Positions 1 through 64,000 of a DNA stretch of 64,000 bases are shown here, one piece after another. Source of the DNA: Agrococcus sp. SGAir0287 (GTDB taxonomy: Bacteria; Actinomycetota; Actinomycetes; Actinomycetales; Microbacteriaceae); the NCBI RefSeq assembly GCF_005484985.1, contig NZ_CP027942.1:2046001-2110000 (forward strand), in the 5' to 3' direction. The first letter of the stretch is position 1, and each line of letters starts with the position of its first letter. The notes below the pieces were generated by a model. The model saw nothing but the letters and a program-made list of their open reading frames with translations, was not told the DNA's origin and searched no databases. Made by a program: the position numbers and the translations under genes.

Positions 1-1767
1 CGTCACCGGCAACCGGTCGGGCAGCGGGTCGCACCACGGGCGCCGTGGCGCCGCATGCGCCCGCGAGTCGGCGACCAGCCGCTCGAGCAGCGCGGGATCG
101 GCGAGCGCCGACTGCGCGTGCACGGTCGACTGCCCGGCGATGCGTACGACGCAGCGCCCGCGCTCGTCGAGGCGCAGCCGTGCGGCGTCGGGCACGCCCG
201 TGACGGCGACGGCATCGGCCTCGTCGGGCACGCGCAGCGAGATCCGCACGCCGCAGTTCGCCAGCACGCCGTCGCGCACCGCCTCCGCCGGTCGTTGCGT
301 GCAGAGGATGAGGTGCATGCCGAGGCTGCGCCCGCGCGCGGCGACGTCGGTGAAGAGGCGCAGCAGCTCGGGCTGGTCGTGGAGCATCGCGGCGAGCTCG
401 TCGACGACGATGACGAGGCGGCCGAGGCCGGTCGCCTCGTCGATCGAGCGGGCACCCTGCTCGTGCAGCGCCCGCTCGCGATGACGCATCTCGGCGCGCA
501 GGCTCTCGATCGCACGGGTCGCGCCCTGCTCGTCGAGGTCCGTGACGAGGCCGACGCAGTGGCGCAGGTCGCGCAGCGCGGCGAACGAGGCGCCGCCCTT
601 GAAGTCGACGAGGAGCACCGCGAGCGCGTCGGGATCGTGACGACGCGCGAGCGCCGCGATCCAGGCGATCAGCAGCTCGCTCTTGCCCGATCCCGTCGTG
701 CCGCCGACGACGGCGTGCGGCCCGTCGACGGCGAGGTCGATCGCGAACGGTCGATCGCCGACGAGGAAGGTCGCGGGCAGCACCCCGGGCGCATCCTGGG
801 CGAGGTCGGCCAGCGGCACGAGCGACGGCAGCGCTCGGGCGCCGCCCAGCCCGGCCTCGACCGCCGCCTCCGCCAGCCGCGTCGCGGCGGCGGCGGCCTC
901 GCGCGCGGCGAGCAGGCTCGGAGTGCAGCGCCGATCGCCGACGCGCACGGCGTCGAGCGCGGCCTGGGCGACGACGCGGCAGTCGCGCGGCAGCGCCGCC
1001 GCGTCCGCCGCGCTCGCGAGCGTGACCTCGACGTCGTCGCCGAGGATGCGCACGAGGGTCCGATCGTCGACGACACGACGGTCGACGTGGTGCGGCAGCG
1101 CGTCGATCCAGGCCCACGACGCGTCCGCCTCCACGACGAGCGAGACCCGGTCGGGCGCGAGCTGCGCGAGCACCTGCACGGCCATGCTCCGCACGTGCGC
1201 GTCGCCGACGCCGCGCGCCGCGACGACTCCGACGCCGAGCCGCGCGTCGACGACGAGGGGCCCCTCGACCTCCGCGGCCCGCGCGCGCAGCGCTCGCGCA
1301 CGACGATCCACGTCCTCCTCCTGCGGCTGGGCGTAGCCGTCGAGCTCGAGGGTCGACGGCACGGCTCCGACGCCGAGCGACACGGGCACCGGCTCGCCCG
1401 GCTCGTGCCGCCAGCGATGCGGATGGTTGACGGGCGCCGAGCCGCACGCGCGCGCGTCGGGATGCGCCGACGCGAGCGCACGCGCCTCCTCGTCGCGCGC
1501 CGCGTCGATCCGCTCGCCCAGCACGTCGCACTCGCGCGCGAAGCGCTCCGCCTCGCGCCGGCGCGAGCGCCGTCGCTGGAGCCGACCGTCGCCGAGGCTC
1601 GCGATCGCGATGATCGGGCCGAGCAGCGCGAACAGCAGCACCGTGGTCGTCTGCGTCACGAGCCAGAGCGCCGCCGCGCCCACGACGGGCGCGAGGCTCG
1701 CGAGCAGCGGGAAGGATGCCGGCGCGGGCTCGGCGGGAGGCGAGGGCAGCTGCAGGCGGTCGGACAC
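1..1767 (-). CDS. EccC-like FtsK/SpoIIIE ATPase, C-terminal part beyond window
   Basis: Reading from a GTG at 1767 gives 589 codons with no stop before the left edge, so the 3' part is missing. The N-terminus has two hydrophobic segments (about residues 20-60) followed by a basic stretch, as in EccC/YukBA proteins. A P-loop GTTGSGKSE lies near residues 356-364 (Lys362), followed by an FtsK/SpoIIIE core with VDFKGG and a Walker B LVIVVDE. This first ATPase domain is intact; further domains would lie outside the window. EccC proteins are the membrane motors of type VII secretion, which is the likely role by family. It is the seventh gene of the PP2C/kinase operon, 79 bp after the transglutaminase-like gene. 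No strong ribosome site precedes the GTG, so the start is provisional. A dedicated DNA-translocating FtsK is less likely because the N-terminus is short. Confidence 0.82.
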   Translation of the reverse strand, partial: MSDRLQLPSPPAEPAPASFPLLASLAPVVGAAALWLVTQTTTVLLFALLGPIIAIASLGDGRLQRRRSRRREAERFARECDVLGERIDAARDEEARALASAHPDARACGSAPVNHPHRWRHEPGEPVPVSLGVGAVPSTLELDGYAQPQEEDVDRRARALRARAAEVEGPLVVDARLGVGVVAARGVGDAHVRSMAVQVLAQLAPDRVSLVVEADASWAWIDALPHHVDRRVVDDRTLVRILGDDVEVTLASAADAAALPRDCRVVAQAALDAVRVGDRRCTPSLLAAREAAAAATRLAEAAVEAGLGGARALPSLVPLADLAQDAPGVLPATFLVGDRPFAIDLAVDGPHAVVGGTTGSGKSELLIAWIAALARRHDPDALAVLLVDFKGGASFAALRDLRHCVGLVTDLDEQGATRAIESLRAEMRHRERALHEQGARSIDEATGLGRLVIVVDELAAMLHDQPELLRLFTDVAARGRSLGMHLILCTQRPAEAVRDGVLANCGVRISLRVPDEADAVAVTGVPDAARLRLDERGRCVVRIAGQSTVHAQSALADPALLERLVADSRAHAAPRRPWCDPLPDRLPVT

Positions 1768-1846
1768 GTCCGGCAGAGTGCCGCGATCCGGGGACCCGGA
1801 CGGCGGTGGTCGACGCGGGGTGTGGACGACGCACGGCTGTGGAGCC

Positions 1847-3991
1847 TCAGCGGTGGACGAGCGAGCGCAGCGAGAGCCGGGCGCGCAGACGGCGATGCCA
1901 GGGGCGTCCCTCGTCGAGCGCGTCGACGAGGCGCTGACGGTGCGACCACGCCTCGTCGACGCTCGCATCGTCGGGGTCGGTGCGGCCGAAGAGCGTCGCG
2001 TCGACGGCGCGCGCGAAGGCGGCCTCCTGCGCGCCGCGCGCGTACTCGAGCCGCGTCGCCGCCGTCTGCCGGGAGCGTCCGCGGTCGACGGCGGCATCGA
2101 CGAACTCGCGCCAGGCGCCGTCCACGCGCGCCGCGGCAGTCGGCGCGATGCGTCGCCTGCGACGCCGCAGCAGCTTCGCGCCGAGCACCGCGAGCGCGGG
2201 CGACGCGACGAGCAGCACGCCGCCGAGCGCGGTCGCGACGACGCCGAGCACGGCGAGCAGGAGTCCGTCGTCGACCGCCTGGGCGGGCGGCTGCACGGGA
2301 TCCGCGGGCTGCTGGTCGCCCTCGATGCCGCCCTCGGGCAGCACGGGGCCCGCCGGCGCCTGGGGCTGGGTCGAGGGCTGCGGCGCCGTCGCCTCCTCCT
2401 CGGGGATGGGCCGCTCCTCGGGCGTCACCGGGATGGCGACCCAGCCGGACTCCTGCGTCGACACCTCGATCCAGGCGTCGAGGTCGCCTGCGACCACCGT
2501 CGTCGGCTGCCCGTCGACGATCGAGCCCGGCACGTAGCCGACGACGATGCGCGCCGGGAATCCCAGCTGCTCGGCGAGCAGGGCGGCGGCGACGGCGTAC
2601 TGCTCGCCATCGCCGACCATGACGCCGTCGAACAGCTCGGCGATGCGCGCGAGCGAGTGGCCCGCGCGCGACGGTGCGTCGTCGTCGACCCCGTGGCTCA
2701 GGTAGCCGTCGGCGGCGAGCCCGTCGACGAGCGCCGCGAGGCGCTCGCCGGGCGTCGTCGCATCCTGCGTCCAGCCGGACAGCCAGGAGACGGCGTCGGC
2801 GGGCGGCGTGACGCCCAGCCGCGGCCGACCCGCGGGAGTGAGCGTCGAGAGGTCGTCGACCGCGGCATCGCGATGGAAGGCGATCTCGTACGCGTCCCCG
2901 GGCTGGATCCCGGCCGTCGCGAGCAGGTCGCCGGTGTCGGCGTCCGCGTGGAGCGTGGCCTGCAGCGCCGGTGCGCGAGCACCCACGAACCCGACGCTCT
3001 CGGGCGTGCCGACGTGCGGGATCCACGGTCCGTCGAGCGCCTGCACCGTCACGCCCAGCACCTCGTCGCCCGACGGCGGGATCGCTGGCTGGCGCACGAA
3101 CGCCGCATCGCCCACCCCTGCGACGACGCCGTCGTAGGCGTCGAGCACCGCGACGGAGAGGCGATCGCCGGGCGCGAGGCCCGTGGCGACGAGCACGGTC
3201 TCGTCGCGCCTGGGCGGCTCGTGCGAGGCTCGGAAGGCCGACAGCGGGCTGTCGAGCTGGCTCGTGTCGAGCATGACGGGATCGGAGCGCAGCACGGTGC
3301 GGTCGCCGAGCACCGCCGCACCGCCGACGATGCCGCAGCCGATCGCGGCGGCGGCGACCGTGAGCGACGCGATCGAGCGCCGCCAGAGCGTGGAGAGGGT
3401 GCGCGGTGCCGCGCGGCGGCGTCGAGCCTGTCGCACGATCGACACGAGCACGACGACGAGGCCCGTGACGAGCACGGCGTGCAGCACGGGAGCCCAGGGC
3501 CTGGCAGGGCCGAAGAGGATCGTCCAGATCGCGATCGCGACCGGCACGATCGCCGCGAGCTCGGCGCGGTGCGCGCGCAGCACGATCGATCCGGAGATCG
3601 CCGAGCCGCCGAGCACGAGCAGCAGCGGTGCCATGAGCACGCCGCCGCCGACGCCGACGGGGGTCTGGATGGTGAGGATGTCGCGCCACGACTGCCAGAT
3701 GGCCGGGACGACGACCGCGTAGGCCTCGGGGGTCGGCAGGATGCCCGCGAGGAGCTCGGGCGCGACGAGCGGCGGCGCGACGATCGCGAGCGTGCCGAGG
3801 CCCACGAGGATGAGCCACAGCGCCGGCCAGCGCCGCCACCAGCCGAGCACCGCGATGCCCGTGCCTGCGAGGAGCGCGGTGGCGACGACGGGCACGATGC
3901 GCGTCGACCCGAAGAGCGCACCCATGGGCAGGCACGCGGCGAGGATCGCGAGGACGCTCGCCGTGAGCGCGGCGAGGCGCCACTGCGTCAT
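1847..3991 (-). CDS. Membrane protein with degenerate transglutaminase-like domain (TgpA-like)
   Basis: 714 residues. Five to six membrane segments fill the first 200 residues, then comes an extracytoplasmic part with a transglutaminase-like fold, a Pro/Gln/Glu-rich linker, a membrane segment near 590-615 and a cytoplasmic DUF4129-like tail. The fold is recognisable from GEQYAVAAALLAEQLG, VVGYVPG and DAWIEV, but the catalytic triad is gone: the cysteine position is Gly462, the histidine position Asp505 and the aspartate position Pro521. It is therefore probably a binding or scaffold protein, not an enzyme. MoxR-DUF58-TgpA trios are a common bacterial arrangement and this gene follows both. 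Its ATG overlaps the DUF58 stop codon (ATGA), so translation is likely coupled. Confidence 0.85.
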   Translation of the reverse strand: MTQWRLAALTASVLAILAACLPMGALFGSTRIVPVVATALLAGTGIAVLGWWRRWPALWLILVGLGTLAIVAPPLVAPELLAGILPTPEAYAVVVPAIWQSWRDILTIQTPVGVGGGVLMAPLLLVLGGSAISGSIVLRAHRAELAAIVPVAIAIWTILFGPARPWAPVLHAVLVTGLVVVLVSIVRQARRRRAAPRTLSTLWRRSIASLTVAAAAIGCGIVGGAAVLGDRTVLRSDPVMLDTSQLDSPLSAFRASHEPPRRDETVLVATGLAPGDRLSVAVLDAYDGVVAGVGDAAFVRQPAIPPSGDEVLGVTVQALDGPWIPHVGTPESVGFVGARAPALQATLHADADTGDLLATAGIQPGDAYEIAFHRDAAVDDLSTLTPAGRPRLGVTPPADAVSWLSGWTQDATTPGERLAALVDGLAADGYLSHGVDDDAPSRAGHSLARIAELFDGVMVGDGEQYAVAAALLAEQLGFPARIVVGYVPGSIVDGQPTTVVAGDLDAWIEVSTQESGWVAIPVTPEERPIPEEEATAPQPSTQPQAPAGPVLPEGGIEGDQQPADPVQPPAQAVDDGLLLAVLGVVATALGGVLLVASPALAVLGAKLLRRRRRRIAPTAAARVDGAWREFVDAAVDRGRSRQTAATRLEYARGAQEAAFARAVDATLFGRTDPDDASVDEAWSHRQRLVDALDEGRPWHRRLRARLSLRSLVHR

Positions 3992-5169
3992 GCGAGCGCC
4001 TCCGAGCGGAGCCCGCGGGGCAGGTCCTCGAGCAGGCCGACCGTCAGCACGGGCACGCGCCCGAGGCGACCGACGGACGGTGGAGCGAGCGCGTCCGCGC
4101 GCAGCACGATCGGGGCGACGTCCGGCGGCAGCAGACCCGTCGCCTCGCGCAGCCGTCGCGGCGCTGCCGTGCCGCCGACGACGATCCAGGCGACGGAGGC
4201 CTGCGGGGCGAGCGCGATCGAGCGCACGACGTCGACGATCCCGAGCCGACGATCCGTGGCGAGGTCCGTCAGGGCGTCGAGCAGGCGATCGCGCGTGCGC
4301 GCATCGACGGTCGCCGGGTCGAGGCGGCCGCTCGAGGGGCTCTCGACGACGCGCACGCTGCGGCGCTGCGCGATGGCGGCCGACGCGATCGTGGCGACGA
4401 CCTCGAGCGCGAGCTCGAAGTCGTCGGCGCCGTAGTCCTCCGCGCTCGTCGAGACGCACACGAGCGTGTCGCTGCGCTTCGACGGCTCGAACTGCCGCAC
4501 GAGCAGCTGCCCGGTCCGCGCCGTCGATCGCCAGTGGACGTGCCGCGGCTCGTCGCCGGGGTGGTAGTCGCGCAGGCTGTGGAACGCGACGTCGTCGGCG
4601 GTGAGCTCGGCGGAGGTCTCGCCCTCGAGGTCGCGGACGAGGCCCGCGGCGACCGACGGGATCCGCGCGACCCGCGGATGCACGACGAGCTCGCTCGCCG
4701 CCGTGAGCACGTGCGTGCGCTCGAGGATGCCGAAGGGGTCCGTGCGCAGCACGGTCGCCGGTCCGACGACGACCCTGCCGCGGCGGCGCGTGTCGAGCAC
4801 GATGCGCTGCGTCGAGTCCTCTCCCGTGTCGAGGCGCGGCAGGTCGAGGCGGTACACGACGTCGCCCACGAGCACGTCGATCGCGCGCGGCGCGAAGAAG
4901 CGCCCCGGCCTGCGCACGACGAGCGTGGCGTGCGCGGGCTGGCCGACCGGCACGCGCTCGGCGGACAGCGCGAGCTGCACGTCGACGTCGCGCTGCCCGA
5001 GCACCCAGGGCAGCGCCGCGAGCACGAGCAGCAGCGCACCGGAGGCGGCGACGACGAGCTCGACCCAGCCGAGCGCGACGCCGACGGGACCGCCGACGAT
5101 CGCGACGCCCACGAGCGTCCATCCCCAGCCGGTGACGACGCGCGTCGAGCGCCGCAGCAGCTCGATCAC
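3988..5169 (-). CDS. DUF58 domain-containing membrane protein
   Basis: 393 residues starting at GTG 5169, which overlaps the MoxR stop by 4 bp. Two membrane helices lie in about residues 12-55. The DUF58 core follows, with its characteristic block RDYHPGDEPRHVHWRSTAR and LLVRQFE near the middle of the protein, and a C-terminal vWA-like fold. DUF58 proteins pair with MoxR AAA+ ATPases and are thought to be their substrates or adaptors in envelope assembly; the biochemical role is unknown. Here the gene is sandwiched between moxR and the transglutaminase-like gene with overlaps at both ends, which argues for a stoichiometric complex. Confidence 0.9.
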   Translation of the reverse strand: MIELLRRSTRVVTGWGWTLVGVAIVGGPVGVALGWVELVVAASGALLLVLAALPWVLGQRDVDVQLALSAERVPVGQPAHATLVVRRPGRFFAPRAIDVLVGDVVYRLDLPRLDTGEDSTQRIVLDTRRRGRVVVGPATVLRTDPFGILERTHVLTAASELVVHPRVARIPSVAAGLVRDLEGETSAELTADDVAFHSLRDYHPGDEPRHVHWRSTARTGQLLVRQFEPSKRSDTLVCVSTSAEDYGADDFELALEVVATIASAAIAQRRSVRVVESPSSGRLDPATVDARTRDRLLDALTDLATDRRLGIVDVVRSIALAPQASVAWIVVGGTAAPRRLREATGLLPPDVAPIVLRADALAPPSVGRLGRVPVLTVGLLEDLPRGLRSEALA

Positions 5170-6128
5170 GATCGGTCGCGGCCTCGCGGCGGCGGGGTCG
5201 AGAGCATGAGCTGCTGCAGGATCGTCTCCTGCGTGATGCCGTCGAGCTCGGCCTCGGGCTCGAGCACGATGCGGTGCGCGAGCACGGGGATGACGAGCGC
5301 CTTGACGTCGTCGGGAGTCACGTAGTCGCGGCCGTCGAGAGCCGCGTAGGCGCGCGCCGTCCGCACGAGCGAGAGCGCGCCGCGCACGCTCACCCCCAGG
5401 CGCACCTCGCCAGACTGCCGCGTCGCGTCGACGATCCGCGCGACGTAGTCGGCGACGGCCGCGTCGACGTGCACGGTCGCGACGACGCCCGCGAGCTCCC
5501 GCAGCCGCGCCGTGTCGACGACGGGCGCGAGCGACGCGGGATCGACGGGCTCGGCGGACCCCTCGAGGATGCGCAGCGTCGACGCGTGGTCGGGGTAGCC
5601 GATGGACGTGCGCAGCGCGAAGCGATCGAGCTGCGCCTCGGGCAGACGGTACGTGCCCGACTGCTCGATCGGGTTCTGCGTCGCGACGACCATGAACGGC
5701 GCGGGCACGGCATGCGGCCGCCCGTCGACCGTCACGCGGCCCTCCTGCATGACCTCGAGCATCGCCGACTGCGTCTTCGGGCTCGCGCGGTTGATCTCGT
5801 CGGCGAGGACGACGTTGGCGAAGACCGGACCCTCGTGGAAGCGGAAGCGGCCGGTGGACTGGTCCCAGATGCTCACGCCCGTGATGTCGCCGGGCAGCAG
5901 GTCGGGGGTGAACTGGATGCGCGACGCGGATCCGTCGATGCACGCCGCGAGCGCGCGGGCGAGCGACGTCTTGCCGGTGCCGGGGTTGTCCTCGACGAGC
6001 AGGTGGCCGCCCGAGAGCATCGCCGTGAGCGCGAGGCGCACGACGTGGGCCTTGCCGACGAGCACGGGCTCGATGGCCTCGGCCATGCGGTCGCCCAGCT
6101 CGCGGATCGCGGTCACGTCGTCGGTCAT
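5166..6128 (-). CDS. MoxR family AAA+ ATPase
   Basis: 320 residues, the normal length for the family. Walker A is NPGTGKTS at residues 48-55, Walker B VVLADEINR begins near 107, and the MoxR hallmark ATQNPIEQSGTYRLPEAQLDRF follows as separate ATQNPIEQ and LPEAQLDRF blocks. A C-terminal lid domain ends with the QQLMLSTPPP region. MoxR ATPases act as chaperones that mature or remodel partner proteins, usually a DUF58/vWA protein encoded next door, as here. The start at ATG 6128 lies 9 bp after the stop of the giant surface-protein gene. All active-site residues are present, in contrast to the dead transglutaminase two genes downstream. Confidence 0.94.
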   Translation of the reverse strand: MTDDVTAIRELGDRMAEAIEPVLVGKAHVVRLALTAMLSGGHLLVEDNPGTGKTSLARALAACIDGSASRIQFTPDLLPGDITGVSIWDQSTGRFRFHEGPVFANVVLADEINRASPKTQSAMLEVMQEGRVTVDGRPHAVPAPFMVVATQNPIEQSGTYRLPEAQLDRFALRTSIGYPDHASTLRILEGSAEPVDPASLAPVVDTARLRELAGVVATVHVDAAVADYVARIVDATRQSGEVRLGVSVRGALSLVRTARAYAALDGRDYVTPDDVKALVIPVLAHRIVLEPEAELDGITQETILQQLMLSTPPPRGRDRS

Positions 6129-6137
6129 CGGTCTCCT

Positions 6138-9100
6138 CTACATGCTGCACGCGGCGGCGGGCGATGGCAGCGGGTTCCTGCCGGTGACGGTGTCGAGCAG
6201 CCCCGACGTTACCTGTCCGACGACCTGCACCGAGGCAGCACCCGCGGGCACGACGATCGGCTGGTTGGCGTCCCCCGTCCGCTCGACCTCGCTGCCGTCG
6301 GCCATCGTGAACGTCGCGACGACGCGGTTCGTCGCGTTCGCGTTCGTCGGCGGCGCCGCGCCCCGCAGCGGCTCGTTCCACCGGCACTCGAGCGGCAGGG
6401 AGAGCACGGCGGCGAGGCTCAGCGGCGTGTAGGCGCCGACGCGCTGCGGCTGGCTGCACGCGACGAGCGTCTGCCCCGGCGAGCACTGCCGGATGTCGAC
6501 GACGTACTCGCGACCGTAGACGAGGCCGGCGGGCACGAGCCGGTCCCCCGCCGCGACGGGCGTCCACGCGCCCTGCACGTTCGGGCCCTGCACGCGCACC
6601 TCCATCGTCGTGCCCTGGTCCGGCGTCACGGCCGTGACGAGCATGTCGAGCGCATCGCGCGGCGCCTGCTCGGTGCCGTCGTCGAGCGCGATCCGCAGGT
6701 CGCCGGCGTCCGGGGCGGACGGCAGCACCGGCGCGCTCACCGACACGCTGCAGAACCAGCCGTTGTCGGCGACGACGACGATCTGGCTGCGTCCGCCGGA
6801 CGGCAGCCGCACGGTGCCCGACGTGCCCGACTGACCCGCCGGGGTCCCGCCGCCCGTCGAGCTGCAGCTCGGCGTCGGCGCTCCTGCCGCGACGGCCTGC
6901 AGCCGGTACCGCAGGTCCGCTCCGCCGGAGGCCGGCGCCGCCCAGACGACGCTCGCGGTGCTCGACGCCTCGTCGAAGCCCGACAGCACCACCGAGGTCT
7001 GTCCCGGCGGCCCCACCGCCGTGAACGGATGCGGCGTCGACCAGCGCCAGGCGTCGTCGGCGACGCCCGCATCGTTGGTCGCGGCGACCTCGACCTCGTA
7101 GGCCCGGCCGGGCTGCAGGCCGGAGAGGGCGACCTCGCGCGCGGCGGCGTCGAGGCGCAGCAGGATGCCCGCCTCCCGCACCCGCACGAGGTATCCCGTG
7201 ACGCCCGTCGCCCCCTGCGGCACCGTCGCCGCCTGCCAGCGCACGATCGTCGTGCCCGCGGTCGACGTCGGCGTGGAGGACACGCCCGTCACGGGCGCGG
7301 GCAGGCGGTCGGCGTGCATGGGCTCCGACGGCGACGACGGCTCGCTCGCTCCGACGGCGTTGCGGGCGACGACCTGCAGTCGCACGTCGACCCCGACCGG
7401 CAGGTCGGTGAGCGTGCACGTCGTGGACGGCCCGCACTCGTGCCGGTACCCGTTCGGGCCGAGCAGCGTGTAGCCGAGGATGGGGCTGTTGCCGTCGCCG
7501 GGCGGCGTGATGCGCACCACGAGGCCCGCGTCGATGTGCTGATCGGCGGCCTGCTGGGGCGGTGCGGGGCGGTCCGGCACGTCGTGGACCACGATCGTCA
7601 GCGTGCTCCAGACCGCGCGCCGCGGATCGCCCGTCGCGTCGAGCACCTGGTACCGCACGGTGGTCGTGCCCACGCGCGCGAGCTCGGACGTCTCGACCGA
7701 GAGGACGCTCGAGCCTGCCGCGCGCCGCAACGCGACGCCGAGGGGCACCGTCGACTGGTCGACGGCGGCGAGCACGAGCGGCGTGCCCGGGAAGGGGTTC
7801 GTGGCCTCGTCGTTGGCGAGGAGGTCGACGCTCGCGGCGCCGCCGCGCACGACCTCGATCCGGTCGGGCTGCGGCTGCGCGAGCGGCCTGGTCGACGAGA
7901 TGGTCACGAGACGGAGGGTGCCGGGGATGCCGTCGCCGTCGGGCCCCGTCACCGCGACCTCGAGCTCGCCGGTCGTGCCGACCTGCGCGCCCGCGGTGCG
8001 CACGGTGAGCAGCGAGCCGTCGATCGTCGCCGAAAAGCCCGGCGGGACGTCGCCGAGGGACCACGAGAAGCCGGCGACGGCCTCCGGATCCGGCGCCGTC
8101 GTGATGCGCGCGAGGTCGAGCTCCCTCGTGCCGCCCTGCTCGAGCTGCAGCGTCGTGCCGAGCACTCGACCCGGCAGGCCCTCGCCGGGCTCGACGGTGA
8201 TGGGCAGCACGATGGAGGCGACGCGCCCGTCGGGATCGCCGGGCGACTCGCCGTCGGTCACCTCGAAGGCGATGCTCGCGAACCCGAAGTACCCGGGCGC
8301 GGACGTGAAGCGCAGCGTGCGCGAGTCGACGACGGGCTGCGCGCCGTCGGAGTGCTCGGCGCGCACGCTCGACGCGTCGGTGATGAGGACGGGGTCGCCA
8401 TCGACGGCCACGACGTAGTCGTCGACGTCGATCTCGATCGTCTCCCCCGACGCGACGACGATGGGCGGCGCGTCGGGACGCAGCTGCGGCAGGGCGTCCT
8501 CGGTGCCCGGCACGACGACGAGCGCCGAGGCGGACTCCCCCGTGTCCTCGCGCGTCACGGTGTAGGGCACGACGCGCGTCTGCGGGGCGACGGCGACCCG
8601 GATCGTGCCGTCGGCGTCGATCCGCGTCCCGGCGACGTCGAGCGGCAGGGTCGTGACGAGCTCGTCGATCGCGCCGTCGGCCACCGTGACGGCGTCCATG
8701 GGATCGACGACGACCTGCTCACGGTCGAGGATCGCGGCGACGGGCACGCGCACGTCCTGCGCACGCGGGGCGGGGGGCTCGGCGTCCTCGTCGACGACGA
8801 CGCGCAGCCAGCCGACGGCCTGCGCGCCGCGCGAGGACTCGATCGTCACGACGACGCCGTACTCGCCGGGCTCCTCGCCCGCGGTCACGAGCACCTCCCC
8901 GTCGACGACCTCCGCCTCGACGTCACCCTGCGGCAGTGCGCTCACGACGTCGAGGGCGAGCCCCGCGGGGTCGAGGTCGTTGGCGAGGACGTCCACGGTC
9001 TGCGCCGTGCCCGGGCGCAGCGCGACCATGTCGGGCTCGGCGATCGGCGGAGCGACGGCGCCGTCCGGTGGTGCGACGCCGATGCGCACGATGCCCTGGG

Positions 9101-11867
9101 CCTGCGCGCCGAGGTCGTCGGCGACGACGTAGGCGAGGGTCTCGGTGCCCGCCGAGTAGCCGCCCGCCTCGTACCGCAGCGTGCCGCCGTCGACGATCGT
9201 GGCGCTGCCGAGGCTCGCCGGCGTCGCGAGCCCGACGAGCGCGACGCCGTCGCCGTTCGGGTCGGCGGTCGTCAGGTCGATCGGGATGTCGACGGTCTCG
9301 CCGGCGACGACGCGCGCGTCCACGGTGGGCGGCGAGGGGGCTACGTTCGTGGCGGCGTCGGAGTCGGCGACGACGATGCGGACCGTGGCGAACGCGGACT
9401 GCCCGTCGGGGCCGCGGATCTCGTAGGTGACGGAGACCTCGCCGGGCTCGTCGGCGGCGACGTAGCGCAGGCGATCGCCGTCGACGAAGGCGAGACCGGA
9501 CGCGGCGGGCTCGAGGAGGTCCGGGACGAGCTCGACCGCTGCGCCGTCGGGGTGCTCGTCGTTCGCCAGGACGGGCACGTCGACGGCGCCGCCCGGCTGC
9601 ACGCGCACGGCGTCGTCGCGCGCGATCGGCGCCTGCATCGCGGCGTCGCGCTCGACCACCTCGATGGTGCCCTCCGCGGTCGAGGCGCCGTTCGAGAGCC
9701 CGTAGCGCACGGTCGCGGGGCCGCCGAGCGGGCCGCCGAGCTCGATGCGCACGCGCTCCTGGTCGACGACGTCGACCCGCACGGCGTCGCTGTCGACGCT
9801 CGCGCCGGTCACGACGAGCACGCCCCCCGCGGGATCCACGTCGAGGTCGGCGACCGGGACCTCGACGGCGCCGCCGGAGAGCACCCCGACGGCGTGCGGC
9901 GCGGGCTGCGGCGGGGTCGCGGGATCCACGGCAGGCAGCACCTGCACCCGCACCTGACCCGTCGCGGTCTCGACGCCGTCGCTCACGACGTACGTGAACG
10001 CGGTCGTGCCGACCGCGTCGGGCGTCACGGCGATCGTGTCGTCGACGTAGCTGGCCTGCACGACCCCCGCGGGTCCGTTGACGTTGTGGAGCGAGAGCGC
10101 GTCGCCGCCGCGCGCCGACAGCAGCGGCTCGAGGATCGTCGTCTGCCCCAGCCGGGTCGTGGCGGTGACCGTGCCCGCGACGAGCGGCGGCTGCTCGACG
10201 GGGACGAGCCCGATGGTGCCGCGCACGATCGTGGTGCCGTCGGAGACCGCGATGGCGAGGTCGCGCACCGTGCCGGCGCCGCCGTCGACGATCTCGATGC
10301 GTCCGTCGCCGCGGAAGCGCACGACGTCGCCCGCGTCGCTCGACGCGTCGACGAGCACGAGCGCGTCGCCGTCGGGATCGATCCAGTGGTCGAAGGCGTT
10401 CGCGACCACGGCCTCGCCCGGAGCGATCTCGAGCTGCACCGACCGCTGCGCGACGGGCGGCTCGTCCTGCTCCGGCGCGCGCACCTCGACGGTCGCGGTC
10501 GCCGTGTCCTCGCCACCGGCGCCGTCCGAGATCCGGTACGCGAGCACGACCTGGCCCGACGCGTCGGCGGGCAGCGCGAGGCGGATGGATCGCCCGTCGG
10601 GCGCGATCGTGGCGTTCGGGTCGCCGTCGACCGCGACGACCGTGAGGACGTCGCCGTTCGGGTCGACGTCGTTCTCGAGCACCGGCAGCAGCGTGACCCG
10701 ACCCGGCCTGGCACCGAGCGCGTCGTCGTTCGCGGTCGGCGGCAGCTGCTCGGGGTCGTCCGCGCCGGCGCCCGGATCCTCGGGCTCCTCGCCGCCGGGC
10801 GCGACGGCCGGCGGCGCGGGCAGCGACCAGTCGTCGACGAGCGCGCCGTCGCGCGCCACGGTCCACGCATCGCCCGACCCCGCGTCCGCGAGCACGACGG
10901 CGTCGCCGCGTGCGACGAGCGCGAGCTGCGCGCCGGCCTCCACGCCATCGAGCTCGAGGAGCGCCTCGTCCGCACCGCAGCCGCGCCAGACGGCGCCCGA
11001 CGCCCACGCGCCGAAGACGCAGCCGTCGTGCACGAGCGGTCGCGAGGGCGCCCCGTCGAGGCCGGATGCGACGACGTCGACCGTCTCGACGCCCAGCTCG
11101 CGCGCCTCGATCCCCGTGTCGGTCGCGACGAGCACGCGCCCGGATGCGGGCCCGGGCAGCTGCAGGACCGCCGACTCCGCCTGGAGGCGGGTCTCCCAGC
11201 CGCGGCTGGAGAGCACGTTCGACGTCGTGTCGAGCAGGACCCACCGCTCGCCGACCGCGGTGATCTGCAGGCTCGGCTCCTCCGGCGACATCGGCGCGTC
11301 CGACGACGCGAGCGTCTCGCCCGTGGCCACGTCGATCTCGAGCACGCGTCCGAGCCCCGGCGAGGCCGCGAACAGCGTCGACGAGGTGAGTGCGGCGACG
11401 GCTCCGCGGCCGAGCTGCACCACGGGGTCGCCGAGCTCCTCGCCCGACTGCACGGCGGCGACGTCGGTCACCCACACGTCGCCGCTCGAGGGCGCGACGA
11501 TCGAGACGGCGTCGCCGGCGACCTGCACGTCGGATCCCGCGGGCAGCAGCACGGCGGGTCCGCGCTCGAGCGTCGCGGGATCGAGCGCGCGCATGACGCT
11601 CGCGGCGCGATCGACGACGAGCACGCCCTCGGATCCCTGCACGACCTCGCTCGCGGCGCCGCCGGGAGCGACGATCGACTCGAGCTGGTCGGTCTGCGTG
11701 TTCACGACGCCCACGAGGTCGGCGGCGGCGTTCGCGACCCACACGCTCGACGCATCGAGCCGAGGGTCGAGCGCCGCGTTGCCGGGCCAGAGGGCCGCCG
11801 CGGTCGCGACGGACACGGCGAGCACGCCGCCGAGGGCGATCCCGCCGATCCGCGTCGCGCGACTCAC
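6138..11867 (-). CDS. Giant Ig-like/fibronectin III repeat surface protein
   Basis: 1909 residues. GTG at 11867 is preceded by a strong GGGGAGGT ribosome site and overlaps the kinase stop. One hydrophobic segment at residues 6-26 looks like a signal anchor. Residues about 30-350 have short repeats typical of a beta-propeller (SSVWVANAAAD, GEGVLVVDR-like blades), then a Pro/Glu/Asp linker. About ten Ig/cadherin-like repeats follow, several with LANDxDPxG or ISDG/VSDG motifs found in bacterial adhesins (for example LPVLENDVDPNGD, VLANDEHPDG, VLANDLDPAG). At least three fibronectin III domains and a Cys-containing C-terminal module complete it. No sortase motif or catalytic domain was seen. It probably spans or lines the cell wall; its position between a receptor-like kinase and MoxR suggests it is a regulated or structural component of the same machine. 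Confidence 0.9.
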   Translation of the reverse strand: MSRATRIGGIALGGVLAVSVATAAALWPGNAALDPRLDASSVWVANAAADLVGVVNTQTDQLESIVAPGGAASEVVQGSEGVLVVDRAASVMRALDPATLERGPAVLLPAGSDVQVAGDAVSIVAPSSGDVWVTDVAAVQSGEELGDPVVQLGRGAVAALTSSTLFAASPGLGRVLEIDVATGETLASSDAPMSPEEPSLQITAVGERWVLLDTTSNVLSSRGWETRLQAESAVLQLPGPASGRVLVATDTGIEARELGVETVDVVASGLDGAPSRPLVHDGCVFGAWASGAVWRGCGADEALLELDGVEAGAQLALVARGDAVVLADAGSGDAWTVARDGALVDDWSLPAPPAVAPGGEEPEDPGAGADDPEQLPPTANDDALGARPGRVTLLPVLENDVDPNGDVLTVVAVDGDPNATIAPDGRSIRLALPADASGQVVLAYRISDGAGGEDTATATVEVRAPEQDEPPVAQRSVQLEIAPGEAVVANAFDHWIDPDGDALVLVDASSDAGDVVRFRGDGRIEIVDGGAGTVRDLAIAVSDGTTIVRGTIGLVPVEQPPLVAGTVTATTRLGQTTILEPLLSARGGDALSLHNVNGPAGVVQASYVDDTIAVTPDAVGTTAFTYVVSDGVETATGQVRVQVLPAVDPATPPQPAPHAVGVLSGGAVEVPVADLDVDPAGGVLVVTGASVDSDAVRVDVVDQERVRIELGGPLGGPATVRYGLSNGASTAEGTIEVVERDAAMQAPIARDDAVRVQPGGAVDVPVLANDEHPDGAAVELVPDLLEPAASGLAFVDGDRLRYVAADEPGEVSVTYEIRGPDGQSAFATVRIVVADSDAATNVAPSPPTVDARVVAGETVDIPIDLTTADPNGDGVALVGLATPASLGSATIVDGGTLRYEAGGYSAGTETLAYVVADDLGAQAQGIVRIGVAPPDGAVAPPIAEPDMVALRPGTAQTVDVLANDLDPAGLALDVVSALPQGDVEAEVVDGEVLVTAGEEPGEYGVVVTIESSRGAQAVGWLRVVVDEDAEPPAPRAQDVRVPVAAILDREQVVVDPMDAVTVADGAIDELVTTLPLDVAGTRIDADGTIRVAVAPQTRVVPYTVTREDTGESASALVVVPGTEDALPQLRPDAPPIVVASGETIEIDVDDYVVAVDGDPVLITDASSVRAEHSDGAQPVVDSRTLRFTSAPGYFGFASIAFEVTDGESPGDPDGRVASIVLPITVEPGEGLPGRVLGTTLQLEQGGTRELDLARITTAPDPEAVAGFSWSLGDVPPGFSATIDGSLLTVRTAGAQVGTTGELEVAVTGPDGDGIPGTLRLVTISSTRPLAQPQPDRIEVVRGGAASVDLLANDEATNPFPGTPLVLAAVDQSTVPLGVALRRAAGSSVLSVETSELARVGTTTVRYQVLDATGDPRRAVWSTLTIVVHDVPDRPAPPQQAADQHIDAGLVVRITPPGDGNSPILGYTLLGPNGYRHECGPSTTCTLTDLPVGVDVRLQVVARNAVGASEPSSPSEPMHADRLPAPVTGVSSTPTSTAGTTIVRWQAATVPQGATGVTGYLVRVREAGILLRLDAAAREVALSGLQPGRAYEVEVAATNDAGVADDAWRWSTPHPFTAVGPPGQTSVVLSGFDEASSTASVVWAAPASGGADLRYRLQAVAAGAPTPSCSSTGGGTPAGQSGTSGTVRLPSGGRSQIVVVADNGWFCSVSVSAPVLPSAPDAGDLRIALDDGTEQAPRDALDMLVTAVTPDQGTTMEVRVQGPNVQGAWTPVAAGDRLVPAGLVYGREYVVDIRQCSPGQTLVACSQPQRVGAYTPLSLAAVLSLPLECRWNEPLRGAAPPTNANATNRVVATFTMADGSEVERTGDANQPIVVPAGAASVQVVGQVTSGLLDTVTGRNPLPSPAAACSM

Positions 11868-13222
11868 GGCACCTCCCCGCAGGCCTCCGCGCCGTCGCCC
11901 GAGCGACCGTCCCGGTTCACGGCGACCGTGATGCACAGCTCCTCGCCGCTCGAGCCCGACAGCCGGAAGCTCGTCGCGCGCTGGATGACCGCGTCGCCTG
12001 ACGCCGTCGTGACGAGGTAGGAGTCGGCGTCGACGAGCCCCGGGTCCTCCCACGAGAACGCGACGCCGCCGTCGACCGGCTCCGCGACGACCTCCTCGAC
12101 GACCGGGATCGCACCCTGGATCGTCGTCACCGCCACGGCGACCACCGCGACCGCACCGAGCACGGCGGCCGTCGCCGCGCCCACGGCCAGCGACACGAGC
12201 CCCTTGCGCCTCGGCGGGGCGACGGCCTGCGTCGACGAGGAGATGTCGATCTGCTGCGCGCCGCGCATCGGCGCGCGCCGACGCGCGGCCCGCACGCGCA
12301 GCGGCAGCTCCTCCTCGCGATCCGCATCGTCGGCCGCATCGACCTCGCGCGCCCACGCGCGCTCCTGCAGGTCGATGGGCGTGATCGGCACGCCCATCTC
12401 CTCCTGCACGGCCTGCAGGTCCTCCACCATCGGCAGGATGGCGTGGTAGCGGTCGGCGGGATCCTTCGCGAGCGCCTTCTGCACGACGCGCAGCAGCGTG
12501 CGCGGGGCGTCGACGTCGAAGGGCTGGATGTCGTGGGCGAGGATGCGCGCCGAGAGCTCGTCCGTGCCGTTGCGCCCGCCGCGCACCTCGGCGGGGCTGC
12601 GACCGGCGACGAGCGAGTACAGCGTCGCCCCGAACGACCACACCTCGCTGGCGACGGTGCCGGCCGTCTCGTCACGCAGCACCTCGGGCGCCGACCACGG
12701 CACCGAGACGCCCGCGGTCTCGTGGTCGCCGACGTGCATGTTCGCCGCGATGCCGAAGTCCGACAGGACGGGATGCCCGAACGCGGTCGTGAGGATGTTC
12801 GCGGGCTTCACGTCGCGGTGGAGCGTGCCGGCGCGGTGGGCCGTCTCGAGGGCGCCGCCGACGCGGACCATGATCTCGAGCGCGTCGTCGAGCTCGAGCG
12901 GTCGTTCGCGGAAGCGGTCGCCGATCTCCGTCGAGCACAGCTCCATCACGAGGTAGGGCCGTCCGTCGCCCGCGACGCTCGCCGAGTACACCGTGAGGAT
13001 CGACGGATGCGCGCTGAGCCTGCCCATGAGGTTCACCTCGGAGCGGAAGGCGCTGCGCACGCGATCGTCGACGAGGTCGGCGTGCATGACCTTCACGGCG
13101 ACGGGTCGACGCGGCAGGTTCTGCTCGTACAGGAAGACGTCGGCGAAGCCGCCCTTGCCGAGGATGTGGACGTGCGTGAACCCAGGCAGCACCGGTGGCG
13201 TCGACGGCAGCCTGGCGGCCAT
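11864..13222 (-). CDS. Membrane Ser/Thr protein kinase with extracellular Fn3-like domain
   Basis: 452 residues. The cytoplasmic kinase domain has GKGGFADVF, VAVKV (Lys44), HRDVKPANIL (Asp136), DFG at 155-157 and SAPEVL, so it should be active. A basic juxtamembrane linker leads to one helix at about 342-365 and then an outside domain of about 75 residues with a Fn3-like pattern (VAFSWEDPG, SYLVTT, CITVAVN) and two cysteines that may pair. Actinobacterial PknB-type kinases normally carry PASTA repeats; here an Fn3-like sensor replaces them, matching the Fn3 domains of the next gene product. The gene follows the PP2C phosphatase by 2 bp and overlaps the giant gene by 4 bp. Natural substrates are unknown; the operon products are obvious candidates. 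Confidence 0.93.
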   Translation of the reverse strand: MAARLPSTPPVLPGFTHVHILGKGGFADVFLYEQNLPRRPVAVKVMHADLVDDRVRSAFRSEVNLMGRLSAHPSILTVYSASVAGDGRPYLVMELCSTEIGDRFRERPLELDDALEIMVRVGGALETAHRAGTLHRDVKPANILTTAFGHPVLSDFGIAANMHVGDHETAGVSVPWSAPEVLRDETAGTVASEVWSFGATLYSLVAGRSPAEVRGGRNGTDELSARILAHDIQPFDVDAPRTLLRVVQKALAKDPADRYHAILPMVEDLQAVQEEMGVPITPIDLQERAWAREVDAADDADREEELPLRVRAARRRAPMRGAQQIDISSSTQAVAPPRRKGLVSLAVGAATAAVLGAVAVVAVAVTTIQGAIPVVEEVVAEPVDGGVAFSWEDPGLVDADSYLVTTASGDAVIQRATSFRLSGSSGEELCITVAVNRDGRSGDGAEACGEVP

Positions 13223-13224
13223 GC

Positions 13225-14061
13225 TCAGTCCTCGCGCAGCGTCGCCCGGGGCACGGTGCGATCGACGTCCTCGACCTCGGGAGCGCGCACGACGTCCACG
13301 ACGACGACGGTGACGTTGTCGCGACCGCCCGCGTCGAGCGCGGCGTCGACGAGCGCCTCGCACGCCGCGTGCGGGTCCTCGTGCTCGGCGAGGATGCGCT
13401 CGATCTCGACGTCGCCGATCTCCTTCGTGAGCCCGTCCGAGCACACGAGCAGCCGCAGCCTGGGCATGATCGGCAGCAGGAAGTAGTCGGGCACGGGGTC
13501 GGCGTTGAAGCCCACGGCCCGCGTCACGACGTTCGCCTCGGGATGCGACTCGGCCTCGTCCTCGGCGAGCAGGCCCGCGTCGACGAGCTCCTGCACGACC
13601 GAGTGGTCGACGGTGATGCGGGTGAGGCGCTCGCCGAGCATCGCGTACGTGCGCGAGTCGCCGACGTTGAAGATCGCGAAGTAGGGCTCGCCGTCGTGCT
13701 CGGCGAAGGCGCATCCCGTGACGGTCGTGCCCGTGCCGGCGTCGTCGTCGCCCGCGAGGCGCGCGATGTCGGCGGTCGCCTCGCGCAGCGCCTCCACGAC
13801 GTCCGACGGCTCGACCCGCTCCCGTCCACCGAGCTCGCCGAGCCGCTCCACGACGACGCGGCTCGCGAGGTCGCCGTGGCTGTGGCCGCCCATGCCGTCG
13901 GCGATCGCGAAGACGGGCGGCTGCGTCACGAGGCTGTCCTCGTTGTGGGCGCGGCGCAGACCCACGTCGGTCGTGCCGGCCCAGCGCACCTGGAACGTCT
14001 GGCTCGCCGGCCCCTGGCCCGTGTGCTCGCCGACAGGCGCTCCGATGTGCGTCACACGCAC
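13225..14061 (-). CDS. PP2C-type Ser/Thr protein phosphatase (PstP-like)
   Basis: About 278 residues from GTG 14061; GTG 14055 is an in-frame alternative, and GGGAG lies just upstream. Longer in-frame starts are less likely because the added residues resemble no PP2C. Metal-binding and fold motifs are complete: AHNEDS, DGMGGHSHGD, GTTVTGCAF, VGDSRTY, CSDGLTKEIGD and GGRDNVTVVVV. There is no membrane helix, so the enzyme is cytoplasmic. It is first in the operon and immediately precedes the kinase, the usual pairing of a kinase with its reversing phosphatase. It is divergent from the Lrp gene, with a 134-bp gap that must hold the operon promoter. Confidence 0.94.
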   Translation of the reverse strand: MRVTHIGAPVGEHTGQGPASQTFQVRWAGTTDVGLRRAHNEDSLVTQPPVFAIADGMGGHSHGDLASRVVVERLGELGGRERVEPSDVVEALREATADIARLAGDDDAGTGTTVTGCAFAEHDGEPYFAIFNVGDSRTYAMLGERLTRITVDHSVVQELVDAGLLAEDEAESHPEANVVTRAVGFNADPVPDYFLLPIMPRLRLLVCSDGLTKEIGDVEIERILAEHEDPHAACEALVDAALDAGGRDNVTVVVVDVVRAPEVEDVDRTVPRATLRED

Positions 14062-14195
14062 CAGTCTCCCAGATGCGCGCGGCGGTCGTGCACGTCCGCG
14101 AGAGGACCACCTCGACGATGGAATCCGCACCGCTCGACCGGGCTCGGCGACGGAATCGCTTGCCATGCGGCATCGGATCGGTCAGGATCGGTGGC

Positions 14196-14660
14196 ATGCC
14201 GGACCGACGGAACGCTGCGCTCGACGACGTGTCGAAGGCCATCATCGAGCGACTGCAGCGCGACGGTCGCCGCTCGTACGCGGACATCGGGCGCGAGGTG
14301 GGGCTCAGCGAGGCCGCCGTGCGGCAGCGCGTGCAGCGCCTGACGGAGTCCGGCGTCATGCAGATCGTGGCCGTCACCGACCCGCTGCAGCTCGGCTTCC
14401 GCCGCCAGGCGCTCGTCGGCATCCGCGTCCACGGCGACACGGTCGCCGTGGCCGAGGAGCTCGCGGCGCTGGCGCAGATCGACTACGTCGTGCTGACCGC
14501 CGGGTCGTTCGACGTCATCGCCGAGGTGGTCTGCGAGGACGACGACGCGCTCATCGACCTGCTGAACACGAAGGTCCGCACCATCGAGGGCGTCGCGGGC
14601 ACCGAGACGTTCCTGTACATGCGCCTCGTCGAGCAGCGCTACGACTGGGGCACCCGCTAG
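14196..14660 (+). CDS. Lrp/AsnC family transcriptional regulator
   Basis: 154 residues, standard Lrp length. The N-terminal helix-turn-helix reads SKAIIERLQRDGRRSYADIG then LSEAAVRQRVQRL, and the C-terminal half is an effector-binding RAM domain (YVVLTAGSFDVIAEVVCEDD). ATG 14196 was chosen because the domain begins a few residues later; longer in-frame starts add unrelated sequence. It is transcribed in the same direction as an aminotransferase (9 bp downstream) and a gamma-glutamyltransferase-like gene, so it probably controls them in response to an amino acid or amine. CAGGAT lies 7 bp before the ATG, so the mRNA may be leaderless. Confidence 0.92.
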   Translation: MPDRRNAALDDVSKAIIERLQRDGRRSYADIGREVGLSEAAVRQRVQRLTESGVMQIVAVTDPLQLGFRRQALVGIRVHGDTVAVAEELAALAQIDYVVLTAGSFDVIAEVVCEDDDALIDLLNTKVRTIEGVAGTETFLYMRLVEQRYDWGTR

Positions 14661-14669
14661 GAGGCGACG

Positions 14670-16046
14670 ATGACCGAGCTCACCGACATGCAGGCCAAGG
14701 CCGCCGATCACCTGTGGATGCACTTCGCGCGCCAGTCGGCGCTCGAGGCCGGGCAGACGCCCATCATCGTCAAGGGATCCGGCCACCACATCTACGACGA
14801 CGCCGGCAAGGAGTACATCGACGGCCTCGCGGGCCTCTTCGTCGTCGCGGCCGGCCACGGACGCGAGTCGCTCGCCGAGGCGGCCGCGCGCCAGGCGAAG
14901 GAGCTCGCGTTCTTCCCGCTGTGGTCGTACGCGCATCCGCCGGCCATCGAGCTCGCCGACCGCATCGCCTCGTACGCGCCGGGCAGCCTGAACCACGTCT
15001 TCTTCTCCTCCGGCGGCGGCGAGGCCGTCGAGTCGGCCTTCAAGCTCGCGAAGCAGTTCTGGAAGATCCAGGGCAAGCCGATGAAGCACAAGGTCATCTC
15101 GCGCGCCGTCGCCTACCACGGCACGCCGCAGGGCGCGCTGGCCATCACGGGCATCCCCTCGATGAAGCAGATGTTCGAGCCCCTCGTGCCCGGCGGCTTC
15201 CGCGTGCCGAACACGAACCGCTACCGCGCCGACGAGGCCGGCTTCACGGGCACGACCGACGAGGAGTTCGGCATCTGGGCCGCCGATCGCATCGAGGAGA
15301 TGATCATGTTCGAGGGGGCCGACACCGTCGCGGCCGTGTTCCTCGAGCCGGTCCAGAACGCGGGCGGCTGCTTCCCCCCGCCGCCCGGCTACTTCCAGCG
15401 CGTCCGCGAGATCTGCGACCGCCACGACGTGCTGCTCGTGAGCGACGAGGTCATCTGCGCGTTCGGCCGCATCGGTCACATGTTCGCCTGCGACGCCTAC
15501 GGCTACGAGCCCGACATGATCACCTTCGCCAAGGCCGTGACGAGCGGCTACTCGCCGCTCGGCGGCACGGTCGTGAGCGATCGCGTCTACGAGCCGTTCC
15601 GGCACGCCGACGCGATGTTCAGCCACGGCTACACCTTCGGCGGCCACCCCGTCTCGACGGCGGTCGCGAACGCCAACCTCGACCTCTTCGAGGACGAGGG
15701 GCTGCTCGAGCGCGTCCGCACGAACTCGCCGCTGTTCCGCTTGTCGCTCGAGACGCTCCTCGACCTCGACATCGTCGGCGACGTGCGCGGCGACGGCTAC
15801 TTCTTCGGCATCGAGCTCGTGAAGGACAAGGGCACGAAGGAGTCGTTCGACGGGCCCGAGTCCGAGCGCCTGCTGCGCGGATTCCTCTCGAAGGAGCTGT
15901 GGGAGGCAGGCCTGTACTGCCGCGCCGACGATCGCGGCGACCCCGTCATCCAGCTCTCGCCGCCGCTCACGATCGGCGAGCCCGAGTTCGCGGAGATCAC
16001 CCAGATCCTGCGCGACGTGCTGACGCGAGCCCAGGCGCAGCTCTAG
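14670..16046 (+). CDS. Class III (omega) aminotransferase
   Basis: 458 residues. PLP-fold landmarks are present: SSGGGEAVESAFKLAKQFW for phosphate binding, LVSDEVICAFGRIG with the ring-nitrogen Asp, and the Schiff-base Lys in ITFAKAVTSGYSPLGG. Class III enzymes move amino groups between omega-amino acids or amines and pyruvate or 2-oxoglutarate. The ribosome site GGAGG lies 5 bp upstream of the ATG. Linked to an Lrp regulator and a gamma-glutamyl hydrolase/transferase, it may degrade polyamines or another amine; beta-alanine:pyruvate-type activity is equally possible. The substrate cannot be read from sequence. Confidence 0.92.
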   Translation: MTELTDMQAKAADHLWMHFARQSALEAGQTPIIVKGSGHHIYDDAGKEYIDGLAGLFVVAAGHGRESLAEAAARQAKELAFFPLWSYAHPPAIELADRIASYAPGSLNHVFFSSGGGEAVESAFKLAKQFWKIQGKPMKHKVISRAVAYHGTPQGALAITGIPSMKQMFEPLVPGGFRVPNTNRYRADEAGFTGTTDEEFGIWAADRIEEMIMFEGADTVAAVFLEPVQNAGGCFPPPPGYFQRVREICDRHDVLLVSDEVICAFGRIGHMFACDAYGYEPDMITFAKAVTSGYSPLGGTVVSDRVYEPFRHADAMFSHGYTFGGHPVSTAVANANLDLFEDEGLLERVRTNSPLFRLSLETLLDLDIVGDVRGDGYFFGIELVKDKGTKESFDGPESERLLRGFLSKELWEAGLYCRADDRGDPVIQLSPPLTIGEPEFAEITQILRDVLTRAQAQL

Positions 16047-16050
16047 CGCC

Positions 16051-17772
16051 GTGCTCACGAGGCCAGAGCTCCACGGCACCGTCGGCGCGGTGGCGTCGAC
16101 CCATTGGCTCGCGTCGAGCGCCGGCATGGCCGTGCTCGAGCGCGGCGGCAACGCGGCCGACGCCGCCGTCGCCGCCGGGTTCGTGCTGCACGTCGTCGAG
16201 CCGCACCTCAACGGCCCAGGCGGCGACCTGCCCGCCATCGTGCGCGTGCCGGGCTCCGAGCCGCGCGTGCTGTGCGGCCAGGGCGTCACGGGTGCGGGCG
16301 CGACGATCACGGCGCATCGCGCGCTCGGCGTCGACCACGTGCCCGGCACCGGTCTGCTGGCGGCGGTCGTCCCCGGCGCCGTGCCTGCGTGGCTCACCCT
16401 GCTGCGCGACCACGGCACGTGGACGGTGGCCGACGTCCTGGCCTTCGCGATCGACCTCGCCGACCGCGGCCACCACGTGCTGCCACGCGTCGCGGCCACG
16501 ATCGGCGCGAGCGCGGATCGCTTCCGCAGCGAGTGGCCCACGTCCGCCGAGCTGTGGCTCGCCGACGGCGTGCCCGAGCCGTGGCAGCGCATCCGCAATC
16601 CGTCGCTCGCTCGCACGTACCGACGACTCGTCGACGCGGGCGCGGGCCTCGCGCGCGAGGCGTCGTGCGACGCCGCGATCGCGGCATGGAGCGAGGGATT
16701 CGTCGCCGAGGCCGTCGACGCGCACGTCCGCACGCCCGTCGTCGATGCGACGGGCGAGCCGCATCCCGGACTGCTGCGGGGCGAGGACATGGCCGCCTGG
16801 CGTCCGACGTGGGAGGAGCCGCTCGGGCTCGACTGGCGCGGGCGGCGCGTGCTGAAGTGCGGCGCGTGGACGCAGGGCCCGGCGCTGCTCGCGCAGCTCG
16901 GCATCCTCGAGCCGCTGCTGCCCGCACGCGCCCAGCGCTTCGACGCCGACGTCGTGCATCTCGCCACGGAGGCTGCGAAGCTCGCGTTCGCCGATCGCGA
17001 CGCATGGTTCGGCGACGGCGCGGACCTCTCCGGCCTGCTCGACGAGGCGTACCTCGCCGACCGCCGCGCGCTGATCGGCGACGCGGCATCGCTCGAGCTG
17101 CGCCCCGGCGCCCTCCGCGGCGCGCCGCGGATGCCCGTCGTCCGGTCGGAGGGCGTCGAGCGCGCCGCCGGCGCGGGCGAGCCGACGCGCGGCGACACCT
17201 GCCACCTCGACGTCGTGGATGCGGACGGCATGGTGATCTCGGCCACGCCGAGCGGCGGCTGGCTGCAGTCGAGCCCCGCGATCGCCGGGCTCGGGTTCTG
17301 CCTCGGCACGCGTGCGCAGATGCTGTGGCTCGAGGAGGGGCTCACGACCTCGATGGCGCCGGGCATCCGCCCCCGCACGACCCTCTCGCCCTCGATGGCG
17401 GTCCACGACGACGGCACCGTCGCCGCGTTCGGCACGCCGGGCGGCGACCAGCAGGACTCGTGGCAGCTGTCGATGCTGCTCGGCATGGGGGTGCTCGGCC
17501 TCGGACCCCAGGCGGCGATCGACGCCCCGGCGTGGCACACGACGCACCTCGTCTCGTCGTTCGATCCGCGTGTCTGGGAGCCGGGCGGCCTCCACGTCGA
17601 GTCCCGCCTCGGCGCGGACGTCATCGACGAGCTGCGCAGGCGCGGGCACCGCGTCACCGACGTCGGCGCGTGGAGCCTCGGCAGGCTGAGCCTCGCGAGC
17701 CACGCGCCCGACGGCACCGTGCGCGCCGCGGCGAACCCGCGGGGCGAGCAGGGCTACGCCGTCGCGCGCTGA
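16051..17772 (+). CDS. Gamma-glutamyltransferase family protein (Ntn hydrolase)
   Basis: 573 residues from GTG 16051, 4 bp after the aminotransferase stop. The family start MAVLERGGNAADAAVAA and HLNGPGGD are present. The self-cleavage and nucleophile position is Thr383 in GDTCHLDVVDADG, and the substrate-binding block QSSPAIAGLG and GTPGGDQQDSWQ follow. The protein is therefore expected to process into two subunits. No signal peptide is visible, unlike periplasmic GGT, so it probably works in the cytoplasm. GGT enzymes remove or transfer gamma-glutamyl groups; some relatives (YwrD-like) have other amide substrates. The operon suggests the released amine is transaminated by the neighbour. Confidence 0.9.
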   Translation: MLTRPELHGTVGAVASTHWLASSAGMAVLERGGNAADAAVAAGFVLHVVEPHLNGPGGDLPAIVRVPGSEPRVLCGQGVTGAGATITAHRALGVDHVPGTGLLAAVVPGAVPAWLTLLRDHGTWTVADVLAFAIDLADRGHHVLPRVAATIGASADRFRSEWPTSAELWLADGVPEPWQRIRNPSLARTYRRLVDAGAGLAREASCDAAIAAWSEGFVAEAVDAHVRTPVVDATGEPHPGLLRGEDMAAWRPTWEEPLGLDWRGRRVLKCGAWTQGPALLAQLGILEPLLPARAQRFDADVVHLATEAAKLAFADRDAWFGDGADLSGLLDEAYLADRRALIGDAASLELRPGALRGAPRMPVVRSEGVERAAGAGEPTRGDTCHLDVVDADGMVISATPSGGWLQSSPAIAGLGFCLGTRAQMLWLEEGLTTSMAPGIRPRTTLSPSMAVHDDGTVAAFGTPGGDQQDSWQLSMLLGMGVLGLGPQAAIDAPAWHTTHLVSSFDPRVWEPGGLHVESRLGADVIDELRRRGHRVTDVGAWSLGRLSLASHAPDGTVRAAANPRGEQGYAVAR

Positions 17773-17780
17773 GCGCCGCC

Positions 17781-18803
17781 TCACGACACGGCGGCGCGGT
17801 CGGCCGCGACCCATTCGGGCAGCATGCCCGCGTGCAGCACCGTCGCCATGAGCAGCGCCATGCCCAGGTCGGGGTCGTCGCGCAGCGCGGCCTCGACGCA
17901 CGCCGCCGCGGTGCCGGATCGGCCGAGGAGCCAGTGCAGGGAGGCGAGCATCGTGAGCGGCGCCGCTCGCATGCCGTCCGGCGCCGCGGCCACGACGTCC
18001 TCGAGCAGGCCAACGCCGCGCTCGACGCGATCCCGGTCGGGCGCCGGGCCGATGCCGAGCAGCCGGTCGGCCCCGGCCGCCGAGCCCTCGCCGCGCTGCA
18101 GCGCATGCGCCTCGATGCCGGCGGCGATGCCGTCGAGCAGCTGGCAGGTCGTGGCGTCGCGGATCGCGGGATGCTGCACGAGGGCGAGCACGGTCGCGAC
18201 CCGCTCGGGGTCGCGGACGGCGGCCTGCAGCGCGAGCTCGACCGTCACGACCGGGTCGTCGAGCGCCGCGCGCATCGCGCCCGAGTCGGCGATCGTCTCG
18301 AGCGCGTCCGCCACGGCGCGGCGACGGGCCGGCGACGCCGGCTCGGGCACGCGGGGCGCCGGCGTCGGGGGCAGGAACGGCAGCCCCGGCGTCACCTCGA
18401 GCTCGGCGATCGGGCCGCGCGCAGCGAGCGGCTGGGCGTAGTCGCCCCAGGCGTCCGCGGCCTGGCACAGCCGCGCCCGCACAGGCAGGTGCGCCCTGCG
18501 GCACGCGGCGACGAGGGCGCGCACGAGCGCACGGTGCGGCAGGGCGCCCGCGCCGACGACGCGATCCGTCACGACGGCGACGGCGACGGCGTCGGGCCCG
18601 ACGTCGAGCACGGAGGCGACGACGTCGTCGGCCCACGCAGCGAGCGCACCACGGGGCAGCACGGGGATGTCGCATCGCACCGCCATGCCGGTCCGCGAGC
18701 CGTGGAACGGCACGACGAGGATCGAACGTGCGATGGCGGAGCCCGCGAGATGCGGGAGGGCGAGCAGGAGCTGCTGGGGCGACGAGGCGCGGACGATCTG
18801 CAT
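17781..18803 (-). CDS. DUF4192 family protein
   Basis: 340 residues from ATG 18803. The N-terminal block (LLLALPHLAG, ARSILVVPFHGSRTGMAVRCDIP) and the overall helical, Ala-rich composition match DUF4192, a family of unknown function nearly confined to Actinobacteria. A GTG 13 codons upstream could also be used because no clear ribosome site precedes the ATG. The C-terminal half carries TPR-like helices (LTMLASLHWLLGRSGTAAACVEAAL). It converges on the gamma-glutamyltransferase gene with an 8-bp gap. No enzymatic motif was recognised. Confidence 0.85.
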   Translation of the reverse strand: MQIVRASSPQQLLLALPHLAGSAIARSILVVPFHGSRTGMAVRCDIPVLPRGALAAWADDVVASVLDVGPDAVAVAVVTDRVVGAGALPHRALVRALVAACRRAHLPVRARLCQAADAWGDYAQPLAARGPIAELEVTPGLPFLPPTPAPRVPEPASPARRRAVADALETIADSGAMRAALDDPVVTVELALQAAVRDPERVATVLALVQHPAIRDATTCQLLDGIAAGIEAHALQRGEGSAAGADRLLGIGPAPDRDRVERGVGLLEDVVAAAPDGMRAAPLTMLASLHWLLGRSGTAAACVEAALRDDPDLGMALLMATVLHAGMLPEWVAADRAAVS

Positions 18804-18907
18804 GCGCGGGAGGTTCGCGTGCACCGCCGAGCCCTGCACGTGACCGCGCTCCGCCTGTGGATGCCGTCCGGCTGTCAGGGACGCGCGAGACGCGCGTGCG
18901 CCCGGCG

Positions 18908-19849
18908 CTAGGAGAAGAGGTCGGAGATCGCGGCGACGACGTCGGCGCTCATCCGCGCCTCGCCCGCCGCGACGTTCTGCGCGATCTGCTCGGGCTTCGT
19001 CGCGCCCGCGATCACCGACACGACCGGATCCTGCGCGAGCAGCCACGCGAACGTCGCCTCGAGCATCGTGAGCCCCGCGTCGCGCGCGATGCGGTCGTAC
19101 TCCTCGAGCTGCGTCCAGTCGACGCCCTCGAGCAGCTGCGGCTTGATGCGGGTGAGCCGACCGTCGTGCGGGTGCTCGCTCCGCGTGTACTTGCCCGAGA
19201 GCAGGCCGTTGTACAGCGGGAAGTACGGCAGGAACCCGAGGCCCGCCTCGCGCGCCGCGGGCAGCACGTCCGCCTCGACGCCGCGGGCGAGGAGGCTGTA
19301 CTCGTCCTGCGCCGTCGCGAAGCCGTTCGGCGACGGCACCGCCGCCGCCTCGCGGATCTGCTCGCCCGAGAGGTTCGAGTGGCCGTAGGCGCGGATCTTG
19401 CCGGCCTCGACGAGCTCGTCGAGCGCATCGATCGTGGTCGCGATCGGCGTGGACGGGTCGGGCGTGTGCAGCTGGTACAGGTCGATCCAGTCGGTCTGCA
19501 GGCGCGTGAGCGACGCGTCGACCGCGTTGCGCACGTACCGGCGACCGCCCTTCGGACCCCAGTCCTCGCTGCCGGGGATCGGGAAGTCCTGGTGCCCCCA
19601 CTTCGTGGCGAGCACGACCTGATCGCGTCGGCCCTTGAGCGCGTTGCCGAGCAGCCGCTCGCTCGTCGTCGGCGGTACGCCGTACATGTCGGCGGTGTCG
19701 AGCAGCGTGATGCCGTGGTCGATCGCCGCGTGGATGAGGCGGTCGGTGCCCGCCTGCTCCTCGGTCGCGGTGCCGGGGCGACCCAGGTTGTTGAGCCCGA
19801 GGCCCACCTGGCTCACGACGATGTCACTGGTTCCGAGGGTTCGGCGCAT
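18908..19849 (-). CDS. Aldo/keto reductase
   Basis: 313 residues forming a full AKR barrel. The catalytic tetrad is visible: Asp and Tyr in LLDTADMYG, Lys in VLATKWGHQD and His in LYQLHTPDP; the cofactor end has VIAGATKPEQI. Such enzymes reduce aldehydes and ketones with NADPH. It appears monocistronic: 55 bp separate it from the yaaA stop upstream, and a TAGGCT hexamer sits 6 bp before the ATG, which predicts a leaderless message starting at the ATG. The physiological substrate is unknown. Confidence 0.95.
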   Translation of the reverse strand: MRRTLGTSDIVVSQVGLGLNNLGRPGTATEEQAGTDRLIHAAIDHGITLLDTADMYGVPPTTSERLLGNALKGRRDQVVLATKWGHQDFPIPGSEDWGPKGGRRYVRNAVDASLTRLQTDWIDLYQLHTPDPSTPIATTIDALDELVEAGKIRAYGHSNLSGEQIREAAAVPSPNGFATAQDEYSLLARGVEADVLPAAREAGLGFLPYFPLYNGLLSGKYTRSEHPHDGRLTRIKPQLLEGVDWTQLEEYDRIARDAGLTMLEATFAWLLAQDPVVSVIAGATKPEQIAQNVAAGEARMSADVVAAISDLFS

Positions 19850-19855
19850 CCATCC

Positions 19856-19861
19856 AGCCTA
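19856..19861 (-). promoter_or_regulatory. -10 element of leaderless aldo/keto reductase gene
   Basis: TAGGCT on the minus strand, 6 bp before the ATG at 19849, so transcription should begin at the start codon. No convincing -35 was found. Confidence 0.55.
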
Positions 19862-19904
19862 CGCGCGCCCCCGCGATCGATCGTCGCGCTCTCAGCGAAT
19901 CTCG

Positions 19905-20618
19905 TCAGCGCAGGCCCGAAGCAGTCGCCGTGAGCTCCAGGCGCGCGTCGTCGACCAGACGCAGCCGGATGCCCGCGTCCCGCGCCCACGAGGCGAGACC
20001 CGCCGCGTCGACCGCTGCGACGACGTCGACGGCCATGCGCCGCACGAGCGCGCCCTTGGCGTGCTTGTTCCAGTGGTTCAGGGCCGCGCCGTCCTCCCCC
20101 ACGACGTCGACGGCGATCGCTCCGGGCACGGGTGCGACGTCGACGTACGCCTTCGACCGCAGGTCGACGACCGTCCGACCACCGAGCACCGCGCCCGCAT
20201 CCGCCCACGCACCGCGGAGCGCGCCCCTCAGGTCGCTCGACGAGCAGCGGTACGACGGGATGCGGTCGCACGCGGCCACGAACCCCCACAGCGCCGAGCC
20301 GACGAGCACGTGCTCGTCGACCCACGCGCGCGCGGACGCGTCGAGCGATGCCGCCTCGAGCGCGTCGTACAGGACGCCCTCGTAGCGCTCGATCGCCGGC
20401 ATCGTCGGCGACGTCCGCAGCGCGCGGTCGTCGTCGATCCAGCGCTGCCGCGCGGGCGTCGGTGCGGGCGGCGCGGCGAGCGCCTTCGCGATCGTCGCGT
20501 CGAGCACGCGCTCGCGGATGGCGGTCAGCGGCGGGAACGCCAGTGCGCCGAGGTCCAGCGAGGACCCCGGCGCACCGCCCGCCGCCTTCGTCTCCGAAGG
20601 GGGCAGGATGACGATCAC
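19905..20618 (-). CDS. yaaA: YaaA family peroxide-stress protein (DUF328)
   Basis: 237 residues from GTG 20618, overlapping the atpC stop by 4 bp. Family signatures are the N-terminal ILPPSETKA, the middle RYEGVLYDAL, the VDLRSKAYVD segment and NHWNKHAKG near the C-terminus. In E. coli YaaA lowers intracellular iron during peroxide stress and binds DNA. The overlap puts it at the tail of the ATP synthase operon, so it is probably co-transcribed; whether this is functional or accidental read-through is unclear. Confidence 0.92.
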   Translation of the reverse strand: MIVILPPSETKAAGGAPGSSLDLGALAFPPLTAIRERVLDATIAKALAAPPAPTPARQRWIDDDRALRTSPTMPAIERYEGVLYDALEAASLDASARAWVDEHVLVGSALWGFVAACDRIPSYRCSSSDLRGALRGAWADAGAVLGGRTVVDLRSKAYVDVAPVPGAIAVDVVGEDGAALNHWNKHAKGALVRRMAVDVVAAVDAAGLASWARDAGIRLRLVDDARLELTATASGLR

Positions 20619-20871
20619 GCGAGCTGCGCGTGCCTGGCGACGATCTCCACCCGGTCGTGGTCGACCGACAGGAAGCCCTCGGCCGCCTCGACGGCGATGA
20701 CGCTGCCGTCGACGGGCGTGACGCGGACCTGGCCGGAGCCGAGGACCGCGAGCACGGGCTCGTGCCCCGCGAGGATGCCGATCTCGCCCTCGACGGTGCG
20801 AGCGATGACCTGGCTCGCCTCGCCGGACCACACCTCGGCCTCGGCGGAGACGATGCTGACGGCGAGTGCCA

Positions 20872-20872
<1 letters not shown>
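20615..20872 (-). CDS. atpC: ATP synthase epsilon subunit, short form
   Basis: 85 residues from ATG 20872, which overlaps the atpD stop (ATGA). The beta-sandwich domain is complete (VSIVSAEAEVWSGEA, GEIGILAGHEPVLAVL, AEGFLSVDHDRVEIVA), but the C-terminal helical hairpin of about 40 residues, which in many bacteria inhibits ATP hydrolysis, is absent. The next gene starts inside the stop codon, so this is the natural length and not a frameshift. Epsilon sits in the F1 central stalk. Loss of the hairpin implies that hydrolysis is restrained by other means. Confidence 0.95.
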
Positions 20873-22347
<1,475 letters not shown>

Positions 22348-23247
22348 TTACTTCGCCGAGGAGAGGGCGTCCGCGCCGCCCACGATCTCGGAGATCTGCT
22401 GCGTGATCTCTGCCTGACGCGCGTTGTTGCGGAGGCGCGTGTAGTCGGTGATGAGCTTGTCCGCGTTGTCGGATGCCGACTTCATCGCCTTCTGCGTCGC
22501 GGCCTGCTTGGCGGCGGCCGACTGCAGCAGCGCGTTGAAGATGCGGCTCTCGACGTAGACGGGCAGGAGTGCGTCGAGCACGCGGCCCGGCTCCGGCTCG
22601 AACTCGTAGAGCGGGAAGTGCTCGCCGTCGCTCGCGTCCTCGGCCGCGTCGACGATCTCGAGGGGCAGCAGACGCACGGTCTGCGGCTCCTGCGTCATCA
22701 TGCTGACGAAGCGGTTGTAGACGACGTGGATCTCGTCGACGCCGCCGTTCGCCGAGCCCTTGACGTAGGACTCGATGACGGCGTCGGCGATCTCGTTGGC
22801 GAGGTCGGCCGTGGGCGTCTCGGTCGCGCCGGTCCAGTCGCGCACCGACGGGCGGCGGCGGAACTGGAAGTACTGCACGGCCTTGCGACCGACCAGGTAG
22901 TGGTCGACCTCCTTGCCCTGCGCCTCGAGCTGCGCACGCAGCTCGCCGGCCTCCCGCAGGATCTGCGAGTTGAACGCGCCCGCGAGGCCGCGGTCGCTCG
23001 TGAGGACCACGATCGCGCTGCGGCGGATCTCGTCGCGCTCGAGCGTGAGGTCGTGGACCTCGTTCGAGTACGTCGCGACCGCGCTCACGGCACGCGTGAT
23101 GGCGCGTGCGTACGGCGAGGAGGCCTCGACCCGCGCCAGCGCCTTCTGGATGCGCGACGCGGCGATGAGCTCCATCGCCTTCGTGATCTTCTTGGTCGTC
23201 TGCGCAGACTTGATCTTCTGCGTGTACTCCCTGAGCTGGGCTCCCAT
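22348..23247 (-). CDS. atpG: ATP synthase gamma subunit
   Basis: 299 residues. The rotor-shaft helices are recognisable: N-terminal [27 protein letters not shown] and the C-terminal block [30 protein letters not shown]. The middle Rossmann-like domain has [15 protein letters not shown]. Gamma rotates inside the alpha3beta3 hexamer and couples it to the c-ring. It lies 5 bp after atpA and upstream of atpD, the standard order. Confidence 0.98.
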
Positions 23248-23252
23248 GAGGC

Positions 23253-24890
<1,638 letters not shown>

Positions 24891-24908
24891 TGCTTCTCCT
24901 CGTGTGAC

Positions 24909-25691
24909 CTAGGCCAGCCGCAGCCGGAGGTCGGTGAACTTCGCGCGGATCGTGCCGTCGATGACGTCGTCCGCGACCGCGACCCGGAGGCCGCCGATGA
25001 TCGTGGGGTCGACGACCTGCTGGACCTGCAGGCGTCGTCCGTAGCGCTGCGCGAGGCTCGCCTCGAGCCTGCGCAGCTGGGTCTCGGGCAGCGGGACGGC
25101 CGTCGTGACCGTCGCGATGCCGGCGCCGGCCGCGTCGGCGACCGTCTCGGCCGCCTGCCGCAGCAGCGCGCCGATCCGGCGGCCGCGGGGGCTGCGCACG
25201 AGGTGGTCGAGGATCACGAGCGTCGACTCGGAGGCACGACCGGCGAGCAGGCGCTCGACGACGCGGGCCTTGTCGTCCGCCTCGCCCAGCAGGCCGCCGA
25301 GCGCGAGCTCGAGGTCGGCGTCGCCCGCGACGATGCCCTCGAACTGGTGGATCTCCGACGCGACGTCGGCGTCGCTCGCGATGGCCGCGAGCCGGATGCC
25401 GGCGTCCTCGAGGCCCGCGAGCAGGTCCTGCCCCGACGACCAGCGCTGCGCGACCGCGACGCCGAGCAGGCGGCGCGCGTCGGCGCCGAGCGCGCCGAAG
25501 ACGCGCTCGACGATGGCCTGACGATCGGCTGCCGCGCCGTTGGCGTCGACGAGCGCCGCGAGCAGCTGGGGCGTGCGCTCGATCGCGCGCGCCGCCTGCA
25601 GGAGCTCGCGGGCGTGCGCGACGCCGGCGCCCGACGACGCCTGCACGGCGTTCGTCAGGGCGCCGAGCGCCTCACGCGTGGCGGACCTCAC
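24909..25691 (-). CDS. atpH: ATP synthase delta subunit
   Basis: 260 residues from a GTG at 25691 overlapping the atpF stop by 4 bp. It has the six-helix N-terminal domain and the conserved C-terminus RLEASLAQRYGRRLQVQQVVDPTIIGGLRVAVADDVIDGT. Delta attaches the peripheral stalk to the top of F1. At 260 residues it is longer than the roughly 180 of E. coli, as is normal in Actinobacteria. An initiator upstream of the GTG would run into atpF, and the domain begins directly at this codon. Confidence 0.95.
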   Translation of the reverse strand: MRSATREALGALTNAVQASSGAGVAHARELLQAARAIERTPQLLAALVDANGAAADRQAIVERVFGALGADARRLLGVAVAQRWSSGQDLLAGLEDAGIRLAAIASDADVASEIHQFEGIVAGDADLELALGGLLGEADDKARVVERLLAGRASESTLVILDHLVRSPRGRRIGALLRQAAETVADAAGAGIATVTTAVPLPETQLRRLEASLAQRYGRRLQVQQVVDPTIIGGLRVAVADDVIDGTIRAKFTDLRLRLA

Positions 25692-26245
25692 CGGCGACCA
25701 GCCCCCTCGGCCTCGAGGTCCGCGAGGAAGCGGTCCACGATGCCGGCGGCGCGCTGCTCGTCGAGCGACTCGCCGACGACCTTCTCCGAGAGGTCGAGCG
25801 CGAGCACGCCGACCTCCTGGCGCAGCGACTGCACGGCGGCCTGACGCTCCGCCTCGATCTGCGCACGGGCGGTGGCGCCGACGCGGTCGGCCTCCTCCTG
25901 CGCGGCGGCCTTGAGCTCCGCGAGGATCTCGGCGCCCTCGGCGCGCGCCTTCTCGCGGATCTGCGCCGCCTCCGCACGAGCCTCGGCGAGGATCGCGGCG
26001 TTCTCCTCGAGCGATGCCTGCGCCTTCGCCTCGGCCGCCTCGGCGCGCTCGAGGGCACCCTCGATCGCGTCGCGGCGCTCGTCGAGCGCCTTGTTCAACT
26101 TGGGCACGAGCCACAGGAAGAACGCGAGGACGATCGCGAAGACGACCGCGCTCCAGACGATGTCGTAGATCGCCGGGATGAGCGGGTTGGGCGTGCTGCC
26201 CTCGCCGTGCTCATCCGCCATCACGACGGGGAATGCGAGCTGCAT
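25688..26245 (-). CDS. atpF: ATP synthase b subunit
   Basis: 185 residues: a short N-terminus, one membrane helix (AVVFAIVLAFFLWLVPKL, residues about 33-50), then a long charged amphipathic helix rich in Ala, Glu and Arg that forms the peripheral stalk coiled coil. It lies between atpE and atpH. An alternative start at the Met eight codons downstream would also leave the membrane helix intact. Confidence 0.95.
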   Translation of the reverse strand: MQLAFPVVMADEHGEGSTPNPLIPAIYDIVWSAVVFAIVLAFFLWLVPKLNKALDERRDAIEGALERAEAAEAKAQASLEENAAILAEARAEAAQIREKARAEGAEILAELKAAAQEEADRVGATARAQIEAERQAAVQSLRQEVGVLALDLSEKVVGESLDEQRAAGIVDRFLADLEAEGAGRR

Positions 26246-26285
26246 CCCTGACTCCTTTGCTTGGAGACCGCTAGGCGGTCGGCGA

Positions 26286-27417
<1,132 letters not shown>

Positions 27418-27432
27418 CGGGGTCTCCGTCGG

Positions 27433-27525
27433 TCACGGCGCGTCACGGCGCCATAGGTCGTCGTCGTACAGATCCGAGCCTGGATCGGCCCCCTCCGCCA
27501 TCGCGGCCACGAGGGCGCGGAGCAT
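27433..27525 (-). CDS. Possible 30-residue ORF in the atp leader
   Basis: ATG 27525 to TGA 27433 on the atp strand, ending 15 bp before the CTG of atpB and in the same frame. The codons have GC-rich third positions like the neighbouring genes, and the product is acidic toward its end (LYDDDLW). It lies in the leader between atpI and atpB, about 20 bp downstream of a plausible transcription start. No strong ribosome site is visible. It may be a small protein or a leader peptide that feeds ribosomes to the CTG start, or it may be chance. Confidence 0.35.
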   Translation of the reverse strand: MLRALVAAMAEGADPGSDLYDDDLWRRDAP

Positions 27526-27558
27526 GGAGGACCAACCTGGGGGATCACTGGAGAGCCT

Positions 27559-27564
27559 AGCAGA
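27559..27564 (-). promoter_or_regulatory. Possible -10 of atpB operon promoter
   Basis: A TAGGCT hexamer on the minus strand in the 157-bp gap between the atpI-like gene and atpB. It is the same hexamer seen before leaderless genes in this window. No good -35 was found, so the assignment is tentative. Confidence 0.35.
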
Positions 27565-27574
27565 CGAGCGCGCC

Positions 27575-28027
27575 TCAGCGGCGAGCGGGACGGCCCTGCG
27601 TCTCCTCCTCGGCGGGCTCGTCGACCGTGGGCTGCCGCGAGCGGCCGATCACGAGCACGTCGACGACGAGCGAGCCGAGCACGGCGGCCAGCATCGTGCC
27701 GAACACGACGCCACCACTGAGCCACGACTGGCCTTGCAGCGCGAGCATGATGACGAGGAAGAGGATGAACTTCAGCAGCATCCCGCCGAGCAGGACGCCG
27801 AAGAACCCGGCGTGCAGCAGCTCGCCGCGGGAGACCTTGAAGCCGACGATCACGGAGACGGCCGTGAGCGAGAGGAAGGCGATCGCGATGACGGTGCCGA
27901 CGAGGGCGCTGACGACGCCCGTCCACCCAGCGACCACGAATCCCACGATCCCGCCGACGAGCGCGACGCCGAGGGCCAGCAGCCCGCCGTACGCGAGCAC
28001 ACGGCGCATGACGTCCTGGATGGTCAT
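27575..28027 (-). CDS. AtpI-like membrane protein
   Basis: 150 residues with four hydrophobic segments (about 14-34, 38-60, 73-95, 103-127) and a charged C-terminal tail. Position directly before the ATP synthase genes and topology match AtpI/AtpZ-type proteins, which assist c-ring assembly or carry divalent cations. Sequence similarity between such proteins is low, so the name rests mainly on context. Its ATG overlaps the wecA stop, indicating co-transcription with wecA. A 157-bp gap with a possible promoter separates it from atpB. Confidence 0.75.
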   Translation of the reverse strand: MTIQDVMRRVLAYGGLLALGVALVGGIVGFVVAGWTGVVSALVGTVIAIAFLSLTAVSVIVGFKVSRGELLHAGFFGVLLGGMLLKFILFLVIMLALQGQSWLSGGVVFGTMLAAVLGSLVVDVLVIGRSRQPTVDEPAEEETQGRPARR

Positions 28028-29217
28028 CGTCGCTCTCCTGCCTCGACCGTGTCCCGGCTCCCCCTGCGATCCCGACGCTCCGCCGCGCGACGCCTCGCGA
28101 GGCGCAGCGCGGAGTGCCAGAGCCGCCGGCTCACCGGCAGCGCGGTGAGGATCGCGCAGACGAGGAAGCCCACGGCGATGATACCGGTCGCGACCCACTC
28201 GTCGAGGAAGAGGAAGAGGAGGCACCCCACCGACACGACGACGGTCCACGAGTAGAAGATGAGGACGGCGCCCAGGTGGGTGTGGCCCATGTCCAGCAGA
28301 CGATGGTGGAGGTGCTTGCGGTCGGCGGCGAACGGGCTCTGCCCGTTGAGCAGTCGGCGGACGACGGCGAGCACGAAGTCGAGCAGCGGCAGCGCGAGGA
28401 TCGCGAAGGGCAGCAGCACGGGGATGAAGGCCGGGAGGATCTGCGAGCGCCCGCCGAGCACCGTGAGGTCGATCTGGCCCGTGACGGAGATGGCGGCCGT
28501 GGCGGTGAGGAGGCCGACCATGAGCGCGCCCGCATCGCCCATGAACATCTTCGCCTTGTGCCAGTTGAGCGGCAGGAACCCGACGCACGCGCCCACGACG
28601 ATGGCGGTGATGACGCTCGCGACCGAGAAGTACGCCTCCTGCTGGCCGAGCGACCGGCTGATGATCCAGATGTAGGCGAAGAAGGCCGCGGAGCCGATGA
28701 TCGTCGTGCCGGCCACGAGTGCGTCGAGCCCGTCGATGAAGTTCACGGCGTTCATGACGAGCACGATCGTGATGACGGTGAGCACGATCGACATCTGCGA
28801 CGAGCCGACGGCGATGCCGCCGAACGGGTTCGGCGTGCTCGTGAGGCGCACGACGAAGAACGCCACGACGCCGGCCGCGACGAGCTGCGCGCCGAGCTTC
28901 ACCATCCAGTCGAGGTCGAGCAGGTCGTCGAGCACGCCCACCGTCACGATGAACCCCGTGGCGCACAGCAGCGCGATCATCTTGTGCGGCTCGGCGTAGG
29001 CCGCCTGGAGCTGGGGCACGAAGGCGCCGACGGTGAGCGCGGCGACGACGCCGCCGAACATCGCGACGCCGCCGAGCCGCGGGGTCGGCGTCGCGTGCAC
29101 GTCGCGCTCGCGCACGGGCGGATGGATGCCGTGCGCGAGGGCGAACCGCAGCGTCGCGAGGCTCACGAGCCACGTGACGACGGCTGCGACGAGCGCGATC
29201 GCGACGAACAGGATCAT
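28024..29217 (-). CDS. wecA: Polyprenyl-phosphate GlcNAc-1-phosphate transferase (MraY/WecA family)
   Basis: 397 residues with about ten membrane helices. Family motifs are GVLDDLLDLDW, MNAVNFIDGLDALVAG, the catalytic FMGDAGALMVG and the histidine loop HLHHRLLDMGHTH. Actinobacterial members in this chromosomal place (as Rv1302 in mycobacteria) transfer GlcNAc-1-P from UDP-GlcNAc to decaprenyl phosphate, starting cell-wall linker synthesis. The basic C-terminal tail is cytoplasmic. It overlaps sua5 upstream and the atpI-like gene downstream by 4 bp each. Confidence 0.93.
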   Translation of the reverse strand: MILFVAIALVAAVVTWLVSLATLRFALAHGIHPPVRERDVHATPTPRLGGVAMFGGVVAALTVGAFVPQLQAAYAEPHKMIALLCATGFIVTVGVLDDLLDLDWMVKLGAQLVAAGVVAFFVVRLTSTPNPFGGIAVGSSQMSIVLTVITIVLVMNAVNFIDGLDALVAGTTIIGSAAFFAYIWIISRSLGQQEAYFSVASVITAIVVGACVGFLPLNWHKAKMFMGDAGALMVGLLTATAAISVTGQIDLTVLGGRSQILPAFIPVLLPFAILALPLLDFVLAVVRRLLNGQSPFAADRKHLHHRLLDMGHTHLGAVLIFYSWTVVVSVGCLLFLFLDEWVATGIIAVGFLVCAILTALPVSRRLWHSALRLARRRAAERRDRRGSRDTVEAGERR

Positions 29218-29891
29218 GGGGCGAGCGCCTCGCCCACGACCTCGGCGATGCGCTCGCGCGACAGCACGCCCTGCCGCACGATGCGGATGCGCTCCCCCGT
29301 CGCGTCGACGATCGTCGACCCGTTCTGCGCGCGGCCGTCGGTCTCGTGGGGCTCGTAGCCCTCGCCGACCTCGCCGCCGTCGAGGACGACGGCGACCGAC
29401 TCGGCGAGCGCCTCGGCGGGCGCAGCCGCGGTCGTGGAGGCCGGCTCGCCGTGGCGGTTGGCGCTCGAGACGGCGAGCGGCCCGGTCTCGGCGAGCAGCC
29501 CGAGCGCGACGTCGTTCGCGGGCATCCGCAGCGCGACCGTGCCCTTCGTCTCGCCGAGGTCCCACGACAGGCTCGGCTGCGCGCGCACGATGATCGTGAG
29601 CGGCCCGGGCCAGAACGCCTCGGCGAGCGCCGTGACGTCGCTCGAGACCTGCTCGGCGAGCGCGGTGAGCGTCGCGAGGTCCGGCACGAGCACGGGCGGG
29701 GGCGACTGCCGGTCGCGGCCCTTCGCGGCGAGCAGCGCCGCGACGGCCTCGGGGCTGAACGCGTCGGCGGCGATGCCGTAGACGGTGTCCGTCGGCATGA
29801 TCACGAGACCGCCCTCGCGCAGCGCCTGCCTCGCGGCGCGCACGCCAGCGAGGAGGGATGCGGGCACGCTGCAGTCGAAGGTCTCGGGCAC
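29214..29891 (-). CDS. tsaC: L-threonylcarbamoyladenylate synthase (Sua5/TsaC)
   Basis: 225 residues with the YrdC fold: IMPTDTVYGIAADAF, KGRDRQSPPPVLV, FWPGPLTIIV and LAVSSANRHGEPA. It makes threonylcarbamoyl-AMP for t6A37 in ANN-decoding tRNAs. GTG 29891 is preceded at 6 bp by TACGAT, so the start is supported by a leaderless promoter inside the prmC-tsaC gap of 50 bp. The protein lacks the C-terminal Sua5 domain, as in TsaC-type enzymes. Confidence 0.93.
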   Translation of the reverse strand: MPETFDCSVPASLLAGVRAARQALREGGLVIMPTDTVYGIAADAFSPEAVAALLAAKGRDRQSPPPVLVPDLATLTALAEQVSSDVTALAEAFWPGPLTIIVRAQPSLSWDLGETKGTVALRMPANDVALGLLAETGPLAVSSANRHGEPASTTAAAPAEALAESVAVVLDGGEVGEGYEPHETDGRAQNGSTIVDATGERIRIVRQGVLSRERIAEVVGEALAP

Positions 29892-29897
29892 GCACCC

Positions 29898-29903
29898 ATC
29901 GTA
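29898..29903 (-). promoter_or_regulatory. -10 element of leaderless tsaC
   Basis: TACGAT on the minus strand, 6 bp from the GTG start of the Sua5/TsaC gene. It supports an internal promoter within the prmC-to-atp gene string and fixes the GTG as the start. Confidence 0.55.
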
Positions 29904-29941
29904 CGGTCGCGCTGCTCCCCGGGGCGCGGGCGGACGTCGAC

Positions 29942-30796
29942 TCAGCGCCGCGCGGTCGTGACGCGATCGCGACCGGTGAGGTCGGGGTGCGTCGTCGCCT
30001 CGTGCCAGCCGGCGGCCGCGAGCACGGCGCGCACGGCGCCGCCCTGCTCCTCGCCGTGCTCGAGCGCGATGCCTCCGCCGTCGCGCACCATCCGCGCGCC
30101 GACGCTCGCGAGCGCCCGGACGACGTCGAGGCCGTCGTCGCCCGAGTAGAGCGCGAGGGCGGGATCGTGCAGGCGCACCTCCGCGTCGCGGGGCACCGCG
30201 GCCGTCGGCACGTAGGGCGGATTGGACACGAGCACGTCGACGGCGCCCACGACGGCGGGCAGCAGCGCGTCGAGCTCGGCGACGTCGCCCTGCACGAGCT
30301 CGATGGCGGGCGCGAGCGCGGCGACGTTGCGCCGCGTCCACGCGATCGCGTCGTCCGAGAGCTCGACGGCGAGCACGCGAGCGTCCGTCCGCTCCGTCGC
30401 GATCGCGATCGCCACGGCGCCCGAGCCTGCGCAGGCGTCGACGACGATCGGGGCGCGACCGGCCGCATCCGCCATCGCGAGCGCGTGGTCGACGAGCACC
30501 TCGGTCTCCGGGCGCGGCGTGAAGACGCCCGGGCCGACGGCGAGGGTCGCGTGTCGGAAATGGGCCTCGCCCGTGAGGTGCTGCAGCGGCTCGCGCTCGC
30601 CGCGGCGCGCGACGAGCGCGCCGAGCGTCCTGGCGTCCTCCTCCTCGAGGTCGGCGCCGAGGAGCATCCGCATGCGCAGGTCGCCGAGGGTCGTGCCCAG
30701 CACGTGCGCGGCGAGGACCTCGGCGTCCGGACCCTCGACGCCGACGCGCGCGAGGGCGTCGCGTGCGGCGGTCACGGTCGCGCGGAGGTCGGGCAC
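29942..30796 (-). CDS. prmC: Release factor glutamine methyltransferase
   Basis: 284 residues. An N-terminal helical domain precedes an S-adenosylmethionine Rossmann domain with VVDACAGSGAVAIAIA and the catalytic NPPY motif (VSNPPYVPT). PrmC methylates the Gln of the GGQ loop of release factors. In many Actinobacteria prmC directly follows prfA; here prfA lies 18.3 kb away on the same strand. GTG 30796 is chosen because TACGGT stands 6 bp upstream, giving a leaderless start; a longer reading from an upstream ATG adds unrelated residues. Confidence 0.93.
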   Translation of the reverse strand: MPDLRATVTAARDALARVGVEGPDAEVLAAHVLGTTLGDLRMRMLLGADLEEEDARTLGALVARRGEREPLQHLTGEAHFRHATLAVGPGVFTPRPETEVLVDHALAMADAAGRAPIVVDACAGSGAVAIAIATERTDARVLAVELSDDAIAWTRRNVAALAPAIELVQGDVAELDALLPAVVGAVDVLVSNPPYVPTAAVPRDAEVRLHDPALALYSGDDGLDVVRALASVGARMVRDGGGIALEHGEEQGGAVRAVLAAAGWHEATTHPDLTGRDRVTTARR

Positions 30797-30802
30797 CTCG
30801 GC

Positions 30803-30808
30803 ACCGTA
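30803..30808 (-). promoter_or_regulatory. -10 element of leaderless prmC
   Basis: TACGGT on the minus strand, 6 bp before the GTG start. A promoter here would let the prmC-tsaC-wecA string be expressed without prfA, consistent with the broken linkage. Confidence 0.45.
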
Positions 30809-30895
30809 CCCTGGGGCCGCTCCCATCCGTGCACGCGGGCGGTCGCGAACGGCTAGCATCATCACGACTGCTTCTCCCCCGTGAAAGGCCCACCT

Positions 30896-31825
30896 ATGGC
30901 TCGCATCTACGACGACGTGACCGAGACGATCGGCGGCACGCCCCTCGTGCGCCTCCAGCGCGTGAACGACACGCACGCGACGATCCTCGGCAAGCTCGAG
31001 TACTTCAACCCGGGCGCCAGCGTGAAGGACCGCATCGGCAAGGCGATCATCGACGCGGCCGAGGCCTCGGGCGAGCTGCAGCCCGGCGGGACGATCGTCG
31101 AGGGCACGAGCGGCAACACGGGCATCGCGCTCGCGCTCGTCGGCGCCGCTCGCGGCTACCGCGTCATCCTCTCGATGCCCGAGACCATGTCGGTCGAGCG
31201 GCGCGCCGTGCTCAAGGCGCTCGGCGCGGAGCTCGTGCTCACGCCCGGCTCCGAGGGCATGCGCGGCGCCGTCGAGCGCGCGAGCCAGATCGTCGCCGAG
31301 ACGCCCGGCGCGATCCTCGCCCGCCAGTTCGACAACCCCGCGAACCCCACGGTGCACCGCGAGACCACCGCCGAGGAGATCTGGGCGGACACCGACGGCG
31401 AGGTCGACATCTTCGTCGCCGGCATCGGCACGGGCGGCACCATCACGGGTGCGGGCGCGCGACTCAAGGAGCTGAAGCCCGACGTGCACGTCGTCGCCGT
31501 CGAGCCCATCGACTCGCCGCTGCTGACGCAGGGCACCGCCGGCCCGCACAAGATCCAGGGCATCGGCGCGAACTTCGTGCCCTCGATCCTCGATCGTGAC
31601 GCGTACGACGAGGTCGTCGACGTCGCCCTCGACGATGCCGTGCGCGTCGCGCGCGACCTCTCGGCGAAGGAGGGCATCTTCTCCGGCATCTCGACGGGCG
31701 CGATCGTGTGGGCCGCGCTCGAGGTCGCCCGCCGTCCCGAGAACGCGGGCAAGACCGTCGTCGCCATCGTCTGCGACACGGGCGAGCGCTACCTCTCCAA
31801 CCCGATCTACGCCGACCTGGCCTGA
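30896..31825 (+). CDS. cysK: Cysteine synthase (O-acetylserine sulfhydrylase)
   Basis: 309 residues. The PLP lysine lies in NPGASVKDRIG, the substrate loop is EGTSGNTGIALA and the phosphate-binding loop GTGGTITGAG. It makes cysteine from O-acetylserine and sulfide. ATG 30896 has GAAAGG 7 bp upstream; the GTG five codons earlier is less likely because it lies before that site. cysE follows after 5 bp, forming a two-gene cysteine biosynthesis operon and allowing the usual CysK-CysE complex. The C-terminal tail resembles other actinobacterial CysK. Confidence 0.97.
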   Translation: MARIYDDVTETIGGTPLVRLQRVNDTHATILGKLEYFNPGASVKDRIGKAIIDAAEASGELQPGGTIVEGTSGNTGIALALVGAARGYRVILSMPETMSVERRAVLKALGAELVLTPGSEGMRGAVERASQIVAETPGAILARQFDNPANPTVHRETTAEEIWADTDGEVDIFVAGIGTGGTITGAGARLKELKPDVHVVAVEPIDSPLLTQGTAGPHKIQGIGANFVPSILDRDAYDEVVDVALDDAVRVARDLSAKEGIFSGISTGAIVWAALEVARRPENAGKTVVAIVCDTGERYLSNPIYADLA

Positions 31826-31830
31826 TCGCG

Positions 31831-32361
31831 GTGCTGGGGATCCGCGAGGACGTCCGGAACGCGCAGCTGCGCGATCCGGCGGCTCGCGGCGCCCTGGAGG
31901 TGTGGCTGACCTACTCGACGCTGCACGCCGTCTGGGCCCACCGATGGCACCACTGGCTCTGGCGGCACGGGCTGCGCTTCGCGGCCCGTGCCGGCAGCCA
32001 GTGGATGCGCTTCGTCACGGGCGTCGAGATCCACCCCGGCGCGACGATCGGCAGACGGCTGCTCATCGACCACGGCATGGGCGTCGTCATCGGCGAGACG
32101 GCGGTCGTCGGCGACGACTGCCTCATCTACCACCAGGTGACGCTCGGCGGCACGGGCCGCGGCACGGGCAGGCGCCACCCGACGATCGGCGATCGGGTCA
32201 CGATCGGCGCCGGTGCGAAGGTGCTCGGCCCCATCCGGCTGGGCGACGACGTCAAGGTCGGCGCGAACGCGGTCGTCGTGCGCGACGCCCCAGCGGGCGT
32301 GACGCTCGTCGGCATCCCCGCGTCGGTCGCGCGGTCGGGCTCGATCGAGTACCAGATCTGA
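31831..32361 (+). CDS. cysE: Serine O-acetyltransferase, short form
   Basis: 176 residues from GTG 31831. The left-handed beta-helix is clear: GVEIHPGATIGRRLLIDHGMGVVIGETAVVGDDC, the catalytic His in IDHGMG and the loop HQVTLGGTG. Only a short version of the N-terminal helical domain is present, as in many Gram-positive CysE. The C-terminus ends GSIEYQI; the final Ile is the residue that inserts into the CysK active site in cysteine synthase complexes. It converges on the next gene with a 12-bp gap. Confidence 0.95.
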   Translation: MLGIREDVRNAQLRDPAARGALEVWLTYSTLHAVWAHRWHHWLWRHGLRFAARAGSQWMRFVTGVEIHPGATIGRRLLIDHGMGVVIGETAVVGDDCLIYHQVTLGGTGRGTGRRHPTIGDRVTIGAGAKVLGPIRLGDDVKVGANAVVVRDAPAGVTLVGIPASVARSGSIEYQI

Positions 32362-32373
32362 CGCGTCGGTCCG

Positions 32374-32841
32374 TCAGCCGGTGACGACGATGCGGGCCCG
32401 CTCGTCGGGATGCGGCGGCTCGATGGACGCCACGTACGCCTCGAGCGCGGCGCGGTCGAGCGTGCGAGCGTTCGGGTCGCGGCGCCCGACGCGTTCCTGC
32501 ATGCGCGCCCAGAGCACCTCGATCGGCGCCGTCAGCGCGACGAGGTCGACGCTCGCGCCGGCGGCCTCGGCGGCGGCGCGCCAGGCGTCGCGCACGGCCC
32601 GCGTCGTCAGCGACAGATCGACGACGACCGGGCGACCGGCTGCGACCGCATCGACCATGCGGCGCTGCAGCCCCACCTCGAGCCGCTCGAGCACCGGGCG
32701 CGGCGCGAAGCCGTCGCGGTAGCCGGCATCCCACTCCGCCTCGTCCATCGACAGCCGCACGGCGCCCGCCGCCTCGAGCGCCCTCGCCATCGTGGTCTTG
32801 CCCACGGCCGTCGGGCCGCTGAGCAGGGTGACGAGCGGCAT
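32374..32841 (-). CDS. Small P-loop kinase-like protein
   Basis: 155 residues. A P-loop SGPTAVGKTTMARALE opens the protein, followed by SMDEAEWDAGYRDGF and VVVDLSLTTR, the pattern of AAA_33 small-molecule kinases (zeta-toxin and gluconate-kinase-like). The substrate is unknown. TAGGCT lies 6 bp before the ATG, so the message is probably leaderless. It is divergent from the SRPBCC-like gene with a 46-bp gap. Confidence 0.85.
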   Translation of the reverse strand: MPLVTLLSGPTAVGKTTMARALEAAGAVRLSMDEAEWDAGYRDGFAPRPVLERLEVGLQRRMVDAVAAGRPVVVDLSLTTRAVRDAWRAAAEAAGASVDLVALTAPIEVLWARMQERVGRRDPNARTLDRAALEAYVASIEPPHPDERARIVVTG

Positions 32842-32847
32842 GCGGCG

Positions 32848-32853
32848 AGCCTA
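32848..32853 (-). promoter_or_regulatory. -10 element of leaderless P-loop kinase gene
   Basis: TAGGCT on the minus strand, 6 bp before ATG 32841, in the short gap shared with the divergent SRPBCC-like gene. Confidence 0.55.
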
Positions 32854-32887
32854 TGCGTCACGCGGTCCGCTGCGGGATGCTGGACTC

Positions 32888-33355
32888 GTGCGCGTCGTGC
32901 TCGATCTCGTCCTCGACTGCGACGTCGATCGCGCCTGGGACCTCCTCCACGCGCCTGCCGCGATGCGCTTCGCGATGGCGCCGGTGCTCGAGCCCGTGCC
33001 CGCGTCCGGCACGTGGCCAGACCGCTGGCCGCAGGCGACGCCCGTCGCGCTCGACACGCGGATGCTCGGCCTCCCCTCCGGTCGCATGACGGTGGAGCTG
33101 CACGACGAGCTGCGCGGCGACGTGCGCATCGTGCACGATCGCGGCGGCCCGCAGTCGGGTCCGCTCGCCGCCCTCACGACCTGGCGGCACCGCATGGCCG
33201 TGTCGCCGCTGCCGGACGGCCGCAGCCGCTTCCGCGACCGCCTCGACGTGGGCGGCGCGGCGGCGCCCGCGATGTGGCCCACGCTGTGGGCGCTGTGGCA
33301 ATGGCGCGGCCACCGGCTGCAGGTGCTCGCGCGCCGGCAGCCTCCCGCTCCCTGA
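32888..33355 (+). CDS. SRPBCC-like small protein
   Basis: 155 residues from GTG 32888, with GATGCT 6 bp upstream. The opening VRVVLDLVLDCDVDRAWDLL and the alternating strand pattern through FRDRLDVGG to a C-terminal helix resemble the START/SRPBCC ligand-binding fold, but the match is by eye only. The stop codon lies inside the first unit of the 86-bp tandem repeat, so the array directly abuts and overlaps the gene end. Function unknown. Confidence 0.7.
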   Translation: MRVVLDLVLDCDVDRAWDLLHAPAAMRFAMAPVLEPVPASGTWPDRWPQATPVALDTRMLGLPSGRMTVELHDELRGDVRIVHDRGGPQSGPLAALTTWRHRMAVSPLPDGRSRFRDRLDVGGAAAPAMWPTLWALWQWRGHRLQVLARRQPPAP

Positions 33356-33828
33356 GGTGCGAGCCCGAAGGGCGAGCCTCGAAGGGTACCCCGCACGACC
33401 CGTCTCCCCTCCCGCAGGACGCCCACCCACCCGCTCCCTGAGGTGCGAGCCCGAAGGGCGAGCCTCGAAGGGTACCCCGCACGACCCGTCTCCCCTCCCG
33501 CAGGACGCCCACCCACCCGCTCCCTGAGGTGCGAGCCCGAAGGGCGAGCCTCGAAGGGTACCCCGCACGACCCGTCTCCCCTCCCGCAGGACGCCCACCG
33601 ACCCGCTCCCTGAGGTGCGAGCCCGAAGGGCGAGCCTCGAAGGGTACCCCGCACGACCCGTCTCCCCTCCCGCAGGACGCCCACCGACCCGCTCCCTGAG
33701 GTGCGAGCCCGAAGGGCGAGCCTCGAAGGGTGCCCCGCACGACTCGTCTCCCCTCCCGCAGGACGCCCACCACCCGCTCCCTGAGGTGCGAGCCCGAAGG
33801 GCGAGCCTCGAAGGGTGCCCCGCACGAG
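33347..33828. repeat. Tandem 86-bp palindromic (REP-like) array, about 5.5 copies
   Basis: Units begin at 33347, 33433, 33519, 33605, 33691 and 33776 (periods 86, 86, 86, 86, 85); the sixth is cut off near 33828. Each unit has a dyad part (CCCTGAGG ... CCTCGAAGGG, with an inner GCCCGAAGGGC hairpin) and a pyrimidine-rich spacer. Copies differ at a few positions only, for example GGTACC versus GGTGCC in the last two. This fills most of the 517-bp gap between the SRPBCC-like gene and the SCO1664-like gene; the rest (33829-33872) shows nothing. The period is not a multiple of three and no coding function is likely. Confidence 0.95.
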
Positions 33829-33872
33829 GGCCGGGGAGGGAGCGTCGCACGACGCGCGGGCCGAGGCGTTCG

Positions 33873-34640
33873 TCAGAACGGCGGCCAGGGCACCGCGGGC
33901 AGTCCGGGATGCGGCTCGGGGAAGGCGCGCGCCTGCAGCAGCGCCTCGCAGCGGTCGGCGAGCGCGGCGACCTCGTCGGGGCGGAGCAGCGCTCCCAGCT
34001 CCTCCCCGAGCTCCGCATCGAGCGCGTCGAGCACGCGCCGCACGCCCGCGAGCTCCTCGTCGGCGAGCGGATCGCCGATCCAGCCCCACAGGACCGTGCG
34101 GAGCTTGGGGTCGACGTGCATCGTGAGCCCATGGTCGATGCCGTGACGGTGGCCGCCCGCGACCTCGAGCACGTGACCGCCCTTGCGGTCGGCGTTGTTG
34201 AGCAGGACGTCGAGCACGGCGATGCGACGCAGCACCGGGGTGTCCTCGTGGACGAGCGAGACCGGCTCGTCGTCGGCGCCGACGCCGTCGAGGACGTGCA
34301 GCATGCCGCTCGGGACCGCGTCCGCGGGGACGAGGGTGACGGCGTCCTGGTCGAGGTCGGCATCGATCCAGCGCTGCAGCATCCCGACGCCGTACGGGCC
34401 GTCGACGAGCCGCGTGGGCGGCACCACGTCCCAGCCCGACGCCCGCGACACGGCGTACGCGGCGACCTCGCGCCGCGCGAGCGTGCCGTCCGGGAAGTCG
34501 TGCAGCGGTCGCTCGCCGACGACGGGCTTGTAGACCACGGCCTCGCCGTCGAGCTCGCCGACGAGCACGGCGTTCGAGGCCGACACGATGCGTCCGGTCA
34601 GGACGAGCCGGTCGCCGACCGCCTCGGGGTCGGCGATCAC
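33873..34640 (-). CDS. SCO1664 family protein (PI-kinase-like fold)
   Basis: 255 residues from GTG 34640, overlapping the DUF3090 stop. The protein matches the actinobacterial SCO1664 family, which has distant similarity to phosphatidylinositol 3-/4-kinases: NAVLVGELDGEAVVYKPVVGERPL (Lys in the nucleotide loop), VLLNNADRKGGHVL as catalytic loop and IDHGLTMH as metal-binding loop. It is one of three genes (with DUF3090 and an MSMEG_4193-type phosphomutase) kept together across Actinobacteria; the pathway is unknown. A small-molecule or protein kinase activity is inferred. Confidence 0.9.
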   Translation of the reverse strand: MIADPEAVGDRLVLTGRIVSASNAVLVGELDGEAVVYKPVVGERPLHDFPDGTLARREVAAYAVSRASGWDVVPPTRLVDGPYGVGMLQRWIDADLDQDAVTLVPADAVPSGMLHVLDGVGADDEPVSLVHEDTPVLRRIAVLDVLLNNADRKGGHVLEVAGGHRHGIDHGLTMHVDPKLRTVLWGWIGDPLADEELAGVRRVLDALDAELGEELGALLRPDEVAALADRCEALLQARAFPEPHPGLPAVPWPPF

Positions 34641-35197
34641 GGCTGGTCGTCGGGCAGCCGGCACTCGTGGGGACGATCGGGCGACATGGGCGAGCCGCAC
34701 AGCGGGCACAGCGGACGCCCTGCCGCGACGACCTCGCGCGTGCGCAGGGCGAACGCACGCGCCGAACCGACCGGGATGCGCACCACGAGCAGCTCGTCGG
34801 GCTCGGGCTCCTCGTCGAGCCCGTCCTCGTCCTCGTCGTCGATCGTCGTGATGGGCATGGCCTCGATGACGATCTGCGACGTCGACGGATCCCATCCGAG
34901 CGTCATCGTGCCGACGCGGAACTGCTCGAGCACGGGGCCGTCGAGCGGCTCGTCGTCGCGGAGCTCCTCGGGCATGTCCGCCGGCACGTGGTACGGGTTG
35001 CCGTCCTGCGCGCGCAGCTCGTCGAGGATGTGGTCGATGCCCGCCGCGAGCTGCGCCGACTGCTGCTTCTCGAGGGCGACGCTCACGACCTCCCGGCCGG
35101 CCTTCGCCTGGAGGTAGAACGTGCGCTCGCCCGGATCGCCGATCGTCCCCACGACGAAGCGGTCGGGCCAGTCGAAGCCGTGCACCACGGGAGCCAT
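34637..35197 (-). CDS. DUF3090 family protein with zinc-knuckle tail
   Basis: 186 residues. N-terminal HGFDWPDRFVVGTIGDPGERTFYLQ is the family signature. A highly acidic insert (DDEDEDGLDEEPEPDE) follows the middle domain, and the C-terminus has CPLCGSP with PHEC, a likely zinc site. Second member of the conserved actinobacterial trio. TAGCAT stands 6 bp before the ATG and overlaps the stop codon of the upstream phosphomutase gene, so this gene probably has its own leaderless promoter in addition to read-through. Confidence 0.92.
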   Translation of the reverse strand: MAPVVHGFDWPDRFVVGTIGDPGERTFYLQAKAGREVVSVALEKQQSAQLAAGIDHILDELRAQDGNPYHVPADMPEELRDDEPLDGPVLEQFRVGTMTLGWDPSTSQIVIEAMPITTIDDEDEDGLDEEPEPDELLVVRIPVGSARAFALRTREVVAAGRPLCPLCGSPMSPDRPHECRLPDDQP

Positions 35198-35203
35198 GCC
35201 ACC

Positions 35204-35209
35204 ATGCTA
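35204..35209 (-). promoter_or_regulatory. -10 element of leaderless DUF3090 gene
   Basis: TAGCAT on the minus strand, 6 bp before ATG 35197, sharing TAG with the stop codon of the upstream gene. Confidence 0.5.
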
Positions 35210-35905
35210 CGAGCGCGGCGCCTCCGGCCCCGCACCCCCTCCGACGACGGCGTCGTCGGAGGCGCCGCCTCGTGGCGCGACCCATGCGAGCTCACCGGCG
35301 TGCGTGTTGACGCCGAGCACCGTCGGCCGACCGGCGCCGTAGCGCACGATCGAGACGGACGCGGGGTCGACGTGGATGCGCTGGAACAGGTCGAGATGCG
35401 TGCCGAGCGCCTCGGCGAGGATGGCCTTCAGCACGTCGCCGTGGCTCACGGCCACCCAGACGGCGTCCGGCCCGTGCGCCGCGAGCACCTCCGCGTCGTG
35501 CCGGCGCACCGCGTCGACAGCGCGCGCGTGCATCGCGAGCATAGACTCCCCTTCTGGGAACGTCGCGGCCGACGGCGTCGTCTGGACGACGCGCCACAGG
35601 TCCTCCGCCGCGAGCTCCGAGAGCGGGCGGCCCTGCCATGCTCCGTAGTCGCACTCGGTGAGGGCGGGCTCGATCGCGATCGGCTCGTCCGGTCGTGCCG
35701 CCAGCAGGGCGTCGGCCGTCTCGCGGCAGCGCTCGAGCGGGCTCGACACGACGCGCGCGAGGTGCACGTCGCGCAGCCGCTCGCCCGCGGCGCGCGCCTG
35801 CTCGATGCCGATCTCGTCGAGGTGCACCCCCGGCGAGCGCCCGGCGAGCACGCCCGCGGCATTCGCGGTCGTGCGGCCGTGACGGACGAGCAGCACGGTG
35901 GGCAT
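35207..35905 (-). CDS. MSMEG_4193-type histidine phosphatase/phosphomutase
   Basis: 232 residues. The catalytic LLVRHGRTTAN with phospho-acceptor His lies at residues about 5-15, the second His is in VAVSHGDVLKAI and the acid residue in LTECDYGAWQGRP. The family is a phosphoglycerate-mutase-superfamily subgroup that co-occurs with SCO1664 and DUF3090 proteins. The C-terminal 30 residues are Gly/Ala-rich and not conserved. First gene of the trio, 10 bp before DUF3090, with TAGGCT 7 bp upstream of the ATG. Confidence 0.9.
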   Translation of the reverse strand: MPTVLLVRHGRTTANAAGVLAGRSPGVHLDEIGIEQARAAGERLRDVHLARVVSSPLERCRETADALLAARPDEPIAIEPALTECDYGAWQGRPLSELAAEDLWRVVQTTPSAATFPEGESMLAMHARAVDAVRRHDAEVLAAHGPDAVWVAVSHGDVLKAILAEALGTHLDLFQRIHVDPASVSIVRYGAGRPTVLGVNTHAGELAWVAPRGGASDDAVVGGGAGPEAPRS

Positions 35906-35912
35906 GCACCCG

Positions 35913-35918
35913 AGCCTA
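35913..35918 (-). promoter_or_regulatory. -10 element of the phosphomutase-DUF3090-SCO1664 trio
   Basis: TAGGCT on the minus strand, 7 bp before ATG 35905, predicting a leaderless transcript for the trio. Confidence 0.5.
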
Positions 35919-35934
35919 GGCGTCTCGGCGCGCG

Positions 35935-36693
35935 TCAGGCGGGCGTGCGACCGCCGAGCGACGCCGTCACGCCCGCGGCCGCGTCGACGACCGCGTCGAC
36001 CATCGACGCGCAGACCTCGAGGGGCATGCGCAGCGTCGGACCCATGACCGTGATGGCGCCGACGACCTGCGCGTGAGCGTCGAAGACGGGTGCCGAGACG
36101 CCCGAGGCGGCCTCGACGCGCTCGCCGATCGTGATGGCGTAGCCCTGGGCGCGCGTCGCGGCGGCGGCCTCCCGTAGCGCCCGGGCGTCGGTGATCGTCG
36201 CGTCCGTGAGCGCGGGCAGCGGGCCGGCGGCGACCTCGTCGAGCAGCGCCTCGTCCCACGCCAGCAGGACGCGACCGGCGCTGCCGACGTGCAGCGGCTG
36301 GATGCGCCCGACGTACATGTCGCGCTTGAGCCCGTGCCGCGTCTCGGCCACGGCGATGCACACGCGCGACCCCTGCTCGGCGCGGAAGCAGCACGCGGTC
36401 TCCCCCGTCGCGTCGCGCAGCGCCTCGAGCTGCGGCGCGAGCAGGTCGACGAGGTCGCGGGCTCGCGTCGCGGGGCCGGCCCAGTACGCCATGCGCGCGC
36501 CGATGCGGAAGGCGTCGCCATCCCGGTCGAGGAAGCCGTGCTCGACGAGGTTGCCGAGCAGTCGATGCGCCGTCGACGAGGGCAGGCCCGTGGCCTGTCG
36601 GATCTGCGCCGCCGTCTGCACGGGCGCCGCGAGCGTGAACGCGTCGAGGATCGTGCGGATCTTGCCCAGCACCAGGAGCGGCTGCTCTGCCAT
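35935..36693 (-). CDS. IclR family transcriptional regulator
   Basis: 252 residues from ATG 36693. An N-terminal winged helix (KIRTILDAFTLAAPVQTAAQIRQATGLPSSTAHRLLGNLVEHGFL) is followed by the IclR effector domain (GETACCFRAEQGSRVCIA, LHVGSAGRVLLAW, GYAITIGERVEAASGVSAPVFD). TACGAT 7 bp upstream supports this start over GTG 36717. It is divergent from the GntP-CoA transferase-lyase operon and most likely controls it, sensing the transported acid or a CoA intermediate. Confidence 0.94.
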   Translation of the reverse strand: MAEQPLLVLGKIRTILDAFTLAAPVQTAAQIRQATGLPSSTAHRLLGNLVEHGFLDRDGDAFRIGARMAYWAGPATRARDLVDLLAPQLEALRDATGETACCFRAEQGSRVCIAVAETRHGLKRDMYVGRIQPLHVGSAGRVLLAWDEALLDEVAAGPLPALTDATITDARALREAAAATRAQGYAITIGERVEAASGVSAPVFDAHAQVVGAITVMGPTLRMPLEVCASMVDAVVDAAAGVTASLGGRTPA

Positions 36694-36700
36694 GACGCCG

Positions 36701-36706
36701 ATCGTA
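36701..36706 (-). promoter_or_regulatory. -10 element of leaderless iclR-type gene
   Basis: TACGAT on the minus strand, 7 bp before ATG 36693. Confidence 0.5.
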
Positions 36707-36721
36707 CGGGCCGACACGCCG

Positions 36722-36750
36722 GGAGGCTACCCATCTGACGGGAAGCCTCC
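36722..36750. promoter_or_regulatory. Candidate IclR operator, 7-bp inverted repeat
   Basis: Perfect inverted repeat GGAGGCT/AGCCTCC with a 15-bp spacer, midway between the divergent regulator and transporter genes. It lies just upstream of TACGAT (36751-36756), a possible -10 for the plus-strand operon, so a bound regulator would cover the -35 region. Confidence 0.45.
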
Positions 36751-36764
36751 TACGATGTGGGAAT

Positions 36765-36788
36765 CGATCGCGCGACGAGGCGCGATCG
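36765..36788 (+). promoter_or_regulatory. 9-bp perfect hairpin in the operon leader
   Basis: CGATCGCGC and GCGCGATCG with a 6-bp loop, at or just after the expected transcription start and 9 bp before the ribosome site region. It may be a second operator or an mRNA 5' hairpin. Confidence 0.45.
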
Positions 36789-36812
36789 ACCTCGACGAAG
36801 AGGAGTCCCGCA

Positions 36813-38276
36813 GTGCCCGACTGGTACACGCTCGCCGTGGTCGGCGTCGCCATCCTCGCGGTGGTCGTCATGATCGTCCGCTTCCGCACGAACCCCGTCA
36901 TCGCCCTCGCGCTCGGCGCCGCCGCCATCGGCCTCGCCACGGGCCTCGGCGCCGTCGACACGGTCTCGACGATGGCGCAGGGGTTCGGCGACGTCATGAT
37001 GGAGGCAGGCCTGCTCATCGCCTGGGGCGTGCTCATCGGCTCCATGCTCAACCGCATGGGCGCCATCACCCGGCTCGTCGAGTCGCTGCTGCGCCTCTTC
37101 GGTCGCCGCGGCGTGCCGTTCGCGCTCGGCCTCTCGTTCGCGACCTACCTCCAGACGATCTTCGTCGACGTCATGATCGTCATCGCCGCCCCTCTCGCGC
37201 GCCGGATCGCACCGCGCCTGGGGCGCACGGGCATCGGCATCATGGGCGCGACCTTCGCCATCAGCCTCGAGGTCGGCATCGCCCTCATGGTGCCCGGCAT
37301 CGGCGCCGTCATGATCGCCGCGAACCTCGGCGTCCCGCTCGGGCAGATGCTGCTCATGGGCCTCCTCGTCGTCGTGCCGACGGTCGTGCTCGCGATCGCC
37401 GTCATGACCTTCCTCTTCCGGGTCGGCTTCTGGAACCCGGAGCGCGACGAGCAGCGGATGATCGACGATGAGACGCCGGACGCCGACGGCTCCGCCGACG
37501 ACGACGCGCAGCGGCGCGACGACGCGCGTCCGGCTCGTTCGGTGTCGGGCGCCACGAGCTCCATCGCCGTGCCCGGCGCGGACCCGCAGCGCGCCACGGC
37601 GCTGCGCGAGCGCGAGGACGGCGAGCGCCGCCAGCAGCCGCTCATCGTGCTCTTCGCGCCGCTGCTGCTGTCGCTGCTGCTCATCGCCGCCGGCGCCGTG
37701 CTCGACGTCCTCGAGATCGCGATCGCGCCCATGCAGCTGCTCGGCGCTCCCGCCATCGCGCTGCTGCTCGGCGTGGTCGGCACGGCGATCATCGGCCGCC
37801 GCGCCCTTGGCTCCGACGAGCTCGAGCGCACCCTCGTGCACGGCTTCAAGGACGCCGGACAGATCTTCGCCCTCACGGGCGTCGGCGGATCGCTCGCGGC
37901 GGTCATCGCCGCGGGCGACCTCGGCTCGCTGCTGACGCAGTGGCTCGGCGCATCCGCCGTCGCGCCCATCCTGCTCGTGTGGGGCATCGCCGCGATCCTG
38001 CACGTCGCCGTCGGGTCCGTGACGCTCTCGGCGATGACCGCCGCCGGCATCCTCGGCCCCGTCGCGGCGCAGATCGGGCTCGAGCCCGTGCTCGTGGGCC
38101 TCGCGGCCGGTGCGGGCGCGCTCTTCTGCATCCACGTCACCTCGAACACGTTCTGGCTGCTGCAGTCGTTCCTCGGGCAGTCGGTGCGCGGCGCCCTGAA
38201 GACCGTCACGGTCGGCGTCTCGGTCGCCTCGGTCATCGCCCTCGGCATGACCCTGATCCTGTCGCTGTTCCTGTGA
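36813..38276 (+). CDS. GntP family permease
   Basis: 487 residues from GTG 36813 with GAAGAGGAG upstream. About twelve membrane helices. GntP-type features are GFGDVMMEAGLLIAWGVLIGSML, the re-entrant-like QTIFVDVMIVIAAPLA and the C-terminal HVTSNTFWLLQSFLG. A charged cytoplasmic loop of about 70 residues (near 212-280) splits the two halves. GntP symporters import gluconate, hydroxy acids or dicarboxylates with protons. Genes downstream activate and cleave a CoA ester, so a branched hydroxy-acid such as 3-hydroxy-3-methylglutarate or citramalate is a reasonable substrate guess. Confidence 0.88.
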   Translation: MPDWYTLAVVGVAILAVVVMIVRFRTNPVIALALGAAAIGLATGLGAVDTVSTMAQGFGDVMMEAGLLIAWGVLIGSMLNRMGAITRLVESLLRLFGRRGVPFALGLSFATYLQTIFVDVMIVIAAPLARRIAPRLGRTGIGIMGATFAISLEVGIALMVPGIGAVMIAANLGVPLGQMLLMGLLVVVPTVVLAIAVMTFLFRVGFWNPERDEQRMIDDETPDADGSADDDAQRRDDARPARSVSGATSSIAVPGADPQRATALREREDGERRQQPLIVLFAPLLLSLLLIAAGAVLDVLEIAIAPMQLLGAPAIALLLGVVGTAIIGRRALGSDELERTLVHGFKDAGQIFALTGVGGSLAAVIAAGDLGSLLTQWLGASAVAPILLVWGIAAILHVAVGSVTLSAMTAAGILGPVAAQIGLEPVLVGLAAGAGALFCIHVTSNTFWLLQSFLGQSVRGALKTVTVGVSVASVIALGMTLILSLFL

Positions 38277-39514
38277 GCACCGCTGCCGCGTCCCTTCCGC
38301 TGTCAGGCGTTCGGGTGGTCGAGCTCGGCAACTACATCGCCGCCCCGACGACCGGGCGGCTGCTCGCGGACTTCGGCGCCGACGTCGTGAAGGTCGAGCG
38401 ACCGCGCACGGGCGACGAGCTGCGCCGCTGGCGGCTGCGCTCGGGCACGACGTCGATGCTCCATCGCACGATCAACCGGTCGAAGCGCTCGATCGTCGCC
38501 GACCTGCGCAGCGACGAGGGCCGCGATCTCGTGCTCGACCTCGTCCGCCGCTCCGACGTGCTGCTGGAGAACTTCCGGCCGGGCACGCTCGAGCGCTGGG
38601 GGCTCGACGCAGCCGCGCTCGACGCCGAGAACCCCGACCTCGTCGTCGTGCGCATCTCGGCGTTCGGGCAGACGGGTCCGCTGGCACCCAGGCCCGGCTT
38701 CGCCGCCGTCGCGGAGGCGGCGGGCGGCTTCCGCGAGCTCGTCGGCGAGCCCGGGCGCGCGCCGAGCCGCACCGGGGTGTCGATCGGCGACACGATCGCG
38801 GGGCTCTACGGGGCCTTCGGCGCCGTCATGGGCCTCCTCGAGCGCGAGACGACGCGCGCCGCGCGCGGCGAGGCGCACCTCGCGCTCGATCGGCGCACGA
38901 TCGACGTCGCCCTCAACGAGGCGATGCTGTCGGTGACGGAGTCGCTCGTGCCCGAGTGGTCGGCGTACGGCGTGCGCCGCGAGCGCACCGGAGGCCGCAT
39001 GGAGGGCATCGCGCCGTCGAACGCGTACCTGTGCGCCGACGGCCGCAGCATCGTCGTCGCCGGCAACGGCGATGGGATCTACCAGCGCTACATGCGGGCG
39101 ATCGGCCGGCCCGACCTCGCCGACGACCCGGCGCTGCAGACGAACGACGGCCGCTGGGCGGCGCGCGACGCGCTCGACGAGGCCATCGGCGAGTGGGCGG
39201 CGGCGCGCACGAGCCGCGAGGCGCTCGCCACCCTCGACGCCGCCGACGTGCCCTCGGGGCCCATCGCGACCGCGGAGGACCTGTGCGGCGACGAGCAGCT
39301 CGCCGCGCGCGACATGATCCAGCACCTCGACGTCGACGACGGCGAGCGCGCCCTGTTCGCGACGGCCTTCCCCGGCGTCGTGCCGGTGCTCGGCGGGCGC
39401 TCGCTGCCCATCCGCCACGCGGGGCCCGACCTCGGGGCGCACACGGGCGAGGTGCTGCGGGAGCTGGGATGGAGCGACGCGCGCGTCGCCGACTACGAGG
39501 AGCGGATGCGATGA
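38273..39514 (+). CDS. CaiB/BaiF family (class III) CoA-transferase
   Basis: 413 residues from GTG 38273, overlapping the permease stop. Family motifs: VVELGNYIAAPTTGRLLADFGADVVKVERP, LLENFRPGTLERWGL and the catalytic Asp in SIGDTIAGLYGAFGA. These enzymes shift CoA from a donor such as succinyl-CoA to a carboxylic acid through an aspartyl-CoA intermediate. Position between the importer and an HMG-CoA-lyase-type enzyme says it activates the imported acid. It overlaps the lyase gene by 4 bp. Confidence 0.94.
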   Translation: MSTAAASLPLSGVRVVELGNYIAAPTTGRLLADFGADVVKVERPRTGDELRRWRLRSGTTSMLHRTINRSKRSIVADLRSDEGRDLVLDLVRRSDVLLENFRPGTLERWGLDAAALDAENPDLVVVRISAFGQTGPLAPRPGFAAVAEAAGGFRELVGEPGRAPSRTGVSIGDTIAGLYGAFGAVMGLLERETTRAARGEAHLALDRRTIDVALNEAMLSVTESLVPEWSAYGVRRERTGGRMEGIAPSNAYLCADGRSIVVAGNGDGIYQRYMRAIGRPDLADDPALQTNDGRWAARDALDEAIGEWAAARTSREALATLDAADVPSGPIATAEDLCGDEQLAARDMIQHLDVDDGERALFATAFPGVVPVLGGRSLPIRHAGPDLGAHTGEVLRELGWSDARVADYEERMR

Positions 39515-40428
39515 CCCAGGTGCAGATCCGGGACGTGACGCTGCGCGACGGGCTGCAGCTCGTCGGCAGCCCCCTGCCGACCGAGCGGAAGGTGAGGCTC
39601 GTGCGCGAGCTGCTCGCGCTCGGCGTCGAGCACGTCGAGGTCGGGTCGATGGCGCGTCCCGACCTCGTGCCGACGCTCGCCGACACGCTCGACGTCGTCG
39701 CCGCGCTCGACGAGCACGAGCGCGAGCGCGCGTGGGTGTGGGTGGCGACGCCCCGCCACGTCGAGCGCGCCGCCGCCGCGGGCGTCCGCCGCTTCCAGTA
39801 CTGCCTGTCGGCGTCCGACGCGCACAATCGGGCGAACGTCGGCCGCGACGCCGAGGCGTCCGTCGCCGCCTTCCCCGACGCGCTCGCCGCCGCGCAGGCG
39901 GTCGGCGGCACGGTGCAGCTGTGCATCGCGACGGCCTTCACGTGCCCCTTCGACGGGGAGGTGCCGCTCGAGCGCGTGCTGTCGATCGTCGCCGACCCGC
40001 GCACCGACGGCGCCGTCGACGTCGTCATCGCCGACACGCTCGGCCAGGCGCATCCGGGCGAGGTGCGTCGTCGGATCGCCGAGGCGGCTCGCCTGCGCCC
40101 GGACCTCGGCGTCGTCTTCCACGGCCACGACACGTGGGGGCTCGGCGTCGCCAACGCGCTGGCCGCCGTCGAGGGCGGGGCGACCGTGGTCGACGGCGCG
40201 CTCGGCGGACTCGGCGGCTGCCCGTTCGCACCCGGCGCATCCGGCAACACCGCGACCGAGGACCTCGTCTTCGGCTTGCGCCCCCCGTGGGCGAGCACGA
40301 CGACCTTCGCCGAGCTCGTGCGGCTCGGCGAGGAGGTCACGCGCACGCTGGCCGAGCCGGACCGCGCCCGCTCGCAGGCGGGCGCCCGCAGCGGCGCATC
40401 GGCGTTCGAGTGGGTCGTCGACGCCTGA
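39511..40428 (+). CDS. HMG-CoA lyase family enzyme
   Basis: 305 residues, TIM barrel. DVTLRDGLQ carries the metal-binding Asp and catalytic Arg region, HGHDTWGLG the metal His pair, and ALGGLGGCPFAPGASGN the signature loop with catalytic Cys. Enzymes of this family cleave HMG-CoA to acetyl-CoA and acetoacetate, or related 3-hydroxy-3-methylacyl-CoA esters such as citramalyl-CoA. The CoA-transferase immediately upstream would supply the ester, so the three genes form import, activation and cleavage steps. The exact substrate is not decided by sequence. Confidence 0.93.
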   Translation: MTQVQIRDVTLRDGLQLVGSPLPTERKVRLVRELLALGVEHVEVGSMARPDLVPTLADTLDVVAALDEHERERAWVWVATPRHVERAAAAGVRRFQYCLSASDAHNRANVGRDAEASVAAFPDALAAAQAVGGTVQLCIATAFTCPFDGEVPLERVLSIVADPRTDGAVDVVIADTLGQAHPGEVRRRIAEAARLRPDLGVVFHGHDTWGLGVANALAAVEGGATVVDGALGGLGGCPFAPGASGNTATEDLVFGLRPPWASTTTFAELVRLGEEVTRTLAEPDRARSQAGARSGASAFEWVVDA

Positions 40429-40430
40429 GG

Positions 40431-41312
40431 CTAGGCGCGTCGCACGATGCCGGCGTCGGCGAGCCTCCGGTCGACCTCCGCCTGCGGCACGCGCTCGCCG
40501 ACCGTCGGGTGGGCGCGGACGGGCGCGACGGCGTGCACGACGGTGTCCGGCAGCACGTGCACGATCGCGAGCGCCTGCTCGCCGTCCTGGCCGCGCGTGC
40601 CACCGCCCTCCGCGAGCAGGTCCTGCGTGTAGGCGAGGCCGGCAGCGACGTGGACGGGGATGCCCGCGAAGGTCGACGACGTCGTGTGGTGCACGTGTCC
40701 GCCGAGGATGGCGCGCACGTCGCTCCCCCGCAGCACGGCGGCGAGTCGCTCCTGTCCGCGCAGCTCGACCGTGAGCGCGAGATCGAGGATCGTCGGCGCC
40801 GGCGGATGGTGCAGCACGAGGATCGTGCCGAGCGGCGCGCGCTCGCGCAGCTCGTCGGCGAGCCACGCGAGCTGCTCGTCGTCGACGGCGCCCCAGTGCG
40901 CGCCGGGCACGCTCGAGTCGAGCACGACGACGCGCAGGCCGCCGACGCGGTGCACGGCGCGAACCGGCCGGTCGGCCGGAGCGGAGTCGTCGCCCAGCAG
41001 GTGCTCGCGCAGCGCCGCGCGGTCGTCGTGGTTGCCGGTCGCGACGACGAGGTCGGCCCCGAGGCGCTCGGCGACGGGCGCGACGAGCGCGCGCAGACGC
41101 CGGTAGGCCTCGGGCTCCCCCCGGTCGGCGAGGTCGCCGGAGAGCACGAGCGCGTCGGGACGGACTCCGGAGGCCTCGAGCCGGGCGAGCGCGCGCTCGA
41201 GCGCCGCCGTGGAGTCGACGGCACCGTAGAGGGGCGAGCCGTCCCCCGTGACGTGCAGGTCGGTGAGGTGGGCCAGCACGACGCTCGGTGCCGGGAACTC
41301 GGTGGTGATCAT
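40431..41312 (-). CDS. Metallophosphoesterase (class III phosphodiesterase-like)
   Basis: 293 residues. All dimetal motifs are present: HLTDLHV, LSGDLADRG, VATGNHDDR, VLHHPP and GGHVHHT. The order and spacing resemble GpdQ/CpdA-type cyclic nucleotide and glycerophosphodiester phosphodiesterases. Its ATG overlaps the LacI stop, so it is the last gene of the ABC importer operon, which suggests that the imported compound or a derivative is a phosphodiester. It converges on the lyase gene with a 2-bp gap. Confidence 0.93.
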   Translation of the reverse strand: MITTEFPAPSVVLAHLTDLHVTGDGSPLYGAVDSTAALERALARLEASGVRPDALVLSGDLADRGEPEAYRRLRALVAPVAERLGADLVVATGNHDDRAALREHLLGDDSAPADRPVRAVHRVGGLRVVVLDSSVPGAHWGAVDDEQLAWLADELRERAPLGTILVLHHPPAPTILDLALTVELRGQERLAAVLRGSDVRAILGGHVHHTTSSTFAGIPVHVAAGLAYTQDLLAEGGGTRGQDGEQALAIVHVLPDTVVHAVAPVRAHPTVGERVPQAEVDRRLADAGIVRRA

Positions 41313-42304
41313 CGATCCTCCGCGGGTGTCAGGGTGCGCCCGGGGATGAGCTCGCCCCGCCAGCGCCGATGGATGGGGGCGTCGACGTCGCCGTCGAGCA
41401 GCGCGGCGAGCCGCGCGACGCCCGCGTCGGCCGCCGACTCGACGGGCACGCGCACCGTCGTGAGCCCCAGCAGGTCGACGCCCGGCAGGATGCCGTCCCA
41501 GCCGGTCGTCGCGCACGTGCGATGCGCAGCGGCGAGGCCTCGCAGCACGGCGAGCTGCCGGGTGTCGGAGGCGCACAGCACGGCCGTCGCGCCGGCGTCG
41601 ACGGCGGCGAGCGCCTGCGCGACCCCGTCCTCGGGCGCCGCGCGCGTCGACACCCGGTCGACGCGCACGCCGTCGAGTCGCGCGACGAGCGCCTCGGCCC
41701 GTGCGTGCTCGCCGTACGACGTCGCGGCGTCCGCGCCGAGCACGACGACGCGGCGATGCCCGAGGGCGCGCACGCGCTCGGCGAGCAGCCGGCCGTGCCA
41801 GGCCTCGTCGTACGCCTCGGCGTGGATGCGCTCGCTCGGCTCGTCGCGGCCGATCCGCACGATGGGCACCTCGCTCGCGAACGGCTCGAGCGCGGTGGAG
41901 GCGACGCCGCCGGTCGCGACGAGCAGCCCGGCGACCCGCATGCCGAGCAGGCGGCGCAGCGCCTGCACCTGCTGACCGCCATCGGGGTCCGCGCCGATGG
42001 TGACGGTGACGAGCTCGAGGTCCGCGTCGCGCGCCGCGAGCTCGATGCGCGAGAAGAGCGTGCCGTACACGGGGTTCGCGGCGTCGCGCAGCATGAGTCC
42101 GACGACGCCCGTGCCGCCTGCGGCGAGGTCGGTCGCGGCGAGGTTCGGCACGTATCCGAGCCGCTCGGCGACCTCCTCGACCCGGGTGCGCGTGGCCTCG
42201 GCGATGCGCCCGTGGCCGCGCAGCGCGCGCGTCGCCGTCGAGCGCGAGACGCCCGCTGCCCGCGCGACGTCCTCGACCGTCACCCCGAGCTGTCGCTCAG
42301 CCAC
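41309..42304 (-). CDS. LacI family repressor
   Basis: 331 residues from GTG 42304, overlapping the permease stop by 8 bp. The helix-turn-helix is VTVEDVARAAGVSRSTATRALRG with hinge helix NLAATDLAAGGTG, and the periplasmic-binding-protein-like effector domain follows (VGLMLRDAANPVYGTLFSRIE, LCASDTRQLAVLRGL). As the fourth gene of the operon it should autoregulate it; a candidate operator lies before the first gene. Effector probably the imported solute. Confidence 0.94.
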   Translation of the reverse strand: MAERQLGVTVEDVARAAGVSRSTATRALRGHGRIAEATRTRVEEVAERLGYVPNLAATDLAAGGTGVVGLMLRDAANPVYGTLFSRIELAARDADLELVTVTIGADPDGGQQVQALRRLLGMRVAGLLVATGGVASTALEPFASEVPIVRIGRDEPSERIHAEAYDEAWHGRLLAERVRALGHRRVVVLGADAATSYGEHARAEALVARLDGVRVDRVSTRAAPEDGVAQALAAVDAGATAVLCASDTRQLAVLRGLAAAHRTCATTGWDGILPGVDLLGLTTVRVPVESAADAGVARLAALLDGDVDAPIHRRWRGELIPGRTLTPAEDR

Positions 42305-44071
42305 GCCGCCTCCGCAGGCCGCGGCCGTACACGAGCCAGAGCACGAGGCCCTGCACGACCATGAGCAGCACCGTGTAGACGAACGTGATCGACATCGCCT
42401 GCACGTTCGCCTCGCCCTCCGTCGCCCGCCGGATCGCGATGCCGAGCGGCTCCGCGAGCGGGTGGTAGAGGAACACGGCCGCATCGTAGTCGTCGACGAG
42501 GCTCGTGAAGTTGAGGGCGGTGACCGCCGCCATCGTCGGCGCGATGATCGGCACGACGACGCGGCGGATGGTCGTGAGCTGCCCGGCGCCGAGGATGCGG
42601 GCTGCGTCCTCGAGCTCGTCCGGCACGCCCGCGAACGCGGCCTTGAGCAGCCGCAGCGTGAAGGGGATCTTCACGATGACGTAGGCGATGCCGAGGATGA
42701 GGATCGTGCCCTGCAGCACCTGCCCGCCGACGAGCCACTGGGGCCGGTCGAACGTGATGACGAGGCCGAGCGCGATGAGGATCGTCGGCAGGATCCACGG
42801 GATGTGCAGCACGTACTCGAGGACGCTCGAGAGCCATCCGCGCCAGCGGGTGATCGAGCGCGCGACGAGCACGAGGCCCAGCACGACGACGATGGATGCG
42901 ACGGCCGAGTACACGACGGACACGATGAAGGGTCGCAGCGCGTCGGCCGAGGTGAGCACGGTGACCCAGTGCTCGAGCGTGAGGTCCTCGAGCGTGATCG
43001 AGCCGCTCGTCACGGCCGAGGCGTCGACGAACGAGAACGTGATGGCGCACAGCACCGGGAAGACGTAGACGAGCCAGAGCGCCCAGGCGAGCACGTGCAT
43101 GATCGCCGAGCCCCAGCGGGTGCGGAACGCCTGCGGCTCGAGCGGCGAGGCGACCTTCGCGACCGCGAAGTACGTGCCGCCGCGCTCGACGCGGTTGAGG
43201 ATCGCGAGCAGCACGATCGTCGCGAGGCCGAGCAGGATCGCGAGCAGCGCGGCGACGTCGCGCGAGGTCGCCGAGCGCGAGAACGACAGGATCATGGGCG
43301 CGACGGTCTGGAAGTCCTGCCCGCCGAGCACGAGCGGCGCGGTGAGGGCTCCGAGGCCCGTGAGGAACGTCAGCACCGTGACGGCGAAGATCATGGGCCG
43401 CAGCGTCGGCAGCACGATGCGGCGCAGGATCGTCCAGTTCGACGCGCCCATGAGGCGTGCCGCCTCGATCGACTGGTGGTCGATCTTCGCGAGCGCCGCG
43501 GAGAGGAACAGCATGTGGTTCGTCGTCGTCGCGAAGGTCATGACGAGCACGACGGCGACGAAGCCCGAGAACCAGTCGCGGTCGAGACCCGGCCACACGT
43601 TCGCGAGCGCGTTCGTGACGAAGCCGTACCGACCGTAGATGAAGGCGTAGCCCGTGGCGAGCACGATGCCGCCGTAGATGAACGTCGTCGCGTAGCCGAG
43701 CCACAGCGCGCGCCGCCCGTGCATCCGGAACCACCCGGTCACGAGCACGATGAAGATGCCGACGACGTTGACCGTGACGGCGAGCGTCGCGGCGAGCAGG
43801 ACGCTGTTGCCCAGCGAGCGCAGGGCGCGCTCGCTCGAGAGCAGGCGCTCGACCGCCGAGAGCGACGGCTGACCGTCGGGCGCGAACGTCGCCTGCAGCA
43901 GCGTGACGTTCGGCATGACCAGGAAGGTGGCGGCGAACCAGATCGTCCCGATCGCGACGCCGATGCCCATCGGCGAGCGCAGCATGCGCGCCGTCGCGCC
44001 CCGGCGCGGGCGCGCGGGCGACGGCCCCTCGGGGACGGGTGCGGCGGTCGCGGCGCTCGCGGGCACGGCGC

Positions 44072-44075
<4 letters not shown>
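42297..44075 (-). CDS. Fused ABC transporter permease (Fbp/ThiP/PhnU type)
   Basis: 592 residues with about twelve membrane helices, made of two homologous permease halves. Each half has an EAA loop for ATPase contact: IEAARLMGASNWTILRRIVLPTLRP and LEDAARILGAGQLTTIRRVVVPIIAP. Fused double permeases of this type belong to iron(III), thiamine, 2-aminoethylphosphonate and phosphoglycerate importers. ATG 44075 overlaps the ATPase stop by 4 bp. Confidence 0.95.
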
Positions 44076-45064
<989 letters not shown>

Positions 45065-45082
45065 GGATGCTCCTTCGTGGAG

Positions 45083-45109
45083 GGGCGGGGGCCGCCCGGG
45101 CCCCCGCCC
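45083..45109 (-). promoter_or_regulatory. Intercistronic GC hairpin after the binding-protein gene
   Basis: Perfect 11-bp inverted repeat GGGCGGGGGCC/GGCCCCCGCCC with a 5-base loop, between the binding-protein stop and the ATPase ribosome site. There is no T-run, so it is more likely an mRNA stabiliser or partial attenuator that keeps the binding protein in excess than a full terminator. Confidence 0.7.
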
Positions 45110-45131
45110 TGCTCGATGGATCGGGTCGCGA

Positions 45132-46184
45132 TCAGGGCAGGTACTCGAGCTGGATGCGCTCGACCCAGCTGCCGATGTGCTCGCGCACGAGCGCGTAGTC
45201 GATGTCGGCGCGCTCGACCGAGCCGACGAGCTCGACGACCTCGGGGTTCGCCTGCTCCGCGGCGATCTCGTTGACCGGCATCGCGTTGAACTCCTGCGCG
45301 AAGGCGCCCTGCACCTCGGCGCTGCCGAACCAGTCGATGAACTCCTGCGCCTGCTCCTCGCGCTGCGTGCCCGCGATGACGCCGATCTGCTCGGTCACGA
45401 ACGGCACGCCGTCCGCCTGCGGCAGGATCGCCGTCTCGGTGCCGTACTCCGCGTCGCGCGCGACGATGCCGCCCGAGGGCAGCACGCCGTACTGCACGTC
45501 GCCCTGCTGGAACCGCGCGTAGAGGTCGGTGCCCTCGACGGCGGGGCTGCCGTTGGCGTAGTACGCCTCGACGGCCTCCCAGCCCTCGTCCGACACCTCG
45601 CCCTCGTCGTCGACGTACGGCGCGAGGATGCCTGCGACGACGAGCTGCGGCGTCGCCTGGCCGAGCTGGGTGTTCACCTCGTAGGTGCCGGCGTACTCCT
45701 CCGACGACCACAGGTCGGCGGCGTCGGCAGGCGGATCGGTGACGGTCGACGCGTCATAGACGGTGACGATGGCCTGGTCGACGAGGGGCCAGTAGGCACC
45801 GTCGACCGGGTCGCCCGCATCCTGCGGCACCTCGTCCGACCACGACGGCTCGTAGGCCGTGATGGCGTCCTCGGCCTTCAGCGTCTCGAAGAACATCGTG
45901 TTGAGCCCGAAGACGACGTCGCCGACGGGGTTGTTCACCTCGGCGAGGATGCGGTTCGTGAGGTCGGCGCCCCCGAGCCCCACGATCTCGATCTCGAAGC
46001 CGGCCTCCTCGGCCTGCGCCGTGAGCCACTCCCCGCGGCCGTCGCCGTTCGAGTTCGTGTAGACGATCAGCGGTCCACCCGCATCGCCCGACCCTCCGTC
46101 GCCGCTCGCGCAGCCCGCGAGCGCGATGCCCGCCAGCGCCAGTCCTGCCGTCGCGCGCAGCGCGCGCCCCTGAAGTGCCTGCAT
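45132..46184 (-). CDS. Solute-binding lipoprotein (Fbp/PotD-like)
   Basis: 350 residues. A signal peptide ends in lipobox LAGC at about residue 25, followed by a GDGGSGDAGG linker. The periplasmic-binding type II fold starts PLIVYTNSNGDGRGEWL and includes FGLNTMFFETL and FIDWFGSAEVQGAFAQEFNAMPVN. This subgroup binds iron, 2-aminoethylphosphonate, phosphoglycerate, thiamine or similar small ligands. First gene of the importer operon; ribosome site GAGGAGAG precedes ATG 46184. Confidence 0.95.
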   Translation of the reverse strand: MQALQGRALRATAGLALAGIALAGCASGDGGSGDAGGPLIVYTNSNGDGRGEWLTAQAEEAGFEIEIVGLGGADLTNRILAEVNNPVGDVVFGLNTMFFETLKAEDAITAYEPSWSDEVPQDAGDPVDGAYWPLVDQAIVTVYDASTVTDPPADAADLWSSEEYAGTYEVNTQLGQATPQLVVAGILAPYVDDEGEVSDEGWEAVEAYYANGSPAVEGTDLYARFQQGDVQYGVLPSGGIVARDAEYGTETAILPQADGVPFVTEQIGVIAGTQREEQAQEFIDWFGSAEVQGAFAQEFNAMPVNEIAAEQANPEVVELVGSVERADIDYALVREHIGSWVERIQLEYLP

Positions 46185-46232
46185 GGTCTCTCCTCGTCGA
46201 AACGACCTCTCACCATGGAGAGTATCTACAAC

Positions 46233-46242
46233 GGAGCGCTAA
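46233..46242 (-). promoter_or_regulatory. Candidate LacI-family operator
   Basis: Minus-strand TTAGCGCTCC, a LacI-type imperfect palindrome with central CG and perfect core AGCGCT, 49 bp before the binding-protein start and next to TAGATA, a possible -10. It sits where the LacI protein of the same operon could block transcription. Confidence 0.45.
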
Positions 46243-46348
46243 ATCCATAGGTGCGGTCGCGCGTCCGCACCCACGCTAGGCGGCGCGGGTGAACGACGCC
46301 CGAGGAGCCGGTGAACGTGCGACGACGACGACGCCGCTGGCGTCGGGG

Positions 46349-46948
46349 TCAGCGACGCACGGCGGCCAGTGCGCGCGCGAAGCCTTCCCCCAGGTCGCCT
46401 GCGCCGCCGCTGCGGACCCACGCCTCGCTGGCGACGTCGAGGCATGCGAGGGCCGTCGAGGCGATGGCGGCCGCCTCGAAGACGGCGTCGCCCTCGGCGA
46501 GACCGGAGCCGTCGCGCAGCCGAGTGGCGAGGGTGGGCTCGATGAGGGCGCGCCACGCGAGCTGCTTCTCGAGATGCCGTGCTCGCAGCGAGGGCACCTC
46601 GAGCATCAGGCGCCCGATCGCGAGCTCCTGCGCCGGGTCGTCCCAGGCGGCGACGCTCTCGCTCGCGACCGCGAGCACGGCGTCCCACGCTCCCTCGCTC
46701 TGCGGACGCGCAGCGATCGCAGCCGCGACGACCCTGCCGCGCTCGACCACGTCTCCGATCGCGGCGTCCTCCTTCGTCGCGAAGTACCGGAAGAACGTGC
46801 GTCGGGAGATGCCCGAGGCGGCGGCGATGCGGTCGATGGAGACCTCGTCGAAGCCATCGCGCACGAAGAGATCGACCGCGACGCGTGCGATCTGTTCACG
46901 GACGGCCACTCGTGCCCGGTCGCGAACCGGCACCTCGCTCTGGCTCAT
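46349..46948 (-). CDS. TetR family regulator
   Basis: 199 residues. N-terminal helix-turn-helix IARVAVDLFVRDGFDEVSIDRIAAASGISRRTFFRYFATKED is typical, and the C-terminal half is a helical ligand domain. TAGGGT 6 bp upstream of the ATG suggests a leaderless message. Divergent from a short-chain dehydrogenase gene across 72 bp that contains a 15-bp inverted repeat, so it probably represses both. Between its stop and the importer promoter lies a 100-bp gap without visible features. Confidence 0.94.
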   Translation of the reverse strand: MSQSEVPVRDRARVAVREQIARVAVDLFVRDGFDEVSIDRIAAASGISRRTFFRYFATKEDAAIGDVVERGRVVAAAIAARPQSEGAWDAVLAVASESVAAWDDPAQELAIGRLMLEVPSLRARHLEKQLAWRALIEPTLATRLRDGSGLAEGDAVFEAAAIASTALACLDVASEAWVRSGGAGDLGEGFARALAAVRR

Positions 46949-46954
46949 GGTCCG

Positions 46955-46960
46955 ACCCTA
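46955..46960 (-). promoter_or_regulatory. -10 element of leaderless tetR-type gene
   Basis: TAGGGT on the minus strand, 6 bp before ATG 46948. Confidence 0.45.
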
Positions 46961-46986
46961 TCCGACACGCCATCGGGTGCCGTACT

Positions 46987-47001
46987 TGGCACTGAGTGTC
47001 A
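46987..47001. promoter_or_regulatory. Candidate TetR operator
   Basis: TGGCACTGAGTGTCA, a 15-bp palindrome with one mismatch, in the gap between the divergent TetR and SDR genes; a further TGTCA half-site repeats at 47006-47010. It lies upstream of the likely -10 regions of both genes. Confidence 0.6.
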
Positions 47002-47020
47002 CTCGTGTCATGCTGTGCCC

Positions 47021-47833
47021 ATGATCGACTACTCGCGGCACACCATCCTCGTCACCGGCGCCAGCGCCGGCATCGGCGCCAGCATCGCCGAGGCGCTCGC
47101 AGCGCGCGGCGCCGACCTCGCCCTCGTCGCGAGACGCATGGATCGGCTCGATGCGCTGGGGGCCAGGCTGCGGCAGCGTCACGGCGTCCGCGTCGAGACC
47201 GTGGCCGCCGACCTCGCCTCGCCTCGCCCCGGTCCCGCGATCCGTGCCGAGCTCGCGGCGCGCGGCATCCGCGTCACCGGCATCGTCAGCAACGCAGGAT
47301 TCGGCACGGACGGTCGGTTCGACCGCGAGGACCCCGACCGGCTGGCCGCCGAGATCGCCGTGGACGCCGGTGCCGTCGTCGATCTCGCGCACACGTTCCT
47401 TCCGGATGTGCGCGCTGCAGCCGAGGGCATCCTCGTGACCATCACGAGCGAGGCCGCCTATCAGCCGATCCCGGGAATGGCGGTCTACTCGGCCGCGAAG
47501 GCCTTCGCCCTGACCTTCACGGAGGCCCTCTGGGGCGAGCTGCGAGGCACGGGCGTGCGCGTGCTCGCCTTCGCGCCCGGTCTGACGGCGACCGAGTTCT
47601 TCGACGAGCTCGGCACCGAGCAGTACGGGGGGAGGATGCAGACGCCCCAGCAGGTGGCGGACGCGCTGCTGCGCGAGCTCGACCGCCGCGATCCCGGCCC
47701 GAGCGCCATGGCACGGCCGGTCAACGGCATGCTCGGCGTGCTCTCCGCCTTCGTCACCCGCCGTGCCCGCGTGCTCGTGACCGCCCGCATCGCACGATCC
47801 TCGGCGCTGATGGCCGCGCGCGCGAACGCGTAG
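47021..47833 (+). CDS. Short-chain dehydrogenase/reductase
   Basis: 270 residues. Cofactor loop TGASAGIGASIA, the segment IVSNAGFGTDG and the catalytic YSAAK (Tyr, Lys) with the preceding Ser in TITSEAAY are present. The C-terminal 50 residues are basic and hydrophobic, as in membrane-associated SDRs. Regulated by the divergent TetR gene, probably in response to its substrate or a toxic lipid-like compound. ATG 47021 has CATGCT 6 bp upstream. Confidence 0.95.
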   Translation: MIDYSRHTILVTGASAGIGASIAEALAARGADLALVARRMDRLDALGARLRQRHGVRVETVAADLASPRPGPAIRAELAARGIRVTGIVSNAGFGTDGRFDREDPDRLAAEIAVDAGAVVDLAHTFLPDVRAAAEGILVTITSEAAYQPIPGMAVYSAAKAFALTFTEALWGELRGTGVRVLAFAPGLTATEFFDELGTEQYGGRMQTPQQVADALLRELDRRDPGPSAMARPVNGMLGVLSAFVTRRARVLVTARIARSSALMAARANA

Positions 47834-47836
47834 CGG

Positions 47837-48199
47837 TCAGCCGCTCGCAGCCGGGTCGGAGCGCTCGTCGCCCGCCGCGCCCTTCGGTGCCGTGACCTTG
47901 AGGCCGACGACGCTCGCGACGATGCCGGCGACGAACACGACCGTCCACCACGAGAACGCCTCCGCGCCGGTGGCGATGGCCCACGTCACGGTGAGCGCCG
48001 CGCCGATCCCCACCCAGACCGCGTACGCCGTCGCGATGGGGATGGTGCGCGCGGCACGCTCGAGGCCGATCATCGACAGGATGCAGCCGACGACGAAGAC
48101 GACGGACTCGACCGGCCGCGTGAAGCCCTCGGAGGCGCCGAGCGCCGTGGCCCACACCGCCTCGAGCACCGCGGAGACGAGCAGCACGATCCACGCCAT
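47837..48199 (-). CDS. SMR family transporter, second subunit
   Basis: 120 residues with four membrane helices; the essential Glu13 lies in VLEAVWATALGASEGFTR. The loop TAYAVWVGIGAALTVTWA matches SugE/Gdx-type proteins. A polar tail of about 15 residues follows helix 4. It starts 2 bp after the first SMR gene, so the two are coupled and may form a heterodimeric guanidinium/drug exporter as in YkkCD. Confidence 0.94.
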   Translation of the reverse strand: MAWIVLLVSAVLEAVWATALGASEGFTRPVESVVFVVGCILSMIGLERAARTIPIATAYAVWVGIGAALTVTWAIATGAEAFSWWTVVFVAGIVASVVGLKVTAPKGAAGDERSDPAASG

Positions 48200-48201
48200 G
48201 G

Positions 48202-48516
48202 CTACGCCACCACCTTGAGGCCGACGACGCAGCCGACGAGCACGGCGAGCAGCACGACGCGGGCGACGGTCGCACGCTCCGCGCGCGTGACCATCGCCCA
48301 GACCGCGGTCGTCACGGCGCCGATTCCGACCCAGACGGCGTAGGCGGTGCCGGTGGGGATCGTGAGCATCGCGATCGCGAGCCCGACCATGCTGCCGACG
48401 ATCGCGACGGCGAAGACGACCGTCGGGCGCCAGCGCGTGAACCCCTTGGTGCGCGAGAGCGCGGTGGCCCAGACGGCCTCCAGCAACCCCGAGACGACGA
48501 GGACGACCCAGTCCAT
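48202..48516 (-). CDS. SMR family transporter, first subunit
   Basis: 104 residues, four membrane helices, Glu13 in LLEAVWATALSRTKGFTR and the Gdx-like TGTAYAVWVGIGAVTTAVWA. Small multidrug resistance proteins of the Gdx subgroup export guanidinium by proton antiport. Upstream of its ATG is a ribosome site CGGAGG embedded in a riboswitch-like leader, which supports guanidine as the natural substrate. Confidence 0.95.
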   Translation of the reverse strand: MDWVVLVVSGLLEAVWATALSRTKGFTRWRPTVVFAVAIVGSMVGLAIAMLTIPTGTAYAVWVGIGAVTTAVWAMVTRAERATVARVVLLAVLVGCVVGLKVVA

Positions 48517-48532
48517 GACGGACCTCCGATGT

Positions 48533-48577
48533 GGTCAGTCTTGTCGCTGTGCGGGTACTGCGCCCTCGTCCGCACGC
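48533..48577 (-). promoter_or_regulatory. Guanidine-III (ykkC-III) type riboswitch
   Basis: On the minus strand the leader contains GCGGACGAGG, GCGC, GTACCCGC and CGACAAGACTG in the order and spacing of the guanidine-III class. P1 can form as GTGCGG with CCGCAC, and the pseudoknot as CAGT with ACTG plus GG with CC. The 3' strand of the pseudoknot (GACC, 48533-48536) could otherwise pair with GGTC (48521-48524) that overlaps the ribosome site, so ligand binding would free translation of the SMR genes. Recognised by eye from the known class consensus. Confidence 0.82.
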
Positions 48578-48629
48578 CTGTCTCGGCGTGCCTCCAGGGT
48601 AGCAAGGATGGCCACCGCTGGCAGGCGCG

Positions 48630-49076
48630 TCAGAGGTCGAGCGCGCCCACGACCTCGCCGAAGAGGATCTCGCCCGTCGGCACGAAGCCCAGGCGCCGGT
48701 AGAAGCCCTCGGGGCCGTCGTCGCCGGGCTCCCACAGCACCGTGATGCGGTCGATGCCGCGCCGACGCGCCTCGCCGGCGACCTGCTCGACCGCGAAGCG
48801 ACCGACCCCGCGCCCCTGCGCCGCCTCGGCGACGTTGAGCCGCCACACTCCGGCACGGAACGCCTCGAGCTCGTTCTCCGGATCCCAGCTCGCCATGACG
48901 AATCCCACGACCTCGTCGTCGTCGAGCACGACGCGCGGCCAGGCGGCCTCGGAGACGTACGCCTCGGCGATCGAGAAGACGACGGGGGCGACGTTCGCCG
49001 GCTCTCCCGGCCTGGGCGGCAGGCGCACCGCGGCGCCCAGGTTCTCGGGAGTGAGCTCGGCCAGTCGCAGCGTCAT
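48630..49076 (-). CDS. GNAT family N-acetyltransferase
   Basis: 148 residues from ATG 49076. The acetyl-CoA loop is EAAQGRGVGRFAVEQV, followed by ITVLWEPGDDGPEGFYRRLGFVPTGE. Substrate unknown. TAGCCT 7 bp upstream of the ATG indicates a leaderless message. It lies between prfA and the SMR riboswitch leader and is the last gene of the 18-kb block. Confidence 0.94.
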   Translation of the reverse strand: MTLRLAELTPENLGAAVRLPPRPGEPANVAPVVFSIAEAYVSEAAWPRVVLDDDEVVGFVMASWDPENELEAFRAGVWRLNVAEAAQGRGVGRFAVEQVAGEARRRGIDRITVLWEPGDDGPEGFYRRLGFVPTGEILFGEVVGALDL

Positions 49077-49083
49077 GGCCGAG

Positions 49084-49089
49084 AGGCTA
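49084..49089 (-). promoter_or_regulatory. -10 element of leaderless GNAT gene
   Basis: TAGCCT on the minus strand, 7 bp before ATG 49076. Confidence 0.45.
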
Positions 49090-49109
49090 CGCCGCACCCC
49101 CGCCAGGCG

Positions 49110-50189
49110 TCAGGACTCGTCGGCGAGGGCCGCGAGCCGCGCCTCCTCGTCGGCGACGATGCACGAGTCGATGACGGGCTGCAGCGCGCCGTCCATGACG
49201 CTGTCGAGGTTGTACGCCTTGAAGCCCGTGCGGTGGTCCGCGATGCGGTTCTCCGGGAAGTTGTACGTGCGGATGCGCTCGGACCGGTCCATGCCGCGGA
49301 TCTGCGAGCGGCGCGCATCGGAGGCGGCGGCGTCGAGCTCCTCCTGCTGCTTCGCGAGCAGCCGCGCGCGCAGCACGCGCATGCCGGCCTCGCGGTTCTG
49401 CAGCTGCGACTTCTCGTTCTGCATCGAAACGACGATGCCCGTGGGCAGGTGCGTGATGCGCACGGCCGAGTCGGTCGTGTTCACCGACTGGCCGCCGGGT
49501 CCCGAGGAGCGGAAGACGTCGATCTTCAGGTCGTTCGGATCGATCTGCACCTCCTCGGGCTCGTCGACCTCGGGGAAGACGAGCACGCCCGTCGTGGAGG
49601 TGTGGATGCGGCCCTGCGACTCCGTCGCCGGCACGCGCTGCACGCGGTGCACGCCGCCCTCGTACTTCAGCGACGCCCACACGCCCTGCGCGGGATCGTT
49701 CGACGAGCCCTTGATGGCGACCTGGACGTCCTTGAAGCCGCCCATGTCGCTCGGGGTCGACTCGAGCATCTCGGTCTTCCATCCGCGGCTCGTCGCGTAG
49801 TGCTCGTACATGCGCAGGAGGTCGGCGGCGAACAGGGCCGACTCCTCACCGCCCTCGCCGCCCTTGATCTCCATGATCACGTCGCGCCCGTCGTCGGGGT
49901 CGCGCGGGATGAGCAGCCTGCGCAGCCGCTCCTCGGCGTCGTGCGCGGCCTGCTCGAGCGCGGGCACCTCGTCGGCGAACGCCTCGTCCTCGCGGGCGAG
50001 CTCGCGGGCGGCGGCGAGGTCCTCCCCCGCCGCCGTCCACCGCTCGTGGGCCGCCTTGATCTGGCTGAGCTCCGCGTACCGGCGGTTGACGCGCTTGGCG
50101 CGACCCGCGTCGGCGTGCAGGGCGGGATCCGCGAGCTGCTGCTCGAGGTCCGCGTGCTCGGCCAGCAGCCCCGAGACGGACTCGAACAC
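49110..50189 (-). CDS. prfA: Peptide chain release factor 1
   Basis: 359 residues from GTG 50189. The GGQ loop is [20 protein letters not shown] and the start of domain 3 reads KIDVFRSSG; the stop-codon-reading region lies in domain 2 ([23 protein letters not shown]). It releases peptides at UAG and UAA. It begins 5 bp after the rho stop. Its usual partner prmC, which methylates the GGQ glutamine, is not next to it but 18.3 kb away in the same orientation. Confidence 0.97.
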
Positions 50190-50194
50190 CGGCG

Positions 50195-52165
50195 TCAGGC
50201 CTGCTCGCCCGGCGTCGACTTCGAGACCTTCATGAGGAACTCGACGTTCGACTGGGTGTCCTTGAGGTTCTTGAGCACGAGCTCGGTGGCCTGCTGCGGC
50301 TCGAGCCCGGCGAGGGCGCGACGCAGCTTCCACATGACCTTGGTCTCCTCGGTGCCGAGCAGCATCTCCTCGCGGCGGGTGCCGGACGCGTTGACGTCGA
50401 CCGCCGGGAAGATGCGCTTGTCGGCGAGGTGCCGCGACAGGCGCAGCTCCATGTTGCCGGTGCCCTTGAACTCCTCGAAGATCACCTCGTCCATCTTCGA
50501 TCCGGTCTCGACGAGCGCCGTGGCGAGGATCGTGAGCGAGCCGCCGTGCTCGATGTTGCGCGCCGCGCCGAAGAAGCGCTTCGGCGGGTAGAGCGCGCTC
50601 GAGTCGACGCCGCCCGAGAGGATGCGGCCCGAGGCGGGCGTGGAGAGGTTGTAGGCGCGGCCGAGGCGCGTGATGCCGTCCAGCAGCACCACGACGTCCT
50701 TGCCGAGCTCCACGAGGCGCTTGGCGCGCTCGATGGCGAGCTCCGCGAGCGTCGTGTGGTCCTCGGCGGGACGGTCGAACGTCGACGCGATGACCTCGCC
50801 CTTGACGGTGCGCTGGAAGTCGGTGACCTCCTCGGGCCGCTCGTCGACGAGCACGATCATGAGGTGGACGTCGGGGTCGTTCTCGGCGATGGCGTTCGCG
50901 ATCGCCTGCATCACGAGCGTCTTGCCGGCCTTCGGCGGCGAGACGATGAGGCCGCGCTGCCCCTTGCCGATCGGCGCGACGAGGTCGATGACGCGCGTCG
51001 ACAGCTTGCCGGGCACGGTCTCGAGGCGCAGGCGGTCCTGCGCATAGAGCGGCGTGAGCTTCGCGAACTCGGGTCGGTTCGCGGCCTCCTCGACGGGCTG
51101 CCCGTTGATGGAGTCGACGCGCACGAGCGCGTTGAACTTCTGCCGCCCCTGCGCACCCTGGTGCTCGCCCTCGCGAGGCTGCTTGATGGCGCCGACGACG
51201 GCGTCGCCCTTGCGCAGGTGGTGCTTGCGGACCTGGCCGAGCGAGACGTAGACGTCGCTCGAGCCCGGGAGGTAGCCCGTGGTGCGCACGAACGCGTAGT
51301 TCTCGAGCACGTCGAGGATGCCCGCGACGGGCAGCAGGACGTCGTCCTCGAGGATCTCGGGCTCGAGGTCGTCGCCGCGACCCTGGCCACGACGACGATC
51401 GCGCGTGCGGCTGCGCCGCGACTCGAGCTCGGCCTCGCCGCCGCGCTGGCCGCGACCCTCGCCGGTGCCGGTGCCATTGCCGTTCCCGTTGCCGTTGCCG
51501 CGACCGCGACCGCGACGGCCGCCCTCGGCCGCCTCGTCGTCGTCGCCGGCCTGCTGCGTCTGCTGCTGCTGACGCCCGGCCGCGGTCTGCTCGCCCTTGT
51601 CCTGCTGGTCGGCGTTGGCGCCGCCCTTGCCGCGGCCGCGACGGCGGCGGCTCGGGCGCTGCTCGCCATCGTCGGCGGGCTGCTCGCCCTTGTCCTGCTG
51701 CGCGGCCTCGGCACCCTGGTCGCCCTCGGCCTGCGCTCCGGCGTCGGCCTGCTGCTCGCCCTCCGGCTGCGCGGCATCCTCGGAGGCCGCGGCCTGCGGC
51801 GCCTCGGCCTCGGCGGGCGCGGTCGCCTCCTCGGCCGGGGCCTCGGTAGCCTCCTCGGCCTTGGGCTCGTCCTTCTTCTTGCGCGTCGCGCGCTTGCGCT
51901 TCGGCGCCTCGACGGGAGCGTCCTCGCTCGCCGCAGGCGCCTGGGCAGCGTCCGCCTCGGGTGCCGGCGTCTCGGCGGCCGGCGTCTCGGCGGCCGGCAG
52001 GTCGAGCGTCGCGGCCTCCGGCGCCGCTGCCGCGCTCTGCGCACGGCGCGAGCGTCGCGCCTTGGGGGCGGTGGGCGCCTCGGCGGCGGGGGCGGCGTCG
52101 GCCTGCGGCTCGGGCGCTGCACCCTCTGCGGCGGCAGCGTCGACGTCGATGGTCTCGTTGGTCAT
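50195..52165 (-). CDS. rho: Transcription termination factor Rho, long N-terminus
   Basis: 656 residues. Residues 1 to about 255 are low-complexity: first Ala/Pro/Glu-rich with Lys/Arg patches ([14 protein letters not shown]), then Gln/Gly/Arg-rich ([21 protein letters not shown]). The conserved part follows: cold-shock-like RNA-binding domain ([27 protein letters not shown]), Walker [12 protein letters not shown] and the R-loop/arginine-finger region. Such insertions are typical of actinobacterial Rho and add RNA contacts. Ribosome site AAGGGAG precedes ATG 52165; a 150-bp gap after thrB may hold its promoter. Confidence 0.97.
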
Positions 52166-52315
52166 GTTCTCCCTTTCCGGGGCGGGCCGTCATGCGGCGG
52201 CCCGTGGACGCACGGCTCCATCGCGCGGCGTTCGAGAGGACATCGCCGGATGATGGGGCGGTGCTGCGACTGGAGTCTCGTCATCCTCCGCAGCGGACAC
52301 GGATCGTGGCCGGGA

Positions 52316-53233
52316 CTAGCGGGGATTGCGCTCCACTGTACCACCCTTGATGTCGACGGCCAGCAGGTGCGACTCCCATGCGTCGGCCTGCGCGGCGACG
52401 ATCTCGGCGGCGGCCAGCCGCTGCTCCGGATCGCTCGAGAGCACGAGCACCGAGGGCCCCGCGCCCGAGACGACGGCGGCATGGCCGGCCGCGCGCAGCG
52501 CCTCGACGAGGCGGTTCGTCGAGGGCATCGCGGCGGCGCGGTAGCGCTGGTGCAGCCGGTCCTCCGTCGCCGCGAAGAGCAGGTCGGGCGTCTGCGTGAG
52601 GGCTGCGATGAGCAGCGCCGCGCGCGAGAGGTTGAAGACGGCGTCGGCATGCGGCACGTCGGCGGGCTGCAGGCTGCGCGCGAGCGACGTCGACATGCGC
52701 TCCTCCGGCACCGCCACGAGCAGCGAGACGCCGCGGTGCACCGCGAGCTCGGTGTGGTGCGGGCCGTCGTCGTCGACCCACGCGATCGTGAGGCCGCCGA
52801 AGATCGCGGGCGCCACGTTGTCGGGGTGCCCCTCGAGCTCGGTCGCGAGCCGCAGCACCGTGGCGTCGTCGACCGGCGCGTCGTCGCCGACGAGGCCGAC
52901 GGCCGCGAGCACGCCCGAGACGATCGCGGCTCCCGACGAGCCCATGCCGCGCGAGTGCGGGATGGCGTTGCGGGCGTGGATGCGCAGGCCGGGCGCCGGC
53001 ACGCCGAGTCGCTCGAAGGCGTGGAGCGCCGAGCGCGCGACGAGGTGCGTCGCGTCGGTGGGCACCTCCCCCGCGCCGACGCCCTCGACGACGATCTCGA
53101 CGCCCGACTCGATGGCCTCGACCTCGAGCTCGTCGTGCACGTTGAGCGCGAGGCCGAGCGTGTCGAATCCCGGGCCCAGGTTGGCGCTCGTCGCGGGCAC
53201 GCGCACGCGCACCCGCCGGCCGACGAGGCTCAC
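52316..53233 (-). CDS. thrB: Homoserine kinase
   Basis: 305 residues from GTG 53233 overlapping the thrC stop. GHMP-kinase motifs: [19 protein letters not shown] at the N-terminus, the ATP loop [15 protein letters not shown] and the C-terminal [12 protein letters not shown]. It phosphorylates homoserine for threonine synthesis. Last gene of the lysA-hom-thrC-thrB string. Confidence 0.97.
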
Positions 53234-54300
53234 GCGAGTCCCAGGAGGCTGGCGACCTCGCTCGTCTCGGCCTTCACGACCTGCGGCGAGGCATCCTGCC
53301 CGTCGTCGCCCTTGAGGCCCCACTGCGCGTCCTTCAGGCCGTGGCCCGTGACGGTGAGCACGACGGTCGAGCCCTTCGGGATCTCGCCGGCGGCGTGGCG
53401 CTCGAGCAGACCCGCGAGGCTGATCGCGGACGCGGGCTCGACGAAGATGCCCTCCTCGCGCGCGAGCAGCCGCTGGGCCGCGAGGATGCGCTCGTCGTCG
53501 ATCGCCCAGAATCCGCCGCGCGACTCGTCGCGCACCGCGAGGGCCTGCTCCCACGACGCGGGGTTGCCGATGCGGATCGCGGTCGCGACGGTGTCGGGCG
53601 CGCGGACGACCTCGCCCCGCACGATCGGCGCCGCGCCGAGCGCCTGGAAGCCGAGCATGCGCGGGGTGCGGGTGGCGTCGCCGTGGTGCGCCGCCTCCGT
53701 GTAGCCGCGCCAGTAGGCCGTGATGTTGCCGGCGTTGCCGACGGGGATGCAGTGGATGTCGGGGGCGTCGCCCAGCACGTCGACGATCTCGAACGAGGCC
53801 GTCTTCTGCCCCTCGATGCGGTCGTCGTTCACGGAGTTCACGAGGTGCACGGGGTAGTGCTCCGACAGCTCCTTCGTGATCTCGAGGCAGTCGTCGAAGT
53901 TGCCCTGCACCTGCAGGATGCGAGCACCGTGCACGACGGACTGCGCGAGCTTCCCCATCGCGATCTTGCCGTCGGGCACGAGCACGGCCGCGGTGATGCC
54001 CGCGTGCGCCGCGTAGGCGGCGGCCGCCGCGGAGGTGTTGCCGGTCGAGGCGCACGCGATGGCCTTCGCGCCGTGCTCGACGGCCTTCGACACCGCCATC
54101 GTCATGCCGCGGTCCTTGAACGAGCCCGTCGGGTTCATGCCCTCGAACTTCACGAGGACGCGCGCGTCGAGGCGTGCGGAGAGGCGGGTCGCCTCGATGA
54201 GCGGCGTGCCGCCCTCGCCGAGCGTGACGATGGGCGTCGCGTCGGTGACGTCGAGCCGGTCTGCGTACTCGCGGATGACTCCGCGCCACTGGTGTGCCAT
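53230..54300 (-). CDS. thrC: Threonine synthase
   Basis: 356 residues of the shorter actinobacterial class. PLP lysine in [14 protein letters not shown], phosphate loop [11 protein letters not shown] and [14 protein letters not shown]. It converts O-phosphohomoserine to threonine. It follows hom by 17 bp and overlaps thrB. Confidence 0.97.
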
Positions 54301-54317
54301 GCGTCCCTCTTCCCCGC

Positions 54318-55619
54318 TCAGGCCTGCGCCTCGATGCGGATGACGTGATCGATGCTCGCGACGTCCTCATGCGTCCGCAGCGCGTCGACGACCTGCCGCA
54401 GCCTGCCCTCGGGGGCGGCGTGCGTGCCGAGCACCAGGCTAGCCGTCGGCCCCTCCGCCACGTGCTGCTCGATGGACTCGATCGACACGTCGTGCTGGCC
54501 GAGCACCGTCGCGATCGCGGCGAGGACGCCGGGCCGGTCGAGCACCGCCAGACGCAGCTGGTAGCGCGTGGGCACGTCGTCGATCGACGCGATGGGCAGG
54601 TTGGCGTGGCTCGACACCGCGACGCCGGGACCGCCGATGACGTGGCGGCGCGCGATGGAGACGAGGTCGCCGAGCACGGCGCTCGCCGTCTCGGGGCCGC
54701 CTGCACCCGCGCCGTAGAACATGAGGTCGCCGGCGGCCTCGGCCGTGACGAAGATGGCGTTCTTCGCCTCGTGCACCGCCGCGAGCGGGTGGTCGCTCGG
54801 GATGAGCGCGGGGTGCACGCGCGCGGAGATCCGCTCGCCGTCCGCGCCCGAGATGCGCTCGCAGATCGCGAGCAGCTTCACGACGCGACCGTCGCGCTCC
54901 GCCTGCTGCACGACGTCGGCCGTGACGGACAGGATGCCCTCGCGGTGCACCTGGTCGACGGGCACGGTCGTGTGGAACGCGAGGGAGGCGAGGATCGTCG
55001 CCTTCGAGGCCGCGTCGAAGCCCTCGACGTCGGCCGTGGGGTCGGCCTCGGCGTAGCCCAGGCGCGTCGCCTCGGCGAGCGCGTCCTCCATGCTCGCGCC
55101 CTCGCGGTGCATGAGGTCGAGGATGTAGTTGGTCGTGCCGTTGACGATGCCCATGACGCGCGTGACGCGGTCGCCCGCGAGGCTCGCCTCGAGCGGGCGG
55201 ATGATGGGGATCGCACCGCCGACCGCGGCCTCGAACGCGAGCTGGCCGCCGACCCGCTCGGCGGCGTCGAAGAGCGCGGGCCCGTGCGCGGCGACGAGCG
55301 CCTTGTTCGCCGTGACGACGTCGGCGCCGGCGTTCAGCGCGTCGAGCACGAGCGTGCGGGCGGGCTCGATGCCGCCGAGCAGCTCGACGACGATGTCCGC
55401 GGATGCGGCGAGCCTGGCGAGGTCGGTCGTGAGCAGCTCGCGGGGCAGGTCCACGTCGCGGGGAGCGTCGACGTCGCGCACGCCGATGCCGACGAGCTCG
55501 AGCCCGGCGCCGGCGCGAGCGGCGAGCTCGTCGCCGTGCTCGAGCAGGAGTCGCGCGACCTGCGCGCCGACGCTGCCCGCGCCGAGCAGGGCGACCTTGA
55601 GGCTGCGGTACGCGGTCAT
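54318..55619 (-). CDS. hom: Homoserine dehydrogenase
   Basis: 433 residues. NAD(P)-binding [17 protein letters not shown], the catalytic segment [15 protein letters not shown] and [19 protein letters not shown], then a C-terminal ACT domain ([30 protein letters not shown]) for threonine feedback. The ATG overlaps the lysA stop by 4 bp. Confidence 0.97.
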
Positions 55620-56965
55620 GCGGTGGTCCCTCCCAGGCCCGCGTCGCGCGCGAGCAGGTCGTCGATGGTCTCCCGGCGCACGAGCACGCGCGATGCGCCG
55701 TCGGCGACCGCGACGATCGGCGGCCTCGGCGTCATGTTGTAGTTCGAGGCGAGGCTCGCGCAGTACGCGCCGGTCGCGGGCACGGCGAGCAGGTCGCCCG
55801 GTGCGACGTCGGCCGGCAGTCGTACCTCCTCGACGACGATGTCGCCCGACTCGCAGTGCAGGCCCACGACGCGGGCGCGCACGGGCTCCGCGTCGGACGT
55901 GCGGCTCGCGACGCGCGCGGTGTACTGCGCGCCGTAGAGCACGTGCCTGGGGTTGTCGCTCATGCCGCCGTCGACCGAGACGTAGACGCGCTCGCCGTCG
56001 GCGAGCTCGACGCGCTTCACGGTGCCGACGGTGTAGACCGTGATGCCCGCGGGCCCGGCGATCGAGCGTCCCGGCTCGATCGCGATGCGCGGCATCGGGA
56101 TGCCCTCGCGCTCGCACGCGGCGCGCAGCGCATCCGCGAAGTCCTGCGCGATGCGCTCGATCGGCTGCGGGTCGTCGGCCTCGGTGTAGGCGATGCCGAA
56201 GCCGCCGCCGAGGTTCAGCTCGGGCAGGTCGCCGCCCGGCAGCAGCGACGCGTGGAGCGCGACCATGCGGTCGAACGCGGCGGCGAAGCCCGCGCCGTCG
56301 AAGATCTGCGAGCCGATGTGCGTGTGCAGGCCGCGCAGCCGCAGCACGTCGTCGGCGCGGATGCGCTCCACGAGCGCCGTCGCGTCGGCGATGGGCACGC
56401 CGAACTTCTGGTCCTCGTGGCTCGTCGCGAGGAACTCGTGGGTCGAGGCGTGCACGCCGACGTTGATGCGCAGCCGCACGCCCTGCCGCACGCCCGCCTC
56501 GCGCGCGATGCGCGTGAGACGCTCGAGCTCGATCTCGGAGTCGACGACGATCGTGCCGACGCCGGCCGCGACGGCGACGCGCAGCTCCGCCTCGGATTTC
56601 GCGTTGCCGTGGTAGCCGACGCGGGCGAGGTCGACGCCTGCGGCACGCACGAGCGCGAGCTCCCCCGCCGAGCACACGTCGACGCAGAGCCCCTCCGCCG
56701 TCACCCAGCGGGCGACGTCCGCCGTGAGCAGCGCCTTGCCGGCGTAGTAGACGAGCGGGTCGTCGAGCACCGCCGAGAACGCGTCGCGGATGCGGCGGGC
56801 GCGGCCGCGCAGCTCGGCCTCGTCGAGCAGCATGAGCGGCGTGCCGTGGTCGGCGACGAGCGCGTCGAGTCTCGCGCCGGCGACGTGCACGACGCCGTCG
56901 ACGCGCTGCGCGCTCGTCGGCCAGATGGCGGGCTGGAGCGCGTCTGCGTCGATGGCGTGGGTCAT
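55616..56965 (-). CDS. lysA: Diaminopimelate decarboxylase
   Basis: 449 residues. PLP lysine in VYYAGKALLTADV, the Gly-rich loop LNLGGGFGIAYTE, EPGRSIAGPAGITVY and the active-site Cys in HCESGDIVVEE. It makes lysine from meso-DAP. It heads the lysA-hom-thrCB string and has a leader of more than 100 bp with a hairpin and a short upstream reading frame that overlaps its ATG. Confidence 0.97.
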   Translation of the reverse strand: MTHAIDADALQPAIWPTSAQRVDGVVHVAGARLDALVADHGTPLMLLDEAELRGRARRIRDAFSAVLDDPLVYYAGKALLTADVARWVTAEGLCVDVCSAGELALVRAAGVDLARVGYHGNAKSEAELRVAVAAGVGTIVVDSEIELERLTRIAREAGVRQGVRLRINVGVHASTHEFLATSHEDQKFGVPIADATALVERIRADDVLRLRGLHTHIGSQIFDGAGFAAAFDRMVALHASLLPGGDLPELNLGGGFGIAYTEADDPQPIERIAQDFADALRAACEREGIPMPRIAIEPGRSIAGPAGITVYTVGTVKRVELADGERVYVSVDGGMSDNPRHVLYGAQYTARVASRTSDAEPVRARVVGLHCESGDIVVEEVRLPADVAPGDLLAVPATGAYCASLASNYNMTPRPPIVAVADGASRVLVRRETIDDLLARDAGLGGTTA

Positions 56966-57021
56966 GGATCGGTCCGTGGGTGCGTGGGGATCGCCTGCGG
57001 TGCGAGCGGCGGGCCGTGCAT
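56962..57021 (-). CDS. Possible 19-residue upstream ORF overlapping lysA start
   Basis: ATG 57021 to a TGA overlapping the lysA ATG (ATGA). The start codon lies in the loop of a hairpin and follows CAGGG. It contains two Thr codons and no Lys codon, so it is not a classic lysine attenuator; it could couple translation to lysA. It may be accidental. Confidence 0.25.
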   Translation of the reverse strand: MHGPPLAPQAIPTHPRTDP

Positions 57022-57036
57022 GGCCCTGCGCGCTCG
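57003..57036 (-). promoter_or_regulatory. Hairpin in lysA leader
   Basis: CGAGCG ... CGCTCG outer stem and GGGCC/GGCCC inner stem around the loop ATGCAC, 38 bp upstream of lysA. A TAGGCT hexamer further upstream (57087-57092, minus strand) could be the -10. The remaining gap sequence shows no other feature. Confidence 0.45.
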
Positions 57037-57138
57037 GATCAGCAGGCGAGCGGACCCGGCTTGGCCCCTGAAGCCTGACGCGGCCAGCCTACCGGGCGCG
57101 GCATGGCGCATCCGACCCGCCCGTCATACGTCGACGCG

Positions 57139-57897
57139 TCAGCCGACGCAGGAGCCGTGCGGCGACTGCAGCTGCAGCACCGAGCGCTGGTCGATCGCGA
57201 AGACGAGCAGCACGGCGCCGTTCGACACCCGCACGTCGGCGATCTCCATCGTCGTCGGCACGGAGTCGGCGACGCAGAAGCCCGTCTGGTCGAACAGCGC
57301 CGACGTCGCGACGCCGTAGCGCTCCTCGAACTCGGACGGCGACAGCTCCGCCCCACCGACCTCCACCGTCTGCGGCACGAGCACGATGCGCGACCCGCGC
57401 GTCACCGGCTCGACGACGACGGTCACGTCCGTCGGAGCCATGCGCGTCGGCAGCGTCGTCGACACCTCGACGCGCAGCGCCGGCGGCCGCAGCGTCACGT
57501 CGCGCACGGGTGCGTCGACGAACTCGCCCGTGAGGCGCACGACGGAGTCGTGGTCGAGCGAGATGTAGGAGTAGACGCGAGGGATGGGCGTGAGGGGGTT
57601 CGTCGGCAGGTCGTAGATCTCGGCGTGGAACGTGCCGGTGGCGACGCCGAGGTCGAGATCGTCGACGGTGATGACGACGTGGTCGACGGATCCGAGCAGC
57701 AGCTGCAGGATGGCGCTGCCGCCCTCGATCTCGGCGTCGACCGCGTCGGGGTCGGGCAGCGCGAGCGCGACGGCGATCTCCTCGCGGGCGACGCGCTCCA
57801 TCTCGCCGCGCACGACGACGTCGGCGACGACGGTGGCGCCCAGGAGCGCGCCGATGCCCGCGAGGCCGAGGCCCACCCGCACCAGCCGCCTGGCCAC
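57139..57897 (-). CDS. DUF2993 (LmeA-like) exported protein
   Basis: 252 residues from GTG 57897, 4 bp after argS. One hydrophobic N-terminal segment (GLGLAGIGALLGATVVADVVV) serves as signal or anchor. The rest has the DUF2993 pattern of repeated beta-strands (DAEIEGGSAILQLLLGSVDHVVITVDDLDLG). DUF2993/LmeA proteins are extracytoplasmic lipid-binding proteins; LmeA in mycobacteria affects lipomannan maturation. Role here inferred only. Confidence 0.85.
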   Translation of the reverse strand: MARRLVRVGLGLAGIGALLGATVVADVVVRGEMERVAREEIAVALALPDPDAVDAEIEGGSAILQLLLGSVDHVVITVDDLDLGVATGTFHAEIYDLPTNPLTPIPRVYSYISLDHDSVVRLTGEFVDAPVRDVTLRPPALRVEVSTTLPTRMAPTDVTVVVEPVTRGSRIVLVPQTVEVGGAELSPSEFEERYGVATSALFDQTGFCVADSVPTTMEIADVRVSNGAVLLVFAIDQRSVLQLQSPHGSCVG

Positions 57898-57901
57898 GGC
57901 G

Positions 57902-59551
57902 CTACATCCGCTCGGGCGCGCTCACGCCGAGGTGGCCGAGGGCGGTGCGCAGCACCTGGCCCGTGGCGTCGTTGAGCCACAGGCGCGACCGATTGCGGTC
58001 GTCGATCGGGTCGTCACCCTGCGGCACGACGCGGCACGCGTCGTACCAGCGGTGGTAGAGGCCCGCGAGCTCCTCGGCGAAGCGGGCGATGCGGTGCGGC
58101 TCGCGCAGCTGCGCGGCCTGCGTCAGCACGCGCGGGAAGTCGGCGAGGGCGCCGAGCAGCGCGGCCTCCGTCTCGTGGTCCAGCGTCGACGCGTCGAACG
58201 CCGAGCGGTCGATGCCCGCGGCGGCCGCGTTGCGCGCCACTGCCGAGGTGCGCGCGTGGGCGTACTGCACGTAGAAGACCGGGTTGTCGTTCGAGCGCCT
58301 CTGCAGCAGCTCGAGGTCGATGTCGAGCGGCGTGTCGACGCTCGAGCGGGCGAGCGAGTAGCGGGCGGCGTCGACGCCGACCGCCTCGACGAGGTCCTCG
58401 AGCGTCACGATCGTGCCGGCGCGCTTCGACATGCGCACGGGCTTGCCGTCGCGCACGAGGTTGACCATCTGACCGATGAGGATCTGCAGGTTCACCCCCG
58501 GCTCGTCGCCGAAGGCCTCGCACATCGCCATCATGCGGCCGACGTAGCCGTGGTGGTCGGCGCCGAGCATGATGAGGCACTGGTCGAAGCCGCGCTCGCG
58601 CTTGTTGAGGTAGTAGGCGAGGTCGCCCGAGAAGTACGCTGGCGCGCCGTTGGAGCGCACGACGACGCGGTCGCGGTCGTCGCCGAACGTCGTCGTGCGC
58701 AGCCACGTGGCGCCGTCCTCGACGAAGACGTGCCCGCGCTCGCGGAGCCGCTCGATCGCGCGCTCGACGTCGCCGTTCGCCTGCACGTCGTGCTCGTGGA
58801 AGTAGACGTCGAAGACGACGCCGAAGTCGGCGAGCGACTGCTTGATCTCGCCGAACATCATCTGCACGCCGTGCTCGCGGAAGTGCTCCTGCAGCGCAGC
58901 GTCGTCGAGGTCGAGCAGGTCGATCTCGCTCGCGGCCTCGACGCGGGCTGCGATGTCGCCGATGTAGTCGCCGCCGTAGCCGTCCTCCGGCGCCGCCTCC
59001 CCGCGCCACGCGGCGACGAGGCTGCGCGCGAAGCGGTCGATCTGCGCGCCGTGGTCGTTGAAGTAGTACTCGCGCGTCACGCGCGCGCCCTGCGACTCGA
59101 GGATGCGGGCGAGGGAGTCGCCGACGGCCGCCCACCGGGTGCCGCCCAGGTGCAGCGGGCCCGTGGGGTTGGCGGAGACGAACTCGAGGTTCATCGCGAG
59201 GCCCTGCAGCGAGTCGCCGCGGCCGTACGCGCCGCCCGCCTCGACGATCGTGCGCGCGAGCTCGCCCGCGGCCGCCGCGTCGAGCCGCAGGTTGAGGAAG
59301 CCGGGGCCGGCGACCTCGACGGCCGCGACGCCCTCGATCGTCGCGATGCGCTCCTGCAGCTGCGCCGCGAGGTCGCGCGGAGCGACGCCGACGCGCTTGG
59401 CGAGGCGCATCGCCGCGTTCGTCGTCCAGTCGCCGTGCTCGCGGCTGCGGGGCCGCTCGAGCACGATGTCGGAGGCCGCGACCTCCGCGCGGTCTCCGAC
59501 GACCGCCTGCACGGCGGCGAGCAGGGCTTCGGCGAGCGCGGCGGGATGCAT
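57902..59551 (-). CDS. argS: Arginyl-tRNA synthetase
   Basis: 549 residues. HIGH-type motif in [23 protein letters not shown]-type [15 protein letters not shown] and the C-terminal anticodon-binding domain ending [16 protein letters not shown] stands 6 bp before the ATG, so the transcript is probably leaderless and starts at the codon. It is the first gene of the block that continues with lysA, hom, thrC, thrB, rho and prfA. Confidence 0.97.
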
Positions 59552-59556
59552 CCCTC

Positions 59557-59567
59557 GATCCTATGCT
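59557..59567. promoter_or_regulatory. Overlapping divergent -10 elements (argS and lipoprotein)
   Basis: Minus-strand TAGGAT (59557-59562) and plus-strand TATGCT (59562-59567) share one base pair, each 6 bp from a start codon (argS 59551, lipoprotein 59574). Both genes would be leaderless and their promoters mutually exclusive for RNA polymerase. Confidence 0.6.
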
Positions 59568-59573
59568 GGCCGC

Positions 59574-60125
59574 ATGCCTCGCTCTCGCGCGCTCGTCGCC
59601 GTCCTGGCCGCCTCGTCGGCGCTCGCGCTCGCCGCCTGCTCGCCGGGCGCGCTCGACGCCGATCCCCAGCCGCCATCGCCATCGCCGTCGCTCGACGCGA
59701 GCGGGGAGCCCATCCCCTCCGACCCGAATCCGTCGAACTTCGACCCTGCGCCGTCCGACCCGCTCGCGCCCGGTCCCGTCGCGGGCGACCTCGACCTCGC
59801 ATGCGACGACGTGCTGACGCCCGACCAGGTCTACGCCTTCAATCCCGAGATGCTCGCGACCGCGACGCCGGCCTCCGGCATCCCGGCGGACCTCGACGCC
59901 TACGCCGAGTCGGGCGTGCTGTGCGCCTGGCAGCATGCGACGAGCGGCGACGTGCTGCTCGTGGGCGTGCTCGAGGACGTCGACGACGCCCCGTCGCCGA
60001 CGTCGCTGCCCGGCCGCTCCGCCGTCGTCGACGGCTGGGGCATCGTCGTCGCCTCGCGGTACTTCGAGGGCGACGACGCCGGAGCGCAGGCCCTCCTCGA
60101 CGAGGTCGCGGCGAACCTCGGCTGA
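59574..60125 (+). CDS. Secreted lipoprotein of unknown function
   Basis: 183 residues. Signal peptide with lipobox LAAC near residue 22, then a linker rich in Pro, Ser and Asp up to about residue 70. The folded part has LACDDVLTPDQVYAFNP and a lone second Cys (VLCAWQHATSGD) that may pair with it. No known domain recognised. It converges on the transglutaminase gene with a 3-bp gap. Confidence 0.85.
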   Translation: MPRSRALVAVLAASSALALAACSPGALDADPQPPSPSPSLDASGEPIPSDPNPSNFDPAPSDPLAPGPVAGDLDLACDDVLTPDQVYAFNPEMLATATPASGIPADLDAYAESGVLCAWQHATSGDVLLVGVLEDVDDAPSPTSLPGRSAVVDGWGIVVASRYFEGDDAGAQALLDEVAANLG

Positions 60126-60128
60126 GCC

Positions 60129-60935
60129 TCAGGCGAGGCGGATGCGCTCGCTGGGATCGTCGGCGGCGTCGTCGGGCAGCGCGTCGTCATGGGCCTCGAC
60201 CTCGAGGCCGTCGAGCGTGACCCATCCACCCGAGTTGGTCGCCCACGCCGTCTCCTCGGCGTCGACGCCGGTGGCGATGCGCACCATGCTGCCGCGCGGC
60301 GCGAGATGCGTGGCGTCGACGACCCACCATCCGCCGTCGAGGTGCACCTCGGCGACCGCGTGGAAGTCGGGCGGCTGCAGCGCGGGCGCGTAGACGGAGG
60401 CGTAGCGCGCTGGGATGCCGAGCGCGCGGCAGAGCCCGATGACGACGTGCGCGTAGTCGCGGCACATGCCGCCGGCCTTGCGCAGCGTCGCGACCGCACC
60501 GTCGTCGATCGCGGAGCGATCCATGTCGTACTCGAGGTGCCGGGCCACGTAGCGCACGACGGCGTCGACGGCCGTCCACCCCTCCGCGCGACCGAAGCGC
60601 TCGGAGGCGAAGTCGCGCAGCTCGTCGACCTCGACGTAGCGCGAGGCCGCGAGGTAGCGATCGAGCTCGACGTCCTCGACCTCCTCGGCGCCGGCTCCTG
60701 CGCGCTCGCCGATCGTCGCGTCGAACGTGCAGGCGAGGCGGCCGGGACCCGCCGTGAGCACCAGCTCGCGCGTGCCGTGGCGGCCCGCGCGCTCCGTCCA
60801 GGAGACGGGCTCGTCGTCGACGGTCACGACGAGCGTCTCGTCGGCGTCGTGGCCGGCGGCCGGCAGCAGCAGCAGCAGGAACTCCGCCTCGCCGTCGACG
60901 TCCATCGCGAACTCGGCGTGCACGGTGCGCACCAC
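60129..60935 (-). CDS. Transglutaminase-like cysteine protease family protein
   Basis: 268 residues from GTG 60935 with GAGGAG 6 bp upstream. An N-terminal beta domain precedes a transglutaminase core with an intact triad: Cys in GGMCRDYAHVVIGLCRALG, His in PDFHAVAEVHL and Asp in WWVVDATHL. No signal peptide or membrane helix, so cytoplasmic. Unlike the degenerate protein near 1847-3991 it should be enzymatically competent. Function unknown. Confidence 0.9.
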   Translation of the reverse strand: MVRTVHAEFAMDVDGEAEFLLLLLPAAGHDADETLVVTVDDEPVSWTERAGRHGTRELVLTAGPGRLACTFDATIGERAGAGAEEVEDVELDRYLAASRYVEVDELRDFASERFGRAEGWTAVDAVVRYVARHLEYDMDRSAIDDGAVATLRKAGGMCRDYAHVVIGLCRALGIPARYASVYAPALQPPDFHAVAEVHLDGGWWVVDATHLAPRGSMVRIATGVDAEETAWATNSGGWVTLDGLEVEAHDDALPDDAADDPSERIRLA

Positions 60936-61009
60936 GGCGGCTCCTCGCGTCGGGGATGGATTGGGTGGACGGCGCATGCGCGCCCGGGTGCTAGCCTGAT
61001 CCAGCCCCT

Positions 61010-61082
61010 GCCCTCGTAGCTCAGGGGATAGAGCGTCTGCCTCCGGAGCAGAAGGTCGTAGGTTCGAATCCTATCGAGGGCG
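61010..61082 (+). tRNA. tRNA-Arg (anticodon CCG)
   Basis: Full cloverleaf: acceptor GCCCTCG/CGAGGGC, D arm GCTC/GAGC, anticodon stem TCTGC/GCAGA with loop CTCCGGA (anticodon CCG), T arm GTAGG TTCGAAT CCTAT, discriminator G. CCA is not encoded. TAGCCT at 60992-60997 may be its -10. Its T arm and 3' acceptor strand are the first unit of a tandem repeat. Confidence 0.97.
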
Positions 61083-61395
61083 CAAGCACCGCATGACCCG
61101 CGTCACGAGACCCGGCTCGCGACGGCGGCCCACAGGACCCCCGCGGGTTCGGATCCCATCGAGGGCGCAAGCACCGCATGACCCGCGTCACGCGACCCGG
61201 CCAGCGACGGCGGCCCACCGGGCCCCCGCGGGTTCGGATCCCATCGAGGGCGCAACACCCGGATGGCCCCCGTCACGAGACCCGGCTCGCGACGGCGGCC
61301 CACCGCGCGGGTTCGCATCCCATCGAGGGCGCAAGCACCGCATGACCCACGTCACGCGACCCGGCCCTCGACGGCGGCCCACAAGGCCCCCGCCC
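61061..61395 (+). repeat. Tandem repeat containing tRNA-Arg 3' ends, 4 copies
   Basis: Units start at 61061 (inside the tRNA T arm), 61146, 61231 and 61309, with periods 85, 85 and 78. Every unit contains the T-loop GGTTCG, the conserved ATCGAGGGCGCA acceptor end and then about 55 bp of shared downstream sequence. The later copies have a decayed T stem and no 5' tRNA half. This fills the 320-bp gap to the MFS gene. It is not coding: short minus-strand frames here only mirror the tRNA. Confidence 0.92.
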
Positions 61396-61403
61396 AGGAC
61401 GAC

Positions 61404-62639
61404 TCAGCTCGTCGCCGTCTCCGCGAGCGGCGTCGGCGCGGCTGCCGTTCGGAACGCCGGATGCGCGAGCGCGAGCGCGAAGGCGCCGACGAGCGCCGCG
61501 GCGCACGCGACGAACGGTGCCGCGGTCCCGACCCCGAGCAGCAGGGTGCCGACGAGCGGTCCGGCGACGACGCCGAGCACCGTCGCCGTGCCCACGAGCA
61601 GCTGCGTGCGCGCGCGGTCGCGCGTCGCGACGCCGGCAGCCCGCGCGATCCCCGACAGCGCGAGCCCGACGCCGACGCCGGCGACGACGATCGCGACGAG
61701 CAGCCCGACGAAGCCGGACGGGAGGGCGAGGCAACCGACGCCCACGGCGGCCGCGGCGATGCCGACGCGCGCGAGCGCCGTCGCGCGCGTCGCCGCGCGC
61801 GCGAGGCGCGTCTGGGCGACGACCGCCGACAGGCCGCCCGCGAGCAGCACCCATCCGGTCGCGAAGCCGGTCGTCGCGGGACCGAGGGCGAACCGCTCGT
61901 GCAGCACGAAGCCGAGGACGATCTGCACGCACGCGATCGCTGCGCACACCGCGAGCGCCGCGACGAACAGGGGCCAGGTGCGCGCGTCGACCAGGCGCGG
62001 CGACCGTCCGGGCCGCGCTCGAGCGGGCGCTCGGACGCCGCCGGGGACCGCGATCGCGACGGCAGCGGCGCCGACGCCGAGCAGCACGGGTGCCACGGCG
62101 ATCGGGACGAGGGCGCCGAACGTCGACAGGCCGCCGCCGACGGCGACGCCCACCACGATCGAGAAGCCCTGCACGGAGGCGATGCCGGCGAGGCCGCGCA
62201 TGCGCCACGCGTCGTCCTGCGTCGCGTCGATGACGAGGCGCGCCGCGGGGACGACGGCGGCGAGGCACGCTCCGAGCGCGAGCCCGCGAAGCCCGACGAG
62301 GGCGACGACGAGGACCCACGCGTCGATCGCCACGCGCGTCGCGAGCATCACGAGCAGCGCGACGACGGCCATGGCCGCCGTCGCGATGAGCATCGCGCCC
62401 ACGATCGGCCCGCGCGCGCCGAAGCGCACGACGGCTCGCATCCACGCCGGTACCGCGAGGAGCATCATCGCCGCCGAGGCGGCGACCGCGAGGCCGACGT
62501 GCCACGGCTCGAGCCCGAGCTCGAGCACGAGCGGGGCGGATGCGGGCTGCATCGTCACCTGCGCGACCGCAGCGAGCAGCACGGCGGCGAGCGCGCCCAC
62601 GAGCGGTGCGCGACCTCCCACGGAGCTCTCGGCGGTCAT
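61404..62639 (-). CDS. MFS transporter
   Basis: 411 residues with twelve predicted membrane helices and a central cytoplasmic loop (APARARPGRSPRLVD). MFS landmarks are weak but include GLRGLALGACLAAVVPAAR and GPLVGTLL. Typical of drug-efflux or siderophore-type permeases; substrate unknown. Divergent from a TetR regulator across 124 bp, which makes it the likely target. That gap contains two GCGTCGAG direct repeats (62692-62699 and 62719-62726) that may be regulator sites. Confidence 0.9.
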   Translation of the reverse strand: MTAESSVGGRAPLVGALAAVLLAAVAQVTMQPASAPLVLELGLEPWHVGLAVAASAAMMLLAVPAWMRAVVRFGARGPIVGAMLIATAAMAVVALLVMLATRVAIDAWVLVVALVGLRGLALGACLAAVVPAARLVIDATQDDAWRMRGLAGIASVQGFSIVVGVAVGGGLSTFGALVPIAVAPVLLGVGAAAVAIAVPGGVRAPARARPGRSPRLVDARTWPLFVAALAVCAAIACVQIVLGFVLHERFALGPATTGFATGWVLLAGGLSAVVAQTRLARAATRATALARVGIAAAAVGVGCLALPSGFVGLLVAIVVAGVGVGLALSGIARAAGVATRDRARTQLLVGTATVLGVVAGPLVGTLLLGVGTAAPFVACAAALVGAFALALAHPAFRTAAAPTPLAETATS

Positions 62640-62763
62640 GGAGCCTGCGTCCCTCGATCGGTGGTAGAACGGCGTTCGAATCCACGCTACCGCGTCGAGG
62701 CGGTCGCGTCACGCTGTCGCGTCGAGATGCGCGATGCTGGAGCGATCGTCACGACGGAGGCCC

Positions 62764-63459
62764 ATGACCGACGACGCGCCCTTCCACGCGGGCCTGACCC
62801 CCGACCGCATCGTCGCCGAGGCCGTCGCCCTCACGCGCGAGACCCACCTCATGGGCTGGTCGGTGCGCGACCTCGCGCGCCGGCTCGACGTCGCCGCCTC
62901 GGTGCTGTACCACCACGTCGGCGGCAAGGACGTCATCGTGCGCCGCGTCGTCGAGCACGTCATCGCCCAGATCTCGATCCCCGACGCCGACCTCCCGTGG
63001 CAGGACTGGTACCGAGCCCTCGTGCTGCCCGCGCGCGAGATCATCGGCGCCCACGACGGCGTCGCGAAGTGGCTGCTCATGCACGGACCGACGCTCGAGC
63101 CGCTGCTGCCCACCGTCGAGCGCGGCGTGCAGGTGCTGCTCCGCGACGGCTTCGGCGACCACGCCGCCATGGCCTACGCCGCGATCGTGAACAACGCGCT
63201 CTCGGCGCTCGCCATGGGCGACGATCGCCGCCTCGTGGAGGACGACGGGCCGCGCGACCTCGAGACGATGCGCACGGCCATGCGGGCGGCCGACGCCGAC
63301 CAGGGTGTGCTCGAGCTCATCGTGTCGTCGATGATCGACCCGTTCGTCGGCGACGAGGCGGCGACGCGCGCCGGCGAGGCCTGGTACGTCGCGTTCATCC
63401 TCGAGACGACTCTCGTCGGGCTCGACGCGATGCGGGCGCGAGGCTGGCCCGCGCCATGA
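62764..63459 (+). CDS. TetR family regulator
   Basis: 231 residues from ATG 62764 with GGAGG 4 bp upstream. HTH region RIVAEAVALTRETHLMGWSVRDLARRLDVAASVLYHHVGGKDVI and a C-terminal TetR_C-type domain (VVNNALSALAMGDDRRL-like). Divergent MFS gene is the probable target. The stop overlaps the ATG of the DNA glycosylase gene, so the two are co-transcribed. Confidence 0.93.
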   Translation: MTDDAPFHAGLTPDRIVAEAVALTRETHLMGWSVRDLARRLDVAASVLYHHVGGKDVIVRRVVEHVIAQISIPDADLPWQDWYRALVLPAREIIGAHDGVAKWLLMHGPTLEPLLPTVERGVQVLLRDGFGDHAAMAYAAIVNNALSALAMGDDRRLVEDDGPRDLETMRTAMRAADADQGVLELIVSSMIDPFVGDEAATRAGEAWYVAFILETTLVGLDAMRARGWPAP

Positions 63460-64000
63460 CGCGACCCGACCGCGCCTGGCTCGCACGGGATCCGATCGTC
63501 GTCGCGCCGCTGCTGCTCGGCGCGACGCTCGCCCATGCCAGCCCCGAGGGGCGCGTCGCGATCCGCATCACGGAGGTCGAGGCGTATCGCGGCGCCGACG
63601 ATCCCGGCGCGCACTCGTTCCGCGGGCGCACGCGGCGCAACGCGACGATGTTCGGCGAGGCGGGGCACCTCTACGCGTACTTCACCTACGGCATGCATCA
63701 TGCGATCAACGTCGTCGCCGGCGACCGCGAGGGCTTCGGCATCCTCGTGCGTGCAGGTGCCGTCGTCGAGGGCGAGCCGCTCGCGCGAGCGCGCCGCGAG
63801 GCGCGGCCGCGCCGCTCCCCCATCGTCGAGCTCGCGCGAGGACCCGGCAACGTGGCGCAGGCGCTCGGCGCCACGCTCGCCGACGACGGCGCCGACCTGC
63901 TGGGCACCGGTCCGTGGACGCTCGAGGTCGACGACGTCGCACGCACGCGGCCGATGCCGCACCGCACGGGACCGCGCGTCGGCGTCTCCGGCGACGGCGG
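63456..64000 (+). CDS. 3-methyladenine DNA glycosylase (Aag/MPG family), 3' end cut
   Basis: 181 codons are readable before the right edge; the protein is nearly complete, since GPRVGVSG is close to the usual C-terminus. Family motifs: EVEAYRGADDPGAHSFRGRT with the catalytic Glu, RRNATMFGEAGHLYAYFTYGMHHAINVV and RGPGNVAQALG. It excises alkylated purines such as 3-methyladenine and hypoxanthine. ATG 63456 overlaps the TetR stop (ATGA), which links repair to an efflux/regulator locus. Confidence 0.93.
   Translation, partial: MTRPDRAWLARDPIVVAPLLLGATLAHASPEGRVAIRITEVEAYRGADDPGAHSFRGRTRRNATMFGEAGHLYAYFTYGMHHAINVVAGDREGFGILVRAGAVVEGEPLARARREARPRRSPIVELARGPGNVAQALGATLADDGADLLGTGPWTLEVDDVARTRPMPHRTGPRVGVSGDG

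Follow-up and report, generated by a model that had tools for sequence, protein, structure and literature searches.

What does a bacterium do with an operon that joins a Ser/Thr kinase and a phosphatase to a giant Ig/Fn3 protein, a MoxR-DUF58-TgpA-like trio and an EccC-type motor? The question is raised by seven genes at the left end of a 64,000-nucleotide stretch of the Agrococcus sp. SGAir0287 genome (the window), which the initial annotation read as one machine for secretion or wall anchoring with no characterised counterpart. That reading is borne out in part. Our preferred answer, to which we assign a probability of about 0.55, is that the operon encodes a kinase/phosphatase-gated MoxR machine assembling, or signalling through, the giant protein, together with a repurposed type VII motor.

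Organization of the operon

All seven genes lie contiguously on the minus strand, in the order originally described. A PP2C-type Ser/Thr phosphatase (13225-14061; 278 aa) comes first, followed by the kinase (11864-13192; 442 aa from a GTG at 13192), the giant protein (6138-11867; 1909 aa, with propeller, Ig repeats and Fn3), the AAA+ ATPase MoxR (5166-6128; 320 aa), a DUF58 protein (3988-5169; 393 aa), a TgpA-like membrane protein with a transglutaminase-fold domain (1847-3991; 714 aa) and the 880-aa mini-EccC ATPase. The latter occupies positions 1-1767 with its 589 first codons and continues, in the genome sequence, for 876 bases past the left edge of the window. The gene coordinates reveal 4-base overlaps at each of the kinase/giant, MoxR/DUF58 and DUF58/TgpA junctions, and chance arrangement is no issue, since the gene order recurs in relatives. 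In three same-genus pairs, dN/dS is 0.04-0.43 for all seven genes; in a pair involving another genus it is 0.14-0.60, with 0.84 for a kinase fragment. We note that a tRNA-Pro call at 10587-10676, inside the giant gene and on the opposite strand, was taken as false.

Relation to the PFNA operon

The PFNA operon of Bifidobacterium (pkb2-fn3-aaa-atp-duf58-tgm, to which some species add prpC, a hypothetical gene and fha) contains the kinase, Fn3 protein, MoxR, DUF58 and transglutaminase-fold genes in the same order as here, with sequence homology to named species that include eight in the figure legend of the review. Because core plus kinase is the published PFNA operon, the original claim that no characterised system has this set does not hold for five of the seven; the type VII variants T7SSd and T7SSe, in addition, have a kinase and a giant Ig protein. 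The two operons nevertheless differ. Here PP2C stands first, upstream of the kinase, whereas in PFNA a phosphatase follows tgm, and only in some species; likewise, no FHA gene was found here, whereas some species have fha after tgm. Finally, an EccC-type ATPase ends the operon, while the word FtsK is absent from the PFNA literature searched. According to PMC6803598, Pkb2 phosphorylates the MoxR protein in Bifidobacterium; the paper also cites a part for FN3 in adhesion.

Signalling pair, MoxR, DUF58 and the giant protein

The kinase (Pkinase, 5e-39) and the phosphatase (PP2C_2, 1e-6) both match Pfam with catalytic and metal-binding motifs intact, respectively. By eye, the kinase has one transmembrane segment and a short extracytoplasmic tail; the tail resembles Fn3, but has no Pfam match at E 5. 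Against the NCBIfam Stp1 model the phosphatase scores 200 bits, below the 230-bit cut-off. MoxR (Pfam AAA_3, 1e-61, 207 bits) retains its Walker motifs. It exceeds the cut-off of the bpMoxR model with 37 bits, and the same model scores the MoxR of another operon in this genome higher, at 50 bits. The DUF58 protein (Pfam DUF58, 2e-11) aligns with a Ser where two canonical DUF58 paralogues of the genome have Asp, a position that is variable across the module and at which some members retain Asp.

In the giant protein, an N-terminal membrane helix is followed by a predicted beta-propeller of the eight-bladed type (about residues 37-348). A profile of the propeller region found no matching sequence in the PDB; the fold was assigned from a predicted model only. 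Pfam detects Big_9 (Big_9/cadherin-like Ig) in six stretches and fn3 in two; the last 254 residues have no match at E 5.

A transglutaminase fold that has lost its catalytic residues

The TgpA-like protein matches Transglut_core (7e-9) and falls under the cut-off for TgpA_N (Pfam), and its transglutaminase-fold domain gives a profile match to 6g49. Alignment with the canonical TgpA of the same genome, in which both catalytic Cys and His are present, reveals that it has neither. In fact, not one of 155 module TgpAs, 80 of which came from a pattern-biased scan, has a Cys at the catalytic position of the alignment, and the His is missing as well in all 21 small-type proteins (those of the group to which this operon belongs). 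The loss of the Cys, for which we found no earlier account in the literature searched, is shared by PFNA tgm. The position holds D, A, E, G, S or Q, and in Bifidobacterium usually Ser. Given this variation, the sequences do not favour an alternative nucleophile, though Ser might conceivably stand in for Cys in the Bifidobacterium proteins. The published PFNA "transglutaminase" very probably performs no cross-linking chemistry.

The wall anchoring originally envisaged would, if enzymatic, have this protein attach or cross-link the giant protein to the wall. Retention of the fold is consistent with such a role; the absence of the Cys throughout the module and of the His throughout the small type, when the genome's canonical TgpA keeps both, makes it scarcely credible.

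A shortened EccC-type motor

The ATPase matches FtsK_SpoIIIE (4e-26, Pfam). NCBIfam models give 222 bits for EssC and 196 for EccCa, both below full-length cut-offs, versus 32 for FtsK, and the best PDB match is 4nh0 (173 bits). These model and PDB scores bear out the EccC-type motor first proposed and rule out the FtsK assignment that had been its alternative. The D1 motifs are intact, the D2 P-loop is partly degenerate, and the N-terminus is hydrophobic (transmembrane by eye). Relative to EccC, the protein has no FHA region and a shortened C-terminus: in the alignment, the first hydrophobic segment starts after 12-27 residues in 20 mini-ATPases and after 232-246 in 11 EccCs.

No WXG100 gene was found at the operon locus, and neither WXG100 nor FHA genes were found left of the ATPase, the flank in which the initial annotation suggested looking for secretion components. 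Within 18 kb, 17 ORFs were called; 15 were searched with Pfam, and seven of these once more at E 0.1 (the remaining two are L004 1-216 and 13771-14157); none of the 15 matched a secretion family, and FHA had no match in these or in the operon. Beyond the ATPase lie one weak PASTA-like ORF (109 aa) and then plus-strand oxidoreductase and aminotransferase genes. The PASTA-like ORF was left out of the operon on account of its score (13 bits versus a cut-off of 23) and the lack of a tblastn match in the stretches of 20 relatives. EccB (PF05108), a feature of T7SSa (ESX), has no match in the genome that clears the 27-bit cut-off; a partial one, 1.2 Mb off, reaches 21 bits.

A larger cluster of paralogues elsewhere in the genome

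A larger set of paralogous genes lies about 495 kb from the operon (G000:C1, about 2,533-2,562 kb), encoding a giant Ig/Fn3 protein, MoxR, DUF58, TgpA-like, RDD-FHA, PP2C, FHA, kinase, full EccC and WXG100 proteins, as well as a 244-aa protein with no Pfam match at E 5. Identity to the small cluster over matched parts is 57% for MoxR, 48% for the kinase, 43% for PP2C, 41% for DUF58, 33% for TgpA and 32% for the giant protein. What sets the large cluster apart is a full EccC that includes FHA, plus proteins of the FHA and RDD-FHA kinds and WXG100 genes. The link to secretion is supported indirectly, through a same-genome cluster of the same families. The large cluster is kept in all 15 genus loci retrieved around EccC; in one of them, L195, no PP2C was found. 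In other genera of the family, five EccC stretches have no giant-MoxR-DUF58-TgpA quartet.

Conservation and co-inheritance

Across the order, 37 of 40 sampled loci, picked by TgpA matches and partly for a nearby EccC, contain the quartet in the same order; MoxR was not seen in two (L066, L079). The quartet is likewise in order in 75 of 80 named loci, the remaining five being cut by contig ends. The core module adjoins EccC in Microbacterium, Arthrobacter, Agreia, Cryobacterium and Georgenia, among others. Strong TgpA matches number 61, 40 of them without EccC within 20 kb and 21 with, one of the latter (G060) being a mini-ATPase and not a full EccC. One EccC list omitted some rows, including an EccC in G081 about 345 kb from its TgpA, and a fuller list was used later. 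None of 38 Bifidobacteriaceae loci examined has an EccC match, and a phylum-wide search at 1e-20 gave matches in 12 of 198 genomes.

Trees of chosen subsets of loci (31-53 rows) place the small-type proteins on one side of a branch for six of the seven genes, namely MoxR, TgpA, kinase, PP2C (small-type rows from the same genus only), giant and ATPase; in the DUF58 tree the grouping needs two changes. Long branches or truncation led us to omit seven loci (L057, L077, L080, L082, L083, L094, L103); in a first MoxR tree that included them, the full-EccC row L094 fell among the small-type rows. The six parallel groupings support a co-inherited set and co-function. Independent scatter of the families, which the initial annotation would have held against one machine, appears only in a minority of genomes: the operon is split within TgpA in G012, the mini-ATPase adjoins PP2C without a small-type MoxR in G024, and in G025 some 220 kb separate the quartet from the mini-ATPase. 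Motor and module can thus come apart.

A model and its alternatives

In our proposal the operon is a paralogue of a cluster linked to type VII secretion, divergent from it and probably reduced. It would build on the PFNA core (kinase, giant, MoxR, DUF58, TgpA-like) and add PP2C and a cut-down EccC motor of its own. The giant protein would be exported, with the N-terminal helix as its anchor and the predicted propeller just outside the membrane. The TgpA-like protein, lacking the Cys, would bind rather than cross-link. From what is known of the families, DUF58 could connect it to the cytoplasmic MoxR, a putative remodeller of the membrane complex, which kinase and PP2C may tune by reversible phosphorylation; for Bifidobacterium, phosphorylation of MoxR by the kinase is published. 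The mini-EccC could serve as a motor in the membrane that moves a non-WXG100 substrate or parts of the complex. Taken together, the operon would assemble a giant surface adhesin in a regulated way, or signal through it. A narrower version is tentative: the mini-EccC as a type VII-derived motor without WXG100, dedicated to one giant adhesin, gated by kinase, phosphatase, MoxR and pseudo-transglutaminase, with PFNA as its relative.

Alternatively, the operon could be accessory to the distant type VII system, a second motor, regulator and envelope stalk acting on WXG100 substrates of the large locus. Mini-ATPase and large locus do coexist in this genome and in all 15 genus genomes with large loci fetched, and WXG100 genes are present in 39 of 40 genomes searched. 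Nevertheless, the mini-ATPase has lost the FHA region and part of the EccC C-terminus, 462-670 kb separate the two loci in 9 of the 11 genomes that have both on one contig, and G020 (99% complete, draft) keeps a mini-ATPase adjoining a small-type TgpA with no large-type EccC found; we therefore consider this unlikely. That the operon secretes WXG100 proteins as a system of its own, with the gene for a small substrate overlooked, is more improbable still: the motor is of EccC type with an intact D1, but none of 24 small ATPases has a PF06013 match within 30 kb (for 13 the distance was measured along a shared contig, the shortest being 196 kb, and 11 are on contigs without any match), whereas 21 of 22 large EccC genes do, and no small hairpin gene was seen by eye beside the operon. 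The seven proteins might also have separate functions on a shared transcript, the conserved order reflecting history. The natural splits and partial sets in G012, G024 and G025 are in line with this; the order kept across families and the parallel grouping in six trees speak against it and leave it rather doubtful.

Other related systems

T7SSd and T7SSe (PMC11217815; Garrett et al. 2024) share with the operon an EccC/EssC-family ATPase, a membrane Ser/Thr kinase and a giant Ig-like envelope protein, and T7SSe also has a PPM phosphatase, as the operon has PP2C. In contrast to these systems, the operon has an ATPase without the FHA region, a locus without a WXG100 gene, and MoxR, DUF58 and TgpA-like proteins; MoxR, transglutaminase, fibronectin and DUF58 have no mention in PMC11217815. 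The preferred reading would join two literatures, that on PFNA, so far read as species-specific host communication in Bifidobacterium, and that on type VII variants with kinases and giant Ig proteins. We found no earlier account of a PFNA-T7SS link or of a mini-EccC variant in the literature searched. If the narrower version is true, PFNA of Bifidobacterium would be related to such a secretion-linked machine and not a purely host-sensing system. The mini-EccC itself offers a natural case in which to see what a type VII motor is capable of when WXG100 substrates are absent.

The canonical MoxR-DUF58-transglutaminase trio has the same three families in order, according to the context cited in PMC6803598. 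The genome's own canonical trio (L064) retains the transglutaminase Cys, unlike the operon's TgpA-like protein, and has no giant or kinase match within its 20 kb stretch. Compared with the MoxR-vWA-beta-propeller ternary system (PMC7159879), the predicted propeller of the giant protein sits behind an N-terminal helix, probably outside the membrane.

A seven-gene operon with a small EccC-type ATPase

We find that the operon at window positions 1-14061 is real, conserved and co-inherited. Gene calls place its seven genes on the minus strand, arranged as the initial annotation stated, and Pfam backs each of the families named there (PP2C, kinase, giant Ig/Fn3 protein, MoxR, DUF58, TgpA-like protein and EccC-like ATPase). 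Three of the gene junctions are 4-base overlaps. The window spans G000:C1:2046001-2110000 of a genome that consists of one 3.08 Mb contig, and the ATPase measures 880 aa once sequence left of the window is added. Beyond it lies a weak PASTA-like ORF of 109 aa (16751-17080 of L004, the stretch fetched left of the window), which scores under the Pfam cut-off and has no match in the relatives' stretches. To its left are plus-strand genes for a DAO oxidoreductase and a class-III aminotransferase and, further left of the operon, peptidase M50, GcpE, an MFS transporter, a MoxR-DUF58-VWA-VWA set (L004 2125-7278, ~11 kb left of the window) and a class II tRNA synthetase. On its right side the operon is flanked by genes for AsnC, an aminotransferase and a gamma-glutamyltranspeptidase. 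No secretion gene, of the kind that the initial annotation suggested seeking left of the ATPase, was among the flanking ORFs searched, which on the left comprised 15 of the 17 called.

A tRNA-Pro call at window 10587-10676, on the opposite strand within the giant gene, is probably false.

The motor is EccC-like, as initially proposed. With NCBIfam models, the ATPase scored 222 bits for EssC, 196 for EccCa, 131 for EccCb and 32 for FtsK, the EccC/EssC scores lying below their full-length cut-offs. Among PDB sequences the top match was 4nh0 (173 bits), deposited as FtsK/SpoIIIE and which we take to be an EccC, followed by EccC5 (108) and FtsK (54). Alignment of 20 of these mini-ATPases with 11 EccCs reveals 12-27 residues ahead of the first hydrophobic segment in the former versus 232-246 in the latter; in the own genome's EccC this region contains an FHA domain. 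The D1 Walker A, Walker B and RGRSLG motifs are retained in the mini-ATPases, whose D2 P-loop varies between GKS/GKT and GRS/GRT. Past the D2 Walker B column, 201-276 residues remain in 19 of the 20 mini-ATPases, the frame of L057 continuing to 687; the figure is 346-380 in nine of the 11 EccCs, and 323 and 85 in the other two, the last being cut by its locus end.

A paralogous cluster with full-length EccC and WXG100

A PF01882 search found four DUF58 genes in the own genome, one of them in a large minus-strand cluster at ~2,533-2,562 kb. Here a minus-strand giant gene (2048 aa; Big_9 in 8 stretches, fn3 in 3) is followed by MoxR, DUF58, a TgpA-like protein, RDD-FHA, PP2C, a 458-aa FHA protein, a kinase, a 244-aa protein lacking a Pfam match, a 1531-aa EccC with FHA, and finally several small genes, among them two WXG100 copies (G000:C1:2536452-2537176; L008 9434-10191) with identical 95-aa products. 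Matched parts of the small and large clusters share 57% identity in MoxR, 48% in the kinase, 43% in PP2C, 41% in DUF58, 33% in TgpA and 32% in the giant protein. No EccB scored above the cut-off anywhere in the genome. Another MoxR-DUF58-TgpA trio (L064 7625-11918) keeps the transglutaminase Cys and served as a control.

Conservation and co-inheritance

Each of the 23 same-genus genomes searched gave a match to the mini-ATPase, mostly at full length or nearly so and sometimes in pieces; in G021 only a short piece matches, where a contig ends. The complete seven-gene order occurs in 14 of 20 stretches fetched around the mini-ATPase, and L055-L057 are consistent with it up to their limits. Partial sets comprise TgpA and ATPase (L052, genome G012) or PP2C and ATPase (L054, G024; L058, G025). 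In G012 the remaining operon, ending in an N-terminal TgpA piece, lies 1.4 Mb from the ATPase part (L052, L216), and this split inside the TgpA gene suggests a rearrangement or an assembly fault. G025 carries a small-type set from kinase to TgpA ~220 kb away from its mini-ATPase; in G024 the top MoxR is only 52% identical.

Of 22 large EccC genes, 21 have a WXG100 match within 30 kb, as against none of 24 small ATPases, 13 of which were measured on one contig (nearest WXG100 at 196 kb) and 11 of which have none on their contig. All 15 loci fetched around EccC in the genus hold giant, MoxR, DUF58, TgpA, RDD-FHA, FHA, kinase, 244-aa and EccC genes, and PP2C was found in 14; the giant-MoxR-DUF58-TgpA quartet is absent from five EccC-centred stretches of other genera. 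G020 keeps the large cluster from giant through kinase to the 244-aa gene (L211, G020:C5:18500-38400), with no EccC in the following 2.5 kb and no large-type EccC found in the draft genome.

In unrooted trees, a single branch sets the proteins of the small operon apart from all others for MoxR (support 97), TgpA (100), kinase (99), giant (100), ATPase (100) and PP2C (100, its small-type rows being same-genus only). The DUF58 tree requires two changes, a single one not being excluded, and an initial MoxR tree that included outgroups placed a full-EccC row (L094) among the small-type rows. The unrooted trees fit either a loss or a gain of FHA and WXG100; we read the small operon as probably a reduced form.

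The gene set beyond the genus

The large TgpA query matched 73 of 99 order-sample genomes at 1e-10. For 21 of 61 hits of at least 1e-20 quality an EccC-query hit (1e-60) lay within 20 kb, always on the same strand; the neighbor in G060 is a mini-ATPase; among weaker hits the figure was 1 of 40. Among 40 loci selected through TgpA hits, some picked for a nearby EccC, the quartet is ordered in 37 (L066 and L079 lack a visible MoxR; L104 is cut), EccC is the best motor match in 11, and six (L097-L101, L103) show the full run with RDD-FHA, PP2C, FHA, kinase and 244-aa gene. In G067, G105 and G119 EccC and a WXG100 gene stand apart from the quartet, so the motor and the module can be separated. Phylum-wide, 12 of 198 genomes matched at 1e-20.

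Named genomes were scanned with a TgpA alignment whose pattern at the Cys column biases the result; the best 80 of 564 relatives include Bifidobacterium, Cellulomonas, Microbacterium, Arthrobacter, Sanguibacter, Jonesia and others. Among these best 80, the quartet is ordered in 75, the other five being cut by contig ends, and nine carry an EccC of at least 300 bits in the examined flank. Their 38 Bifidobacteriaceae loci gave a kinase match in 32, a PP2C match in 19 and an EccC match in none.

The initial annotation knew of no characterized system of this kind, a claim that does not survive comparison with the published Bifidobacterium PFNA operon, which covers five of the seven genes. According to PMC6803598 and PMC8430577, the order pkb2, fn3, aaa-atp, duf58, tgm is constant, the genes share a transcript in B. 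longum, the MoxR protein is phosphorylated by Pkb2, and tgm is regarded as a transglutaminase. The mycobacterial moxR operon is compared with PFNA in PMC12067865; PMC11217815 deals with T7SSd/e, and PMC7159879 with MoxR-vWA ternary systems. No paper joining PFNA and type VII secretion was among the open-licence PMC papers that our searches listed. PP2C-like matches lie behind tgm at ~12.4-13.6 kb in L107, L108, L115 and L121 (B. choerinum, ruminantium, boum and commune); a figure legend of the PFNA review gives prpC as absent in these species.

A predicted pseudo-transglutaminase

The wall-anchoring role initially proposed is not upheld: in alignment, the catalytic-column Cys, present in the own genome's canonical TgpA, occurs in none of 155 module TgpAs (16 small-type and 16 large from the genus, 5 other small-type, 38 from the order sample, and the 80 named, which are the best 80 of 564 from the scan biased at this column). 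The catalytic His is present in 16/16 large genus proteins, 9/38 order-sample and 26/80 named ones, and 0/21 small-type ones. The module TgpA profile matches the solved "protein-glutamine gamma-glutamyltransferase" 6g49, presumably P. aeruginosa TgpA, starting two residues past the Cys column. The aligned rows of kinase, PP2C and MoxR all show intact motifs, although the L074 and L076 kinases and the L056 PP2C are incomplete. By a simple method and at high G+C, dN/dS was 0.04-0.43 for all seven genes in three same-genus pairs, and 0.14-0.60 in a pair from another genus, with 0.84 for a kinase fragment. Because the Cys is absent while dN/dS takes these values, the TgpA-like protein is predicted from sequence to be maintained by selection without its chemistry.
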